Shown piece after piece: positions 1-64,000 of a DNA stretch of 64,000 nucleotides. The position numbers and the translations under genes are program-made. Numbering within the stretch: position 1 is the stretch's first letter; every line of letters begins with the position of its first letter. Under the pieces are notes generated by a model. It saw nothing but the letters and a program-made list of their open reading frames with translations, did no database searches and was not told the origin of the DNA. This stretch comes from Burkholderiales bacterium (GTDB lineage Bacteria; Pseudomonadota; Gammaproteobacteria; Burkholderiales; Burkholderiaceae_C). The DNA is taken from assembly GCA_026400105.1 (NCBI GenBank), contig JAPLPQ010000082.1, positions 1 to 64,000 of the forward strand. The letters are read 5' to 3'.

Positions 1-194
1 TTCAGCAGCAGCTCGCGCAGCTTGGCGTAGGGCCAGTGGGTCGGCTGGGTCCTGCGCGCCGGCACATGCGGCGGCAGCACCGCGCGCAGGCTGGGCCAGA
101 GCGGCACCAGGTTGTTGGCGCTCAGCTCGTCGCGGTAGTCCTGCGGCAGGTCTTCCAGACGGCCCAGGGTGTCAAAACGGCCAGTGTCTTGCAT
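1..194 (-). CDS. gentisate 1,2-dioxygenase, N-terminal part (truncated by window edge)
   Basis: Reverse complement from ATG at 194 reads [64 protein letters not shown], typical of gentisate dioxygenase N-termini; lies directly downstream of a 3-hydroxybenzoate 6-hydroxylase. Confidence 0.85.
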
Positions 195-227
195 CTTCTT
201 GTCCTTTTGAGTGACAGGTAACGAGTA

Positions 228-1436
228 TCAGCCCTGCTGCAGGCAGTTGTTGACGTTCCAGCCATACAGCCACTCGATCGCGTCGTAGAAGCGTTCCTGG
301 CTGCGGCCCTTCCACAGGCTGTTGCGGATCAGGCGCTCGACGCCCTTGGCGTGGTAGAGGCGGCCCATTTCGCGGCCCGACAGCACGATGCGGCCGGTGC
401 GGGCGATGCGGTTCTTCTGGTACAGCTCCAGGGCCTTGCTCCAGTCCTTGTTCGTCACGCGCAGCGCCTCGCCCAGGGTCACGGCATCTTCCAGCGCCAT
501 GCAGGCACCTTGCGCCATGTACTGGGTGGTCGGGTGAGCGGCATCGCCCAGGATGGTGACGCGGCCAAAGCTCCATTGCGCAATCGGCTCGCGGTCAGCG
601 GTGGCCCAGCGCTTCCAGGTCTTGGGCAGTTCGATCAGCTGGCGCGCCTTCGGGCAGATGCCCTGGAAATAGCTCTCGACCTCTTCCTTCGAGCCGTCGG
701 TCACGCCCCACTGCTCCTGCTGGCGGCTGTGGAAGGTCACGACCACGTTGTACTGCTCGCCGCCGCGCAGCGGGTAATGCACCAGATGGCAGTTCGGGCC
801 GGCCCACAGGCTGGCGGCGTTCCACTTCAGGTCATCCGGGAAGTCTTCCTTCTCGACCACGGCACGGTAGACCACATGGCCGGTCACGCGCGGCGGGTCG
901 TTGACATACTGGGTACGCACGACCGACTTGCCGCCGTCGGCGCCGATCAGGGCCTGACCGGTCCAGCGCTTGCCGTTCTGGTCGATCGCGGTGACGCTGC
1001 CGGCGGCCTCGTCCTGCTCGATCTTCTCGATGCGGGTATTGGTGAAGAATTCCACCTGACCGGTTTCCACAGCGCCTTCGAGCAGCGAACCGTGGATATC
1101 GACACGGTGGATCACGGCGTAGGGGTTGCCGAAGCGCTGGCGGAAGGCCTCGCCGGTCTCGATCTTGCCGACCAGGGTTTCATCGAGCGCATCGTGCATG
1201 ACCATGCAGTCGGTGTAGACCGCGCGAGCGCGGGCCTTGTCGCCGACGCCCAGCGCATCGAAGGCGTGGAAAGCGTTGGGCCCAAGCTGGATGCCGGCGC
1301 CGATTTCACCGATCTCGGGTGCCTGCTCGAACACCTGGACATGGAAGCCTTGACGTACCAGCGCCAGCGCTGCAGCCAGGCCGCCAATGCCACCGCCGGA
1401 CACCAGGACGGGCAACTCCGATTTGATTTCGCTCAT
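228..1436 (-). CDS. 3-hydroxybenzoate 6-monooxygenase (FAD-dependent)
   Basis: GGGIGGLAAALALVRQG FAD motif, GDAAHPTTQYMAQGACMALEDA motif; start taken as MSEIKSELPV; next to gentisate dioxygenase. Confidence 0.88.
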   Translation of the reverse strand: MSEIKSELPVLVSGGGIGGLAAALALVRQGFHVQVFEQAPEIGEIGAGIQLGPNAFHAFDALGVGDKARARAVYTDCMVMHDALDETLVGKIETGEAFRQRFGNPYAVIHRVDIHGSLLEGAVETGQVEFFTNTRIEKIEQDEAAGSVTAIDQNGKRWTGQALIGADGGKSVVRTQYVNDPPRVTGHVVYRAVVEKEDFPDDLKWNAASLWAGPNCHLVHYPLRGGEQYNVVVTFHSRQQEQWGVTDGSKEEVESYFQGICPKARQLIELPKTWKRWATADREPIAQWSFGRVTILGDAAHPTTQYMAQGACMALEDAVTLGEALRVTNKDWSKALELYQKNRIARTGRIVLSGREMGRLYHAKGVERLIRNSLWKGRSQERFYDAIEWLYGWNVNNCLQQG

Positions 1437-1492
1437 ATCTACGCTCCAGGAAAAAACAGGGTTTTGGCCGGCCGGCTGCTGCCGCTCCGGAT

Positions 1493-1524
1493 TAATCAGT
1501 ACACAGACGATTAGTATAGATACA
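1493..1524. promoter_or_regulatory. candidate operator region between MarR gene and 3HB 6-hydroxylase
   Basis: Inverted repeats TAATC-N11-GATTA and GTAT-AG-ATAC in the divergent intergenic region. Confidence 0.35.
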
Positions 1525-1581
1525 AATTGATGGAGCGCAAGCGGGTTTTCCCTAAGTTGTCTTGCGCTAGACTGCCGACGC

Positions 1582-2058
1582 ATGGAGTCCACACGACCAC
1601 ACCGCGTACAGCTAGATGCCCAACCCGGCCATGCGATACGTCGCCTGCACCAGATCTCGCTCGGCATCTTTCACCAGGAAACCGAAGATCTCAACATCAC
1701 TCCGGTGCAATACGCCATCCTGCAGACGGTGCGCGACCTGCCCGGCTGCGACCAACGCACGCTGGCCGGACGGATCGCGCTCGACACCTCGACCACCGCC
1801 GGCGTGGTCGACCGGCTCGAGGCGCGCGGCCTGCTGCTGCGCCGCATCTCGCCGACTGACCGACGCGTGCGCCTGCTCGCGCTGACGCCGGCCGGCGAGC
1901 TGCTGCTGGCCCAGACCCTGCCCGGCATGGAGCGCACCCAGGAGCGGATACTGGAGCCACTGAGCCCCGAGCAGCGCCGCCAGTTCATGGAGCTGCTGCA
2001 GCAGCTGGTGACAGAAAACAACGATCTGTCGCGCGCGCCGAGCGAACGCCCGCGCTGA
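1582..2058 (+). CDS. MarR family transcriptional regulator
   Basis: wHTH with [47 protein letters not shown]. Confidence 0.92.
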
Positions 2059-2120
2059 AAGCCGGCCCGGTTCGCCCGCGTCTGGCGCAGATAAGCGCGC
2101 GCGGTGCGAAAATCCCCGGC

Positions 2121-3401
2121 ATGAACGCCGAAACCACCGCCGAACTGATGAACCGCCTGGGCCAGCAGGCCAAGGCCGCCTCCGCCCTGATGGCGCGCGC
2201 CAGCAGCGCGCGCAAGGTCGCCGCGCTGCGCGCGCTGGCCGCGCTGCTGCGCGCCAACATCGAGCCGCTGCAGCTCGACAACGCGCGCGACCTGCAGCGC
2301 GCCCGCGCCGCCGGCCTGAGCGAGCCGATGGTCGACCGCCTCAAGCTCAGCCCGCAGGTGATCGAGACCTGCGCCGAAGGCTGCGAACAGCTGGCCGCGA
2401 TGCCCGACATCATCGGCGAGATCCTCGGCATGAAGCAGCAGCCCAGCGGCATCCGCGTCGGCCAGATGCGGGTACCGATCGGCGTCTTCGGCATGATCTT
2501 CGAGAGCCGGCCCAATGTCACGATCGAGGCCGCCAGCCTGTCGATCAAGAGCGGCAATGCCTGCATCCTGCGCGGCGGCTCGGAGGCGATCGAATCGAAC
2601 AAGGCGCTGGCCCAGCTGGTGCAGCAGGCGCTCGAGCAGGCCGGACTGCCGGCCGAGGCGGTACAGCTGGTGCCGACCACCGACCGCGAGGCCGTCGGCC
2701 AGCTGATCACGATGCCGCAATATGTCGACGTCATCATCCCGCGCGGCGGCAAGGGCCTGATCGAGCGCATCAGCCGCGACGCCAAGGTGCCGGTCATCAA
2801 GCACCTGGACGGCAACTGCCACACCTATGTCGACGATCCCTGCGATATCGCGATGGCGGTCAAGGTGGCCGACAACGCCAAGACGCAGAAGTACAGCCCC
2901 TGCAACGCGACCGAGAGCCTGCTGGTCGCGCGCGGCGTCGCTGCCGTCTTCCTGCCCAAGATCGGTGCCGTTTACGCGCAAAAAGGCGTCGAAATGCGCT
3001 GTTGCCCGCAATCGAAGGCGATCCTGAGCCAGGTGCCGGGCGCGCAGCTGAAAGACGCGACCGAGCAGGACTGGTCCGAGGAATACCTGGCCGCCATCAT
3101 CAGCATCAAGGTCGTGGCCGGCGTCGACGAGGCGATCGCTCACATCAACCGCTACTCGAGCGGCCACACCGAGGCGATCCTGACCACCGACCACCGGCAT
3201 GCGCAGCAATTCCTGCGCGAGGTCGATTCGAGCAGCGTGATGGTCAACGCCAGCACCCGCTTCGCCGACGGCTTCGAATACGGCCTGGGTGCCGAGATCG
3301 GCATCAGCACCGACAAGTTCCATGCCCGTGGACCGGTCGGCGTCGAAGGCCTGACTTCGCTCAAGTATGTCGTGCTGGGCGAAGGCGAAGTGCGTGGCTG
3401 A
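2121..3401 (+). CDS. proA: glutamate-5-semialdehyde dehydrogenase
   Basis: Full-length gamma-glutamyl phosphate reductase: [54 protein letters not shown]. Confidence 0.97.
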
Positions 3402-4665
3402 GCGACGCCAGCCCGCCAAGCCCTATCGCAAACCCAGCCCGGCAGCACCCGACCCGCGCTTTGCCGCCGGCCCAGCCGATGCCGATGCCGATGCCGAACA
3501 GGCGGATGCAACGGAACAGACGGAGGCGGTGCCCGAGCGCCGGTCGACCCGCCAGGCCGCCGGTACCAGGTCACTGCAAGCGCAGGAAGGCGCTGACGCG
3601 CCGCTGTCGCCAGCCGCGCAGCAGCTGCAGCGCGAACTGGCCCGGGTCGAGCGACTCAAGGCCCAGCTGGCCCAGATGGAGTCGATCTGCCAGGGCTACC
3701 TGAACGGCAGCGCGCAACGCCTGCAGCCGCTGCGCGAACGGCTGCGCCAGGCACAGCGCGGCTTGGCGCTGGCACTGGCGCCCTGGCTCGAAGCCGACGC
3801 GCGCGGCCTGTCGCGCGCCCAGCAGGCCACGGCGCGCCACCTGCTGTGCCAGCTGGCGCGGCAACTGGCCGCGGGTGGCGATGCCGACATGGTCGAGCTG
3901 CATGACCGCTACAGCCCGCAAAGCCTGTCAGACCAGCGCCGCGCCGCCGCCGATGCGCTGCGCGAGCGCCTATCCGACTGGCTGGCGCCCGACGACGAGG
4001 CGGCGCAAGCCGCAGCGAGTCCGGACGAGCTGCTGGGCGCCGCCAGACGCCAGTGGCAGGCGCAAACCGAGGCACAGCGCGCCCAACGCGAAGCCCGCCA
4101 GGCCAAGCGCGAGGCGCGCAAGGCGCAGCGCGAACCGGCACCCGCTGCACTGCTCGAGCAGCAGGCGCAACAGGATGCCGGCGCCACGCTGCGCCAGCTC
4201 TACCGCCAGCTCGCCAGCGCGCTGCACCCCGACCGCGCAGGCGACGAGGCCGAGCGCCAGCGCATGACCGAGCTGATGAGCGCGGCCAACGCCGCCTACG
4301 GCCGGCGCGACCTGCTGGCGCTGCTCGACCTGCAACTGCAGGCCGAGCTGGCCGACCCCGACCACCTCGAACGCCTGTCCGCGCAGCGCCTGCAGGCGGT
4401 CAGCCGGCTGCTGAAGGAACAGGCCGCGAGCCTGGAACGCGAACGCCAGGGCGAGCAACAGCGCTGGCTGCATGCCCTGGAGCTGCCGGCCGGCAGCCGG
4501 ATCGACGCGGCGATGCTGCAGCGACGGCTCGAAGAGCAGGAACTGGAGCTGCTGCGCGAACTGCGCGTGATCGAAGCCGGGCTGGAACAGACCAGCGAGC
4601 CAGCCGGGCTCAAGGCCTGGCTGAATCGCAACGCCAGTTCACGCGAAAAGCCGAGCGACAGATGA
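3394..4665 (+). CDS. J-domain-containing protein
   Basis: HPD-containing segment [46 protein letters not shown] start overlaps the proA stop. Confidence 0.72.
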
Positions 4666-4732
4666 GGGATGCGCTGCCGCCCTGAATGTCGCAAAAGTTT
4701 GCGCAAAATTCGAACTTCTTCATAGCGCAAAC

Positions 4733-6058
4733 ATGGTGCGTAGAATGTCGCAGATGAAGAGGAAAGTGATCACGCACTACGACTCGCCGCACCAGTTCGA
4801 GCCGCTGCTGCCCGCCGAGGCAGTCGTGGCGCCATTGCTGGAGCTGGCGAGCGATCTGACGCGCAAGGCCACGGCATTGGGAACCACTTCGGGCAGAGCT
4901 GCCCAGTTCGAGCTACGCAAGCTGCTGCGCAGCATGAACTCGTATTACACCAACCGCATCGAAGGCGAGCACACCCGCCCCAGCGACATCGAGCGCGCAT
5001 TGCAGCAGGACTTTTCAGCCAATGCCGACCTGGCACGCAAGCAGCGACTCGCAGTGGCGCATATCCGGACCGAGGAATACTGCGAGTCTGAGTTAGACCG
5101 CAAACTGGCGATCATGGGCGATGAGGCAGCACGGTGGCTGTACTCGCCGGACGCACTGTCCTGGCTGCACCGGGAACTGTTCAGCGGCCTGCCTGCCGAT
5201 GATCTCCAACTCTCCGACGGTAGCGCCATGGTGCCAGGTGAGGTCCGCCAGCGCGGCGTGGCCGTCGGAAGACATGAAGTACCCGCCTGGGAGTCGCTGC
5301 CGGGCTTTCTGAAGCGCTGGCAGGAGGTCTATTCCGGCACCCGGCGTGGCGAAGCCTCCATCGTGGCGCTGGCAGCCGCGCACCACCGCCTGGCCTGGAT
5401 GCACCCGCTCCTCGATGGCAATGGGCGTGTCACCCGACTGCATACCCACCTGCTCTTGCACAGCTGGGGACTGACCAACGGCTTGTGGTCGCCCTTGCGC
5501 GGTTTCGCCAGAACGGAGACGAAGTACAAAACCCTGCTGCAGGCAGCTGATGAACACCGCCGCGGTGACCTGGATGGTCGGGGCAATCTGACTCAATCCG
5601 GCCTGATCGATTGGATTCGGTACACCTTGGAGGTCTGCATGGATCAGGTCGATTTCATGCAGCAGCAGCTCAATGTGCAGGGCATGCGAAACCGCATCCA
5701 GGCCGCATTGGCTTACGAAACCACAGTGGTCAAGTCGGGCGTTCGCGCCGAGGCGCTGATGCCGTTGCATTACCTTTTTGCCACCCAGGCTGAACTGGGG
5801 CGTGCCGATTTCAAGGCAATGACCGGCCTGAGCGATCGGCTGGCCACGTCCACTGTTTCGGCCCTGCTGCAGCGTGGGTTCCTGGCGACTGATTCGCCTT
5901 ATGGCAACTTGAGGTTCGCCATCCCGCGCCATGCGCTGCGGTTTTACTTTCCGGCCTTGTGGCCAGAAGCCGAGCAGGACCAGGCACTACTGGACGGTGC
6001 TGCTGGCCTTGTGTCCATGCCGCGGCGCAAACGGCCGGCTGGAACAGCACCAGGTTAG
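4733..6058 (+). CDS. Fic family protein (Fic domain plus C-terminal winged-helix-like region)
   Basis: Fic motif HPLLDGNGRVTR; N-terminal TNRIEG matches the (S/T)xxxE(G/N) inhibitory motif; C-terminal MTGLSDRLATSTVSALLQRGFL HTH-like. Confidence 0.93.
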   Translation: MVRRMSQMKRKVITHYDSPHQFEPLLPAEAVVAPLLELASDLTRKATALGTTSGRAAQFELRKLLRSMNSYYTNRIEGEHTRPSDIERALQQDFSANADLARKQRLAVAHIRTEEYCESELDRKLAIMGDEAARWLYSPDALSWLHRELFSGLPADDLQLSDGSAMVPGEVRQRGVAVGRHEVPAWESLPGFLKRWQEVYSGTRRGEASIVALAAAHHRLAWMHPLLDGNGRVTRLHTHLLLHSWGLTNGLWSPLRGFARTETKYKTLLQAADEHRRGDLDGRGNLTQSGLIDWIRYTLEVCMDQVDFMQQQLNVQGMRNRIQAALAYETTVVKSGVRAEALMPLHYLFATQAELGRADFKAMTGLSDRLATSTVSALLQRGFLATDSPYGNLRFAIPRHALRFYFPALWPEAEQDQALLDGAAGLVSMPRRKRPAGTAPG

Positions 6059-6206
6059 AGCAGGCTCTGCTGCAGCGAAGCCTGAGCCAGGGGCCGCCAA
6101 GCGCGCGTCATCCAGCAACTCGGCCAGGTGGGCGCCTTTGGCCTGCCATGCAGGAGTCCAATCACAAAGCCTCAAGACAGACAACAAGTTCCCGCTGATG
6201 GGCTGA

Positions 6207-7559
6207 TCAATCAACCTGCCCCAGGGCCTCGCCGAGCGCATTGACCAGGCTGTCGATCTGCGCCGGCGTGCTGATGAAGGGCGGCGCCAGCTGGATCGTG
6301 TCGGCGCCATAGCGCACGTAGAAGCCCTTTTCCAGCATCGCCATGGCGACCTGGTACGGGCGCCTGGCGGGTTCACCCGGCGCGGCGGCAATCGTCAGTC
6401 CGGCGGCCAGGCCGAAGTTGCGGATGTCGGCCACGTGCCGCGCGCCGCGCAGGCTGTGCACGGCGTTCTCGAACCGCGGCGCCAGCTCGGCCACCCGCTC
6501 GATCGACTGCTCGCGCTCGAGCAGGTCCAGGGTCGCGAGGCCGGCCGCGCAGGCCACCGGATGCGCCGAGTAGGTGTAGCCATGCGGAAACTCGAGCATG
6601 TAGTCGGGCCCGCCCGCGGCCATGAAGGTGTCGTAGATCTCCCGGCCCACCACCACGCCGCCCAGCGGCTGCACGCCGTTGGTGATCTGCTTGGCGAAGT
6701 TCAGGATGTCGGGCTTGACGCCGAAGGCTTCCGAGCCGGTCCAGGCGCCGCAGCGGCCGAAACCCGTGATCACCTCGTCGAAGATCAGCAGGATGTTGTT
6801 GGCGGTGCAGATCTCGCGCAGCCGCTGCAGATAGCCCTTGGGCGGCACCACCACGCCGGCGGAACCCGAGAACGGCTCGACGATCACGGCCGCGATGTTG
6901 GAGGCGTCGTGCAGGCTGATCAGGCTGAGCAGCTCGTCGGCCAGCTCGGCGCCCTGCTCCGGCATGCCGCGGCAGAACGAGCCCGTCGGCGGCTGAGTGT
7001 GCGGCAGATGGTCGGCCTCCAGGCCCTGGCCGTAGAGCTTGCGGTTGCCGACGATGCCGCCGACCGAGATGCCGCCGAAGTTGACGCCGTGATAGCCCTT
7101 GAGGCGGCCGATCAGGCGCGTCTTGCTGCCCTGGCCCTTGGTGCGCCAGTAGGCGCGCGCGATCTTGAGCGAGGTGTCGGCCGACTCCGAGCCCGATCCG
7201 GTGAAGAACACATGGTCCAGCCCGGCCGGCATGCGCTCGACGATCCGGTTCGCGAGCTCGAACGACAGCGGATGGCCGAACTGGAAGGCCGGCGAATAGT
7301 CCAGCGTAGCCGCCTGACGGGCGATGGCTTCGACGATTTCGGTCCGAGCATGGCCCAGGCCGCTGCACCATAGGCCGGACAGGCCGTCGAACAGCTGGCG
7401 ACCGTCAGCGTCGGTGTAATAGGCGCCCTGGGCGGCGGTGATCAGGCGCGGATGGGCCTTGAAGTCGCGGTTGCCGGTAAAGGGCATCCAGTGCGCCTCG
7501 AGCCAGGCCGGATCGGTACGGGGGGCAGCGCTGGCCTGCTGGGCGTCGGACATGTTCAT
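6207..7559 (-). CDS. class III PLP aminotransferase (omega-amino acid:pyruvate aminotransferase type)
   Basis: LIFDEVITGFGRCGAWTGSEAFGVKPDILNFAKQITNGVQPLGGVVV; start at MNMSDAQQ. Confidence 0.92.
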   Translation of the reverse strand: MNMSDAQQASAAPRTDPAWLEAHWMPFTGNRDFKAHPRLITAAQGAYYTDADGRQLFDGLSGLWCSGLGHARTEIVEAIARQAATLDYSPAFQFGHPLSFELANRIVERMPAGLDHVFFTGSGSESADTSLKIARAYWRTKGQGSKTRLIGRLKGYHGVNFGGISVGGIVGNRKLYGQGLEADHLPHTQPPTGSFCRGMPEQGAELADELLSLISLHDASNIAAVIVEPFSGSAGVVVPPKGYLQRLREICTANNILLIFDEVITGFGRCGAWTGSEAFGVKPDILNFAKQITNGVQPLGGVVVGREIYDTFMAAGGPDYMLEFPHGYTYSAHPVACAAGLATLDLLEREQSIERVAELAPRFENAVHSLRGARHVADIRNFGLAAGLTIAAAPGEPARRPYQVAMAMLEKGFYVRYGADTIQLAPPFISTPAQIDSLVNALGEALGQVD

Positions 7560-7652
7560 CGGGCAGTTCCAGTAATGGGGAATGATGGGCCGATTCTGGG
7601 CACTGGCTAAACTCTCATGAAGCACCCTATGTCTCATTACGGTTGACGTTTC

Positions 7653-8630
7653 ATGCAAGTAAGGAATGTGGCCCTGCTGGGCCAGCTGGGCGATGTCGAT
7701 CTGCGGCTGCTGCGGGTCTTCAAGAGCGTGGTGGAATGCGGCGGCATGGCGGCGGCCGAGCTCGAGCTCAACATCGCGCTGTCGACCATCAGCCGGCACA
7801 TCAAGGATCTGGAGACCCGGCTCGGGCTGGTGCTGTGCCGGCGCGGGCGCGGCGGTTTCGGCCTCACCGCCGAGGGCCAGCAGGTCTACGAGGCCGCGCT
7901 GAGCCTGCTGTCCGCGACGCAGACGTTCCGGACCCGGCTGCATGACATCCACCGCCGGCTGGGCGGCGACCTGCATGTCGCGCTGTTCGAGAAGACCATC
8001 TCCAACCCGCAAGCCCGGATCGCCAGCGCCATCGCCAGCTTTCACCGGCAGGTGCCCAGCGCCAGGCTGCACCTGCATGTCGGCAGCATCGGCACGATCG
8101 AGCGCGGCGTGATCGACGGCCAGTTCCAGCTCGGCATCATTCCGCAGCATCGCAGCTCCGAACTGCTGTGCTACCAGGAGCTGTTTGGCGAGACCATGCT
8201 GCTGTATGCGGCACCCGGCCATCCCTGGTTCGAGCAGCCGCAGCCCGGACTGGGCTGGGACGACCTGCGCCAGCAGCAGCTCGCGGCACTGGGCTACCAC
8301 TCGCCGAACATGGAGCTGGCGCATCGGCATCAGCTGGAACGCGCCGCCACCGCCTCGGACCAGGAGGCGGTCGCCACCTTCATCCTGTCCGGCTGCTTCG
8401 TGGGCTTTCTGCCGGACCACTACGCCGCGGCCTTCGTGCAGGCCGGCCGGATGCGCGCGATCGCGCCCGCTGTCCTGCGCTACCACTGCCGCTTCATGGC
8501 GATCAGCCGGCAGTCGCCCAAGAGCTCGCGCCTGACCCAGGCCTTCCAGCAGACGCTCTACGCCAGTCATGCCAGTCATGCCAGCCAGGCCGGGCGCCCG
8601 CCATGCCAAGACCCGCCCGCGCTGGGATAA
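7653..8630 (+). CDS. LysR family transcriptional regulator
   Basis: N-terminal [52 protein letters not shown]; divergent from the aminotransferase. Confidence 0.9.
8562..8588 (+). repeat. 9-bp tandem repeat GCCAGTCAT (2 exact + 1 degenerate copy) in the LysR C-terminus
   Basis: gccagtcat gccagtcat gccagccag. Confidence 0.7.
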
Positions 8631-8638
8631 TCCGGGCC

Positions 8639-9850
8639 ATGGCAAAGAAACAACGCGTGGTGGTGGGCTTGAGCGGCGGCGTCGACTCGGCTGTCAGCGC
8701 CTGGCTGCTCAAGCAGCAGGGCTACGAGGTGATCGGCATCTTCATGAAGAACTGGGAGGATGACGACGACAGCGAATTCTGCTCGTCGCGCCAGGACTTC
8801 CTCGACGCGGCCAGCGTGGCCGACGTGATCGGCATCGACATGGAGCATGTCAACTTCGCGGCTGAATACAAGGACCGCGTGTTCGCCGAGTTCCTGCGCG
8901 AGTACCAGGCCGGCCGCACGCCGAACCCCGACATCCTGTGCAACGCCGAGATCAAGTTCAAGGCCTTCCTCGACCACGCGATGCGCCTGGGCGCCGACAA
9001 GATCGCGACCGGCCATTACTGCCGGGTGCGCTTCGATCAGGCCAGCGGCAGGCACCAGCTGCTCAAGGGCTGCGACCCGCTGAAGGACCAGAGCTATTTC
9101 CTGCACCGGCTGAACCAGGCGCAGCTGTCCAAGGCGATGTTCCCGGTCGGCGAACTGCCCAAGACCGAGGTGCGCCGCATCGCCGACGAAATCGGCCTGC
9201 CGAACGCGAAGAAGAAGGACTCGACCGGCATCTGCTTCATCGGCGAGCGGCCGTTCCGCGACTTCCTGAACCGCTACATCCAGAAGGCGCCCGGCGCGAT
9301 CCGCGACGACCAGGGCCGCGTGATCGGCCAGCATGTAGGCCTGAGCTTCTACACCCTGGGCCAGCGCCAGGGTCTGGGCATAGGCGGGGTCAAGGAACAG
9401 GGCTCGGCCAAAGGCGGCAGCGAGCACCAGCCCTGGTTCGTCGCGCGTAAGGATGTCGCGACCAACACGCTCTGGGTGGTGCAGGGCCATGACCACCCCT
9501 GGCTGCTGTCGCCGCTGCTGCAGGCCGAGGACGCGAGCTGGGTCGCAGGCGAGCCGCCGGCGCCGGGCCAGTACGGCGCCAAGACCCGCTACCGCCAGGC
9601 CGATGCGGCCTGCCTGCTGGCGCCGAACGGCGACGGCGCCTTCGCGCTCGGCTTCGAGCAGGCGCAATGGGCCGTCACGCCGGGCCAGAGCGCGGTGCTG
9701 TACGACGGGGACATCTGCCTGGGCGGCGGCGTGATCCATTCCGCCAGCGCGACCGAGGCGCCGCTGCCCGAGCTGCCGCCCGAGCCGGCCCGGCGCAAGG
9801 CCAAGGCGCGCCGGCCGCAGGGCAAGGCAGCGGCCAAGCCGCAAGCCTGA
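8639..9850 (+). CDS. mnmA: tRNA-specific 2-thiouridylase MnmA
   Basis: [17 protein letters not shown]-loop, [32 protein letters not shown]. Confidence 0.97.
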
Positions 9851-9994
9851 AACCGGCGGACTCAGTCGGCGCTGCCCGCCAGCGCCGACCTGTTTCAGGC
9901 TGTCTTGTCAGGCAGTCCGAACATGTGCCAGGGATCAGCACAGCCGCGCTGCAGCGACCCCAGCGGTCCCGATCCCGATCCCGAGCCAGAATCT

Positions 9995-10037
9995 AGAAAT
10001 AAAAATCCGTATCAGGCACTGACGGAAATTTATTTCT
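9995..10037. other. AT-rich imperfect hairpin in the mnmA-hyi intergenic region
   Basis: AGAAATAAAAATCCGT / ACGGAAATTTATTTCT, 14 of 16 pairs, 11-nt loop. Confidence 0.6.
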
Positions 10038-10084
10038 AAGGGAAATCCCTGCTGCAGGCTTTTCCGCTGAAGCGTATAAACGCG

Positions 10085-10102
10085 TTTGCACTCGAGTGCA
10101 AA
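10085..10102. promoter_or_regulatory. perfect 18-bp palindrome TTTGCACTCGAGTGCAAA, candidate LacI-family operator 1
   Basis: Perfect dyad with central CG, typical of LacI/GalR-family operators; a LacI gene lies in the same cluster. Confidence 0.75.
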
Positions 10103-10117
10103 TTTTTTCCCCCTGGG

Positions 10118-10133
10118 TTGCACTCGAGTGCAA
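10118..10133. promoter_or_regulatory. perfect 16-bp palindrome TTGCACTCGAGTGCAA, candidate LacI-family operator 2
   Basis: Second exact copy of the same core, centre-to-centre spacing 32 bp. Confidence 0.75.
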
Positions 10134-10287
10134 TAACCGGAAACCTTCGACAGGATCGCGATGAACCAGCTGATCAACAGACGGCAAGACCCGCAGGCTG
10201 GGGGCCAGGCGCTGCAAGCCGTCAGCGTCGAGCTGGGCAAAACGGTCTGAACCCTTTTTTCTTCCATTCACTTCAAGCGTATTCACC

Positions 10288-11088
10288 ATGAGCCAAGCCT
10301 CGCCCCAAGTGGGTGCCTTCACCCTCGCTGTTTCGTCCGAGATGGTGTTCCGCGACCTGCCCATCGTCGAGCGCGTCAAGCGCATCCACGAACTGGGCTA
10401 CCAGGTCGAGATCTGGGACTGGACCCGCCACGACATCGATGCGCTGGCCGCCACGGGCGCCACCTTCTCGTCGATGACCGGCTACATCCGCGGCACGCTG
10501 GCCGACGACGCGGGCGCCGACGAGTTGCTGGCCACCGCCGGGCAATCCATTGCGGTCGCCAAGGCGCTTGGCGTCCCGCGCCTGAACCTGCATGGCACCG
10601 GCCTGGACGACCGTGGTCTTCCGGTCCAGCCCTGCGCGACCGTGACTGGCGCGATGTGGCTCAAGGCGCGCGACACGCTGCAGCGCATCGCCGACCTCGG
10701 TGAACGTCATGGCGTGACCTTCATGCTGGAAAACCTCAACCTGCCAGTGGACCACCCGGGCACCCCGTTCGGACGCGCCGAGGACACGCTGGCGCTGGTA
10801 TCGAGCGTCAACCGCGGCGCGCTGGGGTTGAACCTCGACCTCTACCACGCCCAGATCGGCGAGGGCAACCTGATCGAACTCTGCCAGCGCTGCCTGCCCT
10901 GGATCGCCGAGATCCAGGTCGCCGACGTGCCCGGCCGCTGCGAGCCCGGCACCGGCGAGATCAACTACCCCGGCATCGCCCGTGCACTGACCGCGATGGG
11001 CTGGCGCGGCACGGTCGGCCTGGAGGCATTCGCCTCCAGCGACAGCGAACTGGCGCTGGCCCGCTTCCGCCAGGCCTTCACGCTCTGA
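10288..11088 (+). CDS. hydroxypyruvate isomerase-like sugar isomerase (TIM barrel)
   Basis: MLENLNLPVDHPG, LNLDLYHAQIGEGNLIE, IAEIQVADVPGRCEPGTGEINYP. Confidence 0.85.
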   Translation: MSQASPQVGAFTLAVSSEMVFRDLPIVERVKRIHELGYQVEIWDWTRHDIDALAATGATFSSMTGYIRGTLADDAGADELLATAGQSIAVAKALGVPRLNLHGTGLDDRGLPVQPCATVTGAMWLKARDTLQRIADLGERHGVTFMLENLNLPVDHPGTPFGRAEDTLALVSSVNRGALGLNLDLYHAQIGEGNLIELCQRCLPWIAEIQVADVPGRCEPGTGEINYPGIARALTAMGWRGTVGLEAFASSDSELALARFRQAFTL

Positions 11089-11125
11089 ACGACCCCACCC
11101 ATCAACCATTGCCACTGGAAATTCC

Positions 11126-12160
11126 ATGAACACGAAGAAACCCCTCAAGATGGCGCTGATCGGCGCTGGTCGTATCGGCAGCTTCCACGCCGAAACCATC
11201 GCGCGTCGCCTGCACAATGCCCGCCTGGTCGCGGTCGCCGATCCAGCGCCGGGCGCGGCGCGCAAACTCGCCGACTCGCTCGACTGCGAGCTCGCCTACA
11301 CCGATCCGCAACAGGTGTTCGCCGATCCCGACGTGGACGCGGTGCTGATCGCCACGCCGGCGCGCTTCCATACCCCGCTGGCGGTGTCGGCCGCCAACGC
11401 CGGCAAGCATGTGTTCTGCGAGAAACCGATGGCACTGACCATCGCCGAGGCCGAGGCGGTGATCGAAGCCGCCGCGCGCAACCAGGTCCAGCTGCAAGTC
11501 GGCTTCAACCGGCGCTGGGACCGGGCCTTTTCCGAAGGGCGTGCCGCCATCGATGCCGGCAGGATCGGAACGCCCCAGCTGCTGCGCTCGCTGACGCGCG
11601 ACCCCGGCCCGTTCAACGCCGACCCGTTGAAGATCCCGAACTGGACCATCTTCTACGAAACGCTGATTCACGACTTCGACACGCTGCTCTGGCTCAACGC
11701 CGGCGCCAAGCCGGTCGAGGTCTACGCGGTCGCCGATGCCCTGGTACGCCCGGACGCCAAGGACAGCGGTCACCTCGACACGGCCGTCGTCACGATCCGC
11801 TTCGACAACGGCGCGATCGCCGTGGCCGAAGCCAACTTCTGCGCGATGTACGGCTACGACATCCGCGGCGAGGCCTTTGGCTCCGGCGGCATGGTCACGA
11901 TGGGCGACGTGAAGAAATCCAGCCTGCGCCTGCTGGACAAGGACGGTGAATCGGCCGACACCTGGCGCCTGGACACCCACCATTTCGTCGAGGCCTACAC
12001 CCTGCAGATCCAGCATTTTGTCGATACCGTGCTGGGCAACACCGCGTTCGCGGGTCCCAGCGGCCGGGACGCCCGCTCGGCGCTGGCGATCGCGCTGGCC
12101 TGCATCGAGTCGGTCAGGAGTCGGCAGCCGGTTCGCATCAGCGCCATCGCTGAGTTGTAA
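11126..12160 (+). CDS. Gfo/Idh/MocA family oxidoreductase (inositol 2-dehydrogenase-like)
   Basis: KMALIGAGRIGSFHAETIA Rossmann fold, GKHVFCEKPMALT, QVGFNRRWD. Confidence 0.9.
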   Translation: MNTKKPLKMALIGAGRIGSFHAETIARRLHNARLVAVADPAPGAARKLADSLDCELAYTDPQQVFADPDVDAVLIATPARFHTPLAVSAANAGKHVFCEKPMALTIAEAEAVIEAAARNQVQLQVGFNRRWDRAFSEGRAAIDAGRIGTPQLLRSLTRDPGPFNADPLKIPNWTIFYETLIHDFDTLLWLNAGAKPVEVYAVADALVRPDAKDSGHLDTAVVTIRFDNGAIAVAEANFCAMYGYDIRGEAFGSGGMVTMGDVKKSSLRLLDKDGESADTWRLDTHHFVEAYTLQIQHFVDTVLGNTAFAGPSGRDARSALAIALACIESVRSRQPVRISAIAEL

Positions 12161-12185
12161 GCCGCGTACCAGACAATCCACCGCC

Positions 12186-13178
12186 ATGAACCGCAGAGCT
12201 ACCGCCGAAGATGTCGCCACCGAAGCCGGCCTGTCCCGCTGGACCGTGAACCGTGCCTTCGTGCCGGGCTCCAACATCTCCGAGCGCAGCCGGGAGCGCG
12301 TCCTGGCGGTGGCCGAGCACCTGGGCTATCACCCGAACCTGCTCGCGCGCAGCCTCCATACCAAGGTCACGGGGCAGGTCGCCGTGCTCGTCGACGACTT
12401 CGCCAACCCTTACAAGCTCGCCACCTTGGAGAAGCTCGCCGCAGCACTGCAGGCCGAGGAGATGGTCGCGATGCTGGTCCATATCGGACAGCATTACGAC
12501 CACGCGCGGGCATTCCTGCACGCCGACCAGCGCCAGGTCGACGCCATCGTGCTGCTCGGCACGGGTTTCCAGGACGACTCCTTGCAACAGGCGCTGCGCG
12601 TCGGCGGCCCCGCGGTGTATGTGCTGGCACGCGAGAGCACCCACCCCGACATCCCGTCCATCAGTTGCGACGCCAGCGCCTCGATGGCCGAGATCGTCAA
12701 GCATCTGGTCGCGCGCGGCTATCAGCGCCCGGGCTACATGTCGGGCGCGCGTGCCTTGTCATCGGGACTGGGGCGGCAAAAGTACCATGCCAAATATTGG
12801 CGCCAGCACGGGGTGCGAAAAATCCCCGAACTGGCGGCGGGCGCCTATGACTACCGCTCGGCCGAAGCCGCGCTGCGCCGTTACCTGAGCGAAACGCCGG
12901 CCGAGCAACGCATCGACGTCCTGATGTGCGAGAACGATGTGCTGGCCATCGGTGCCCATGACGTCGCGCAACGCGAATTCGGTCTGCGCATCCCGGAGGA
13001 CCTGGCGATCGTCGGCTACGACGGCATGGACATCGCGGGCATGCCGATGTTCGGCCTCACGAGCTACGCCCAACCGATGGACGACATGATCGCGGCCCTG
13101 GTGGACATGCTGAAGGGCCGCAGCGCCAGCCGCTCGGTGCTGCTGCCGGGGCAACTGGCGGTCCGGAAATCCACCTAG
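12186..13178 (+). CDS. LacI family transcriptional regulator
   Basis: ATAEDVATEAGLSRWTVNRAFVPGSNISERSRERVLAVAEHLGYHPNLLARSL HTH/hinge plus periplasmic-binding-like domain. Confidence 0.93.
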   Translation: MNRRATAEDVATEAGLSRWTVNRAFVPGSNISERSRERVLAVAEHLGYHPNLLARSLHTKVTGQVAVLVDDFANPYKLATLEKLAAALQAEEMVAMLVHIGQHYDHARAFLHADQRQVDAIVLLGTGFQDDSLQQALRVGGPAVYVLARESTHPDIPSISCDASASMAEIVKHLVARGYQRPGYMSGARALSSGLGRQKYHAKYWRQHGVRKIPELAAGAYDYRSAEAALRRYLSETPAEQRIDVLMCENDVLAIGAHDVAQREFGLRIPEDLAIVGYDGMDIAGMPMFGLTSYAQPMDDMIAALVDMLKGRSASRSVLLPGQLAVRKST

Positions 13179-13206
13179 GGCTCAAGCCGAAAGCGCTCCG
13201 AGAGCC

Positions 13207-14148
13207 TCAATCCGCATTGCCCGCCAGCGCCGCCTGCAGCATGTCGATGAAGACCCGGGTCTTGGCCGGCATCAGCTTGCGGCCCGGAAACACCGCCCAG
13301 GCCGGATGTGGCGGCAGGCACCAGTCCGGCAGCACCCGGCGCAACAGGCCGCGCTGCAGCATCGGCTGCGCGAACAGGTCGGGCACGGCCGCGATGCCGC
13401 CACCGGCGCGCGCCAGGCGCAGCAGCAGCTCGGGCGAATTGGCATTGACCCGCCCCGGCGGCAAGCCTTCCCAGACCTGATCGCCATGGCGCAGCGTCCA
13501 GGGCTGCGGCTCGCCCTGCCCGCTCAGCAAGCGCACCGCCTGGTGCCGCAGCAGTTCGTCGGGATGAAGCGGCTCGCCGCGTTCGGCCAGATAGTCGGGC
13601 GCGGCATAGAGGCCATTCGAGAACACCGTCAGCCGGCGCGCGGCCAGCCAGGCGTCGTCGGGCAGCGCGCCGATGCGCACCGCGACATCGATGCCCTCGG
13701 CCAGCAGATCGACCCGGCGCGGCGACAGGTCGAGATCGAGCGTGATCGCCGGATGCAGCGCGACAAAGGCCGCCAGCATGTCGCCCAGGAACAGGTTGGC
13801 GAAATCGCTCGGCATCGAGACCCGCAGCCGCCCGCTCGGCGCGGCCTGGCGCTGTTCGCGCAGCACCGCCACCGCCTCGACTTCGAGTGCGACCTGGCGT
13901 GCATGTTCCAGCAACTGCTGGCCGAAGTCGGTCAGCTGCTGGCGTCTGGTCGTGCGCTGCAGCAGGCGCTCGCCGAGCTGGGTCTCGAGCCCGGTGATGC
14001 GACGCGACACCGTGGACTTGGGGTAACCGAGCCGGTCGGCGGCACGGCTGAAGCTGCCGAGCTCGGCCACGCGGGCAAAGATCAGCAGGTCGTTGGGGTC
14101 GATGGCGCCGCCTGATTGTTCCATTGCAGGAACAATGATATCCATCAA
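13207..14148 (-). CDS. LysR family transcriptional regulator
   Basis: [53 protein letters not shown]; start could be 14148 or MEQSG further in. Confidence 0.92.
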
Positions 14149-14216
14149 CAGGGATTCACTGCTGGATCAACAACAAATACAGTAGAGCCATTCCCTCCCC
14201 ACTCAAGGAAACGACC

Positions 14217-14819
14217 ATGAAGATCCTGCAAATCAACGCCAGTGCCCGCCGCGAAGGTGCCAACTCGACCAAGGTCGCCAACCGCGTCACCGAGCGCCTG
14301 CAGGCCGCCAACCCGGGCGCCACTGTCACGCTGCGCGACCTGGCGGTCCAGCCGGTGCCGGCACTCGACGAAGCCATGCTGGGTGCCCTGTTCACCCCGG
14401 CCGAGCAGCGCAGCTCCGAGCAGGCCGCTGCCGTCGCCGGCTACGACGCGCTGATCGCCGAACTGCAGGCCCATGACGTGATCGTGCTGGGCGTGCCGAT
14501 GTACAACTTCGGCATTTCGTCGCAGCTCAAGAACTGGATCGACGCCGTGGCCCGCGCCGGCGTGACCTTCCAGTACACCGCGACCGGCCCGGTCGGCCTG
14601 GTCCAGGGCAAGACCGTCTATGCCGCCTGCGCCCGTGGCGGCATCTACAGCGGCACCCCGAACGACAGCCAGACCCCCTACCTGAAGTCGGTGCTGGGCT
14701 TCCTGGGCATGAGCGACGTGCGCTTCGTGTTCGCCGAAGGCCTGAACATGGGCCCCGAGGCCGCTGCCAAGGGCTTCGCCCAGGCCGAGACCGATCTGGA
14801 AGCCGCGCTGGCTGCCTGA
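14217..14819 (+). CDS. azoR: FMN-dependent NADH-azoreductase
   Basis: [52 protein letters not shown]. Confidence 0.92.
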
Positions 14820-14889
14820 TCCGCTTCGATTGAATTCAACGCAGGGCGCGCCCACTGGGGCTGGCCCTGCCATCAGGAAAGTGCCGACC

Positions 14890-15762
14890 ATGACCCCGAA
14901 CGCCACCCCCGCTACCGTTGTCCGCCAGCCGCGCCGCGTCGAACGCCTGATCGTCGGCCACCCGACCTCGGACGGCGCCGGCGTCAAGCTCACCCGCGTG
15001 CTGACGCAGGACCTGCAGCGCCGGCTCGACCCTTTCCTGATGCTCGACGCCTTCGGCAGCGAGAACCCGGACGACTACATCGCCGGCTTCCCGAATCACC
15101 CGCACCGCGGCTTCGAGACCGTGACCTACATGATCGCCGGGCGCATGCTGCACCGCGACAGCGCGGGCCACGAAGGCCTGCTGCAGAACGGCGACGTGCA
15201 GTGGATGACGGCCGGCAGCGGCCTGATCCACTCCGAGATCCCGCAGCAGGAAGCCGGCGTGATGGAAGGCTTCCAGCTCTGGCTCAACCTGCCGGCGCGC
15301 GACAAGATGAATCCGCCCTGGTACCGCGACATCGCGCAGGCCGAGCTGCCCCGGTTCACCACGCCTGAAGGCGTGGCGGTCACGGTGATCGCGGGCGAGA
15401 GCCATGGCGTGAGCGGCGCGGTGACGCGCGAGGCGACCGCACCGACCTATCTGGACCTGCACCTGCCGGCCGGCACCCGCTTCGAGCAGGCGCTGCCGGC
15501 CAGCCACAACGCCTTCGTCTATGTCTACCGTGGCGCGGTCAGCCTGGGCGGCCAGGCGGTGCCGGTGCAGCGGATGGCGATCCTGGCCAACGAACCGGGC
15601 GCCGACGGCGTGCGGATCGAAGCCAGCGAGGATGCCCGGGTGCTGCTGATCGCGGGCCAGCCTCTGGGCGAGCCGATCGCGCAATACGGCCCCTTCGTCA
15701 TGAACACCGAGGCCGAGATCTACCAGGCGATCCAGGACTTCCGCGCCGGCAAGCTGGGCTGA
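14890..15762 (+). CDS. pirin family protein
   Basis: DPFLMLDAFGSENPDDYIAGFPNHPHRGFETVTYMIAGRMLHRDSAGH, pirin cupin. Confidence 0.93.
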   Translation: MTPNATPATVVRQPRRVERLIVGHPTSDGAGVKLTRVLTQDLQRRLDPFLMLDAFGSENPDDYIAGFPNHPHRGFETVTYMIAGRMLHRDSAGHEGLLQNGDVQWMTAGSGLIHSEIPQQEAGVMEGFQLWLNLPARDKMNPPWYRDIAQAELPRFTTPEGVAVTVIAGESHGVSGAVTREATAPTYLDLHLPAGTRFEQALPASHNAFVYVYRGAVSLGGQAVPVQRMAILANEPGADGVRIEASEDARVLLIAGQPLGEPIAQYGPFVMNTEAEIYQAIQDFRAGKLG

Positions 15763-15817
15763 AGGCCCCCAGCCTGAACGCGGCCAGGCGCGATCCAGCA
15801 CCGCCGCCACCTTGCGC

Positions 15818-15852
15818 AAAAAGCCAGCAGTCGAAAGACTGGCTGGCTTTTT
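15818..15852 (+). terminator. intrinsic terminator downstream of pirin
   Basis: AAAGCCAGCAGTC-GAAA-GACTGGCTGGCTTTTT, one bulged G. Confidence 0.8.
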
Positions 15853-15940
15853 GTCTGCCCGGAGCCCAGGCCGGCGGCGCTCGACTACCATGCGGGGTCT
15901 ATGGCCTAATTCGGCACAACGAATCAGAAATTCAGCAAAA

Positions 15941-16075
15941 ATGAATTTGATGACCCTTGGAGTGATCAGCGGCGGCCTTGTTCTGGTCGCTTGCGGAGCC
16001 GTTTGGCATATCAGGCGAGCCCAAAAACGCATCAATTTGAATAGAAGCCGACTGAAGGAACGATGCCGGTATTGA
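15941..16075 (+). CDS. possible 44-aa single-TM protein
   Basis: MNLMTLGVISGGLVLVACGAVWHIRRAQKRINLNRSRLKERCRY; no homology recognised, may not be real. Confidence 0.3.
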   Translation: MNLMTLGVISGGLVLVACGAVWHIRRAQKRINLNRSRLKERCRY

Positions 16076-16124
16076 GTGCGTCTATATAGACCAAGCGGGT
16101 GGAAGCCACGGCCCCACCCTATGC

Positions 16125-16874
16125 ATGATTGAATCAGACTCCCAGCCCCCTATGCCCCAGCTCCAGCCACAGTCCCAGCCCCACGCGACCGCCTACGCTC
16201 CTTACGCCGCCACCTCGACCGAGGATATTCCCTGGTTGTTTCTCGATGCGCGGGCTTATCGTCGGCTCGGCCTGGTCACGATCAGGCACTTGGGCGGCAC
16301 GACGACCCGGGCCAATCATGTCATCGTGTCCAACTACGGCATCTTCGTGATCGAGGAAAACACCGAAACCGGCACTTTTCAGGCCAGCCCCGGCATCAAC
16401 TGGACCCAATACCGGGGCGAGCAATCGCTCGAGATCCCCAACCCGGTACGCCAGGTCAGCAATGAGGTGCAGGCCCTGCTCGAAGCCCTGGAATTGCCCG
16501 GCAGCCACTTCCATCCGGCCGTGTTTTTCACCAGCGGCCAGGCCTACCTCAAAGGCGAAGTGCCGGACAACGTGATCGCCGAGGGCTTTACCGACTATGT
16601 CAAGCGCTTCAAAAAAGTGATCTTGTCGGACTCCCAGGTCGAGGAAATCGTGACCCAGCTCACGACCCCGAAGACCCCGGCCAAGCCCGAACACAAGCCG
16701 CAAGCTCGCCCGCCAACGCAGCCTACGCACTCCAGGCCTGCGCCGGGGCGCCATGAGCCAGCGCATCCTGTGCCGACGCCCGCGCCGAACCAAACAAAAA
16801 ACATCATTTACGGGCTGGCGGCACTGCTGTTGGGTGCCCTCATCACGAGCCTGCTCGTGAACTGGCTGAACTGA
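16125..16874 (+). CDS. NERD (nuclease-related) domain protein with C-terminal TM helix
   Basis: GTTTRANHVIVSNYGIFVIEENTETGTFQASP...W; C-terminal NIIYGLAALLLGALITSLLVNWLN. Confidence 0.75.
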   Translation: MIESDSQPPMPQLQPQSQPHATAYAPYAATSTEDIPWLFLDARAYRRLGLVTIRHLGGTTTRANHVIVSNYGIFVIEENTETGTFQASPGINWTQYRGEQSLEIPNPVRQVSNEVQALLEALELPGSHFHPAVFFTSGQAYLKGEVPDNVIAEGFTDYVKRFKKVILSDSQVEEIVTQLTTPKTPAKPEHKPQARPPTQPTHSRPAPGRHEPAHPVPTPAPNQTKNIIYGLAALLLGALITSLLVNWLN

Positions 16875-16893
16875 ATCCTGGCGCCCAGCGGTC

Positions 16894-16932
16894 AAAAAAA
16901 GCCCGGTGCAGCGAACGGCACCGGGCTTTCTT
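16894..16932. terminator. bidirectional intrinsic terminator (NERD / ssb, convergent)
   Basis: AAAAAAAGCCCGGTGC-AGCGAACG-GCACCGGGCTTTCTT. Confidence 0.85.
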
Positions 16933-16952
16933 GCTCATCGAGAGAATATGGA

Positions 16953-17483
16953 TCAGAACGGCACGTCGTCGTCCATGTCCTCGAAACCGCTGTGGGTCGG
17001 TGCCGCAGCCGGGGCGGGCGCCGGACGCGGCGCCGGGGCGGGACGGGCCGCCATGGCCGGACGCGCTGCCGGAGCCGCTGCACGCGGGGTGTAGGCCGGG
17101 CGCTCGCCGCCCTCTTCCATGCCACCCCGGTCGCCGCCACCCATGCCTTCGCGGCCGCCGAGCAGCTGCAGCTCGGTCGCGATGATGTCGACCGTGTTGC
17201 GCTCGACGCCGGACTGGTCGGTGTACTTGCCGTACTTCAGTCGGCCTTCGATGTAGATCGGGCGGCCCTTCTTGACATATTCGCCGGCGATCTCGGCCAG
17301 GCGGTCGAAGAACTGGACGCGGTGCCACTGGGTGTCCTCGACCATCTCGCCGCTGTTGCGGTCCTTGCGCCGGCTCGAGGTCGCGAGCGTGACGTTGGCG
17401 ACCGCCGCGCCCGAGGGCAGGTAGCGGATTTCGGCGTCGCGGCCGACGTTGCCGACCAGGATGACTTTGTTGACGGATGCCAT
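16953..17483 (-). CDS. ssb: single-stranded DNA-binding protein
   Basis: MASVNKVILVGNVGRDAEIRYLPSGAAVANVTLATS ... C-terminal DDDVPF. Confidence 0.97.
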   Translation of the reverse strand: MASVNKVILVGNVGRDAEIRYLPSGAAVANVTLATSSRRKDRNSGEMVEDTQWHRVQFFDRLAEIAGEYVKKGRPIYIEGRLKYGKYTDQSGVERNTVDIIATELQLLGGREGMGGGDRGGMEEGGERPAYTPRAAAPAARPAMAARPAPAPRPAPAPAAAPTHSGFEDMDDDVPF

Positions 17484-17566
17484 ATGGGGGACCTCTCTAA
17501 GCAGTGTTCAGGGCTGGGATTGTGCAGCATTTGACCCGCGGGCAACAGGCCGGCGGGTCGCGCTTG

Positions 17567-18748
17567 TCAGTGCCGAGCCGGGCCGGCCACGGCCGGCGCC
17601 TGCATCGGCCAGGCGACCAGCAGCCAGAGCGCGCTCAGCGCGGCACAGGCGGCAAACACCCCCAGGCCGCCCTGGGTCTTGACCAGCCAGCCGCCGCCAG
17701 CGCCACCGACGAAGAAGCCCAGCGACTGCAGCGTGTTGTAGACGCCCAGGGCGGCGCCGCGATGCGCGGGCGGCGCCAGCCGCGAGGCCAGGCTGGGCTG
17801 GCTGGCTTCGAGCATGTTGAAGCCGGTGAAGAACAGGCACAGCAGCAGCGCGGCCCCGGCCAGCGAGGGCGCCTGGGCCATGGCCAGCAAGCCCAGCTGC
17901 ACCAGCAGGATCAGCCCGATGGCGACCAGGAAGACCAGGCGCAGATGGCCCTTGCGCTCGAGCCGGAACAGCAGGCCGCCCATGATCAGGAACGAGACCA
18001 GCACCGCCGGCAGGTAGACCTGCCAATGGTCGGGCGCCGCCAGCCCGGACTGGACCAGCAGCGCGGGCACGGCCATCCACATCGACAGCTGGACCGCATG
18101 CAGCACGAAGACACCGAAATCCAGCCGCAACAGGCCGGCATGGGTCAGCACCTGGCGCAGACCGCCCCGACCGACCGCGCGCGGCAGGGCCGGCTCGGGC
18201 GGCACGACCCAGGCCACCACCGCCATGCCGGTCAGCGCCAGCACCATCGTCACGAGGAACAGGCCACGCAGGCCGATCTGTGCCGCCAGCAGCGGCGCCA
18301 GCACCAGCGAAAGCGCGAACATCAGCGCGATGCTGATGCCCACCAGCGCCATCGCCTTGGTGCGCACGCTGTCACGCGTGACATCGGCCAGGAAGGCCGT
18401 GACCGCGGCCGAGATCGCGCCCGCGCCCTGGATCGCGCGCCCCGCCACCAGCCACTGCACGCTGGGCGCCCAGGCCGCGATCGCGCTGCCGAGCGCGAAC
18501 AGCGCCAGCCCGAGCAGGATCACCGGCTTGCGGCCCCAACGGTCCGACGCCATGCCGAGCGGGATCTGCAGCAGGGCCTGGGTCAGTCCGTAGACACCCA
18601 TGGCCAGGCCGACCAGCGCGGTGTCGTCGCCGCCGGGATAGCGCCTGGCCTCGAGCGCGAATACCGGCAGCACCAGGAACAGCCCCAGCATGCGCAGGGC
18701 GAAGATGGCGGCGAGCGAGACACTGGCGCGGCGTTCGCCGGCGGTCAT
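17567..18748 (-). CDS. MFS transporter
   Basis: LGLFLVLPVFALEARRYPGGDDTALVGLAMGVYGLTQALLQIPLGMASDRWGRKPVI; multiple TM segments. Confidence 0.9.
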   Translation of the reverse strand: MTAGERRASVSLAAIFALRMLGLFLVLPVFALEARRYPGGDDTALVGLAMGVYGLTQALLQIPLGMASDRWGRKPVILLGLALFALGSAIAAWAPSVQWLVAGRAIQGAGAISAAVTAFLADVTRDSVRTKAMALVGISIALMFALSLVLAPLLAAQIGLRGLFLVTMVLALTGMAVVAWVVPPEPALPRAVGRGGLRQVLTHAGLLRLDFGVFVLHAVQLSMWMAVPALLVQSGLAAPDHWQVYLPAVLVSFLIMGGLLFRLERKGHLRLVFLVAIGLILLVQLGLLAMAQAPSLAGAALLLCLFFTGFNMLEASQPSLASRLAPPAHRGAALGVYNTLQSLGFFVGGAGGGWLVKTQGGLGVFAACAALSALWLLVAWPMQAPAVAGPARH

Positions 18749-18863
18749 GCGATGGGGGTCGTTCTGGGTGTCGGGCACGGTGGGGGTGGCGACCGGGACC
18801 AGGCTGGGCCTGGACCGGCCGCGCAGATGGCGGGCGAAGCCGCCATTTTCGCTCAAGCGCGGC

Positions 18864-21230
18864 TCAGTGGTTGCTCAGGGCGCTGCGATAGGCGCCACAA
18901 CCCACCAGCAGCTGCTCGCTGACCGGCAGCACGAAGGAGGATTTGCCGCGCACGTCGCCGGTCAGGGGGTTGACGATGTTGTATTCGATCCAGCCGCCAC
19001 CGTCCTGGTCGATCCGCTCCCAGGCGTCACGCAACAGGCGTTCGGCATCCACGCCCGGGGCATCATGGACCGAGCTGCCCGACTTGCTGCGATCGGCGCC
19101 CATGACGCGGTAGCGCCCCTCGCGGTCGAGCACGAAGACATAGAGGTCGCGGTCGATGAAGCGGCCATTGGGTTGGTAGAAATCCTCGCTGGCGCGCTCC
19201 AGGCCCCTGGCCCGGATGTGATCGAGCGCCGCCTGCGCCAGATGCATCGCGACATCGGCGGTGCCCTGGGTCAGCGTCATGTGCTGCACCGCCTGGGTCA
19301 GGTCCGAAGTGCGGTCCATCAGCTGGCCGCAGCGGCTGCTGGTGCGGTCCGCCATCGAGGCGTTCTGGTAGGTCACCTGGTCGATCGCGTCCATCGCCTG
19401 CGCCACTTCCTTGAGCGCGACGCTTTGCTGCTTGCTGGCCACGGCCATGCCGTCGATGCGCAAGGCGATGTCGCGGATACCGGTGACGACCCGATCCATC
19501 ACCTCGTTGACCGAACTGATCTCGGCGACCGAGGACTTGACCCGCCCGGTCGAGGCCGCGATCAGCGAGCGCACCTCGCCGGCGGCCGACTGGGTGCGCT
19601 GCGCCAGGCTGCGGACCTCGGTGGCCACGACGGCAAAGCCGCGCCCCGCATTGCCGGCACGCGCGGCCTCGACCGCGGCGTTGAGCGCCAGGATGTTGGT
19701 CTGGAAGGCGATGCCGTCGATCACGCCGATGATCTCGTTCATGCGCTGGGAGGTGGTCTGCAAGGTGCCCATGCCCTGCACGGTCTGCTGCATCAGTCCA
19801 TGCGCCTGCTCGGTTTCGCGGTGCAGCACCTCGCCGACGCGGCTGATCTCCTGCACCGATTCGCCGTTGCGCGTCACGGTCTCGGCGGCGTCGCGCACGC
19901 TGGCCGTGGCCTGCTCGAGGCTGGCAGCCTGCGACTGGGTACGCTCCGAGAGCTGGCCGCTGTCGCCCACCAGCTGCTGCCCCATATGGCCGAGCACGGC
20001 CGAGACGCTGCGCACGTCGGCGACCAGCCCGGCCAGGCTGGCAAGCATGAGCTGGAACTTGGCGCCCATGGCGGCCATCTCGTCGCGGCCGGGAATATCG
20101 ACCACGCCGCTCAGATCGCCCTGGGTCGCGCGATCGATCACCTCGTTGAGCGACTGCAGCCCGCCCACGGTCGCATGGTAGAAGGCCGTCACGGCATAGG
20201 CCAGCAGCAGCATCACCAGCAGCGCGCCAGCGGTCACGCTGATCAGCTGACGCACGGCCTGATCGGCGCGGGACTGCAGCAGTTCCTGCAGGCGTTGTGC
20301 CGTGGCCTGGCCGAAGGCCGCCTGCGCCTGCATGACCTGGGACACCTCGTCATAGAAATCGAGGGGGTCGCCGTTCAGGGCGCCATAGCCCAGGGTCAGG
20401 CCGACCTTGCTGACCAGGCCGTCGGCGGCGGACTTGAACTCGGTCCAGCCCCGGGGCGGCGGTTCGTCGGCACGCTGCAGCGAAGCGATGCGGCCCTCGA
20501 CCTGGCCCAGCTGACCGCGCAACACGTCGGTCTGGCCACCGCCCAGGCGCACGGCGGCATTGACCAGCTCGGCGCTGTAGCCGTCGCGCTCCTGGCGCGC
20601 GAGCAGTAGCGCCCCTTCGTTGCGCAGGTGGCTGATGGTCTGGAACATCGGCAACAGACGCTCGACGACGATGTCCTTCATGAAATAGCCGGTCGCCGAG
20701 GCATCCTGCAGCAGACCCGAGTTCTCGCCGACCAGTGACATCAGCTGGCGCAGCCGATCTATCTGTTCGCTGTGGCGCGCGTACAGCGCGTCGGCCTCGG
20801 TCACGTCATCGGACGCGGCCAGCGACTCCAGGGCCTGGCGCAGCGGCGTCCAGTGCGGCGCCAGCTCGAGCTGGGAATCGGCCTGTACGGTCCGATCCAT
20901 CTGCGTCATGGCGGCCTTGAGCTGCTGGCGCGCCGCCGGCAGGTCCGCCTGCGCCTTGGCATTGCCCTGCATCGCCAGACGCAGCCGGCCCTGATGCTGA
21001 CCGACCTGGTCCACCAGCTGGGTGATCTGCCGCACCACCTGCAGGCCGGCCAGTTCGTGCAGCGACTCGCGCCGGACATCCCAGTAGGACTTGGCCAGCA
21101 GGACGCTGACGAGCAGCAGCGGCAGCACCAGGGTAGCGCTCATGGCCAGCATCTTCACCGTCATCGGCAAGCGCTGCATCAGGGCAATGCCCGGGCCGAA
21201 AAGTCGGGAAGGTTTGGTCAAACGAGTCAT
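18864..21230 (-). CDS. methyl-accepting chemotaxis protein with C-terminal Cache-like domain
   Basis: MCP hairpin QTNILALNAAVEAARAGNAGRGFAVVATEVRSLAQRTQSAAGEVRSLI; C-terminal FIDRDLYVFVLDREGRYRVMGADRS...GWIEYNIVNPLTGDVRGKSSFVLPVSEQLLVGCGAY. Confidence 0.92.
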   Translation of the reverse strand: MTRLTKPSRLFGPGIALMQRLPMTVKMLAMSATLVLPLLLVSVLLAKSYWDVRRESLHELAGLQVVRQITQLVDQVGQHQGRLRLAMQGNAKAQADLPAARQQLKAAMTQMDRTVQADSQLELAPHWTPLRQALESLAASDDVTEADALYARHSEQIDRLRQLMSLVGENSGLLQDASATGYFMKDIVVERLLPMFQTISHLRNEGALLLARQERDGYSAELVNAAVRLGGGQTDVLRGQLGQVEGRIASLQRADEPPPRGWTEFKSAADGLVSKVGLTLGYGALNGDPLDFYDEVSQVMQAQAAFGQATAQRLQELLQSRADQAVRQLISVTAGALLVMLLLAYAVTAFYHATVGGLQSLNEVIDRATQGDLSGVVDIPGRDEMAAMGAKFQLMLASLAGLVADVRSVSAVLGHMGQQLVGDSGQLSERTQSQAASLEQATASVRDAAETVTRNGESVQEISRVGEVLHRETEQAHGLMQQTVQGMGTLQTTSQRMNEIIGVIDGIAFQTNILALNAAVEAARAGNAGRGFAVVATEVRSLAQRTQSAAGEVRSLIAASTGRVKSSVAEISSVNEVMDRVVTGIRDIALRIDGMAVASKQQSVALKEVAQAMDAIDQVTYQNASMADRTSSRCGQLMDRTSDLTQAVQHMTLTQGTADVAMHLAQAALDHIRARGLERASEDFYQPNGRFIDRDLYVFVLDREGRYRVMGADRSKSGSSVHDAPGVDAERLLRDAWERIDQDGGGWIEYNIVNPLTGDVRGKSSFVLPVSEQLLVGCGAYRSALSNH

Positions 21231-21330
21231 GGGGATATCCTAGTGGCCACCAGATTCTCCCCCGCAATCATGCAGGAAACTGACACCCGGGGCTGGGGGA
21301 AACCCTAGACCCGGTGCAGAAAGCCCGCAA

Positions 21331-22008
21331 TCAGGCCAATGCGGCGCGCATATGGTCGATCACGGTCTTGTAATCGGACTGGCCGAAGATCGCGCTGCCG
21401 GCGACGAAGGTGTCGGCACCCGCATCGGCGACGCCGCGGATGTTGGCGGCCTTGATGCCGCCGTCGACCTCGAGCCGGATGTCCTTGCCGCTGGCCTCGA
21501 TGCGCTTGCGCGCGGCCTCGATCTTGCGCAGCGCGGAATCGATGAAGCCCTGACCGCCGAAACCGGGGTTGACGCTCATGATCAGGATCAGGTCGATGTC
21601 GTCGATCACCCAGTCCAGCACGTCGAGCGACTCGGCCGGGTTGAACACCAGGCCGGCCTTGAGGCCGCGCGCCTTGATCGCCTGCACGCTGCGGTGCACA
21701 TGGGTCGAGGCGTCGGGGTGGAAGCTGATCAGGTCGGCGCCGGCATCGGCGAAGTCGGCGGCCAGCGCATCGACCGGCTGCACCATCAGGTGCACGTCGA
21801 TCGGCGCGGGCGTGCCGTCGGGCTTGAAGGCGTGCTTCTTGAGGGCCTTGCAGACCATCGGTCCGAAGGTCAGGTTCGGGACATAGTGGTTGTCCATCAC
21901 GTCGAAGTGGATCCAGTCGGCGCCGGCGGCCAGCACATGGCGGACCTCCTCGCCCAGGCGGGCGAAGTCGGCCGAGAGGATGGAGGGGGCGATGCGGTAG
22001 GTGCTCAT
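21331..22008 (-). CDS. rpe: ribulose-phosphate 3-epimerase
   Basis: [53 protein letters not shown]. Confidence 0.97.
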
Positions 22009-22100
22009 GCGCGAGATTGTGGCAGCTTTGCGCCGCCGCGCCAGCCACCCCGGCCAGCCCTGCGGCCGACAAGGTGCGCGAAGCTGGTTAGGATTGGCAT

Positions 22101-22484
22101 ATGCCCCAACACCAGTTCGCCGTCCACGTCAGGCCCGAATACCTGCCAGCGCAGTCCTCGCCGATGGAGGACTCCTATGTCTTTTCCTACACGGTCACGA
22201 TCTCCAACACCGGCTCGGTGCCGGCCCAGCTGATCGCACGCCACTGGGAGATCGAGGACGCCTTCGGCGAAACCCAGGTCGTCGATGGCCTGGGCGTGGT
22301 CGGTCGCCAGCCCCTGCTCCAGCCCGGCGAAGCGTTCCAGTACGCCAGCAGCGCGCGGCTGCAGACCGCCATGGGCATCATGAGCGGGCATTACTTCTGT
22401 GTCGGCGTCGACGGCCACCGCTTCGAGGTGGCGATTCCGACCTTCACGCTCAACGTGCCGACAGGTGGCAATGAACCCCATTGA
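22101..22484 (+). CDS. apaG: ApaG domain protein
   Basis: [59 protein letters not shown]. Confidence 0.95.
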
Positions 22485-24552
22485 CGAGCCCGCCATCCTG
22501 CTGGCAGGACTCGATCCCGCGGCCACCCGGGCCGAGCGCCATCTGTGGCTGATCGCCCTGATCGATTGGCTGCGCGGCCCTGAAGCCGACGTGCCGGCCA
22601 CGCTCAAGCGGCTCGGCGCCTTGCTCGATGTCGCCGAGGCCGACCCCGACTGGCTGGCGCGCTGGCGCCTCTGGTGGCGGCGCTTGCGCCAGGATGTCGA
22701 CCTGGCGCCGCTGCTGGCCGATTTCGGCTTTGCCTCGCAATCGGCCTTCATGACCGAGCTCGGACACCGGATCAGGCACAAGCTGCTGCCGAGCTCGCCC
22801 GTGACCACCGACATGAGCGAGCTGTTCGGCCTGCTGTTCCACGATCCGCTCGATGCGCGCTGGCTGGGCGCCCTGTCGCCGCGCCAGCTCGAACGCCTGG
22901 GTGCGCTGCTGGGGTCGGAGCCCGAGCTGCCCGCCGAGAGCGGTAGCTTGACCACGAGCTGCTTGAGCGACTGGGAACAGACGCTGATCGACGCACTGTC
23001 GTTCTGTGTCGGACAGATCAGCGCGACCGGCTTTCGGCCCGAGCTGCGCTCGCGCATGTCGATCGAGGCACGCCAGGGGCGCAGCTTCCAGGACCTGCCG
23101 ATGGCGCTGGAAAACTTTCGCCGTGCCGCCGCCGCGCAGGGCCTGACCAGCGCCGAGGCCCAGGCCCAGCTGCCCGAACTGCACCGGCTGCTGGACCAGG
23201 CGCGCCAGGCCGCCTATTCGGTCTATGCCCATCTCGAGGAGCATGGCATCTCGGTCGGCATCGTGTTCCGGCTGCGCCAGCTGCGCGAGCGGGTGCTGCG
23301 CGCGACCACCCTGCTCGACTGCCTGCTGTCCGAGCAGCGCCCGCGCACGACGGCCCGCTTCATCGGCCAACTGGTGCAGGTCGGGCATGAGAGCCGCAGC
23401 ATCCGCGCCCTGATCGCCAGCAGCACCCAGCTGACCGCGGCGCGCGTGGCCGAGCGCAGCGCCGAGAGCGGCGAGCACTACATCACGCGCAACTGGGACG
23501 AGTACCGCGACATGCTGCTGCGCGCCGGCGGGGGTGGCGCCGTGCTCGGCTTCACGACCTGGTTCAAGTTCCTGCTCGGCGGCCTGGCGCTGTCGGCGTT
23601 CTGGAGCGGGCTGGCCGCGGGCCTGAACTACGCCGCCGCCTTCGTGCTGATCCAGCTGCTGCACCTGACGGTCGCGACCAAGCAGCCGGCAGTGACCGCG
23701 CCGGCCATGGTCGCCAAGCTGCGCGACCTGCGCTCGCGCGAAGGCGTGCTGCGCTTCGTCGACGAGGTCGCGCACCTGTTCCGCTCCCAGGTCGCGGCCA
23801 TCCTCGGCAACCTGGCGCTGGTGATACCTGTGGTGGCCGTGATCAGCGCGGTCCTGTGGCTGACGACGGACACGCCGATGCTGACGCCCGAGAAGGCGCA
23901 CCATGTGCTCGCCAGCCATCAGCTGCTGGGTCCGACCCTGCTGTTTGCCGCCCTGACGGGCCTGCTGCTGTTCGCCAGCAGCATCATCGCGGGCTGGGTC
24001 GAGAACTGGTTCGTGCTGCACAAGCTCGACTCGGCGCTCGCCTACAACCCGACCATCACCGGTCGGCTGGGCAAGCGCCTGGCGCTGCGCTGCAGCCATT
24101 TCATGCGCACCCATATCTCGGGCCTGGCCTCCAACATCTCGCTCGGGCTGATGCTGGGTCTGGTGCCGGCCATCGCGGGCTTTTTCGGGCTCGAGCTCGA
24201 AGTGCGCCACGTGACCCTGGTCACGGGTCAGCTGACGGCCGCCGTGATGGCGCTGGGCTGGACCGTGCTGCTGGAGCCGGCCTTCTGGTCGGCAGTGGCC
24301 GCCACGCTGCTGGTCGGTCCGATCAACCTGGCCGTGAGCTTCTATCTGGCGTTCCGGCTCGCGCTCAAGGCCCGCAGCGTCAGCGACGTCAACCGCCAGC
24401 GCATCCAGGGCGCGATCCGGCATCGCCTGCGCCGCGCGCCGCTGAGCTTCCTGTGGCCGGTCAGCGCCCAGCAGGAAACCCAGGCCGATGCCGACGCCGA
24501 CATCGCCCCCAATGAAACCACCGAGGACGAGCCACCCGATGGGCGAGTTTGA
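22471..24552 (+). CDS. site-specific recombinase family (Gcr-type) membrane protein
   Basis: Starts inside the apaG 3' end; multiple TM segments; family resemblance to the SpecificRecomb group found beside apaG in betaproteobacteria. Confidence 0.75.
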   Translation: MNPIDEPAILLAGLDPAATRAERHLWLIALIDWLRGPEADVPATLKRLGALLDVAEADPDWLARWRLWWRRLRQDVDLAPLLADFGFASQSAFMTELGHRIRHKLLPSSPVTTDMSELFGLLFHDPLDARWLGALSPRQLERLGALLGSEPELPAESGSLTTSCLSDWEQTLIDALSFCVGQISATGFRPELRSRMSIEARQGRSFQDLPMALENFRRAAAAQGLTSAEAQAQLPELHRLLDQARQAAYSVYAHLEEHGISVGIVFRLRQLRERVLRATTLLDCLLSEQRPRTTARFIGQLVQVGHESRSIRALIASSTQLTAARVAERSAESGEHYITRNWDEYRDMLLRAGGGGAVLGFTTWFKFLLGGLALSAFWSGLAAGLNYAAAFVLIQLLHLTVATKQPAVTAPAMVAKLRDLRSREGVLRFVDEVAHLFRSQVAAILGNLALVIPVVAVISAVLWLTTDTPMLTPEKAHHVLASHQLLGPTLLFAALTGLLLFASSIIAGWVENWFVLHKLDSALAYNPTITGRLGKRLALRCSHFMRTHISGLASNISLGLMLGLVPAIAGFFGLELEVRHVTLVTGQLTAAVMALGWTVLLEPAFWSAVAATLLVGPINLAVSFYLAFRLALKARSVSDVNRQRIQGAIRHRLRRAPLSFLWPVSAQQETQADADADIAPNETTEDEPPDGRV

Positions 24553-25510
24553 ACTGATACGCCACTATTTCCAGCGCGCTGGCGCCAACCCGCCCGGCGT
24601 GGTGCTGGGCGTGGGCGACGACTGCGCGCTGCTGCAGCCCGAGCCGGGCCAGCGGCTGGCGGTCTCGACCGACATGCTGGTCGAAGGCCGGCATTTCTTC
24701 GCCGATGTCGATCCGGTCGCACTCGGCCACAAGGCGCTCGCGGTCAACCTGAGCGACCTGGCCGCCATGGGCGCCAGCCCGCTCGGCTGCACGCTCGCGC
24801 TCGCGCTGCCGCGCGCCGACGAGGCCTGGCTGGCCGGCTTCAGCCGCGGCCTGTTCGCGCTGGCCGATGCCGCGGCCTGCCCGCTGGTCGGCGGCGACAC
24901 CACCAAGGGCCCGCTGAACCTCTGCATCACGGTGTTCGGCCAGGTGCCGCCGGGGCAGGAACTGCGGCGCAGCGGCGCGCGCGCCGGCGACGAGGTCTGG
25001 GTCAGCGGCCAGCTCGGCGACGCCCGGCTGGCACTCGACGCGCTGCTGGGCGAAATCGAACTGGCACCCGAGGTGCTGGCGCGCGCACGCCAGCGGCTCG
25101 AACGCCCGACACCCCGACTCGCGCTGGGGCTGGCGCTGCGCGGCATCGCGAGCGCCGCCGCCGATGTCAGCGACGGCCTGTGCGGCGACCTGGGCCATAT
25201 CCTGGCCGCCTCGGGCGTCGGCGCCAAGCTGGCAGCCGACGCGCTGCTGGCCTCGAGCGCCATCAGCGCCGACCTGCGTGCCCTGCCGCGCGAACACGCG
25301 CTGCGCTGCGCGCTGGCCGGCGGCGACGACTACGAGCTGATCTTCACCGCACCGGCTGGCGCGCACGACGCCGTGCTGCAAGCCGCCCGCTCGGCCGCCA
25401 CGCCCGTGTCCTGCCTGGGCCACATCACGGCCGAACCCGGCCTGCGCTGGCAGGACGCCTGCGGCCGGCCACTCGATCTGACGTTGGCCAGCTTCGACCA
25501 TTTCGCCTGA
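24539..25510 (+). CDS. thiL: thiamine-monophosphate kinase
   Basis: MGEFELIRHYFQRA, VLGVGDDCALL, STDMLVEGRHFFADVDPVALGHKALAVNLSDLAAMGASPLG. Confidence 0.96.
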   Translation: MGEFELIRHYFQRAGANPPGVVLGVGDDCALLQPEPGQRLAVSTDMLVEGRHFFADVDPVALGHKALAVNLSDLAAMGASPLGCTLALALPRADEAWLAGFSRGLFALADAAACPLVGGDTTKGPLNLCITVFGQVPPGQELRRSGARAGDEVWVSGQLGDARLALDALLGEIELAPEVLARARQRLERPTPRLALGLALRGIASAAADVSDGLCGDLGHILAASGVGAKLAADALLASSAISADLRALPREHALRCALAGGDDYELIFTAPAGAHDAVLQAARSAATPVSCLGHITAEPGLRWQDACGRPLDLTLASFDHFA

Positions 25511-25538
25511 ATCGCCTGAATCGCCTGAATCGCCTGAA
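25503..25538 (+). repeat. four exact tandem copies of TCGCCTGAA spanning the thiL stop codon
   Basis: tcgcctgaa x4; each 9-bp unit carries an in-frame TGA. Confidence 0.9.
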
Positions 25539-25544
25539 TCCATC

Positions 25545-26411
25545 ATGACCTCCACCGAAACCGAACGCCCGGCGCGCGACGCCGCCTCACTGGTGCTGCT
25601 GCGCGACGGCAGCGCCGGACTCGAGGTGCTGCTGCTGCGCCGCCACGCCGATTCCCGCGTCATGGGCGGCGTCCATGTCTTCCCGGGCGGCAAGCTGGAC
25701 CCGACCGACTGCAGCCCCGATGCACTGGCCGCGCTCGACCTCGAGGCCGAGCAACTGCTGGCACGCTTCGACGAACCCGCGTTGACCCCGGACAAGGCCG
25801 CCGGCCTGCACCTGGCCGCGCTGCGCGAAACCTTCGAGGAAGCCGGCCTGCTGCTGGCCGAAGGCGCCGACAGCGCGGCCAGGCAGGCGCTGGCGGACCG
25901 CCAGGCCGCCGGCGAAGCGCTGGCCGACGCCATGGCCGCGCTGGGCCTGCGCTGGCAGGCCAGCGCCATCCTGCCCTGGTCGCGCTGGATCACGCCGCGT
26001 CACCCGGCCTCGGGGGCCGCCTTCGACACCCGCTTCTTCCTGGCCAGACTGCCAGCCGGGCAGGAGGCCAGGCATGATGGCTACGAGACCACCGAGGCCG
26101 TCTGGCTGGCGCCGCGCCAGGCGCTGGCGCTGCACGCCGAACACCGGCTCGAGCTGGTTCCGCCCCAGCTCATGAGCCTGGTCAAGCTGGCGCGCCACGC
26201 CGATGTCGACAGCGCCTGGAACGAGGCGCTGGTCAGCCGGCCGCCGCGCATCCAGCCCGAGGCCAGCGAGATCGACGGCGAGCGCCTGCTGTACTTGCCC
26301 GGCGATCCGCTGCACTCGGTGCGCGAACGCGCGCTGCCCGGTCCGACCCGGCTGCGCTGGCTGCAACGCCGCTTCGAGCCCGTCGGCGGCTTCGAGGCCT
26401 GGTTCGACTGA
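25545..26411 (+). CDS. NUDIX hydrolase
   Basis: GGVHVFPGGKLDPTDC...ALRETFEEAGLLL Nudix box. Confidence 0.9.
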   Translation: MTSTETERPARDAASLVLLRDGSAGLEVLLLRRHADSRVMGGVHVFPGGKLDPTDCSPDALAALDLEAEQLLARFDEPALTPDKAAGLHLAALRETFEEAGLLLAEGADSAARQALADRQAAGEALADAMAALGLRWQASAILPWSRWITPRHPASGAAFDTRFFLARLPAGQEARHDGYETTEAVWLAPRQALALHAEHRLELVPPQLMSLVKLARHADVDSAWNEALVSRPPRIQPEASEIDGERLLYLPGDPLHSVRERALPGPTRLRWLQRRFEPVGGFEAWFD

Positions 26412-26428
26412 ACAAGATTCAAATTGCC

Positions 26429-26968
26429 ATGGAAACCTCCTACAAGCCTTTCCCGAGGACCGAGCCGGTCCTGCGCCCCGATCGCCGTTTCCTGTTCTCG
26501 CGCCTGTCGCACCTGATCGCGCTGGGCTTTGGCTCCGGCCTGAGCCGGGTGGCACCCGGCACCGTCGGCACGCTCTGGGCCTGGATCGCCTTCCTGCTGA
26601 TCGACCGGCTCGGGATGCCGGGCGACACCGGCTGGGCGCTGATCATCGGCAGCACGCTGCTGCTGGGCTGGTGGGCCAGCGTCGCGACCGTCAAGCGCAC
26701 CGGGGTGGCCGATCCGGGCTACATCGTGATCGACGAGGTGGTCGCGTTCTGGCTCGTGCTCTGGCTGGCGGCGCCGGTCGGTTTCTGGGGCCAGTTCTGG
26801 GCCTTCTGGCTGTTTCGTTACTTCGACGCCGCCAAGCCCGGGCCGGTGCGCTGGGCCGACCAGGCCTTCAAGGGCTGGGGCTGGCGCGGCGGCTGGGGCA
26901 TCATGTTCGACGATCTGGTGGCAGCCGCCTGCACCCTGCTGCTGATCGCGTTCTGGCGCTGGCTCTGA
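26429..26968 (+). CDS. pgpA: phosphatidylglycerophosphatase A
   Basis: GSGLSRVAPGTVGTLWAW, DPGYIVIDEVVAFWL, FDAAKPGPVRWAD, GWGIMFDDLVAA. Confidence 0.95.
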   Translation: METSYKPFPRTEPVLRPDRRFLFSRLSHLIALGFGSGLSRVAPGTVGTLWAWIAFLLIDRLGMPGDTGWALIIGSTLLLGWWASVATVKRTGVADPGYIVIDEVVAFWLVLWLAAPVGFWGQFWAFWLFRYFDAAKPGPVRWADQAFKGWGWRGGWGIMFDDLVAAACTLLLIAFWRWL

Positions 26969-27006
26969 GCCCGCTCGAAACCTTCCACCCTTTACCGAGC
27001 CGCGCT

Positions 27007-27504
27007 ATGCGAACCGACGATCCGGACATCCTGCAACTCTGCACCCAGCTGGCACAGGCGCTCAAGGCACGCGGCTGGATGATGGCCACCGCCGAAAGCT
27101 GCACCGGCGGCCTGATCGCCGCCTGCTGCACGTCCTTGAGCGGCTCGAGCGACTGGTTCGAGCGCGGCTTTGTGACCTACTCCAACGCCGCCAAGACCGA
27201 ACAGCTCGGCGTGCCGGCCACACTGGTCGAGGCCCATGGCGCGGTCAGCGAGCCGGTGGCGCGCGCGATGGCGCTGGGCGCGGTGGCGCATTCGAAAGCC
27301 CAGATCAGCGTGGCAGTGACCGGCGTGGCGGGCCCGACCGGCGGCAGCGCCGACAAGCCGGTCGGCCTGGTCTGGTTCGGCTGGGCGGTTGGCGAGCAGG
27401 CCTGGACCGAATGCCGGCGCTTCGACGGCGACCGCGATGCGGTACGCGCGGCGACCGTGCGGCATGGGCTGCAAGGGTTGCTCGCGGGCCTTGAGGTGAG
27501 CTGA
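27007..27504 (+). CDS. nicotinamide-nucleotide amidase (CinA C-terminal family)
   Basis: MATAESCTGGLIAACCTSLSGSSDWFERGFVTYSNAAKTEQLGV, VAVTGVAGPTGGSADKPVGLVWFG. Confidence 0.94.
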   Translation: MRTDDPDILQLCTQLAQALKARGWMMATAESCTGGLIAACCTSLSGSSDWFERGFVTYSNAAKTEQLGVPATLVEAHGAVSEPVARAMALGAVAHSKAQISVAVTGVAGPTGGSADKPVGLVWFGWAVGEQAWTECRRFDGDRDAVRAATVRHGLQGLLAGLEVS

Positions 27505-27520
27505 ACACAGCAAAAAACCC

Positions 27521-27561
27521 AGAAAAAAGCCCGCAGTCTCACGGCTGCGGGCTTGCTTTTT
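27521..27561. terminator. intrinsic terminator between pncC-like gene and convergent envelope cassette
   Basis: AAAAAAGCCCGCAG-TCTCACGG-CTGCGGGCTTGCTTTTT. Confidence 0.8.
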
Positions 27562-27604
27562 CAGATCACGAAAACCTGGTTCTTCCGACGTTCAGCGGGC
27601 AGGC

Positions 27605-28276
27605 TTATTCGCCCTCGACCTGTGCCACCACCTTGGGCTTCTCGTCCTTGGAAGCGGGCGGCTTCACACCGACTGCGGTGAAGATCGCGGGCATCTTACC
27701 GGCGACGCTGGAAGCAGCTGAGATCTGGTTGCTCAGACTACTGACGGCATCCTTGACGCCACCGAGCTTGGTTATGTTCATCGGGTTGGACGCGAAGCTA
27801 CCGACCAGTCCCTTGCTCTGCTCGATCAACGCCTTGTCCTGCAACAGTGCGAGCATGAAGTTGAACGATGCAGCGGCCAGATCCTCACGTTGCTTGCCGT
27901 CGATCTTCTTGACTTCCGATTCGACATTGGCATTGGTCATAGCTTCGTTGAGTGCAGCCTGTTCAGACTTTCGCACTTCGTTGAGCTTGGCCTGTTTTTC
28001 TGCAGGATCGGTAATTTCATTGGCAGCCTTGCGCTGCGCTTCGAGAGCCGCCGCTTGTTCCTTGGAAACCAGCGAGCGGCTGAGCAGCGCGACCGAATTG
28101 TTCATCAGCTTTTCAGCCGCCAGGGCAGACGCGATGATGGTCTGCGGATCGGACCCTCCCGCATTGCTGCTGCCGCTGAGTACGCCCAGTATTGCGCCGA
28201 ACTGGGCCATAGCGGGCGTTGCCAGCACGCCGAGGGTGCTGGCGATCAGAATGGTTGCGAGACGCTTTTTCATCAT
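27605..28276 (-). CDS. exported protein of unknown function
   Basis: Signal peptide MMKKRLATILIASTLGVLATPAMAQ; Gly/Ser segment then helical K/E-rich region; no family recognised. Confidence 0.75.
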   Translation of the reverse strand: MMKKRLATILIASTLGVLATPAMAQFGAILGVLSGSSNAGGSDPQTIIASALAAEKLMNNSVALLSRSLVSKEQAAALEAQRKAANEITDPAEKQAKLNEVRKSEQAALNEAMTNANVESEVKKIDGKQREDLAAASFNFMLALLQDKALIEQSKGLVGSFASNPMNITKLGGVKDAVSSLSNQISAASSVAGKMPAIFTAVGVKPPASKDEKPKVVAQVEGE

Positions 28277-28297
28277 GGGAATTTTCCAGTCTAGGAA

Positions 28298-30307
28298 TCA
28301 AGGAAGGGGGAAACTGATTTTGTCGACCGCCTTCTCAAGCAAGCCGCGGGCCTCGTCGAGCACATCGGCGTCGAGCAGGCGCTTGAGCTGATCGGGGGAG
28401 GTCGATTTGCCGTAGTAGCCGGCGCTCTTGAACTGGCCTTCAAACGTGATGCGATTGAGGATATCGTCGCCCTTCTTGACGCGCAGCGTGTAGCGCGAGA
28501 CGATCGTGCGCTCGCACTGCGCGCTGCATTGCTCTTCGCCAATGTTCACGCGTTCGACCGGCTGGATGCAGTAGCTCACCGGCGGCAAATTCCACAGAAA
28601 TCCCGATGAGAAGCCGCTCTTGGGTCCTATGACACCGTCGCTCAAGTGCTGCGCATCGGGTGCGTAAAGCATGCCGGGCATCTTCTGCCCCAGAATCAAG
28701 CCAGTCAGCTCCATCAAAGCCGGGGTGCGCGTATTACCCAGCGTCTCGATCGGACCACAGGCGGCCAGCGAAGCGGCGGTCCGCGCAGGCGTTCCCAGGC
28801 GCAGCACCTCGAACGAGTCACCCACAGCCACCTTGTCGTGCCTGGTGTCGATCGGCAGGCCTTGATTCAGCATGGTGGGTGACTGTCCGGTATAGCCCGA
28901 GATGCTGGCCTCGAGCGTCGGCAGCAGGATTTCGCGCGTGTCCTTGCCGACGCGGGCCTTGGCCTTGCGCACGATCACGCCTGGCTGGTGTTCGCCGTAC
29001 ACACGGCCCTGGCTGTTGATCTGGTAGGTCTGGCCGCTGCTGGCAACGATTTCGGCGCGATCGCGCTTGAGCTCGCCGAGCTGACCGAGTTTCTTGCTCA
29101 AGTCCGTCAGCGCGTTCTTGATACTGACCTCGCGCCGCTCTTCGGGACCGGCACCAACGCCGCGCACGATCTTGTCGGTGATGACGTCCGTGCCCATGGC
29201 GCTGTAGATGATCCGGCCGCTGTTGTCGATCACGTCGGCAAAGGCGCGGGTTTCGTAGCGGCGCTGTTTCTCGTAATCGAGGTTGGTTCCGGCCTCGTGG
29301 TAAACCGTGTCCGAAACACGCAGGCGCACGATGAAACCGGGCGGGCGGCGCTCGGCAGACTTCATCGTGCTGAGCTCGACGCCTTCCTGTTCGCGCACGG
29401 TCTGCAGCAGCTGCGTGAATCCGGTGTTGATCTGCACCACCGACAGCGGCGCCGCGTCACCGAGCAGCTCGGCGAACAGGCGCGCGATGTAGTCCTTGGC
29501 ATAGCCTTCGGGCTGCTTGTCAACCAGCACGGCCACTCGCGGGCGGTCCTTGCCGGACGCCGCATGCGCGCTGAACTTCTGGAACTGGGCGCCCAGGCTG
29601 ATGCTGCTTGCCAGCACCGGCTTACCTACGGCGTAGTTCTCGCCCGCATAGACGATCTCGACCAGGTTGTCCGCACTATCCTCGATCCGGTCACCTGCAC
29701 CGATGCCCTGGCGATAACCGGCATCAAAGATCAACAGATCACCGGCCCTGTCGGTCAAGTGCGTTTCGATCACGACCGGGTGAAATTGCCTGGGCGCTTC
29801 AGTGGTGAGATCGTGGATCAGCGTGTCGAGCGCCTGCTTGAAGAGACCGCGGCGCTCGTCGTTCAGGTCGGCACGGTTGGCAACGACGGCACGGCTGATG
29901 ACGGTGCGCGAGAGCGTGGTCAGGATTTCGCCCGAAACCACGTTCGTGAAGTAGATGCCACCCGTCAGGGTAGCCACCACGTCGCTGTTGCCATTGCCTT
30001 TATCGACCGCGAAGCTGCTGGCCCGCGTGACGTGAAACGACACGGCAAAGGTGTTGCCGGCGGTGCGCTGGTCGAGCTTGCCGACGCGCGAACCGAAGGC
30101 CGGCGTCAGCGCGTCGTGGATGTACCGGCCCAGGTTGACGACGGCCTGCTGACTCAGGGACTCGCGAAAGAGCGGGTCGAGCTTGGAGTCGCTGGCGGCA
30201 TCATAGAAGAAGCCCTGGACCGGAAATACCTTCGCCTGCTCTGCCGCCGTCGCCGCTACGGAAACGATGCAGGCCAGCCACAGCAGCGGCTTCAGATATC
30301 TGAGCAT
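28298..30307 (-). CDS. large exported protein with FlgT-C/CsgG-like segments, unknown function
   Basis: Signal peptide MLRYLKPLLWLACIVSVAATAAEQA; GDLLIFDAGYRQGIGAGDRIE (FlgT-C-like); RPRVAVLV...FADVIDNSGRIIYSA. Confidence 0.75.
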   Translation of the reverse strand: MLRYLKPLLWLACIVSVAATAAEQAKVFPVQGFFYDAASDSKLDPLFRESLSQQAVVNLGRYIHDALTPAFGSRVGKLDQRTAGNTFAVSFHVTRASSFAVDKGNGNSDVVATLTGGIYFTNVVSGEILTTLSRTVISRAVVANRADLNDERRGLFKQALDTLIHDLTTEAPRQFHPVVIETHLTDRAGDLLIFDAGYRQGIGAGDRIEDSADNLVEIVYAGENYAVGKPVLASSISLGAQFQKFSAHAASGKDRPRVAVLVDKQPEGYAKDYIARLFAELLGDAAPLSVVQINTGFTQLLQTVREQEGVELSTMKSAERRPPGFIVRLRVSDTVYHEAGTNLDYEKQRRYETRAFADVIDNSGRIIYSAMGTDVITDKIVRGVGAGPEERREVSIKNALTDLSKKLGQLGELKRDRAEIVASSGQTYQINSQGRVYGEHQPGVIVRKAKARVGKDTREILLPTLEASISGYTGQSPTMLNQGLPIDTRHDKVAVGDSFEVLRLGTPARTAASLAACGPIETLGNTRTPALMELTGLILGQKMPGMLYAPDAQHLSDGVIGPKSGFSSGFLWNLPPVSYCIQPVERVNIGEEQCSAQCERTIVSRYTLRVKKGDDILNRITFEGQFKSAGYYGKSTSPDQLKRLLDADVLDEARGLLEKAVDKISFPLP

Positions 30308-30319
30308 GCTGTCGCCTGC

Positions 30320-31921
30320 TTATTTTTTGCCGCGTGCGACACTGGTCGCAGCAGGTGCCGGAGCGGCGCAGCTGTTGAGGCACAGCACTAGGGTTTCGCC
30401 CATTTCGGCGCCGTCGAGGTTCCTGCCAGCAAAGGCTGGCTGACTAGACACTGCACCGAAAACCTGCTCCATCGCGCTACTCTTACCCTTGATCGTGACC
30501 GTAGCGCGCACGCCCGCATCGGAGTTCTCCTTGGTTTCCACATCAGTGGCATCAGGAATCTCTCGCAAGGCCTTGGCAAACGCCATGCGCAGCGGAAAAT
30601 TCAGGCCTGCGCCCTTGAACTCGACCGTGTACTGGCGGCCACGCGCAGCACGATCAGCCCAGTAACCCAGCGTGCGGTTGGCAAACTCGGGGGCGAGCAT
30701 GCTCGCGATCTTGGTCGATGCCTTGGCCGAGCAGTCCTCGATGTTGCGACCTGCGGCTTCGGTGCTTTGGGCTGCTGACGAAATCTGTTCACTGCCTGCG
30801 GTCGCGAACACCTTGACCTCAGCCGTGACAGAGCAACTCTGCATGCCGGTCGCCGGGTTGATTTCGCCCGCGATGACAGTGGACGAACCCACCATCAGGA
30901 AGTCGGCGTTCGACTTGCGCGCGAACTCGGCAAATTTAGCCATCTCGGCGCTACTGCCGAGCGTTGCCAGCGTGATCTTGCGGTCACCAAAGAACTTGCT
31001 GCGGGTAATGGAGGAATCAAGCAGGCGCAAATCGTAATCACGCAGCGAGCCACCGAAGGATGAGAGGAACACCGAGTTGGCAATCGGCTTGGAAGTATCC
31101 TGGTATTCGACCAGCTTGCGGTAGGAAGCCTTCTCGTGGCTTTGGGCGTCGACATTGGCCTGGTAACTGGAAGCGCTCGCCGATTTCGACGATGCTGACG
31201 CAGCCACGCTGTCGTTCGAGCGATAGCTGGCCGCGCTCGCGCTCTGGCCCCTGAAGCTGCTACTCGAGGCCGCCGCACCTGCACCGTTGTAATCCTGGAC
31301 GGCAACGGCGCTGTTTGCTACGCCGGCCACCTGCGAGGCAGACGCGCGCGATGCGTTCACGCTCGAGGAGGCGGCCATCGCCGCACTGCTCGACAACGAA
31401 CTGGCACTGGCAGCACGAGTCTTGTCCTTGTAGGAGGCACCGGCGTCATACGAATATTCGGTCAGTTCGCGCAGCGGCACTTTCAGGTCGCGGCTGTTGG
31501 TCACGAACTCGTCGACCAGCATCAGGATCGAGAAGCTGCGGTCATTGAGCTTGTCGAGTTCGGTCCCGCGGATCGCGTTCTTAATCTGGCGCCGGTCCAC
31601 ATGAGCGTCGATGCGCGTGACGAAATCGGCCCCTTCGCGCACTTCTTCAATGACGCGCACTTCGCGCAGTTGCTTGGCGACCTCGTGGACGATCGCGGCG
31701 TGGCGGCTGTCGCTGGCGTCGAGCGCGGTGGCATCCTTGATCGCCTTGATGACAGCGTCGCGCAACGCTTCCTGCTTGGCTGCGTTGCGGATCGAGGCGG
31801 CATCACCGGCGCCCACGGGAGTGCGGCCTTCACCGATCACGGTGTTCTGGGCCAGTGCGGGAACGGCCGTCAGACTGGCAGCCAGCGCCAAGCCGATTGC
31901 AGTCAGGGTATGTCTTTTCAT
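30320..31921 (-). CDS. exported FlgT-N/LPP20-like protein with Ser/Ala-rich low-complexity segment
   Basis: Signal peptide MKRHTLTAIGLALAASLTAVPALAQ; VIGEGRTPVGAGDAASIRNAAKQEALRDAVIKAIKDA; central AASASSLSSSAAMAASSSVNASRASAS. Confidence 0.78.
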   Translation of the reverse strand: MKRHTLTAIGLALAASLTAVPALAQNTVIGEGRTPVGAGDAASIRNAAKQEALRDAVIKAIKDATALDASDSRHAAIVHEVAKQLREVRVIEEVREGADFVTRIDAHVDRRQIKNAIRGTELDKLNDRSFSILMLVDEFVTNSRDLKVPLRELTEYSYDAGASYKDKTRAASASSLSSSAAMAASSSVNASRASASQVAGVANSAVAVQDYNGAGAAASSSSFRGQSASAASYRSNDSVAASASSKSASASSYQANVDAQSHEKASYRKLVEYQDTSKPIANSVFLSSFGGSLRDYDLRLLDSSITRSKFFGDRKITLATLGSSAEMAKFAEFARKSNADFLMVGSSTVIAGEINPATGMQSCSVTAEVKVFATAGSEQISSAAQSTEAAGRNIEDCSAKASTKIASMLAPEFANRTLGYWADRAARGRQYTVEFKGAGLNFPLRMAFAKALREIPDATDVETKENSDAGVRATVTIKGKSSAMEQVFGAVSSQPAFAGRNLDGAEMGETLVLCLNSCAAPAPAATSVARGKK

Positions 31922-31938
31922 GCTGTTCTAACCTTGGC

Positions 31939-32448
31939 TTATTTCAATGCGGGGACCTTGAGGACGATGTCGCCAGCACGCAGCACCTGCATACCCTCTT
32001 TCTCGGTGATCGAAACCGAACCACTGTCCTGCTCTTCTTCCTTCTTGGACTCGCGGCCGGGAAAGTGGATCTTCATCAGGTCCTTGTAGGCCACCATCGA
32101 CTTAATCGGCTCCAGATTTACGTTGCTGTCGATCTGGACGTCATCCTTGAGGCCGGTCTTGAGTGCCTGCTCAAGTGCTACCAGCGCGGCGTTCCTGTCG
32201 CCCGCCTGGGCCTGTGCCTGCGCAAGCACGAAATAAGCCTCATACTGCTCTGGCGCCTTTTCGGTCCATTTCTTGGCGGTCTGCACAGCGGTGGCAAAGT
32301 TGCGTGACGCCAGTGCGGCGCTGGCGTCGGCCTTGAGCTTTTCTGCATTTGCCAACAAATCGCAGGCGCTGAGAACCAGGCCGAGGCACAAAGTGACCAC
32401 GACGTTACGTGCGGTGCGTGTAGCGAAGGCTCTGGATGCGTGCTTCAT
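31939..32448 (-). CDS. TPR-like lipoprotein
   Basis: Lipobox LSAC (VVVTLCLGLVLSACDLLA) followed by TPR-like KWTEKAPEQYEAYFVLAQAQAQAGDRNAALVALEQALK. Confidence 0.75.
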   Translation of the reverse strand: MKHASRAFATRTARNVVVTLCLGLVLSACDLLANAEKLKADASAALASRNFATAVQTAKKWTEKAPEQYEAYFVLAQAQAQAGDRNAALVALEQALKTGLKDDVQIDSNVNLEPIKSMVAYKDLMKIHFPGRESKKEEEQDSGSVSITEKEGMQVLRAGDIVLKVPALK

Positions 32449-32457
32449 GAAAATATC

Positions 32458-32934
32458 TCAGCGTGCAAACATTTGAAGGGTGTAACTACGGCCGTACTGG
32501 CTCTGGCACAGCCCCGAAAGCGTCTGAGACAGATAGCCGACATTGACGTCGTTGCGCACCGGCACGATGCAGCTCAGGTTGGCACCCTTCGTCTGCAGGC
32601 GCCCGTTGATCACGAAGCTGCGCAGGCAATAGGGGTTGGGATCGTCGCGGCAGGATTCGGGCTGCACATGCAGCCGCCCCATCGGAGTTCCATCGGTTCG
32701 ACTGACTTCGAACTGCGCGCTCCCCGCCAGAAACTGCATCTGCCCCTGCAGAGACTGCTCGGTGGGACCGGCGTTCTGGGCATACAGCTCCAGGCGCACA
32801 TAGCGCGAGAGATCCGGCGTAACAGAGACGGAAGGTGCGGCAGGAACAACTGAACCCTGAGGGGAAGACGATGCACAGCCTATGAACAAAGTCGACAAGA
32901 TGCACAGATAACAGGTAGGAATGATTCTTTTCAT
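32458..32934 (-). CDS. lipoprotein of unknown function
   Basis: MKRIIPTCYLCILSTLFIGCASSS lipobox; no recognised domain. Confidence 0.72.
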   Translation of the reverse strand: MKRIIPTCYLCILSTLFIGCASSSPQGSVVPAAPSVSVTPDLSRYVRLELYAQNAGPTEQSLQGQMQFLAGSAQFEVSRTDGTPMGRLHVQPESCRDDPNPYCLRSFVINGRLQTKGANLSCIVPVRNDVNVGYLSQTLSGLCQSQYGRSYTLQMFAR

Positions 32935-32955
32935 ATCATATTCAAATATTGTTAT

Positions 32956-32983
32956 TTTATATACTGCTGAATATAAATTTCAA
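32956..32983 (-). promoter_or_regulatory. candidate sigma70 promoter of the envelope cassette
   Basis: On the minus strand TTGAAA-N16-TATAAA inside a strongly AT-rich tract. Confidence 0.55.
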
Positions 32984-33200
32984 ATAAGAAATCATCATAC
33001 ATGATGTGAAAATGAGCCAATGCTGCCGTCTAATGCACCGGACGGGCGATACGGGGGGCATCACCGACAGCATCATGGGTATGCGATGGAGCCAACAGCG
33101 GTGTGGGTTTCCAGCAAGCACTGTCGGAGTTCTTGGCCGTTATAGGTACGGTGCCACGCCAGGCCGAACTGGTCGCTGTCAGATGAGCGCACGGCACTAA

Positions 33201-33221
33201 CTCAAGCCGCCACGGCTTGAG
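33201..33221. other. perfect inverted repeat CTCAAGCCG-CCA-CGGCTTGAG
   Basis: 9-bp arms, 3-nt loop, no T tract. Confidence 0.6.
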
Positions 33222-33287
33222 CTCACAGTCGATGTGATGTCTCCCCTACGCTACCTCGTCAAGGGAGAAGAGTAGCGCCAACGCGCC

Positions 33288-33665
33288 TCAAGGCAGCGGA
33301 TGCAAGGGCTGCGCCGCGTGGTGCGGATGCTCGAGCCGGCGGATCACTTCCTTGACGATGCCGAACATCAGCGCCCGGTCGCGGCTCGGGTGATCGGAGA
33401 AATGGACCTTGGTAGCGCCGATCTCGGCGCCGTCGGGCTCGCTCGCGTCTTCCGAAGTCGGAAATACCAGCGACAGCCCATGCTGCGCCAGCAGCGGCCC
33501 GCAGGCCGCCCAGTCGCGCGTCCAGGCCGGCAACGCCTGCGCGCCGGCCCAGAGCGTGCCGACGCTCTCGTAGCATTCCTCGATCTGCTGGTGTCCCAGC
33601 AGCTGCGCCAGCTGCCGCTCCTTGGCAATGCAGCTGCGGAAATAGTCCTGGTCGCTGATGCGCAT
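33288..33665 (-). CDS. conserved-looking hypothetical protein
   Basis: MRISDQDYFRSCIAKERQLAQLLGHQQIEECYESVGTLWAGAQALPAWTRDWAACGPLLAQHGLSL. Confidence 0.65.
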   Translation of the reverse strand: MRISDQDYFRSCIAKERQLAQLLGHQQIEECYESVGTLWAGAQALPAWTRDWAACGPLLAQHGLSLVFPTSEDASEPDGAEIGATKVHFSDHPSRDRALMFGIVKEVIRRLEHPHHAAQPLHPLP

Positions 33666-33735
33666 GTCGATCTCCTCACGGTGGATGCTGGAACGATTGA
33701 ATGCGCAGCCGGCCCGGGCGTCAAGCCTGGCCGGC

Positions 33736-35217
33736 TCAGGCGGCTTCGCTCCCCTTGGCACCCAGCCGGTCGATCAGCACCGCGCTGGCCTGATTGAGCC
33801 CGACCACCTCGACCGCACAGCCATGGTGGCGCAGCCGCTCGACCACCTTGTCGAGCGCGGCCACTGCCGTGATGTCCCAGAAATGCGCCCGTGCGAGGTC
33901 GATCCGCACCGGGCGCCGCTCGGCATCGAGGATGTCGAAGGCCTCGATGAAGGCATCGGCCGAAGCAAAGAACACCTGGCCGGTGACGCGCCAGGTGCGC
34001 AGGCCGGTGCTGTCGTCGTCCTCGGCGCGCACTTCGAGCAGGTGCGATACCTTGACGGCGAACAGCACGCCGGTCAACAGCACGCCAACTCCGACGCCAG
34101 CGGCCAGGTTGTGGGTCGCGATCGTCACCACCACGGTCGCCAGCATGACCGCGCTCGAGCTGCGCGGATGCACCACCAGCGCGCGCAGCGAAGCCCAGTT
34201 GAAGGTGGAAGCCGACACCATCACCATGATCGCGACCAGCGCCATCACTGGCACCCGCGACACCCAGGGCTTGAGCGCCACCATCAGCAGCAGCAGGAAG
34301 ACGCCAGCAAACAGGGTGGAGAGCCGGCCGCGGCCACCGTACTTCACGTTGCCGACCGCCTGGCCGATCATGCCGCAGCCCGCGATGCCGCCGAACAGGC
34401 TGGCCGCCATGTTGGCCAGCCCGAGGCCCGAGCATTCGCGGTTCTTGTCGCTCGGGGTCTCGGTCATCTCGTCGACCACGCTGGCGGTCAGCACCGACTC
34501 GAGCAGGCCGACCATGGCGATCGCCAGCGCCGGCAGCGCGATGATGCGCAGCGTCTCGAGCGACAGCGGCACCTCGGGCAGGCCGAAGCTCGGCAGCGCA
34601 TCGGGCAGCCGGCCGAGGTCGGCCACCGTCGCCAGCGGCAGACCCAGCGCCTGACTCAGCAGCGTCAGGACCAGGACGCAGATCAGCGGCGGCGGAATCA
34701 GCGTGAAGACGGCCCAGGGCAGCAGCGGCAGGCCGTAGATCAGCAACAGGCCCAGCGCCAGCATGGCCCAGCCCATGCCGTTGGCGGCCTGCAGATGGGG
34801 CCATTGCGCGGCAAAGATCAGCAGCGCCAGCGCATTGACGAAGCCGGTGCGGACCGAACTCGAGACAAAGCGCACCAGCACGCCCAGGCGCAACAAGCCG
34901 AACGCGACCTGCACCAGCCCGGCCAGCAGACCGGCCGCCAGCAGGTAGGCCAGGCCGTGCGCGGCCATCAGCGGCGCCGCCACCAGCGCCACCGAGCCAG
35001 CCGCCGCCGACACCATGGCCGGACGCCCGCCCGCGAACGCGATCACCAGGCTGATGACGAAGGAGGCGAACAGCCCGACCGCCGGATCGACGCCGGCGAC
35101 GAAGGAGAACGCGATCACCTCGGGAATCAGCGCGAAGGTCGCGACCGCGCCGGCCAGCAGCTCGCGCGGGATGCTCGGCGCCCATTCGGCGCGCAGGCGT
35201 TGCAGGGAATGCTTCAT
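33736..35217 (-). CDS. SulP family anion transporter with C-terminal STAS domain
   Basis: Multiple TMs, SDKNRECSGLGLANMAASLFGGIAGCGMIGQ, C-terminal VRIDLARAHFWDITAVAALDKVV STAS. Confidence 0.93.
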   Translation of the reverse strand: MKHSLQRLRAEWAPSIPRELLAGAVATFALIPEVIAFSFVAGVDPAVGLFASFVISLVIAFAGGRPAMVSAAAGSVALVAAPLMAAHGLAYLLAAGLLAGLVQVAFGLLRLGVLVRFVSSSVRTGFVNALALLIFAAQWPHLQAANGMGWAMLALGLLLIYGLPLLPWAVFTLIPPPLICVLVLTLLSQALGLPLATVADLGRLPDALPSFGLPEVPLSLETLRIIALPALAIAMVGLLESVLTASVVDEMTETPSDKNRECSGLGLANMAASLFGGIAGCGMIGQAVGNVKYGGRGRLSTLFAGVFLLLLMVALKPWVSRVPVMALVAIMVMVSASTFNWASLRALVVHPRSSSAVMLATVVVTIATHNLAAGVGVGVLLTGVLFAVKVSHLLEVRAEDDDSTGLRTWRVTGQVFFASADAFIEAFDILDAERRPVRIDLARAHFWDITAVAALDKVVERLRHHGCAVEVVGLNQASAVLIDRLGAKGSEAA

Positions 35218-35286
35218 GATGTCAAATGAAAAAACCGGCGCCACCCAGACAGGCAGCGCCGGCGTTGGAGCCATGGCCAGAGGAAA

Positions 35287-36141
35287 TCAGTCCGGTTGGA
35301 ATCCCAGCAGCTTGAACGGGGTATCGAACAATATCTGCCTTCTGGCTGCAGGATCGGTGACCTGCTGCTCGAACAGTTCCAGCAAGGCCCCGATGTCCAG
35401 ACGCTGCCTGGCACGCAGATGCGGCCAGTCCGAGGCCCACAGGCAATGGGCCGGGCCATAGGCGGCCAGTATTTCGGCCACATGGCGGTCCGCATCCGGG
35501 TAGGGATACTCGAGGGCCGAGAACTTGTCGAAGCCGGACAGCTTGATGTAGCAGCGGCCGGTTTCAGCCAGCGCCAGCAGGGCGGAGAAGCCCGCGCCTT
35601 GCAGTCCGTCGCGCAGGCCGGGCCGACCGCAATGATCGATCAGGAATCGCGCCGGTGAATTCCTGATGGCCGGAGCCAGCCGCAGGATCTGGTCGTCCCG
35701 GACCTGTATCTGCACCAGCAGGCCCGCAGCGGCCAGGCGTTGCCAGAACTTCTCATGACCGGGGTAGGCATCCTCCCCCAGCAGCGCGAAGTTGTGCGCG
35801 ATGCCCACCACGCCGCGCGCCTTGAGTTCCTGCAACTCGGCGTCGCTGCAGGAGAAATCCGCGATCGCAATGCCCTTGAAGCGGTTGCCGCCCGTCTCGA
35901 TCGCGTCGAGCAGGCAGCGGTTGTCGGCGCCATAGCCGGAGTTGGGCTGCACCAGCAGGGCATGCCTGATGCCATGGCTGTCCATCAGCTGGCGCCAATA
36001 GCTCGCCGGCGCGATCTCCCCCCCCGTCGGACGGTAGGCCACGTCCGGAGAGTAGGGAAATCTCAGGGGATCGAACACATGGCAATGCGTGTCGATCTTC
36101 GGAAACGCCACATCAACGGGCCGCTGCGATGCAGGATTCAT
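35287..36141 (-). CDS. amidohydrolase family (2-pyrone-4,6-dicarboxylate hydrolase-like)
   Basis: KIDTHCHVFDP, FLIDHCGRPGLRDG, LWASDWPH. Confidence 0.9.
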   Translation of the reverse strand: MNPASQRPVDVAFPKIDTHCHVFDPLRFPYSPDVAYRPTGGEIAPASYWRQLMDSHGIRHALLVQPNSGYGADNRCLLDAIETGGNRFKGIAIADFSCSDAELQELKARGVVGIAHNFALLGEDAYPGHEKFWQRLAAAGLLVQIQVRDDQILRLAPAIRNSPARFLIDHCGRPGLRDGLQGAGFSALLALAETGRCYIKLSGFDKFSALEYPYPDADRHVAEILAAYGPAHCLWASDWPHLRARQRLDIGALLELFEQQVTDPAARRQILFDTPFKLLGFQPD

Positions 36142-36162
36142 ATCGATGCCCTGCCTTGCGAA

Positions 36163-36966
36163 TCAGGCGCCGCAGCATTTCTTGAACTTCTTGCCGCTGC
36201 CGCAGGAGCAGGGATCGTTGCGGCCGGGCTCCTCGCCCTTGACCACCTGCTCGACGCGCGGGCCGATGCTCTTCCAGAGGTCGCGCAGGTCGTAGGCGGC
36301 CCAGATCGCGTCGCCATAGGCGTTGATGCGGGCCTGGCTCACGCTCGGCGGGCTGTCCTCGCCGAACATGCTGATGACCGGCTCGCCGTCGTCGTCCTCG
36401 GTCAGCGTGATGATGCGGTTCAGCGCGTCTTCCAGCCACTCGCGCGCTTCCTTGTCGCGCGGGGCGGCCCATTCCTCGGGCCAGGTCTCGACCACGAACA
36501 TGAAGCCCAGCGCCCAGACCTGGGCGAAATAGGGCAGCTCCTGATCGGCCAGTTCATCGGCCATCTCGGCGCGCTCGGACTCGCTCATCGCGGCGACGGC
36601 ACCGCGCACGTCCATGACTTCGGGCGCGTAGGCGCGCGCGTCCTCGAGGTTGTCGACCTGGGCGTCGAGCGCGGTGACGACCTCGTTCCAGCGCCGGTTC
36701 CACAGCGTCAGGAACTGCTCGTACTGCTCAGGGCTGGCGAACAGCTCGGGGCCGAACTGGCCGCTGTCCTCGTCGCCCATCAGGGCGCCGAAATACTCGG
36801 CGGCCGGAATGTCGCGGCGGCAGCAGATCAGCGCGGCGATCACGCCCTCGCAGAACTCCCATTGCGGGACTTCGTCGAGGCGCTCGCGCAGGCTGTCCAG
36901 GATCTGGTCGAGCGCGTCGAATTCCTGGTCGTTCATGGGCTCAAGGGCGGGGGTAGCGGTGTTCAT
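36163..36966 (-). CDS. UPF0149/YecA family protein with C-terminal SEC-C zinc motif
   Basis: C-terminus GRNDPCSCGSGKKFKKCCGA; helical YecA-like N-terminal part. Confidence 0.9.
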   Translation of the reverse strand: MNTATPALEPMNDQEFDALDQILDSLRERLDEVPQWEFCEGVIAALICCRRDIPAAEYFGALMGDEDSGQFGPELFASPEQYEQFLTLWNRRWNEVVTALDAQVDNLEDARAYAPEVMDVRGAVAAMSESERAEMADELADQELPYFAQVWALGFMFVVETWPEEWAAPRDKEAREWLEDALNRIITLTEDDDGEPVISMFGEDSPPSVSQARINAYGDAIWAAYDLRDLWKSIGPRVEQVVKGEEPGRNDPCSCGSGKKFKKCCGA

Positions 36967-37053
36967 GCCGGCAGTGTAACGGCCCGCCGTGGCGGCTGGC
37001 TAGGCAGGCGCAGCCGTTCAGGGCTAGACTGAAGCGGCAGATCAGGAGACCGC

Positions 37054-39519
37054 ATGCCCGCCATCCGACTCACCCCCGCCGAGCTGCGCCTGCAGCTCGA
37101 TCCCGCCCAGCTCGGCTTTGCCGACACGGCCGAACTGGCCCAGGAGGAACTGCCCTGGATCGGCCAGGAGCGCGCGCTGACCGCGGCCCGCTTCGGCCTC
37201 GGGCTCGACCACCCGGACTACCACCTGTTCGTGCTGGGCGACATCGGCACCGGGCGCTCGACCCTGCTGCAGCAGGAAATGCAGGCCGCCGCCGCCCGCC
37301 GCCCGGCCCCGCCCGACCTGTGCTACCTGCACAACTTCGACGCGCCCGAGCGCCCGCGCGCGCTGCGCCTGCCCGCCGGCGAGGGCCGCCAGCTGCGCCA
37401 GCTGATGCTGCAGCTGGTCAAGACGCTGCAGACCGGGATTCCGAAACGCTTTGCCGAGTCCGACTTCAAGGCCGCGCAGGAGCGGCTCGAGCATGACTAC
37501 GCCGAGCGCGAGGCCGTGGCCTACCAGGCGCTGTCGAGCTTCGCGGCGGCGCGCCACTTCGCGCTGCGGCGCGAGGACGGTCAGCTGATCCTGACCCTGA
37601 TCGGACCCGACGGCCAGGGCCTGACCTCGGCCGAGCTCGCCGCACTGGCGCAGGAGGAGCGCGACCGCTACGACCAGGGCGAACGCGAGCTGCGCGGCGA
37701 GATCCTGCGCTTTCTCGAGCTGACCCAGCCGCTCGAGCGCGCGCTCGAGGCCGGCGTGACCGCGCTGCGGCTGCAGGCCGTCAAGCCGCTGCTCGAGCGC
37801 GAGCTGCAGGCGATACGCCAGGGCCTGAAGAAGCAGATCAAGGACACGCGCAAGCTCGGCGCCTGGCTCGAACAGGTCGGAGTCGATCTGCTCGAGCAAC
37901 TGCAGCTGTTCGACAGCGGCGCGCCCGAGGACGAGCCCGAGCGCAAGGAGGCACTCGCGCAGGTGCTGGCGCGCTACCGCGTCAACCTGGTGGTCGACAA
38001 CGCCGGAGCGCACGGCGCGCCGGTCATCATCGAGAACAACCCGCTGTTCCGGGCCCTGTTCGGCAGCATCGAATACCAGTCCGAGAACGACGTGCTGGTG
38101 ACCGATTTCTCGCGCATCCGCGCCGGCAGCCTGCTCAAGGCCCATGGCGGCTTCCTGATGCTGCACATGCGCGACCTGCTGGCCGACGAGCTGGTGTGGG
38201 AGAAGCTGCGCCGCTTCCTGCGCAACGGCCGGCTGCAGATCGAGGAACCCGCGACGGTCTATTCGGCCCAGGCCTCGACTTCGCTCGAGCCCGAGGCGGT
38301 CGATGTCGACGTCAAGCTGGTGCTGGTCGGCTCGGACGAGCATTACTACGCGCTGCAGGAGGGCGACCCCGAGTTCGCACGCCATTTCCGCGCCAAGGTC
38401 GACTTCGCCGACAGCTTCCTGGCCAGCGACGCGACCCGGCGCGCCAGCGGCGTCTTCGTGGCCCATGTCTGCGCGCGGCTGGGGCTGCCGCATTTCTCGG
38501 CCGGTGCGGTCGCGCGCCTGATCGAGGACAGCCACCGCCAGGCCGAGGACCAGGCACGCCAGTGCGCGGCCTTCTCGCGCACCGAGGCGCTGGTGGTCGA
38601 GAGCGCGGCGGTGGCGCAGGCACGCGGCGCGCGCGGGGTCGAGGCCGAGGATGTCGCCAGCGCGCTGCAGGCGCAGCGCCACCGCCACGACTACCTCGAG
38701 CAGCGCCTGCGCGAGACCATTTCCGACGGCGAGCGCATCATCGCGCTGAGCGGCCAGCGCGTCGGCCAGCTCAACGGCCTGACCGTGATCGACCTCGGCG
38801 ACTACAGCTTCGGCCAGCCGATGAAGGTGACGGTACGCACCGTCGCCGGCACCGAGGGCCTGCTCAACATCGAGCGCGAGGTCGAGCTGTCAGGCCCGAT
38901 CCACGACAAGGCGGTGCTGATCCTGCAGAGCTATCTGTCGGCGCTGTTCGGCCATATCGCGCCGCTGGCGCTCAATGCCTCGATCGTGTTCGAGCAGGAA
39001 TACCACGGCGTCGAGGGCGATTCGGCCAGCTGCGCCGAGCTCTACGCGCTGCTGTCCTCGCTGTCGGGCCTGCCGCTGCCGCAGGGCATCGCGGTCACGG
39101 GCGCGATCAGCCCCTACGGCGAGGTGCTGCCGATCGGCGGCGTCAACGAGAAGATCGAGGGCTTCTTCGCGGTCTGTCGCGACGCCGGACTCGACGGCCA
39201 GCAGGGCGTGCTGATCCCGGCGCGCAACCGCCGCCACCTGATGCTGTCGCGCGAGGTCTGCGCGGCGGTCGAGCAGGGCCGGTTCCAGATCCACAGCGTC
39301 AGCCATGTCAGCGAGGGCGCCGAGCTGCTGCTGGGGCGCCCCTTCGGTGCCGATCCCGGTCAGTCCTGCCCGGTCGCCCTGCCCGGCCCGGCCTGCAACC
39401 GGACGCATCCAGCCAGCTACCCGCCGGACAGCGTGCTGGGCCTGGCCGAGGCCACGCTGCAGGCCTTCCGGCGCGCCTGCCTGCGCGCGACCAACCCCAA
39501 GGCCTGGCGCCGGCGCTGA
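37054..39519 (+). CDS. Lon-like (LonB-type, AAA_32) ATP-dependent protease
   Basis: LGDIGTGRST Walker A-like; EGDSASCAELYALLSSLSGLPLPQGIAVTGAISPYGEVLPIGGVNEKIEGFF Lon Ser/Lys dyad. Confidence 0.93.
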   Translation: MPAIRLTPAELRLQLDPAQLGFADTAELAQEELPWIGQERALTAARFGLGLDHPDYHLFVLGDIGTGRSTLLQQEMQAAAARRPAPPDLCYLHNFDAPERPRALRLPAGEGRQLRQLMLQLVKTLQTGIPKRFAESDFKAAQERLEHDYAEREAVAYQALSSFAAARHFALRREDGQLILTLIGPDGQGLTSAELAALAQEERDRYDQGERELRGEILRFLELTQPLERALEAGVTALRLQAVKPLLERELQAIRQGLKKQIKDTRKLGAWLEQVGVDLLEQLQLFDSGAPEDEPERKEALAQVLARYRVNLVVDNAGAHGAPVIIENNPLFRALFGSIEYQSENDVLVTDFSRIRAGSLLKAHGGFLMLHMRDLLADELVWEKLRRFLRNGRLQIEEPATVYSAQASTSLEPEAVDVDVKLVLVGSDEHYYALQEGDPEFARHFRAKVDFADSFLASDATRRASGVFVAHVCARLGLPHFSAGAVARLIEDSHRQAEDQARQCAAFSRTEALVVESAAVAQARGARGVEAEDVASALQAQRHRHDYLEQRLRETISDGERIIALSGQRVGQLNGLTVIDLGDYSFGQPMKVTVRTVAGTEGLLNIEREVELSGPIHDKAVLILQSYLSALFGHIAPLALNASIVFEQEYHGVEGDSASCAELYALLSSLSGLPLPQGIAVTGAISPYGEVLPIGGVNEKIEGFFAVCRDAGLDGQQGVLIPARNRRHLMLSREVCAAVEQGRFQIHSVSHVSEGAELLLGRPFGADPGQSCPVALPGPACNRTHPASYPPDSVLGLAEATLQAFRRACLRATNPKAWRRR

Positions 39520-39651
39520 AGCTGCTGCTGCGACAGGCACGACGGAAAAACGGCCCGGGCTGGTTCATACTTCAGGCCCAGCAGCGGTCCGGCGCCCTTG
39601 CGCCACCGCCACCCACACCCCAGCCAGCCAGCCAGCCAAGCCAGAAGAGCC

Positions 39652-40116
39652 ATGACCATCGAGCAACCGCACCCCGACCAGCAGCCCATGCACTGGAACG
39701 ACATGTACCTGCTGGGCTACACGCCGATCGACGAGGTCCACGAGGAATTCGTCGGACTGGTCGGCCGCATGCAGCAGGCCGCCGATGCCGACCTGGCCGG
39801 CCTGCTGGCCGAGTTCACGCGCCATTGCGAAGAGCATTTCGGAATGGAGAACCGCTGGATGGTGGAAAACGACTTCCCGCCGCGCGACTGCCATATCGAC
39901 GAACATGCGGCCGTGCTGGCGTCGGTGCACGAGGTCGGCGAGCTGTTCGCCAAGGGCGAGCTCGGCGCCGACGTGGTGCGTGACCTGGTCGAGCATCTGG
40001 CCGACTGGTTCCCCAAGCATGCCGACCAGCTCGACTCGGCGCTGGCGCACTGGATGGCCAAGAAGCGCCTGGGCGGCAAGCCCGTGGTGCTGCGCCGCGG
40101 CCTGCAGCTGCGCTGA
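39652..40116 (+). CDS. bacteriohemerythrin
   Basis: His/Glu ligands in HEEFVGL, HCEEHFGMENRWM, CHIDEHAAVL, KHADQLD. Confidence 0.85.
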   Translation: MTIEQPHPDQQPMHWNDMYLLGYTPIDEVHEEFVGLVGRMQQAADADLAGLLAEFTRHCEEHFGMENRWMVENDFPPRDCHIDEHAAVLASVHEVGELFAKGELGADVVRDLVEHLADWFPKHADQLDSALAHWMAKKRLGGKPVVLRRGLQLR

Positions 40117-40120
40117 AGGC

Positions 40121-41074
40121 TCAAGGGCTGCTGCGCGGCCCGGTCAGCACCGTCATCGACTTGCGCTCGGCCTCGAGCTTTTCTGCCGCCTGCAGCCGAT
40201 AGACCTCGTCGATCAGCTCGCGCAGCAGCGCGATGTCCTCGGACTGGTCGTTCAGGCGCGTGCTCATGATGATCGGCGAAGTCGCGTTCGGCTCGAGCAG
40301 CGGGCGGTAGACCACCTCGTCGCGGCGCAAGCGCTGCGCGCTGGCAGGCACCAGGCACAGCCCCATGCCGGCGGCAACCAGGCCGAGCGCGGTCTGCATC
40401 TCCTGCACCTCCTGCACCTCGGCCGGCTCCAGGCCCTGGTCGCGGAACAGCGACAGGATATGGTCGGCATAGCTCGGGCGCGGCTTGCGCGGGTAGACCA
40501 GCTGGGGAAAGGCCGCCGCCTGCGCCAGGCTGACCGGTCCGGACTCAGCGGCCAGCGGATGCTCGGTAGGTATGGCCAGCACCAGCGGCTCTTCGCGCAA
40601 CACCTCGCGCCTGAGGCTGGGGTCATCGAAACGCACGCGACCGAAGCCGACGTCGATCTGGCCGGCCTTGAGCGCCTCGCCCTGCTCGACCGTGGTCTTC
40701 TCGACCAGCACCAGCGGCACCTGCGGCCGGCGGGCGCGGAACAGGCGCGCGATGCGCGGCAGCGCGCCATACATGGTCGAGGGCACGAAGCCGATCACCA
40801 GCCGGCGGTCGACCTGGGACAGGCGGCGCGTCATCGCGATGGTTTCGTCGAGCTGTTCGAGCATGCGCACCGCACGGGCATGGAAGAAGCGGCCGGCCTC
40901 GGTCAGCGCCAGCGGCCTGGCCTCGCGGTCGAGCAGCTTGAGGCCGAGCTCCTCCTCGAGCTGCTGGATCTGTCGGCTCAGCGGCGGCTGCGAGATGTAG
41001 AGCCGTTCGGCCGCACGGGTGAAACTGCGCTCCTGCGCCACTGCGACGAAATACTTGAGGTGCCGAAAATCCAT
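40121..41074 (-). CDS. LysR family regulator (BenM/CatM/CatR-like), divergent from benA
   Basis: MDFRHLKYFVAVAQERSFTRAAERLYISQPPLSRQIQQLEEELGLKLLDREARPLALTEAG; adjacent to benA. Confidence 0.92.
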   Translation of the reverse strand: MDFRHLKYFVAVAQERSFTRAAERLYISQPPLSRQIQQLEEELGLKLLDREARPLALTEAGRFFHARAVRMLEQLDETIAMTRRLSQVDRRLVIGFVPSTMYGALPRIARLFRARRPQVPLVLVEKTTVEQGEALKAGQIDVGFGRVRFDDPSLRREVLREEPLVLAIPTEHPLAAESGPVSLAQAAAFPQLVYPRKPRPSYADHILSLFRDQGLEPAEVQEVQEMQTALGLVAAGMGLCLVPASAQRLRRDEVVYRPLLEPNATSPIIMSTRLNDQSEDIALLRELIDEVYRLQAAEKLEAERKSMTVLTGPRSSP

Positions 41075-41077
41075 CGC

Positions 41078-41092
41078 ATACTTTCTGGGTAT
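41078..41092. promoter_or_regulatory. LysR-type operator ATAC-N7-GTAT at benA
   Basis: ATACTTTCTGGGTAT, exact BenM/CatM-type consensus, 3 bp upstream of the LysR start codon. Confidence 0.85.
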
Positions 41093-41104
41093 TGGATGAT
41101 TCTA

Positions 41105-41120
41105 AAACAGTCTTTGATTT
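41105..41120 (+). promoter_or_regulatory. AAACAGTCTTTGATTT element in the benA promoter
   Basis: Identical 16-mer occurs in the catA promoter at the same distance from the LTTR box. Confidence 0.7.
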
Positions 41121-41444
41121 GGATCAGGGTTTGTCCATAAGATCAGCCCCGGAAAACAAGCAAACCCCTGGAACGTAGCTGAGCGGACAAAAAGTCCGGC
41201 GGTCGCAGCAGCAGGGGAGCAGACGGTGCCGCGACGATGGCCACCGCAGGAGACAAGAACAGCGACAACGGGCCACCACCCCCACCGGCGGTCTCGCGCC
41301 CGACTGCGTCGCACCGTCCCTGCCAGCCGCGAAGCGTGCCGCCCGCACTGTCCGGCAGGGCCTTCCTGCAAGACCTGCCTGCCACCCCAGCCGTTTCGGC
41401 CCTGCCGCAGCGGACCAGAGCCACGAGTCCAACAGGAGATATTT

Positions 41445-42809
41445 ATGAGCCAAGAAAATCTGCGCGAGCGCCTGGAAGGCATGCTGATCGATGACCACGA
41501 CACCGGCCTGCACCGCGTCAAGCGTTCCGTCTTCAACGACCCGGAACTGTTCGACCTCGAGATGAAGCACATCTTCGAAGGCAACTGGATCTACTTGGCT
41601 CATGAAAGCCAGGTCCCGAATATCAACGACTACTTCACGACCACCATCGGCCGCCAGCCGGTGATGATCACGCGCAACCGCGCCGGCGAACTGAACTGCT
41701 TCATCAACGCCTGTGCCCACCGCGGCGCGCAGCTGGCCCGCTTCAAGACCGGCAACAAGGGCACCTTCACCTGCCCCTTCCACGGCTGGACCTTCAACAA
41801 CACCGGCAAGCTGCTCAAGATCAAGGACCCGGAAAACACCGGCTACCCCAGCACCTTCAACAAGGAAGGCAGCCATGATCTGACCAAGATCGCCAAGTTC
41901 CAGTCCTACCGCGGTTTCCTGTTCGGTTCGCTGAACGCCGATGTCCAGCCGCTCGAAGAGCACCTGGGTGAATCGCGCAAGATCATCGACATGATCGTCG
42001 ACCAGTCGGAAGACGGCCTGGAAGTGCTGCGCGGCGCCTCGACCTACTGGTTCGAAGGCAACTGGAAGCTGCAGGCCGAGAACGGCGCCGACGGCTACCA
42101 CGTGACCGCCGTGCACTGGAACTACGCCGCGACCCAGGCCGCCCGCAAGGAACGCGAAGCCGGCAACGACCAGATCAAGGCCATGAGCGCCGGCGGCTGG
42201 GCCAAGAAGGGCGGCGGCTCCTACTCGTTCGACAACGGCCACCTGCTGCTGTGGACGCGCTGGGACAACCCGGAAGACCGTCCGCTCTACCCGCAGCGCG
42301 AACAGCTGGCCGAGCGCGTGGGCGCCAACACCGCCGAGTGGATGATCAACAACTCGCGCAACCTGTGCCTGTACCCGAACGTCTACCTGATGGACCAGTT
42401 CAGCTCGCAGATCCGTGTGCTGCGCCCGATCTCGGTCGACAAGACCGAAGTCACGATCTACTGCATCGCGCCCAAGGGTGAAAGCGCCGAGGCCCGTGCC
42501 CGCCGCATCCGCCAGTACGAGGACTTCTTCAACGCCACCGGCATGGCGACGCCTGACGACCTGGAGGAGTTCCGCTCCTGCCAGCAAGGCTACAAGGGTG
42601 GTGCCGCCGAGTGGAACGACATGTCGCGCGGTGCCGAGCACTGGGTGCGCGGCCCCGACGCCGAAGCCGACAAGATCGGCCTCAAGCCGATCCTGTCCGG
42701 TGTCAAGACCGAAGACGAAGGCCTCTACGTCGCCCAGCACACCTACTGGCTCGAGCAGATGCGCAAGGCGGTCGACGCCGAAGCCGCTGAGCAAGCCAAC
42801 GCAAAATAA
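41445..42809 (+). CDS. benA: benzoate 1,2-dioxygenase large (alpha) subunit
   Basis: Rieske [54 protein letters not shown]. Confidence 0.96.
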
Positions 42810-42827
42810 GAACCGGAGCGCAACAGC

Positions 42828-43316
42828 ATGACCACCTCCTACGAAAACGTCTGCGCCTTCCTGTACCAGGAAGCCCGCCTGCTCGACGACCGCGAATGGG
42901 ACGCCTGGATCGAGATGTACGATCCGCAGGCCGAGTTCTGGATGCCGGCCTGGGCCGATGACGGCGAGCTGACCACCAATCCGCAGACCGAGATCTCGCT
43001 GATCTACTACCCGAGCCGTGGTGGCCTGGAAGACCGCGTCTTCCGCATCCGCACCGAGCGTTCGAGCGCGACCATCCCCGACACCCGCACCTCGCACAAC
43101 ATCAGCAACGTCGAGATCGTCGAGCGCAATGGCGACATCGTGAAGGTCCGCCACAACTGGTTCACGCTGAGCGTACGCTACAACGTGACCGACACCTTTG
43201 CCGGCACCAGCTTCCTGACGATCGACTTCTCGGGCGCCAAGCCGGTGATCAAGTCGAAGAAGGTCGTGCTCAAGAACGACTACATCCGCCACGTCCTCGA
43301 CGTCTACCACCTCTGA
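42828..43316 (+). CDS. benB: benzoate 1,2-dioxygenase small (beta) subunit
   Basis: CAFLYQEARLLDDREWDAWIEMYDPQAEFWMPAWADDGELTTNPQTEISLIYY. Confidence 0.96.
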   Translation: MTTSYENVCAFLYQEARLLDDREWDAWIEMYDPQAEFWMPAWADDGELTTNPQTEISLIYYPSRGGLEDRVFRIRTERSSATIPDTRTSHNISNVEIVERNGDIVKVRHNWFTLSVRYNVTDTFAGTSFLTIDFSGAKPVIKSKKVVLKNDYIRHVLDVYHL

Positions 43317-43361
43317 TCCAGGCCTGGCCCCTTCGTGGGGCCGGACAGGATCCGGAGGCTG

Positions 43362-43398
43362 CGGCGCCGGCCTCGCAGGGGCTGGCGCCGGTCTTTTT
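43362..43398 (+). terminator. intrinsic-terminator-like hairpin between benB and benC
   Basis: CGGCGCCGGCC / GGCTGGCGCCG, 11 pairs including one G-U, followed by GTCTTTTT. Confidence 0.6.
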
Positions 43399-43444
43399 CC
43401 CCGGGCAACCCCGGCTTGCTCCACCCAGCAACCGAGAAACCATC

Positions 43445-44461
43445 ATGTCGACTTACAAAATCGCCCTTAATTTCGAGGATGGGGTCACGCGCTTCATCGA
43501 CTGCAAAGACAGCGAGACCGTGGCCGATGCCGCCTATCGCCAGAAGATCAACGTCCCCATCGACTGCCGTGACGGTGCCTGCGGCGCCTGCAAGTCCAGC
43601 TGCGAGTCGGGCCAGTTCGACATGGGCAGCAACTACATCGACGACGCACTGACCGAGGAAGAACTCAAGGACGGCTTCGTGCTGACCTGCCAGATGCGTC
43701 CGAAGAGCGACTGCGTGGTGCGCATCCCCGCCTCTTCCGCCGTCTGCAAGACCAGCCAGACCAGCCTGAACACGACCATCAAGGACGTGCGCCTGGTCTC
43801 CGACAGCACGATCGCGCTGACCGTGGCCGGCGACGACATCGCCAAGCTGTCCTTCCTGCCGGGCCAGTACGCCAACCTGCAGGTGCCGGGCACCGACGCC
43901 CACCGCGCCTACTCCTTCAGCTCGATGCCGAAGGACAACGCCGTCTCGTTCCTGATCCGCAACGTGCCGGGCGGCCTGATGAGCGGCTACCTGACCGGTC
44001 AGGCCAAGCCGGGCGACACCCTGGTCATGAACGGCCCCAAGGGCAGCTTCTACCTGCGCGACATCATCCGCCCGGTGCTGATGCTGGCCGGCGGCACCGG
44101 CCTGGCGCCCTTCACCGCCATGCTCGACAAGATCGCGGCCGCCGGTGGCAGCCCGTTCCCGGTGCACCTGATCTACGGCGTCAACACCGACACCGACCTG
44201 GTCGACATCGACAAGCTGGCAGCCTTCGCCCAGGCCATGCCCAGCTTCAGCTACGCGCTGGTCGTGGTGGATGCCAACAGCGCCCAGCCGAAGAAGGGCT
44301 ATGTCACCAACCACCTCGAAGCCGGCCAGCTCAACGACGGCGAGGTCGACATCTACCTGTGCGGCCCGCCGCCCATGGTCGAGGCCGTCAACCAGTACCT
44401 GCGCGACAAGGGCGTCAAGCCCGCCAGCTTCCATTACGAGAAGTTCGCGGCCAGCGCCTGA
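43445..44461 (+). CDS. benC: benzoate dioxygenase electron transfer component (2Fe-2S ferredoxin reductase)
   Basis: CRDGACGACKSSCESGQF, RAYSFSSMP, LMLAGGTGLAPFTAML, YLCGPPPMVEAV. Confidence 0.96.
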   Translation: MSTYKIALNFEDGVTRFIDCKDSETVADAAYRQKINVPIDCRDGACGACKSSCESGQFDMGSNYIDDALTEEELKDGFVLTCQMRPKSDCVVRIPASSAVCKTSQTSLNTTIKDVRLVSDSTIALTVAGDDIAKLSFLPGQYANLQVPGTDAHRAYSFSSMPKDNAVSFLIRNVPGGLMSGYLTGQAKPGDTLVMNGPKGSFYLRDIIRPVLMLAGGTGLAPFTAMLDKIAAAGGSPFPVHLIYGVNTDTDLVDIDKLAAFAQAMPSFSYALVVVDANSAQPKKGYVTNHLEAGQLNDGEVDIYLCGPPPMVEAVNQYLRDKGVKPASFHYEKFAASA

Positions 44462-44479
44462 TCGCTGGCCAAACCCAAC

Positions 44480-44501
44480 AGCCCGTGCCGACGGGCTTTT
44501 T
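44480..44501 (+). terminator. intrinsic-terminator-like hairpin between benC and benD
   Basis: AGCCCGT-GCCG-ACGGGCT-TTTT. Confidence 0.65.
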
Positions 44502-44514
44502 CATCTCCATCCGC

Positions 44515-45294
44515 ATGACTAAACGATTCAAGAACAAGGTGGCCGTGATCACCGGCGCCGCCCAGGGCATCGGCCACGGCGTCGCGCTGCGCATGGCCAA
44601 GGAAGGCGCCCAGCTGGTGCTGGTCGACCGCTCGGAGCTGGTGTTCGAGCTGCGCGACCAGCTCAAGAAGAAGAAGGTCGACGTGCTGGCACTGACCGCC
44701 GACATGGAAAAGTCCGCCGACTGCAACCGGGTCATGAAAGAGGCCGTCGAGAAGTTCGGCCGCATCGACGTGCTGGTCAACAACGTCGGTGGCACGATCT
44801 GGGCCAAGCCGTTCGAGCATTACCAGGAAGACGAGATCGAGGCCGAGGTGCGCCGCTCGCTGTTCCCGACCATGTGGTGCTGCCACGCGGTGCTGCCCCA
44901 CATGCTCAAGCAGCAGCATGGCGCCATCGTCAACGTCTCGTCGATCGCGACCCGCGGCGTCAACCGCGTGCCCTACGGCGCGGCCAAGGGCGGCGTCAAC
45001 GCGCTGACGGCCTGCCTGGCGCTCGAGACCGCCGAGCGCGGCATCCGCGTCAACGCGATCGCCACCGGCGGTACCGAAGCGCCGCCGCGCCGCATCCCGC
45101 GCAACGCGGCCGAGCAGACCGCGCAGGAAAAGGTCTGGTACCAGATGATCGTCGACCAGACCATCAACTCCAGCCTGATGAAGCGCTACGGCACGATCGA
45201 CGAACAGGTCAATGCGATCTGCTTCCTGGCCTCGGACGAGGCCTCCTACATCACCGGCATCACGATGCCGGTCGGCGGCGGCGACCTCGGCTGA
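44515..45294 (+). CDS. benD: benzoate cis-diol dehydrogenase (SDR)
   Basis: VAVITGAAQGIGHGVALRMAKEGAQLVLVDRS, NNVGGTIWAKPFEHY; directly after benC. Confidence 0.95.
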   Translation: MTKRFKNKVAVITGAAQGIGHGVALRMAKEGAQLVLVDRSELVFELRDQLKKKKVDVLALTADMEKSADCNRVMKEAVEKFGRIDVLVNNVGGTIWAKPFEHYQEDEIEAEVRRSLFPTMWCCHAVLPHMLKQQHGAIVNVSSIATRGVNRVPYGAAKGGVNALTACLALETAERGIRVNAIATGGTEAPPRRIPRNAAEQTAQEKVWYQMIVDQTINSSLMKRYGTIDEQVNAICFLASDEASYITGITMPVGGGDLG

Positions 45295-45316
45295 TCCGGC
45301 CCAGGCACCGAAGCGA

Positions 45317-45351
45317 AAGGACCGGCGCGGGAAACCGCCCGGTCCTTTTTT
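45317..45351 (+). terminator. intrinsic terminator downstream of benD
   Basis: AAAGGACCGGCGCGGGAAACCGCCCGGTCCTTTTTT. Confidence 0.9.
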
Positions 45352-45420
45352 CGCCCCCAGCGCACCCCGCCCGCCCCTCCGGCTTGTGCGACGGCAGCGA
45401 ATGCCGGTCCGGTACAGACG

Positions 45421-45458
45421 AAAAAAACCGCTCCCTGGAGTAATTCTCCGGGGAGCGG
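45421..45458 (-). terminator. intrinsic terminator downstream of benK (minus strand)
   Basis: CCGCTCCC...GGGAGCGG with 7 A (T tract on the minus strand). Confidence 0.8.
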
Positions 45459-45504
45459 GCGATGGTTCAGGAAATGGCCGGCAAGGCCGGCCTCCTCAAG
45501 AGCC

Positions 45505-46851
45505 TCAGGCGTTCGCTGCGGCGAGCTTGACAGCAGGCTTGGCCGAGGCGTTGCGCCCCATCGGCAGCACCAGCGTCAGCACCGCGCCGACCGCTGCGAC
45601 ACCGGCCAGAATCTGGAAAGTGGCGTCGATCGGCAGCTCGGCCTGCTGCATGTAGCCGATGAAGACCGGGCCGACAACGCCGCCGAGACGGCCGAAGCCA
45701 GCGCACCAGGCCACGCCGGCACCGCGCACGTTGGTGCGGTAGTAGTTGGAAACCAGGCCGTAGATCAGCACCTGCGTGCCGCTGGTGCCGAGGCCGACGA
45801 CCGCGACGATCGCGAGCAGGCCAGCAACCGGGAAGCCCATCGTCATCAGGAAGATCGCGACAGCGCCGATCGCGAAGCAGGCGACGACCACCGACTTGGC
45901 GCCGAAGCGGTCAGCGACCTTCGACGCCAGCAGGGCGCCGAGCACCGCACCGCCGTTGAGAATGAGCAGGAACTGCAGCGAACCCTTGGTGTTGAAGCCA
46001 GACTTGCTCATCAGCACGGGCAGCCAGGTGTTGAGCGAGTAGACCAGCAGCAGGCCGAGCGCGCTCATCAGGCCGAGCAGCACGGTGGGGGCCAGGTAGT
46101 CTGCGAACAGACCGACGAAGCCCTTGCGGCTGCCGGCGGCGGCCGGCGCATCGGCATGCACCGGATGCGCCTCGGGCAGCGGAACGCCGGTGCGCTCGGA
46201 CAGCGCACGCGCTTCTTCCATGCGGCCGTGCGAAGCCAGCCAGGCGACCGACTCGGGCATCTTGAAGTAGGCCAGCGGCAGCAGCGTCACGAACGGCAGC
46301 GCACCGAGCCAGAACATGCCGCGCCAGCCGATGTGCTCCAGCAACATGATCGCGAGCAAGGCGGCCAGCAGGCTGCCCAGCGGGATGCCCGAATAGACGA
46401 TCGCGTTGCACAGGTTCTTCTTGTCCTTGGGCGCGTACTCGGCGACCAGTGCGCCGGTGGTCGCGACCAGTGCGCCAACGCCCAGGCCGGTGATGAAGCG
46501 CAGCAAGCCGAAGCCCGAAGTGGTGTCCATCATCGCGGTGACGGCCATGCCGATCGAGAACCAGGCGTAGGAGCCCAGCATCACCTTGCGGCGGCCGATG
46601 ATGTCGCCGACGGTGCCGGCCATCAGCGCGCCGACCAGCACGCCGAACAGCGCGTAACTGCCGAGCTGGCCAGCAAGCGCGGAAGTGACCTGGCCGATTT
46701 GCGACGGATCGCTCAGGAATTGCTTGACGACGGCGCCATAGACGACGAGGTCGTAGCCATCAAAGATCAAACCGACGGTGGCCAGCGACACCACCCAGAG
46801 GATGGTGCGCAGGCGGCGGGCTTCTTGCGCGGATTGGTCAGGAGTTGCCAT
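45505..46851 (-). CDS. benK: aromatic acid (benzoate) MFS transporter, AAHS family
   Basis: LATVGLIFDGYDLVVYGAVVKQFL, VLVGALMAGTVGDIIGRRKVML; located with benABCD. Confidence 0.85.
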   Translation of the reverse strand: MATPDQSAQEARRLRTILWVVSLATVGLIFDGYDLVVYGAVVKQFLSDPSQIGQVTSALAGQLGSYALFGVLVGALMAGTVGDIIGRRKVMLGSYAWFSIGMAVTAMMDTTSGFGLLRFITGLGVGALVATTGALVAEYAPKDKKNLCNAIVYSGIPLGSLLAALLAIMLLEHIGWRGMFWLGALPFVTLLPLAYFKMPESVAWLASHGRMEEARALSERTGVPLPEAHPVHADAPAAAGSRKGFVGLFADYLAPTVLLGLMSALGLLLVYSLNTWLPVLMSKSGFNTKGSLQFLLILNGGAVLGALLASKVADRFGAKSVVVACFAIGAVAIFLMTMGFPVAGLLAIVAVVGLGTSGTQVLIYGLVSNYYRTNVRGAGVAWCAGFGRLGGVVGPVFIGYMQQAELPIDATFQILAGVAAVGAVLTLVLPMGRNASAKPAVKLAAANA

Positions 46852-47028
46852 GGGATATCCAGTTGGGAGAAACAGCGGCCCGCAGGGGCCGATGACGGGA
46901 GGAACTCGCCGGCAGCAGGGCCTGGATCGAGACGAAAAAGCTCGTACGGCAGGTCAGCTACGAGCGCCCGACGAAGCGCCGGCAGTCGCTCGCGCGACGA
47001 GAGACGTGACTAAGTTTAAGCTTGCACG

Positions 47029-47043
47029 ATACTAATTCGGTAT
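47029..47043. promoter_or_regulatory. LysR-type operator ATAC-N7-GTAT (benK/pcaD intergenic)
   Basis: ATACTAATTCGGTAT. Confidence 0.8.
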
Positions 47044-47126
47044 AAGTAAAAACCCGAATATTTTGATCTACATCATGGAAATTGAGCCGAAATAGGCCTT
47101 ATTCGCCTTAATCTCAAACCCTATTG

Positions 47127-47141
47127 ATACTTTATAAGTAT
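47127..47141. promoter_or_regulatory. LysR-type operator ATAC-N7-GTAT (benK/pcaD intergenic, proximal to pcaD)
   Basis: ATACTTTATAAGTAT. Confidence 0.8.
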
Positions 47142-47232
47142 AAGTACAGTCCTGAAAGGTATTTCATCGCCAATCCCTCCAGCTGAAAGGCGCCTTAACA
47201 TAAGGCACTTCCTTCATCCTTCCCTTATCTCC

Positions 47233-48009
47233 ATGCCTCAACTGAACATCGTCCGCCAAGGCCAGGGTCCCCTGGTTGTCCTGAGCCACGCGCTCGGCTG
47301 CGACCTGACCATGTGGGACGGCGTCGCCGCCGCGCTGCAGGACCGCTACACCGTGCTGCGCTACGACCAGCGCGGCCACGGCCAGACGCCGGCCACCACA
47401 GGCGACTACAGCATGGACGACCTGGCCGACGACGCGGCCGAGCTGATCCGCGCCCAGGGCCAGGGTCCGGTGCATTTCGTCGGCCTGTCGATGGGCGGCA
47501 TGACCGCGCAGGCGCTGGCCGCGCGCCACCCCGAGCTGGTGCGCAGCATCGTGATCGCCAACTCGGCCGCCAGCTACGACGAAGCCGCACGCGCCATGTG
47601 GCAGGCGCGCATCGACACCGTGCGGGTCAACGGCGTGCCGCCGATCGCCGACGGCGCGCTGCAGCGCTGGTTCACACCCGAGTTCCGCGCTGACCAGGTC
47701 AACGGCGGTGCCGAGCGCGTCGCCAAGCTGCGCGCCGTGCTCGAAGCCACGCCGGCCCTGCCCTACGCTGCCGCCTGCGCTGCCGTCGCGGCCATCGCGC
47801 TCGACGCCGGCAACGCGCGCATCACCTGCCCGACGCTGGTGATCGCCGGCAGCCGCGACGAAGCCACCCCGCCCGCGATGTCGCAGGCCATCGCCGACCG
47901 CATTCCGGGCGCGCAGCTCGCCAGCCTGGACGCCGCCCACCTGAGCGCAGTCGAGCAACCCGAGGCTTTCGCCCAGCTGCTCGAAGGCTTCTGGGCCGGG
48001 CTGCGCTGA
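47233..48009 (+). CDS. pcaD: 3-oxoadipate enol-lactonase
   Basis: alpha/beta hydrolase: LSHALGCDLTMWDGVAAALQDRYTVLRYDQRGHGQT, FVGLSMGGMTAQALA. Confidence 0.92.
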   Translation: MPQLNIVRQGQGPLVVLSHALGCDLTMWDGVAAALQDRYTVLRYDQRGHGQTPATTGDYSMDDLADDAAELIRAQGQGPVHFVGLSMGGMTAQALAARHPELVRSIVIANSAASYDEAARAMWQARIDTVRVNGVPPIADGALQRWFTPEFRADQVNGGAERVAKLRAVLEATPALPYAAACAAVAAIALDAGNARITCPTLVIAGSRDEATPPAMSQAIADRIPGAQLASLDAAHLSAVEQPEAFAQLLEGFWAGLR

Positions 48010-48129
48010 GCCAGTCCCGGGCAGCGGCCCGGGGCCAAAGCCCATCACGGTTTGGGGGGCATGACGACAGAGATATAATAAATTCATCAATTCTCAGTTT
48101 GACCGTCGAACCACCCCTGCTCCATCGAA

Positions 48130-48936
48130 ATGCCCTCGAACATCCGGCAGCGCAACCATGTGCGCGAAATCGGCCAGCAAGGTCCGGTGATCCTGTATGG
48201 TCACGGCTTCGGCTGCAACCAGTACATGTGGCACCGGATCACGGGGGCGTTCGAGGGCACGCACCACTAGGTGCTATTCGACTATGTCGGCAGCGGCCAA
48301 TCCGATCCGACCGCGTTCGACCCGCAGCGCTATGCCAATCTCGATGGCTACGCCCAGGACATGATCGAGGTCTGCGACGCGCTGGGCTTAAGCGGCGTCA
48401 CGCTGGTCGCGCATTCGGTCAGCTGCAACATCGGCCTGCTGGCCTCGATCGCCCGCCCGGATCTGTTCGAGCGTCTGGTGCTGCTCGGCCCGAATCCCTG
48501 CTTCCTGAACCACCCGCCGGACTACCAAGGCGGTTTCGAGCGGGCCGACCTCGAGGGCCTGCTCGCGCTGATGGAAATGAACTACATCGGCTGGGCGAAC
48601 TATCTCGCGCCACTGGCGGCCGGCGCGCCAGCCGGTGATGCGATCACGGGGACTTTCCTCGACAGCTTCTGCTCGACCGATCCGGTGCTGGCGCGCTCCT
48701 TTGCCGCAGCGACCTTCTTCGCCGACCACCGCGCCGATCTGGCCCGGGTCAGCAAGCCCTGCCTGATCCTGCAGCACAGCGACGATGCGCTGGTTCCGAA
48801 TTCGGTCGGCGACTACATGCACCGCGAGCTGCGCGGCAGCACGCTGGAACTGCTCGACGTGGCGGGCCACTCGGCGCACATGAGCAAACCGGAGCTCGTG
48901 ATCGCGGCCATGCAGCGCTACCTGCCCAACGCCTGA
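48130..48936 (+). pseudogene. RsbQ-like alpha/beta hydrolase interrupted by in-frame TAG at 48268-48270
   Basis: MPSNIRQRNHVREIGQQGPVILYGHGFGCNQYMWHRITGAFEGTHH*VLFDYVGSGQSDPTAFDPQRYANLDGYAQDMIEVCDALGLSGVTLVAHSVSCNIGLLASIARPDLFERLVLLGPNPCFLN...; same frame both sides of the stop. Confidence 0.88.
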
Positions 48937-48951
48937 GATCAGGATCTGCGC

Positions 48952-50622
48952 ATGGAAAAAGGCCTGATGCCGGCGTTCCTCGATCTGCCCTGCGCGCTGC
49001 TCGTGACCGACCCTGGCAGCCACATACTGACGCTCAACGACGAGCTGCTCGCGGTGCTGGGCGGCACGCGCGCGCACTGGGAGAATGCAGGACTGGATGC
49101 CATGCTGCCGCCAGCCAGCCGCGTCTTCCTGCAGACCCATGTCTGGCCGATGCTGCTGCACATGGGCCGGGTGCGTGAACTGGCGCTGACGCTGCGCACG
49201 CATGAGCAGCACGAGATACCGGTGCTGATCAATGCCGACCGGACCCTGTACCAGGGCAAACCGGCCTACTGCTGGGTCTTCTTCGTGGTCCAGGAGCGCC
49301 AGCGCTTCGAGGCCAAGCTGCTGGCAGCCAGCCAGCAGGCGCAGCAGGCCGCTGCCGAACTCAAGGCGCATTCGCTCGAACTGGCCGCCGCCAAGGAAAC
49401 CGCCGAAGCCGCCAACCGTGCCAAGAGCGAGTTCCTCGCCAACATGAGCCACGAGATCCGCACGCCGATGAATGCGGTGATCGGGCTGTCCCGGCTGCTG
49501 CTCGAGACCGAACTCGACGCGCTGCAGCGCGACTACCTGGCCAAGATCCACGGCTCGGGCACGGCACTGCTCGGCGTGCTCAACGACATCCTGGACTATT
49601 CGAAGGTCGAGGCCGGGCGACTCGAGATCGAATCGCTGCCCTTGCAGCTCGACGAGCTGTTCGAGAAGATCCGGATGCTGTTCTCGCTCAAGGCCGCCGA
49701 GCGGGGGCTGACACTGGAGTTCGAACTCGCGCCGGATCTGCCGCGCTCCTTGCGCGGCGACCCGCTGCGGCTGCTGCAGGTCCTGGGCAACCTGATCAGC
49801 AATGCGCTGAAGTTCACCGCCAGTGGCGGGGTGCGGGTACGGGTCAATGGCATCAATGCCATCGATGGCGCCAGGACCGAAACGGCAATGCGGCTGCATT
49901 TCGAGGTGCAAGACAGCGGCATAGGACTCTCGCACGAGGAGATCGGACGGCTGTTCACGCCTTTTCACCAGGCCGACAGCTCGACCACGCGGCGCTACGG
50001 CGGCACCGGACTCGGACTGTCGATCAGCAAGCGTCTGGTCGGGCTCATGGGCGGCGAGATCGGCGTCGAGAGCCAGCCGGGTCGCGGCAGCCGGTTCTGG
50101 TTCACGGTACGGCTCGAGCGGATGCCGGACGAGGCCCCCGTCGCCGCCCTGCCGGCGGCCGGGACGATGGCGGCTCCTGCTGCGGCCACGCCGAGCAGCA
50201 GCGCCCTGGCGGCCACGCCAGCGGTCGCGGCCCTGCGCGGGGCCAGGGTGCTGATCGTCGACGACAACGAAACCAACCTGATCGTGGCCCGGGCCTATGT
50301 CGGCAAGCTCGGCTTGCGCTTCGAGACCGCCCGCGGTGGCCACGAGGCGGTCGAGAAGGCCTGCCGCGAGCACTTCGACCTGATCCTGATGGACTTGCAG
50401 ATGCCCGAGATGGACGGCTTCGAGGCGACGCGGGCGATCCGCGCGCACGAGGCGGCACAGGGCGCAGCGCCGGTGCCGATCATCGCGCTGACGGCGGCCG
50501 TGATGCTCAAGGACCTGCTGGCGACCGAGGCCGCCGGCATGAACGACCATGTCTCCAAGCCGATCAACCGCCAGCAACTCGCCGCGACACTGAGCCGCTG
50601 GATTCCGGCGCAGCGCGGCTGA
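48952..50622 (+). CDS. PAS domain hybrid sensor histidine kinase with C-terminal receiver
   Basis: [22 protein letters not shown] His[24 protein letters not shown] HATPase; [10 protein letters not shown]...[20 protein letters not shown]. Confidence 0.95.
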
Positions 50623-50708
50623 CAGCATGCCCTGTTCAGTGGGTAGACTCAATCAGTCTTGAATGTAATAATGGATATTGTTTTTTATAACCATAAGACA
50701 TCTTTTTC

Positions 50709-51149
50709 ATGACACTCCGTTTTCTTGCGCTTTCTGTGGTCGTAGTCGCAACCACTGGTTGCTCAACCATCACACAGGACTCCAGTCAGTCCTTGGCATT
50801 GACCTCGTCTTATCAGGGCCAGCCGGTCGATGCAGAGTGCAAGCTCTCGAACGACAAAGGTCAGTGGACTTCCAAGGCTCCGTCTAACGTCATGGTGCGC
50901 AAATCGAACGAAGATCTGGATGTGACCTGCAAGAAAGAAGGCGTGCCTGATGGCTTGCTGAAGGCTGTTTCCCGGGCCGCTGGATCGATGTGGGGCAACA
51001 TCATCTTTGGCGGCGGCGTTGGTGCCATCATTGATCACAACAAGGGCACGGGCTATGACTACCCGAATCAGCTGCCGGTGAAGATGGGCGAATCGGTGGT
51101 GGTGGACAAAAAAACCGAGAGCCAGCAAGCAGCGGCACAAGCAAAGTAA
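50709..51149 (+). CDS. lipoprotein of unknown function
   Basis: MTLRFLALSVVVVATTGCSTI lipobox; SMWGNIIFGGGVGAIIDHNKGTGYDYP. Confidence 0.8.
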   Translation: MTLRFLALSVVVVATTGCSTITQDSSQSLALTSSYQGQPVDAECKLSNDKGQWTSKAPSNVMVRKSNEDLDVTCKKEGVPDGLLKAVSRAAGSMWGNIIFGGGVGAIIDHNKGTGYDYPNQLPVKMGESVVVDKKTESQQAAAQAK

Positions 51150-51262
51150 GCCCGAGCCGGAGTTTCGTAACCACAACAGGATCGACAGTCGCCGCCCGCA
51201 CCACTACAGTTGATTCATCGACCGGCGCACAGAACTCATTGATGGCTGCGCAGGTCGAACCC

Positions 51263-51294
51263 ACGAAGCCCGCCCAGTGCGGGCTTCGTCTTTT
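51263..51294. terminator. intrinsic terminator
   Basis: ACGAAGCCCGC-CCAGT-GCGGGCTTCGTCTTTT. Confidence 0.85.
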
Positions 51295-51304
51295 CCGGAA
51301 CGGC

Positions 51305-52183
51305 TCAGTCCAGCGGTGTCGCGCGCAGCAGCGCGACGAACTCGCGCGCCGCCGCGCTGCGCGAGGCGCCGCGCCGCCACAGGATGCCGGCATGGCGCAG
51401 GATCTCGGGCTCGACCAGCGCGATGGCGGGCAGGTCGGGCGCCTGGCGCGCCGCGCGCTCGGGCACGATGCTGGCCAGGTCGCCATAGCGGCAGACGCCC
51501 AGCAGCGACTCGACCGAGTCCATCTCGACCTGCACCCGGGACTCGACGCCGGCCTGGCGCAGGCTGTCGTCGATCAGGCGCCGGGTCGCGAAATTGCGCG
51601 GCAACAGCGCCAGCGGCAGGCCGGCCAGCTCGGCCATGGCCAGGCGGGTCCGGGTCGCCAGCGGATGATGCGGCCCGACCACCAGCAGCAGGCGTTCCTC
51701 GAACAGCACCTCGGCCTCGATCTCGTCATGCTGGGCCGGATGAAAGGCGATGCCGAGGTCGAGGTCGCCGTCGAGCAGCTGCTGCTCGATCGCACCGGCG
51801 CGCAGGTCCTGCACCTCGACCTTGACCTTGGGATAGGCCCGGTTGAAGGCCGCGACCGTGACCGGCACCACCGTGTTCAGGAAGGTCGGAAAGGCACCGA
51901 CCTTGAGCTTGCCCGACTGCAGCCCGCCGAGATCGGCCAGCGCCATGCGGCCAGCCTCGATCTCCTGCAGCGCGCGGCCGGCATAGACCCGGAACTCGGC
52001 GCCCGCCTGCGACAGCTTGAGCCCGCGCCCGAGCCGGTCGAACAGCGCGACGCCGAGCTCCTGCTCGAGCTGGCGCAACCCGTGCGAGAGCGTGCTCTGG
52101 GTCACGAACAGGTTCTGCGCCGACTGGGTCAGATGCTCGGTGTCGGCGATATCGAGAAAGTAGCGCAGCTGCCGGATTTCCAT
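51305..52183 (-). CDS. LysR family transcriptional regulator, divergent from catB
   Basis: MEIRQLRYFLDIADTEHLTQSAQNLFVTQSTLSHGLRQLEQELGVALFDRLGRGLKLSQAG. Confidence 0.92.
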   Translation of the reverse strand: MEIRQLRYFLDIADTEHLTQSAQNLFVTQSTLSHGLRQLEQELGVALFDRLGRGLKLSQAGAEFRVYAGRALQEIEAGRMALADLGGLQSGKLKVGAFPTFLNTVVPVTVAAFNRAYPKVKVEVQDLRAGAIEQQLLDGDLDLGIAFHPAQHDEIEAEVLFEERLLLVVGPHHPLATRTRLAMAELAGLPLALLPRNFATRRLIDDSLRQAGVESRVQVEMDSVESLLGVCRYGDLASIVPERAARQAPDLPAIALVEPEILRHAGILWRRGASRSAAAREFVALLRATPLD

Positions 52184-52197
52184 GATCGTTCGATCAT
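52182..52197. promoter_or_regulatory. inverted repeat ATGATCG-TT-CGATCAT at the LysR start codon
   Basis: Perfect 7-bp arms in the catB/LysR divergent region. Confidence 0.6.
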
Positions 52198-52200
52198 AGC

Positions 52201-52225
52201 GAATGATTTCATGGAAATAAATCAT
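52201..52225. promoter_or_regulatory. inverted repeat AATGATTT-N9-AAATCATT upstream of catB
   Basis: Perfect 8-bp arms in the divergent intergenic region. Confidence 0.6.
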
Positions 52226-52293
52226 TTGTAGCCCAGGGGGCCTGGCTTTACGCTTGTCTGATTCACGAACCACTGTCCATCCAGACCCGCGAC

Positions 52294-53475
52294 ATGACCG
52301 TCTCCCATTCCATCGAGCGCATCGAGGCGCGCATCCTCGACATCCCCACCATCCGGCCGCACAAGCTGTCGTTCGGCGCCATCAGCCGCCAGAGCCCGGT
52401 GATCGTCCAGCTCTGGCTGAGCAACGGCGCGACTGGCTTCGGCGAGGCCGCCACCATCGGCGGTCCGTCCTGGAACGAGGAGTCGCCCGAGTCGATCAAG
52501 CACGCGATCGACGGCTACCTAGCACCGGCGCTGATCGGCCAGGACGGTGGCGCCTTCGGTAGCGCGCTGGCGCGCATGGACGCCTTCTGCAAGGGCAACT
52601 ACTTCGCCAAGAGCGCGGTCGAGATCGCGCTGATCGATGCCTACTCGCGCACGCTCGGCCTGCCGGCCTACCAGCTGCTCGGCGGCAAGCGCATCAAGAG
52701 CCTGCCCCTGGCCTGGACCCTGGCCAGCGGTGACGTCAACAAGGACCTCGAGGAAGCCCAGCTGCGGCTGGAGCAGAAGCGCCACCGCATCTTCAAGATG
52801 AAGATCGGCGCCCGCACCCCCGAGCAGGACGTGGCCCATGTGTCGCAGATCGCGCGCGGCCTGCAGGGCAAGGCCACGCTGACGGTCGACGTCAACCAGG
52901 CCTGGGACGGCAGCACCGCGCGCCGCTTCCTGCCGCAGATGATCGATGCCGGCGTCACGCTGATCGAGCAGCCGGTGGCCAAGTGGAACGTCGAGGCACT
53001 CAAGACCCTGAGCGCCGCCCTGGGCGACCGCGCCAGCATCATGGCCGACGAGACCGTCTGCAGCCCGCAGGACGCGATGATGCTCGCGCGCGCCCAGGCC
53101 AGCCAGGTGTTCTCGCTCAAGGTCGCCAAGCATGGCGGCCTGCTGCGCACCAAGGAAGTCGCGGCCGTGGCCGAGGCGGCCGATATCGCCTGGTACGGCG
53201 GCACCATGCTCGAGACCTCGATCGGCAGCGCCGCCTCGGCCCAGGTATTCTCGACCCTGGGCAACAAGCACCACGGCTGCGAGCTGTTCGGCCCCCAGCT
53301 GCTGGTCGACGACATCGTGACCGAGCTGATGCCGATCGTCGACTTCGAGCTGCAGCTGCCCGACGGCCCCGGCATCGGCGTCGAGATCGACCCGGTCAAG
53401 CTCGAGCGCTTCGACCGCGCGCGCGCCGGCCTGACCGCCACCCACATCGACCTCGGCCACAAGCAAGTCGCCTGA
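52294..53475 (+). CDS. catB: muconate cycloisomerase
   Basis: Enolase superfamily: FKMKIGARTPEQDVAHV, LTVDVNQAWDG, IMADETVCSPQDAMMLAR, next to catC and catA. Confidence 0.95.
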   Translation: MTVSHSIERIEARILDIPTIRPHKLSFGAISRQSPVIVQLWLSNGATGFGEAATIGGPSWNEESPESIKHAIDGYLAPALIGQDGGAFGSALARMDAFCKGNYFAKSAVEIALIDAYSRTLGLPAYQLLGGKRIKSLPLAWTLASGDVNKDLEEAQLRLEQKRHRIFKMKIGARTPEQDVAHVSQIARGLQGKATLTVDVNQAWDGSTARRFLPQMIDAGVTLIEQPVAKWNVEALKTLSAALGDRASIMADETVCSPQDAMMLARAQASQVFSLKVAKHGGLLRTKEVAAVAEAADIAWYGGTMLETSIGSAASAQVFSTLGNKHHGCELFGPQLLVDDIVTELMPIVDFELQLPDGPGIGVEIDPVKLERFDRARAGLTATHIDLGHKQVA

Positions 53476-53504
53476 GTCCCCCGTTTCAAACAAGGAAAAA
53501 AATC

Positions 53505-53783
53505 ATGCTGTTTCTGGTTCGCATGGATGTCAACATCCCCCACGACCTGCCGGTCGAACAGGCCAACGAGATCAAGGCACGCGAAAAGGCCTATTCCCAG
53601 CAGCTGCAGCAAGACGGCCGCTGGAAGAACCTGTGGCGCGTGGTCGGCGAATACGCCAACTACAGCCTGTTCGATGTCGAGAGCAACGACGAACTGCACA
53701 CCCTGCTGTCGCAGCTGCCGCTGTTCCCGTTCATGAAGCTCCACGTCACGCCGCTGGCCCAGCATCCCTCGGCCATCGCCTGA
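53505..53783 (+). CDS. catC: muconolactone delta-isomerase
   Basis: MLFLVRMDVNIPHDLPVEQANEIKAREKAYSQQLQQDGRWKNLWRVVGEYANYSLFDV. Confidence 0.96.
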   Translation: MLFLVRMDVNIPHDLPVEQANEIKAREKAYSQQLQQDGRWKNLWRVVGEYANYSLFDVESNDELHTLLSQLPLFPFMKLHVTPLAQHPSAIA

Positions 53784-53809
53784 CAAGCCGCCCGCACAAG
53801 GATCGACAG

Positions 53810-54784
53810 ATGAAAACCACCGGGCTCCTGCTGGCCCTCGGACTGGGCTGGAGCGGTGCCGTCATGGCGCAGGCTCCGGCCACCGACTGGCCGACCAAGC
53901 CGATCCGCTGGGTCGTGCCGTTTCCGCCCGGCGGCGCGATGGACGCGATCGCGCGCGCGCTCGGCGAGAAGGCCGGCAAGAGCGTGGGCCAGTCGTTCGT
54001 GATCGAGAACAAGCCCGGTGCCGGCGGCAACATCGGCGCCGACTTCGTGGCCAAGGCACCGGCGGACGGCCACACGATCATGATCACCTCGATCGGCATG
54101 GCGACCAACAAGCCGCTGTACGGCAAGCTGTCCTATGACCCGATCAAGGACTTCGCCCCGGTCAGCCTGCTGGCCGTGGTGCCGAACGTGCTGGTGACCA
54201 ACAACACCCAGCCCAAGGTCAGGACCGTGGCCGACCTGGTGGCCAGCGCGCGCCAGGCACCGGGCCAGCTGACCTATGCCTCGGCCGGCAACGGCACCTC
54301 GATCCACCTGGCCGGCGAGCTGTTCGCCTCGCTGACCAAGACCGACCTGGTGCATGTGCCGTACAAGGGCAGCAGTCCCGCCGTGTCGGACCTGCTGGGC
54401 GGACAGGTCAACTACATGTTCGACAGCGTGACCTCGGCACGCCCGCACCTGCAGTCGGGCAAGCTGCGCGCGCTGGGCGTCACCACCGCCAAGCGCTCAA
54501 GCGCCCTGCCCGACGTGCCGACGCTGGCCGAGGCCGGCGTGACGGGCTACGAGCTGTCGCCCTGGTTTGCCGTCTTTGCCCCCGCCGGCACGCCCAAGGC
54601 CACGATCAGCAAGCTGCAGGCGGCACTGATCGATGCCATGAAGCAGCCCGACGTGGTCAAGCGTTTCGAGGCCATCGGTGCCGAGGCCATCGGCTCGACG
54701 CCCGATGAACTGGCTGTGCACCTGCAGCGCGAATCCGCGCGCTGGAGCAAGCTGATTGCCGAACGCGGCATCAAGCTGGACTGA
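53810..54784 (+). CDS. tripartite tricarboxylate transporter (Bug/TctC) substrate-binding protein
   Basis: Signal peptide; WPTKPIRWVVPFPPGGAMDAIARALGEK, VIENKPGAGGNIGADFVAKAPADGHT. Confidence 0.94.
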   Translation: MKTTGLLLALGLGWSGAVMAQAPATDWPTKPIRWVVPFPPGGAMDAIARALGEKAGKSVGQSFVIENKPGAGGNIGADFVAKAPADGHTIMITSIGMATNKPLYGKLSYDPIKDFAPVSLLAVVPNVLVTNNTQPKVRTVADLVASARQAPGQLTYASAGNGTSIHLAGELFASLTKTDLVHVPYKGSSPAVSDLLGGQVNYMFDSVTSARPHLQSGKLRALGVTTAKRSSALPDVPTLAEAGVTGYELSPWFAVFAPAGTPKATISKLQAALIDAMKQPDVVKRFEAIGAEAIGSTPDELAVHLQRESARWSKLIAERGIKLD

Positions 54785-54818
54785 AGCGCTCGCGCCACAG
54801 CGACGACCCGCACCAGAT

Positions 54819-54860
54819 CACGCCGGCCCCGGAGCTTTCCCGGGCCGGCGTGTTGCATTT
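54819..54860 (+). terminator. intrinsic terminator downstream of Bug gene
   Basis: CACGCCGGCCC...GGGCCGGCGTG then TTGCATTTT. Confidence 0.6.
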
Positions 54861-54979
54861 TCGGGCTGCTGGACCGCCGCTGGCTGGCCGCCAGGCGACA
54901 GACCAGACCCGCGCAGCATCATGCTCTATAGGTCTGACAAAAAACCCTGCGGCAGCAATAGATCCCTCCGTTACCCATA

Positions 54980-54991
54980 AGGGTTAACCCT
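54980..54991. promoter_or_regulatory. perfect palindrome AGGGTTAACCCT upstream of catA
   Basis: 12-bp dyad; overlaps a second dyad TTACCC-ATA-AGGGTTAA. Confidence 0.45.
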
Positions 54992-55027
54992 AATCTCATC
55001 GATCTGGCGGCAAAGAATAACCGTTTC

Positions 55028-55042
55028 ATGCCTTTTGGGTAT
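55028..55042. promoter_or_regulatory. near-consensus LysR-type operator ATGC-N7-GTAT at catA
   Basis: ATGCCTTTTGGGTAT, one mismatch from ATAC-N7-GTAT; same position relative to the AAACAGTCTTTGATTT element as at benA. Confidence 0.7.
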
Positions 55043-55054
55043 GGATCAAGTCTG

Positions 55055-55070
55055 AAACAGTCTTTGATTT
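55055..55070 (+). promoter_or_regulatory. AAACAGTCTTTGATTT element in the catA promoter
   Basis: Exact 16-nt match to the benA promoter element. Confidence 0.7.
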
Positions 55071-55182
55071 CGGCCCGCCGCTGACCCAGAATTAGCTCCG
55101 CAGACCAATCAGCCAAGGCAAACGCCAAAGCGATTGCCTCAAGCCCATCGTTTTGCGACGCCTACACACTCAGGAGATAACC

Positions 55183-56115
55183 GTGACCAAAAACGAATTC
55201 ACCAAAGAGAGCCTGCTCGAGCTCGTCAACACCGTCAAGATCGCCGAAGGCGACGAGCGCGTGCGCGCCATCGTCGGCCGCATCACCGCTGACCTGTTCA
55301 AGACCATCGACGAGTTCAAGGTCACGCCCGACGAGTTCTGGGCTGCCTGCGACTGGATCAGCCGCCTGGGCGCGCTGGGCCAGATCGGCCTGATCACCGC
55401 CGGCCTGGGCTTCGACCGCCTGCTCGACATCATGATGGACGAAGCCGACGAAGCCGCTGGCATCGCCGCCGGCACCCCGCGCGCCATCGAAGGCCCGCTG
55501 TTCGTTCCGGGCGCTCCGCAGTCCAACTACGAAGCCCAGCTCGACGATGACAGCACCCTGCGCGGCAAGGGCAAGGTCATGGTCGTCGAAGGCACCGTGT
55601 TCGACTTCGAAGGCAAGCCGGTCGCGAACGCCGTGATCGACGCCTGGCATTGCAACGAACTGGGTGGCTACTCGCATTTCTTCCCGGGCATGAAGGAGCA
55701 CGAGCTGCGCCGCCAGATCGTCGCCAACGAGCAGGGCCAGTACCGCTTCCGCACCACCATCGCTCCGGGCTACGACATCCCGCCGACCGGTCCGGTCCGC
55801 GAGCTGTTCACCGCCCTGGGTCGCCACGGCAATCGTCCGGCTCACATCCACTTCCACGTCGTCAAGCCGGGCAACCGCACCCTGACCACCCAGGTCAACA
55901 TCCCGGGTGACACCTTCATCGACGACGATTTCGCCTTCGCCACCCGCGACGGCCTGATCCTGAACATCGAGCACGACGTCAACCCCGCTGGCTACGAGTC
56001 GCTCGGCATCACCGCTCCTTGCGAGCGCGCCCGCTTCGACTTCAAGATGCAGCAGGCCGTCACCGAAGCCGACACCGACCCGCGCACCCGCGTCGCCAAG
56101 GCCCTGAACCAGTAA
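55183..56115 (+). CDS. catA: catechol 1,2-dioxygenase
   Basis: GTG start after AGGAGA; IEGPLFVPGAPQ, VIDAWHCNELGGYSHF, YRFRTTIAPGYDIPPTGPVRELFTALGRHGNRPAHIHFHV. Confidence 0.96.
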   Translation: MTKNEFTKESLLELVNTVKIAEGDERVRAIVGRITADLFKTIDEFKVTPDEFWAACDWISRLGALGQIGLITAGLGFDRLLDIMMDEADEAAGIAAGTPRAIEGPLFVPGAPQSNYEAQLDDDSTLRGKGKVMVVEGTVFDFEGKPVANAVIDAWHCNELGGYSHFFPGMKEHELRRQIVANEQGQYRFRTTIAPGYDIPPTGPVRELFTALGRHGNRPAHIHFHVVKPGNRTLTTQVNIPGDTFIDDDFAFATRDGLILNIEHDVNPAGYESLGITAPCERARFDFKMQQAVTEADTDPRTRVAKALNQ

Positions 56116-56158
56116 TCGAAGTACCCGGAACCAGTTCCGGGTTCGATGCAGCTCATGC

Positions 56159-56196
56159 ACGCCGGCTCCGGTTCACCCCGGACCGGCGTTTTTTGT
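56159..56196 (+). terminator. intrinsic terminator downstream of catA
   Basis: ACGCCGGCTCCGG-TTCA-CCCCGGACCGGCGTTTTTT. Confidence 0.8.
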
Positions 56197-56211
56197 TTTT
56201 CGGAATCTCCC

Positions 56212-57186
56212 ATGAAATCCATTCTGAAATTTTCTCTGATTGCACTGGCCGCAGCCACAGTCTCGGTGGTGCACGCACAGGCATTCCCGAGCAAACCGGT
56301 GACGATCGTCGTGCCTTACGCTGCCGGCGGCCCGGTCGACAACCTGGCCCGCGCCCTGGGCAACCGCCTGAACAAGGTCTGGGGCCAGCCGGTGCTCATC
56401 GTCAACAAGACGGGGGCCAACGAGATCATTGGTGCCGAGTTCGTCGCCAAGAGCCTCGCCGATGGCTACACGCTATTCGCCGCGACCGAGGCCGCTTTGA
56501 CGATGAATCCGCACCTGTATCGGAAGCTGCCCTACGACGCGCAGAAGGACTTCACACCGATCTCCCGTCTGATCAGCGTGCCAATGGTTTTCTTCGTTCC
56601 GCAGAACTCCAAGGCAAACACTCTCAAAGAGTTCATCCAACTCGCGCGCGCCAGCAAGGACAAACCGATGACATACGGATCTTCGGGTGCGGGCGGCATC
56701 GTTCACCTACCGCTGGCGATGTTCGCGAAACAGGAAGGGCTCGAGATGGTGCATGTGCCCTACAAGGGCGCCGCACCGCTGATTCCAGATGCGATCACGG
56801 GCCAGATCGATTCGGCGGTGCTCGGCGTCTCGGTGATCGAGCAACATGTGAAAGCCGGCAAGCTCAAGGCACTGGCAATCTCGGCCGACTCGCGTAGCGT
56901 CGCATTACCCGACGTACCGACCTTCAAGGAAGCCGGCATTAAGGACATCGATGCGGTGTTCAACATCGGGCTCGTTGCACCTGCGGGAACACCCGCAACG
57001 ATCGTTGACAAGATAGCTGCTGACGTGCGGCACGAACTGCTGAGTCCCGACTTCCGCAAGTCGAATATCGATGCCTATTCCTACGTCGCAGTCGGCTCGA
57101 CGCCAGTCGAGTACCGGAATTTCCTGGCGCGGGACTACAAGGTACAGGCCGAACGCGTCAAGACCTCGGGCGCGACGCTCGACTGA
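56212..57186 (+). CDS. tripartite tricarboxylate transporter (Bug/TctC) substrate-binding protein
   Basis: Signal peptide MKSILKFSLIALAAATVSVVHAQA; FPSKPVTIVVPYAAGGPVDNLARAL. Confidence 0.93.
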   Translation: MKSILKFSLIALAAATVSVVHAQAFPSKPVTIVVPYAAGGPVDNLARALGNRLNKVWGQPVLIVNKTGANEIIGAEFVAKSLADGYTLFAATEAALTMNPHLYRKLPYDAQKDFTPISRLISVPMVFFVPQNSKANTLKEFIQLARASKDKPMTYGSSGAGGIVHLPLAMFAKQEGLEMVHVPYKGAAPLIPDAITGQIDSAVLGVSVIEQHVKAGKLKALAISADSRSVALPDVPTFKEAGIKDIDAVFNIGLVAPAGTPATIVDKIAADVRHELLSPDFRKSNIDAYSYVAVGSTPVEYRNFLARDYKVQAERVKTSGATLD

Positions 57187-57193
57187 AACCGCT

Positions 57194-58000
57194 TCAGCGC
57201 GCGCCGCTGGCGCGCAACAGCTGGGTGATGGTCTGCGCCGCCTCGCGCAGCGCCGGCAGCATCGCGCGCAGCATCTGCTCGGGATCGGTGCGGTTGGCCT
57301 GGCCCGAGATATTGAGCGCCGCGACCACCTCGCCACCCTTGCCGTAGACCGGCGCCGCCATCGAGAGCAGCCCCTCCTCGAGCTCCTGGTTCACCAGACA
57401 CCAGCCCTGCTCGCGCGCGCGCCGGATCTCGCGCATCAGCTCGTCGAGCCCGGTCAGCGTGTGGCGGGTACGGGCCTTGAGCTCGCTGGCGCGCAGCCGG
57501 GTCTCGATCTCGGCGTCGGGCAGGCCGGCCAGCAGCAGCCGCCCCATCGAGGTGCAGTAGGCCGGCAGGCGCGAGCCCACGCCCAGGTTCAGCGACAGGA
57601 TCTTGTGCGTGTGGACCCGGATCACGTAGACGATCTCCTGCGCGTCGAGCACCGCGGCCGAACAGGATTCGCCGGTGCGGGTCGCCAGGGCCTCCATGAC
57701 CGGCTCGGCCAGGTTCCAGATCGGCATCGACGACAGGTAGGCAAAGCCCAGGTCCAGGATGCGCGGCGTGAGCCGGAACAGCTTGCCGTCGCTCTGCACA
57801 TAGCCCAGGGTCTGCAGCGTCAGCAGGATGCGGCGCGCACCGGCGCGGGTCAGTCCGCTGCGCGCGGCGACCTCGCTGAGCGTCTGCTCGGGCGCCGCCG
57901 CGCTGAAGGAGCGGATCACCTCCAGCCCGCGGGCAAAGGACTGGACATAGCTGTCGCCCGGCTGCGGGGCCGCGTCAGATCTTGTTGCGGTATTTGCCAT
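57194..58000 (-). CDS. IclR family regulator (PcaR/PobR-like)
   Basis: SFARGLEVIRSFSAAAPEQTLSEVAARSGLTRAGARRILLTLQTLGYV; divergent from pcaIJF. Confidence 0.92.
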   Translation of the reverse strand: MANTATRSDAAPQPGDSYVQSFARGLEVIRSFSAAAPEQTLSEVAARSGLTRAGARRILLTLQTLGYVQSDGKLFRLTPRILDLGFAYLSSMPIWNLAEPVMEALATRTGESCSAAVLDAQEIVYVIRVHTHKILSLNLGVGSRLPAYCTSMGRLLLAGLPDAEIETRLRASELKARTRHTLTGLDELMREIRRAREQGWCLVNQELEEGLLSMAAPVYGKGGEVVAALNISGQANRTDPEQMLRAMLPALREAAQTITQLLRASGAR

Positions 58001-58037
58001 GATCAAAAAAAAGTTCTAGAATTCATTATACGAACAC

Positions 58038-58056
58038 TTGTTCTTATATAGAACAA
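58038..58056. promoter_or_regulatory. inverted repeat TTGTTCT-TATAT-AGAACAA, candidate IclR operator for pcaIJF
   Basis: Perfect 7-bp arms in an AT-rich divergent intergenic region. Confidence 0.6.
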
Positions 58057-58114
58057 ATATCAACAGCACAAGACCCGCGATAGCGGAAACAGCGGACCTA
58101 ACAGGAGCATCCCA

Positions 58115-58828
58115 GTGATCAACAAAATCTCCGCCTCGATCGCCGAGGCCATGTCGGGCATCCAGGACGGCGCCACCGTCCTGGTCGGTGGCTTCGGCAC
58201 CGCCGGCATCCCGAACGAACTGATCGACGGCCTGATCGAACAGGGCGCGCGCGACCTGACCGTGGTCAACAACAACGCCGGCAACGGCGACACCGGACTG
58301 GCCGCGCTGCTCAAGACCGGCCGCGTGCGCAAGATCATCTGCAGCTTCCCGCGCCAGGCCGACTCCTGGGTCTTCGACGAACTGTATCGCGCCGGCAAGA
58401 TCGAGCTCGAACTCGTGCCCCAGGGCAACCTGGCCGAGCGCCTGCGCGCCGCGGGTGCCGGTGTCGGCGCCTTCTTCACCCCGACCGGCTTCGGCACCGA
58501 GCTGGCCAAGCACGCCGACGGCACGCCGAAGGAAACGCGCCACATCAACGGCAAGGACTATGTGCTCGAGTACCCGATCCACGGCGATGTCGCGCTGATC
58601 AAGGCCGAGGCCGGCGACCGCTGGGGCAACCTGATCTACCGCAAGGCCGCACGCAACTTCGGGCCGGTCATGGCCACCGCCGCCAAGCGCACCATCGCGA
58701 CCGTGCACGAGATCGTCGAACTGGGCCAGATCGACCCCGAGCATGTCGTGACCCCGGGCATCTTCGTGTCCCAGATCGTCCAGATCGAGCGCGTGGCCAC
58801 CCAGGCCGGCGGTTTCAAGCAAGCCTGA
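58115..58828 (+). CDS. pcaI: 3-oxoadipate CoA-transferase subunit A
   Basis: MSGIQDGATVLVGGFGTAGIPNELIDGLIEQGARDLTVVNNNAG; GTG start. Confidence 0.94.
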   Translation: MINKISASIAEAMSGIQDGATVLVGGFGTAGIPNELIDGLIEQGARDLTVVNNNAGNGDTGLAALLKTGRVRKIICSFPRQADSWVFDELYRAGKIELELVPQGNLAERLRAAGAGVGAFFTPTGFGTELAKHADGTPKETRHINGKDYVLEYPIHGDVALIKAEAGDRWGNLIYRKAARNFGPVMATAAKRTIATVHEIVELGQIDPEHVVTPGIFVSQIVQIERVATQAGGFKQA

Positions 58829-58845
58829 ATCGAAAGACTAGAACC

Positions 58846-59490
58846 ATGAGCAACTACACCAAGCGCAGCAAGCAGGAACTGGCTCAGCGCGTCGCCCAGG
58901 ACATCTTCGATGGCGCCTATGTCAACCTCGGCATCGGCCAGCCGACCCTGGTCGCCAACTACCTGCCGGCAGGCATGGAAGTGGTGCTGCACAGCGAGAA
59001 CGGCATCCTGGGCATGGGCGCGGCCCCGGCCGCTGGCGCAGAGGACTACGACCTGATCAACGCCGGCAAGCAGCCCGTGACGCTGCTGCCGGGCGGCGCC
59101 TTCTTCCACCATGCCGACAGCTTCGCGATGATGCGCGGCGGCCACCTCGACATCAGCGTGCTGGGGGCGTTCCAGGTCTCGGCCACCGGCGACCTGGCCA
59201 ACTGGAGCACCGGCGAAGCCGGCGCGATCCCGGCCGTCGGCGGCGCGATGGATCTGGCGGTCGGCGCCAAGCAGACCTGGGTCATGATGGACCTGCTGAC
59301 CAAGAAGGGCGAAAGCAAGGTGGTCCATGCCTGCAGCTACCCGCTGACCGGCATCGGCTGCGTCAAGCGCATCTACTCCGACCTGGCCACGCTGGAATGC
59401 ACGCCCGCCGGCCTCAAGCTGATCGACAAGGTCGACGGCCTGGAGCATGCCGAGCTCGAGCGCCTGCTTGGACTGCCGGTCGCCATCTGA
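58846..59490 (+). CDS. pcaJ: 3-oxoadipate CoA-transferase subunit B
   Basis: VNLGIGQPTLVANYLP, VVLHSENGILGMG, GGHLDISVLGAFQV. Confidence 0.94.
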   Translation: MSNYTKRSKQELAQRVAQDIFDGAYVNLGIGQPTLVANYLPAGMEVVLHSENGILGMGAAPAAGAEDYDLINAGKQPVTLLPGGAFFHHADSFAMMRGGHLDISVLGAFQVSATGDLANWSTGEAGAIPAVGGAMDLAVGAKQTWVMMDLLTKKGESKVVHACSYPLTGIGCVKRIYSDLATLECTPAGLKLIDKVDGLEHAELERLLGLPVAI

Positions 59491-59518
59491 TACATTATTT
59501 TTATTTAATGGAGACAAA

Positions 59519-60721
59519 ATGAATCAAGCTTACATCTGCGACGCGATTCGCACCCCCTTCGGCCGCTACGGCGGTGCCCTGTCCGGCGTGCGCGCCGACG
59601 ACCTCGGCGCCGTGCCGATCAAGGCGCTGATCGAGCGCAACCCGCAGGTCGACTGGAGCGCCATCGACGACGTGCTCTACGGCTGCGCCAACCAGGCCGG
59701 CGAAGACAACCGCAACGTGGCACGCATGTCGGGCCTGCTGGCCGGCCTGCCGGTCGAAGTGCCCGGCGGCACCATCAACCGCCTGTGCGGTTCCGGCCTC
59801 GACGCGATCGGCTCGGCCGCGCGTGCCATCAAGTCGGGCGAAGCCCACCTGATGATCGCCGGCGGCGTCGAAAGCATGAGCCGCGCCCCGTTCGTGATGC
59901 CGAAGGCCGAATCCGCCTTCAGCCGCTCCAACGCGGTCTATGACACCACCATCGGCTGGCGCTTCGTCAACAAGCTCATGAAGGCCCAGTACGGCGTCGA
60001 CTCGATGCCCGAGACGGCCGAGAACGTCGCGGTCGATTTCAAGATCGAGCGCGAGGCGCAGGACCTGATGGCCTACAACAGCCAGCTGCGCGCCGCCGCC
60101 GCCATTCAAGCCGGCCATCTGGCGCGCGAGATCTGCCCGGTCACCATCCCGCAGAAGAAGGGCGACCCGGTCGTGGTCGACACCGACGAACACCCGCGCG
60201 CCACCACGCTCGAAGCGCTGGCCAAGCTCAAGGGCGTCGTGCGCCCTGACGGCAGCGTGACCGCCGGCAACGCCTCGGGTGTCAACGACGGCGCCTGCGC
60301 CCTGCTGCTGGCCGACGGTGAAACCGCCAAGAAATACGGCCTGACGCCCAAGGCACGCGTGGTCGGCATGGCCACGGCTGGCCTGGCACCGCGCATCATG
60401 GGCTACGGCCCGACCCCGGCGGTGCTGAAGGTGCTGGCGCAGACCGGCCTGACGCTGGAGCAGATGGACGTGATCGAGCTCAACGAAGCCTTCGCGGCCC
60501 AGGGCCTGGCCGTGCTGCGCGGCCTCGGTCTGGCCGATGACGATGCACGCGTCAACGCCTGGGGCGGCGCGATCGCCCTCGGTCACCCGCTGGGTGCCTC
60601 GGGTGCCCGCCTGGCCACCACCGCCATCAACCGCCTGCACCACGTCGGCGGCCAGTACGCGCTGTGCACCATGTGCATCGGCGTCGGTCAGGGCATCGCG
60701 CTGATCATCGAGAAGGTCTGA
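59519..60721 (+). CDS. pcaF: 3-oxoadipyl-CoA thiolase
   Basis: [85 protein letters not shown]. Confidence 0.95.
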
Positions 60722-60731
60722 TCCCCCACCC

Positions 60732-62549
60732 TTACCTGCCGCCGGCAGCGTAACCGCGCACCGTGCTGCGCCCGGCCACCTTGGCAGCGTACATGGCGGC
60801 GTCGGCCTGGTCGAGCAACTCGTCAATGCTGTGGTCGGTGACGCTGAACAGTCGCACGCCAATGCTGGCGCTGCAGTGGTGTGTCACGAGGGTTGCCTCG
60901 GCCTTGCTGTCGTCTTGCAGGTGATAGGGTTGGCTGAGGCTGTCCAGGATCTTTCTTGCCACGACCTGGACTTGCTGCTGGGCCGTGGCTTCATCAGAGT
61001 CAAAATCGTTGAGCAGCACGACGAATTCATCGCCCCCAAAGCGCGAAACCGTATCGCTGGCGCGCACACAGCCGCGCAGCCGCTGCGCGACTTCGAGCAG
61101 CAACAAGTCGCCCACATGGTGGCCGTGGGCATCGTTGAGTGGCTTGAACTTGTCCAGATCCATGAACAACAGCGCGCTGTGGTGGCTGCTACGCTTGTTG
61201 TGGTGCAGGGTCTGCTGTATATGTTCGCGCAGCAAGCGTCGATTGGGCAGCTGCGTCAGGCTGTCGTGAAAGGCCAACTGGCGGATCTCTTCCAGCAGTC
61301 TTTCTTGCTCCAGGCGATGGATCTGGGCTTGCTTGGCGTTTTCCTGTGCCACCACCAGATCGGTCAGGGCCTGGGCTTGACGTTGGGCCAGGCGTTGCGC
61401 CCGCACCTGCAAAAACAGCACCATGATGATGCCGGTTACCAATCCGTGAACTTGCAGCGCGTGCAGCGCCATTTCCACGCTGTGAAACACGCCCAGCAGC
61501 ATCAGCGCCGTCATCATGATCGATAGCGCGATCACGCCGTAGAACGCCACCAAGCCCCATTGCGGAATGGGCGGTGCCGGCTGTCCCGGCCGAAGCCGTG
61601 CCAGCAGCGAGATCACAAAACTCCAGCACACGATCAGCAGGGTTGCGGTCATGTTGATGCGCAAAGCGATCGAGATATGGCCGCTGAAGATCAGCGCGAT
61701 CTCCAGCGGCAACAGCGCGATCAGTGCCAGCAGCACCCGCAATGCCCAACGTGGCGGCCGGTATTCGCGAAACAGGCTGTAGTCAAAATAAGCCGAAGCT
61801 GCCGTAAACGCCACCACCATCAAGGCGACGAAGCGGGGTGCATCCTCGCCCAGCAACCAGCGCACATAGCCCAGCAGTGAAAACGACCAGAAGAGCGCCA
61901 GTGTCTGCTTGAAGGCGAAGACCCCAATCATGCGATCACGTGAACTGAGCCAATGCAACAAGGCCCAGAACAGGAACACCAGCAGCACGGCCAGATAGAT
62001 GGCGTAAACCGCCTCTTGCACGCGGTCTTGCTCCAAGGTTTCTTCCAGCGTCAGTACCTCAATCGCCTTGGTGCGCGTGCCCTGGGACTGCAGCCGCAGA
62101 TAGATGTCACGCGGAGCCTCGCCTCGGGGCAGGACAAAGTTGCGGTTGAGCGAGCGGTAACTGAACGACGGACGGGTGATCGATGGCTCGCTGGGCAGCA
62201 GCGGATCGAACAGTTGCACCTCATCCATATAGGACAAGCGCAGGCGCAGAACCAGCTGGTCCGTCAGACTGGAGGGCGGATTGGTGGCCGGGTCGATGCG
62301 CAGCCGGATCCAGATCGCCGAATTGCCATACCCCCGGCTGAGCAGGCCTTCGTAAGGCGTGAAAGGGCGCTGGCGCACCTCCTCCAGCGTCAGCGCATTG
62401 CTCGGGTCTTCCTGCCAGGCGCGCTCGGTGATGTGGTCGCGCGCGCTGGCCAGCATGGGCACCAGCAGCGCCCAGACCAGCCAGCACTGGAACAGCCGTG
62501 CCAGCCACACCCTGCAAGGACGGACAGGGTGTGACAAGGATCGGCTCAT
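60732..62549 (-). CDS. diguanylate cyclase with 7TMR-DISM-type sensor region
   Basis: RFGGDEFVVLL GGDEF motif; seven-TM central segment; extracellular N-terminal region with ALTLEEVRQRPFTPYEGLLSRGYGNSAIWIRLRID. Confidence 0.92.
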   Translation of the reverse strand: MSRSLSHPVRPCRVWLARLFQCWLVWALLVPMLASARDHITERAWQEDPSNALTLEEVRQRPFTPYEGLLSRGYGNSAIWIRLRIDPATNPPSSLTDQLVLRLRLSYMDEVQLFDPLLPSEPSITRPSFSYRSLNRNFVLPRGEAPRDIYLRLQSQGTRTKAIEVLTLEETLEQDRVQEAVYAIYLAVLLVFLFWALLHWLSSRDRMIGVFAFKQTLALFWSFSLLGYVRWLLGEDAPRFVALMVVAFTAASAYFDYSLFREYRPPRWALRVLLALIALLPLEIALIFSGHISIALRINMTATLLIVCWSFVISLLARLRPGQPAPPIPQWGLVAFYGVIALSIMMTALMLLGVFHSVEMALHALQVHGLVTGIIMVLFLQVRAQRLAQRQAQALTDLVVAQENAKQAQIHRLEQERLLEEIRQLAFHDSLTQLPNRRLLREHIQQTLHHNKRSSHHSALLFMDLDKFKPLNDAHGHHVGDLLLLEVAQRLRGCVRASDTVSRFGGDEFVVLLNDFDSDEATAQQQVQVVARKILDSLSQPYHLQDDSKAEATLVTHHCSASIGVRLFSVTDHSIDELLDQADAAMYAAKVAGRSTVRGYAAGGR

Positions 62550-62587
62550 GATTGGCGGGTGGTGTGTTGCGGTCTGGCTACGGTGCT

Positions 62588-63997
62588 TCACACCCGGCTG
62601 GCAGTGTCACGCATCAGCGCCTCGATCTCGTCGCCGTCCACCGGCACGCCGCGCGTGATCAGCTCGCAGCCGGACTCGGTCACGATGGCATCGTCCTCGA
62701 TCCGGATGCCGATGTTCCAGAACTCCTTGGGCACATCGGCCGCCGGGCTGATGTAGAGGCCGGGCTCGATCGTCAGTGCCATGCCGGGACGCAACAGGCG
62801 GCTCGGCCGGTCCTTGATCAGCTCGCCGCTGAGCGGGTCGCGCCGCTCGATGGTCTGCGTGGCGCCAGGCTCGACATAGCTGCCGACGTCATGCACGTCC
62901 AGCCCGAGCCAGTGGCCGGTGCGGTGCATGTAGTGGCGGAAATAATGGCGCTGCTCGATCACGTCGTCGAGGTGGCCGACATCATCCTTCTTCAGCAGCC
63001 CGAGGTCGAGCATGCCCTGCGCCAGCACCCGCACCGTCGCGTCATGCGGATCGACGAAGCGCATGCCGGGCCTGGTCGCGGCGATCGCGGCTTCCTGCGC
63101 CGCCAGCACCAGGTCGTAGAGCGCGCGCTGCGGCCCGGAAAACCGTCCGTCGGCCGGGAAGGTGCGCGTGATGTCCGAGGCATAGCCGTCGAGCTCGCAG
63201 CCGGCGTCGATCAGCACCAGTTCGCCAGGGCGCACCGGCGCGATGTCGGCGCGGTAATGCAGCACGCAGGCGTTGGCGCCGGCCGCGACGATGCTGCCGT
63301 AGGCCGGGTATTGCGAGCCATGCTGGCGGAACTCGTGCAGCAGCTCGGCGTCGAGGTGGTATTCGCGCACCTCCTGGCCGGCGCGGATCATGGCGGCGCT
63401 GCGCTGCATCGCGCGCACATGGGCCTGGGCGCTGATCTGCGCCGCGCGCTTCATGACATCGATCTCGTGCGCGTCCTTGAACAGACGCATCTCGTCGAGC
63501 AGCACGCAGAGGTCGCGTTGCGTGTCCGGGCAGCTGGCACCGAAACGCGCGCGCGCCCTGACCTTCTGCAACCAGCCATCGACCTGGGTCTCGAGCCCGA
63601 CATGGGTCGCGAACGGGTACCAGAGCTGCTGGCGGTTCTCGAGCAGCTTCGGGACCCGCTCACCGAGCTCGTGCACCGAGTAAGCCTCGTCGACGCCGAG
63701 CGCGGACGGCGCCGCCTGCGGCCCGAGCCGGTAGCCATCCCAGATCTCGCGTTCGAGGTCCTTGGGCTGGCAGAACAGCGTGCTGTGGCCCTCGGCCGTG
63801 ATCACCAGCCAGGCACGCGGCTCGGTGAAGCCGGTCAGGTAATAGAAATAGCTGTCGAAGCGGAACAGGTACTCGCTGTCGCGGTTGCGCTGGCGCTCGG
63901 GGGCGGTCGGGATGATCGCGATGCCGCCGGCGCCGAGCTGGGCGGCGAGGCGGGCACGGCGGTCGGCATGGATGGCCTGATGGGGAATTGCGCTCAT
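62588..63997 (-). CDS. pepP: Xaa-Pro aminopeptidase (aminopeptidase P)
   Basis: LVLIDAGCELDGYASDITRTFPADGRFS, HRTGHWLGLDVHDVGSY, ALTIEPGLYI. Confidence 0.95.
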   Translation of the reverse strand: MSAIPHQAIHADRRARLAAQLGAGGIAIIPTAPERQRNRDSEYLFRFDSYFYYLTGFTEPRAWLVITAEGHSTLFCQPKDLEREIWDGYRLGPQAAPSALGVDEAYSVHELGERVPKLLENRQQLWYPFATHVGLETQVDGWLQKVRARARFGASCPDTQRDLCVLLDEMRLFKDAHEIDVMKRAAQISAQAHVRAMQRSAAMIRAGQEVREYHLDAELLHEFRQHGSQYPAYGSIVAAGANACVLHYRADIAPVRPGELVLIDAGCELDGYASDITRTFPADGRFSGPQRALYDLVLAAQEAAIAATRPGMRFVDPHDATVRVLAQGMLDLGLLKKDDVGHLDDVIEQRHYFRHYMHRTGHWLGLDVHDVGSYVEPGATQTIERRDPLSGELIKDRPSRLLRPGMALTIEPGLYISPAADVPKEFWNIGIRIEDDAIVTESGCELITRGVPVDGDEIEALMRDTASRV

Positions 63998-64000
63998 GAT

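Follow-up and report, generated by a model that had tools for sequence, protein, structure and literature searches.

The 64,000-nucleotide stretch of DNA analysed here (the window) carries five consecutive ORFs on the minus strand between positions 27605 and 32934, all of them present as the preliminary description had claimed, with spacers of 9, 17, 12 and 21 bp where it had given about 9-21 bp. In transcription order, gene 1 (32458..32934) encodes a 158-aa lipoprotein with the lipobox LFIGC (FIGCAS), gene 2 (31939..32448) a 169-aa lipoprotein (LSAC; LVLSAC) with a TPR-like part and a conserved C-terminal tail (SVSI..VLRAGDIVLKVP), gene 3 (30320..31921) an exported protein of 533 aa, gene 4 (28298..30307) an exported protein of 669 aa, and gene 5 (27605..28276) an exported protein of 223 aa whose signal peptide ends in AMA, immediately before Q, with no Cys. 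The five genes are real, tightly packed and exported, judging by signals read from the sequence: lipoboxes in genes 1 and 2 and Sec-type cleavable signal peptides in genes 3-5, which agrees with the earlier reading. As also stated there, flagellar, curli or secretion genes were not recognised next to the cassette in the window, nor beside the annotated copies described below, and no recognised defence gene adjoins the cassette in the window.

A promoter-like site (TTGAAA-18-TAAAAT, 32954..32983, minus strand) precedes gene 1 by about 20 bp, and the interval from cinA to gene 5 contains a terminator-like stem with a T-rich tail on both strands (27527..27554), the strongest stem of the region. 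Across the region such sites show no clear excess and their numbers are close to chance, with two promoter-like sites found against 1.1 expected and six terminator-like sites against 5.8.

The cassette occupies a block of ~5.8 kb (27483..33280) positioned between cinA and sulP, the sulfate permease gene. In a genome of the same genus (G004) the two flanks of this block (23213-27482 and 33281-35276 in the window) are 92-93% identical to those of the window and only about 40 bp apart, and the GC content of the block is 0.54-0.64 vs about 0.70 outside. The simplest explanation is therefore that the block was inserted between cinA and sulP. In another genome (G002) the same flanks are separated by about 880 bp of sequence with no alignment to the window. 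The ends of the block gave no match to insertion-sequence remains and no convincing terminal repeats, and phage and viral collections gave no relatives.

Further copies were collected in three ways: tblastn of gene 4 against plasmids returned five records, a pattern-guided scan of genome contigs seven loci, and genomes from the genus of a Cupriavidus carrier another two, giving a total of 14 loci besides the window. Genes 3-4-5 are found in the same order in 14/14 of them, and gene 2, or at least its tail, lies just upstream of gene 3 in 11/14, the three loci where it was not found being those of Psychrobacter (L004), Cupriavidus pampae (L010) and L024. The module is plasmid-borne in Caballeronia grimmiae, Psychrobacter urativorans and Novosphingobium humi, and is also carried by C. 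concitans, several Cupriavidus and Rivihabitans pingtungensis, the carrier records being labelled alpha-, beta- and gammaproteobacteria. Compared with the window proteins, the copies have an identity of 22-32% for gene 3, 23-28% for gene 4 and 21-36% for gene 5. The pairwise divergences of genes 3, 4 and 5 are correlated (r 0.98; for gene 3 vs gene 4, 0/2000 permutations), and the module is under purifying selection, with dN/dS of 0.02-0.22 across it, a range in which pairs with high dS are unreliable. Among the loci compared the flanks vary and no further neighbour is common to all lineages; the Caballeronia copy is close to a TerD/VWA/TerY/PP2C cluster.

Of the five-gene unit first proposed, genes 2-5 stand as the conserved core, and strictly genes 3-5, with gene 5 the last gene of the core module. 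Gene 1 falls away: it lies within the insertion and was found only in the window genome, being absent from the other module loci compared. The idea of a stand-alone envelope module is upheld by the synteny kept in the 14 other loci, and both the conservation and the mobility of the module are computational observations.

The module is rare. Gene 4 was absent from 60 relatives, four of them from the same genus, and from 386 other genomes of the class and 398 of the phylum. It was found in only 3/301 genomes from the family of a Caballeronia carrier and in 8/60 genomes of a Cupriavidus genus sample that was centred on a known carrier and includes five others already known. These searches scored only the best first-look candidates, and very divergent copies may escape them.

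The preliminary description had called gene 2 a TPR-like lipoprotein, and the family scans (Pfam, NCBIfam, PHROG and PADLOC) support this with a sub-threshold TPR match. In several, indeed most, Cupriavidus the protein measures about 71 aa and consists of signal, linker and the tail AGDxSVExxxxGTVVRAGDVSV, with no TPR part. Since these short versions keep the tail, the TPR part is dispensable while the tail persists. The gene 2 protein of the window has Asp at position +2, a residue that keeps E. coli lipoproteins at the inner membrane. Gene 5 appears by eye to be mainly helical and free of amyloid-like repeats, and gave no family match in scans of the family libraries.

What are the two large proteins? 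Genes 3-5 have no confident match in Pfam, NCBIfam, PHROG, PADLOC or PDB sequences. The Pfam FlgT models match no module member at E up to 1, and FlgT_M has no match in the window genome; Pfam CsgG (PF03783) is not matched by the module proteins, and Pfam LPP20 gives no confident match. Their kinship emerges from predicted structures and profile comparisons. AlphaFold2 models were built from seven-sequence alignments comprising the window and genome-contig sequences, and an independent FlgT alignment of 19 proteins was compared by hhalign, with 20 column-shuffled controls for each comparison, none of which fell below P 0.04.

The gene 3 model (mean pLDDT 55) retrieves FlgT from the PDB as its first Foldseek match (3w1e, E 5.4e-7), followed by the LPHT ring (8z5n, 2.3e-6) and then PelBC, CsgG and PelC. 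Its predicted layout begins with the signal peptide and a β-α-α-β-β N domain, continues with a strand at 130-138 and the Ser/Ala stretch, and then runs through a helix, a strand, helices, three long strands and a long helix, which would complete a CsgG/FlgT M-type fold; a C-terminal α/β domain with a conserved Cys closes the chain. By hhalign, residues 15-110 align with the FlgT N domain (P 8e-4), whose M domain gives only a weak alignment with the second domain of gene 3 (P 0.04, within the range of the controls). The N domain of gene 3 also matches a DUF2066 protein, with E 4e-6 in BLAST and P 2e-5 in hhalign. A match of the gene-3 profile in G512 was rejected as a module member, being itself a DUF2066 protein.

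The Ser/Ala-rich segment noted earlier in gene 3 is present (31136..31498, minus strand; residues about 142-262, 52% Ser+Ala), and its position can now be refined to the inside of the CsgG/FlgT M-type domain, between β1 and α1. Every gene 3 homologue has such a stretch, of 101-149 residues and 40-52% Ser+Ala, and it is unstructured in the model. In CsgG, the loop after strand 1 is the pore-lining constriction loop. Judged by strand order rather than by a residue-level structural alignment, the gene 3 loop looks as if it sits where CsgG has this pore loop.

For gene 4, the model (mean pLDDT 64, also from seven sequences) retrieves 8z5n (E 2.5e-11), 3w1e (1.1e-10) and then CsgG; judged by its length and rank, chain 0 of this LPHT ring structure is presumably FlgT, which places FlgT first for both large proteins. 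FlgT M-C aligns at two separate places in the chain (P 4e-4 and 1e-4, hhalign), and the predicted secondary structure runs M-C-M-C with a partial third M-like part. The reading of gene 4 as a repeat rests on these two separate matches and on the model, since direct self-comparison revealed no significant internal duplication. Direct homology between genes 3 and 4 was likewise not significant. Some gene-4 relatives weakly match the lipoprotein attachment-site model. Both proteins have cysteines invariant among homologues, which would suit an oxidising periplasm.

The agreement of Foldseek with the profile alignments means that the by-eye description of genes 3 and 4 as FlgT-like and CsgG-like was a good one for the two large proteins. 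This likeness is supported at the level of domains; because model confidence is low to moderate and the whole chains have low TM-scores to FlgT (0.16-0.34), it does not extend to domain placement or ring formation. Sheet strands in the models reach up to about 18 residues, and at this low confidence no added hairpins can be interpreted as the transmembrane strands of CsgG.

What might such a module do? The reading that we favour, with moderate confidence, is that genes 2-5 form a mobile, self-contained periplasmic or outer-membrane assembly of FlgT/CsgG-fold proteins that works outside the flagellum. Prediction supports the fold class of genes 3 and 4 and the order of their domains; from there we infer an oligomeric ring, its tether, a lumenal loop, a part for gene 5 and a biological task. 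Genes 3 and 4 would together build a ring or disc at the outer membrane, on its periplasmic side, in the manner of FlgT, PelC and CsgG, and the gene-2 lipoprotein would tether it through the short conserved C-terminal tail. This tether may not be universal, because gene 2 was not found in 3/14 loci and is reduced to ~71 aa in most Cupriavidus; the Asp at +2 of the window protein also counts against the favoured reading. The hydrophilic Ser/Ala loops of gene 3 would fill or gate the lumen, and gene 5 could act as a soluble partner or be the cargo. Overall, the assembly would either gate export through the outer membrane or reinforce it. For the task, an export gate and envelope protection are the leading guesses. 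A bolder and improbable version pictures a transferable envelope machine: a two-protein FlgT-type ring with a lumen filled by many long disordered Ser/Ala loops acting as a selective gel-like gate, a tail-lipoprotein as tether and a small periplasmic protein serving it.

Alternatively, the module could serve in envelope-based defence and be carried in the manner of other accessory defence modules; at the cell surface or in the periplasm it would then act as a barrier to incoming phage DNA, to conjugation or to toxins. Its patchy, mobile and plasmid-borne distribution, the flanks that vary by lineage and the closeness of the Caballeronia copy to the TerD/VWA/TerY/PP2C cluster fit this explanation. 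However, PADLOC models are unmatched, the window copy has no recognised defence genes beside it, and the low dN/dS gives no sign of an arms race, which leaves a defence role unlikely.

A Curli/Fap-like secretion system, in which gene 3 or gene 4 would form an outer-membrane pore like CsgG for an exported or fibre-forming substrate encoded by gene 5 (or gene 2), is somewhat less likely still. Both large proteins have CsgG among their top fold matches, and gene 5, with its signal peptide, is always adjacent downstream. But the low-confidence models have no interpretable CsgG transmembrane hairpins, Pfam CsgG is unmatched, and gene 5 looks by eye to have no amyloid-like repeats.

The closest solved fold of genes 3 and 4 is a flagellar one, and an acquired H-ring-like disc around the flagellar LP ring could stiffen the motor, as FlgT/FlgO/FlgP do in Vibrio. 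FlgH is encoded in the window genome, away from the cassette, and in two Cupriavidus carriers, so that host biology alone leaves room for a flagellar role. Nevertheless, genes 3-5 occur on a Psychrobacter plasmid, and this genus is described as non-motile (PMC12281858); the four same-genus genomes have FlgH without the module. The annotated copies have no recognised flagellar neighbours and the domain architecture departs from the N-M-C order of FlgT, so that a flagellar accessory seems doubtful, and more so than secretion. Finally, that these are unrelated exported genes grouped by chance is scarcely credible, for genes 3-5 diverge in a correlated way and keep their order in 14/14 loci, whose records carry alpha-, beta- and gammaproteobacterial labels; this refutes chance adjacency for them and largely for gene 2, and lets it stand for the non-conserved gene 1.

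The favoured reading, a mobile envelope assembly outside the flagellum, would matter for the fold as a whole. In FlgT, CsgG, PelC and LpoB one small periplasmic fold has been put to use in flagella, in the export of amyloid and of polysaccharide, and in wall synthesis. A compact and mobile system that repeats FlgT-type domains and is apparently independent of the flagellum would add another use. Such a system could bear on the origin of flagellar disc proteins from general envelope scaffolds and, with four genes in ~5 kb, it is small enough for expression and imaging in a laboratory strain. The search of the open-access literature found no paper describing such a module.

How does it compare with known systems? 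The gene 3 N domain aligns with that of a DUF2066 (PF09839) protein at 24-31% identity, reaching strand 1 of the second domain; however, the compared protein lacks the Ser/Ala loop, the later domains do not align significantly, and the Pfam DUF2066 model is not matched by gene 3. A structural likeness among FlgP, FlgT and LPP20 (HP1456) has been reported (PMC11756786), and the N domain of gene 3 may therefore be of the broad FlgP/FlgT/LPP20 kind. Against an FlgP/LPP20-type assignment, Pfam LPP20 is matched by one gene-4 relative only (E 0.44) and the window gene 3 is not a lipoprotein.

CsgG forms a ring at the outer membrane, and PelC and FlgT are ring builders there as well. With CsgG, PelC/PelBC and the GNA1162 lipoproteins the module shares the core α/β fold (Foldseek) and, in gene 3, the strand-helix order. 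It differs from this group in that the window gene 3 is not a lipoprotein, in the extra N and C domains and in the lack of pel or csg neighbours, and its low-confidence models have no recognisable transmembrane hairpins. The nearest known system is FlgT of the Vibrio flagellar H-ring (3w1e, 8z5n), the top PDB fold for both large proteins, whose profile matches the N domain of gene 3 and, as M-C, two places in gene 4. Yet FlgT carries N-M-C in one polypeptide, while in the module, as judged by model and hhalign, the domains are split over two genes and repeated, gene 3 combining N and M with another C-terminal domain and an inserted Ser/Ala loop; the module has no Pfam FlgT match and does not lie beside flagellar genes. 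The module is real, conserved and mobile, and it arranges a known fold class in a new way.

The amidohydrolase gene (Pfam Amidohydro_2; window 35287-36141) lies within a stretch, 35277-36165, that likewise forms an alignment gap against the same-genus genomes G004 and G002, so another small event, the gain or loss of a gene, adjoins the insertion. Another stretch without alignment to G004 spans window 45295-47231.

Between gene 1, which encodes the FIGCAS lipoprotein, and the sulfate permease gene, no gene was recognised in window 33000-33280, and the same stretch gave no matches in the plasmids searched. It is possibly a remnant of the vehicle that brought the block in. A short inverted repeat, CTCAAGCC...GGCTTGAG, is found within this interval.

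Among the other module loci, gene 3 (exported, FlgT-like) of Cupriavidus sp. EM10 is split into two ORFs (L006 6111-7918; the L023 sequence is identical here), while in Cupriavidus sp. UYMMa02A (L013 2872-6530) both gene 3 and gene 4, the latter also encoding an exported FlgT-like protein, are split into two ORFs each. These splits represent either frameshifts or errors of sequencing. On the Caballeronia plasmid, a TerD/VWA/TerY/PP2C cluster is located near the module copy (L002 12611-17944).
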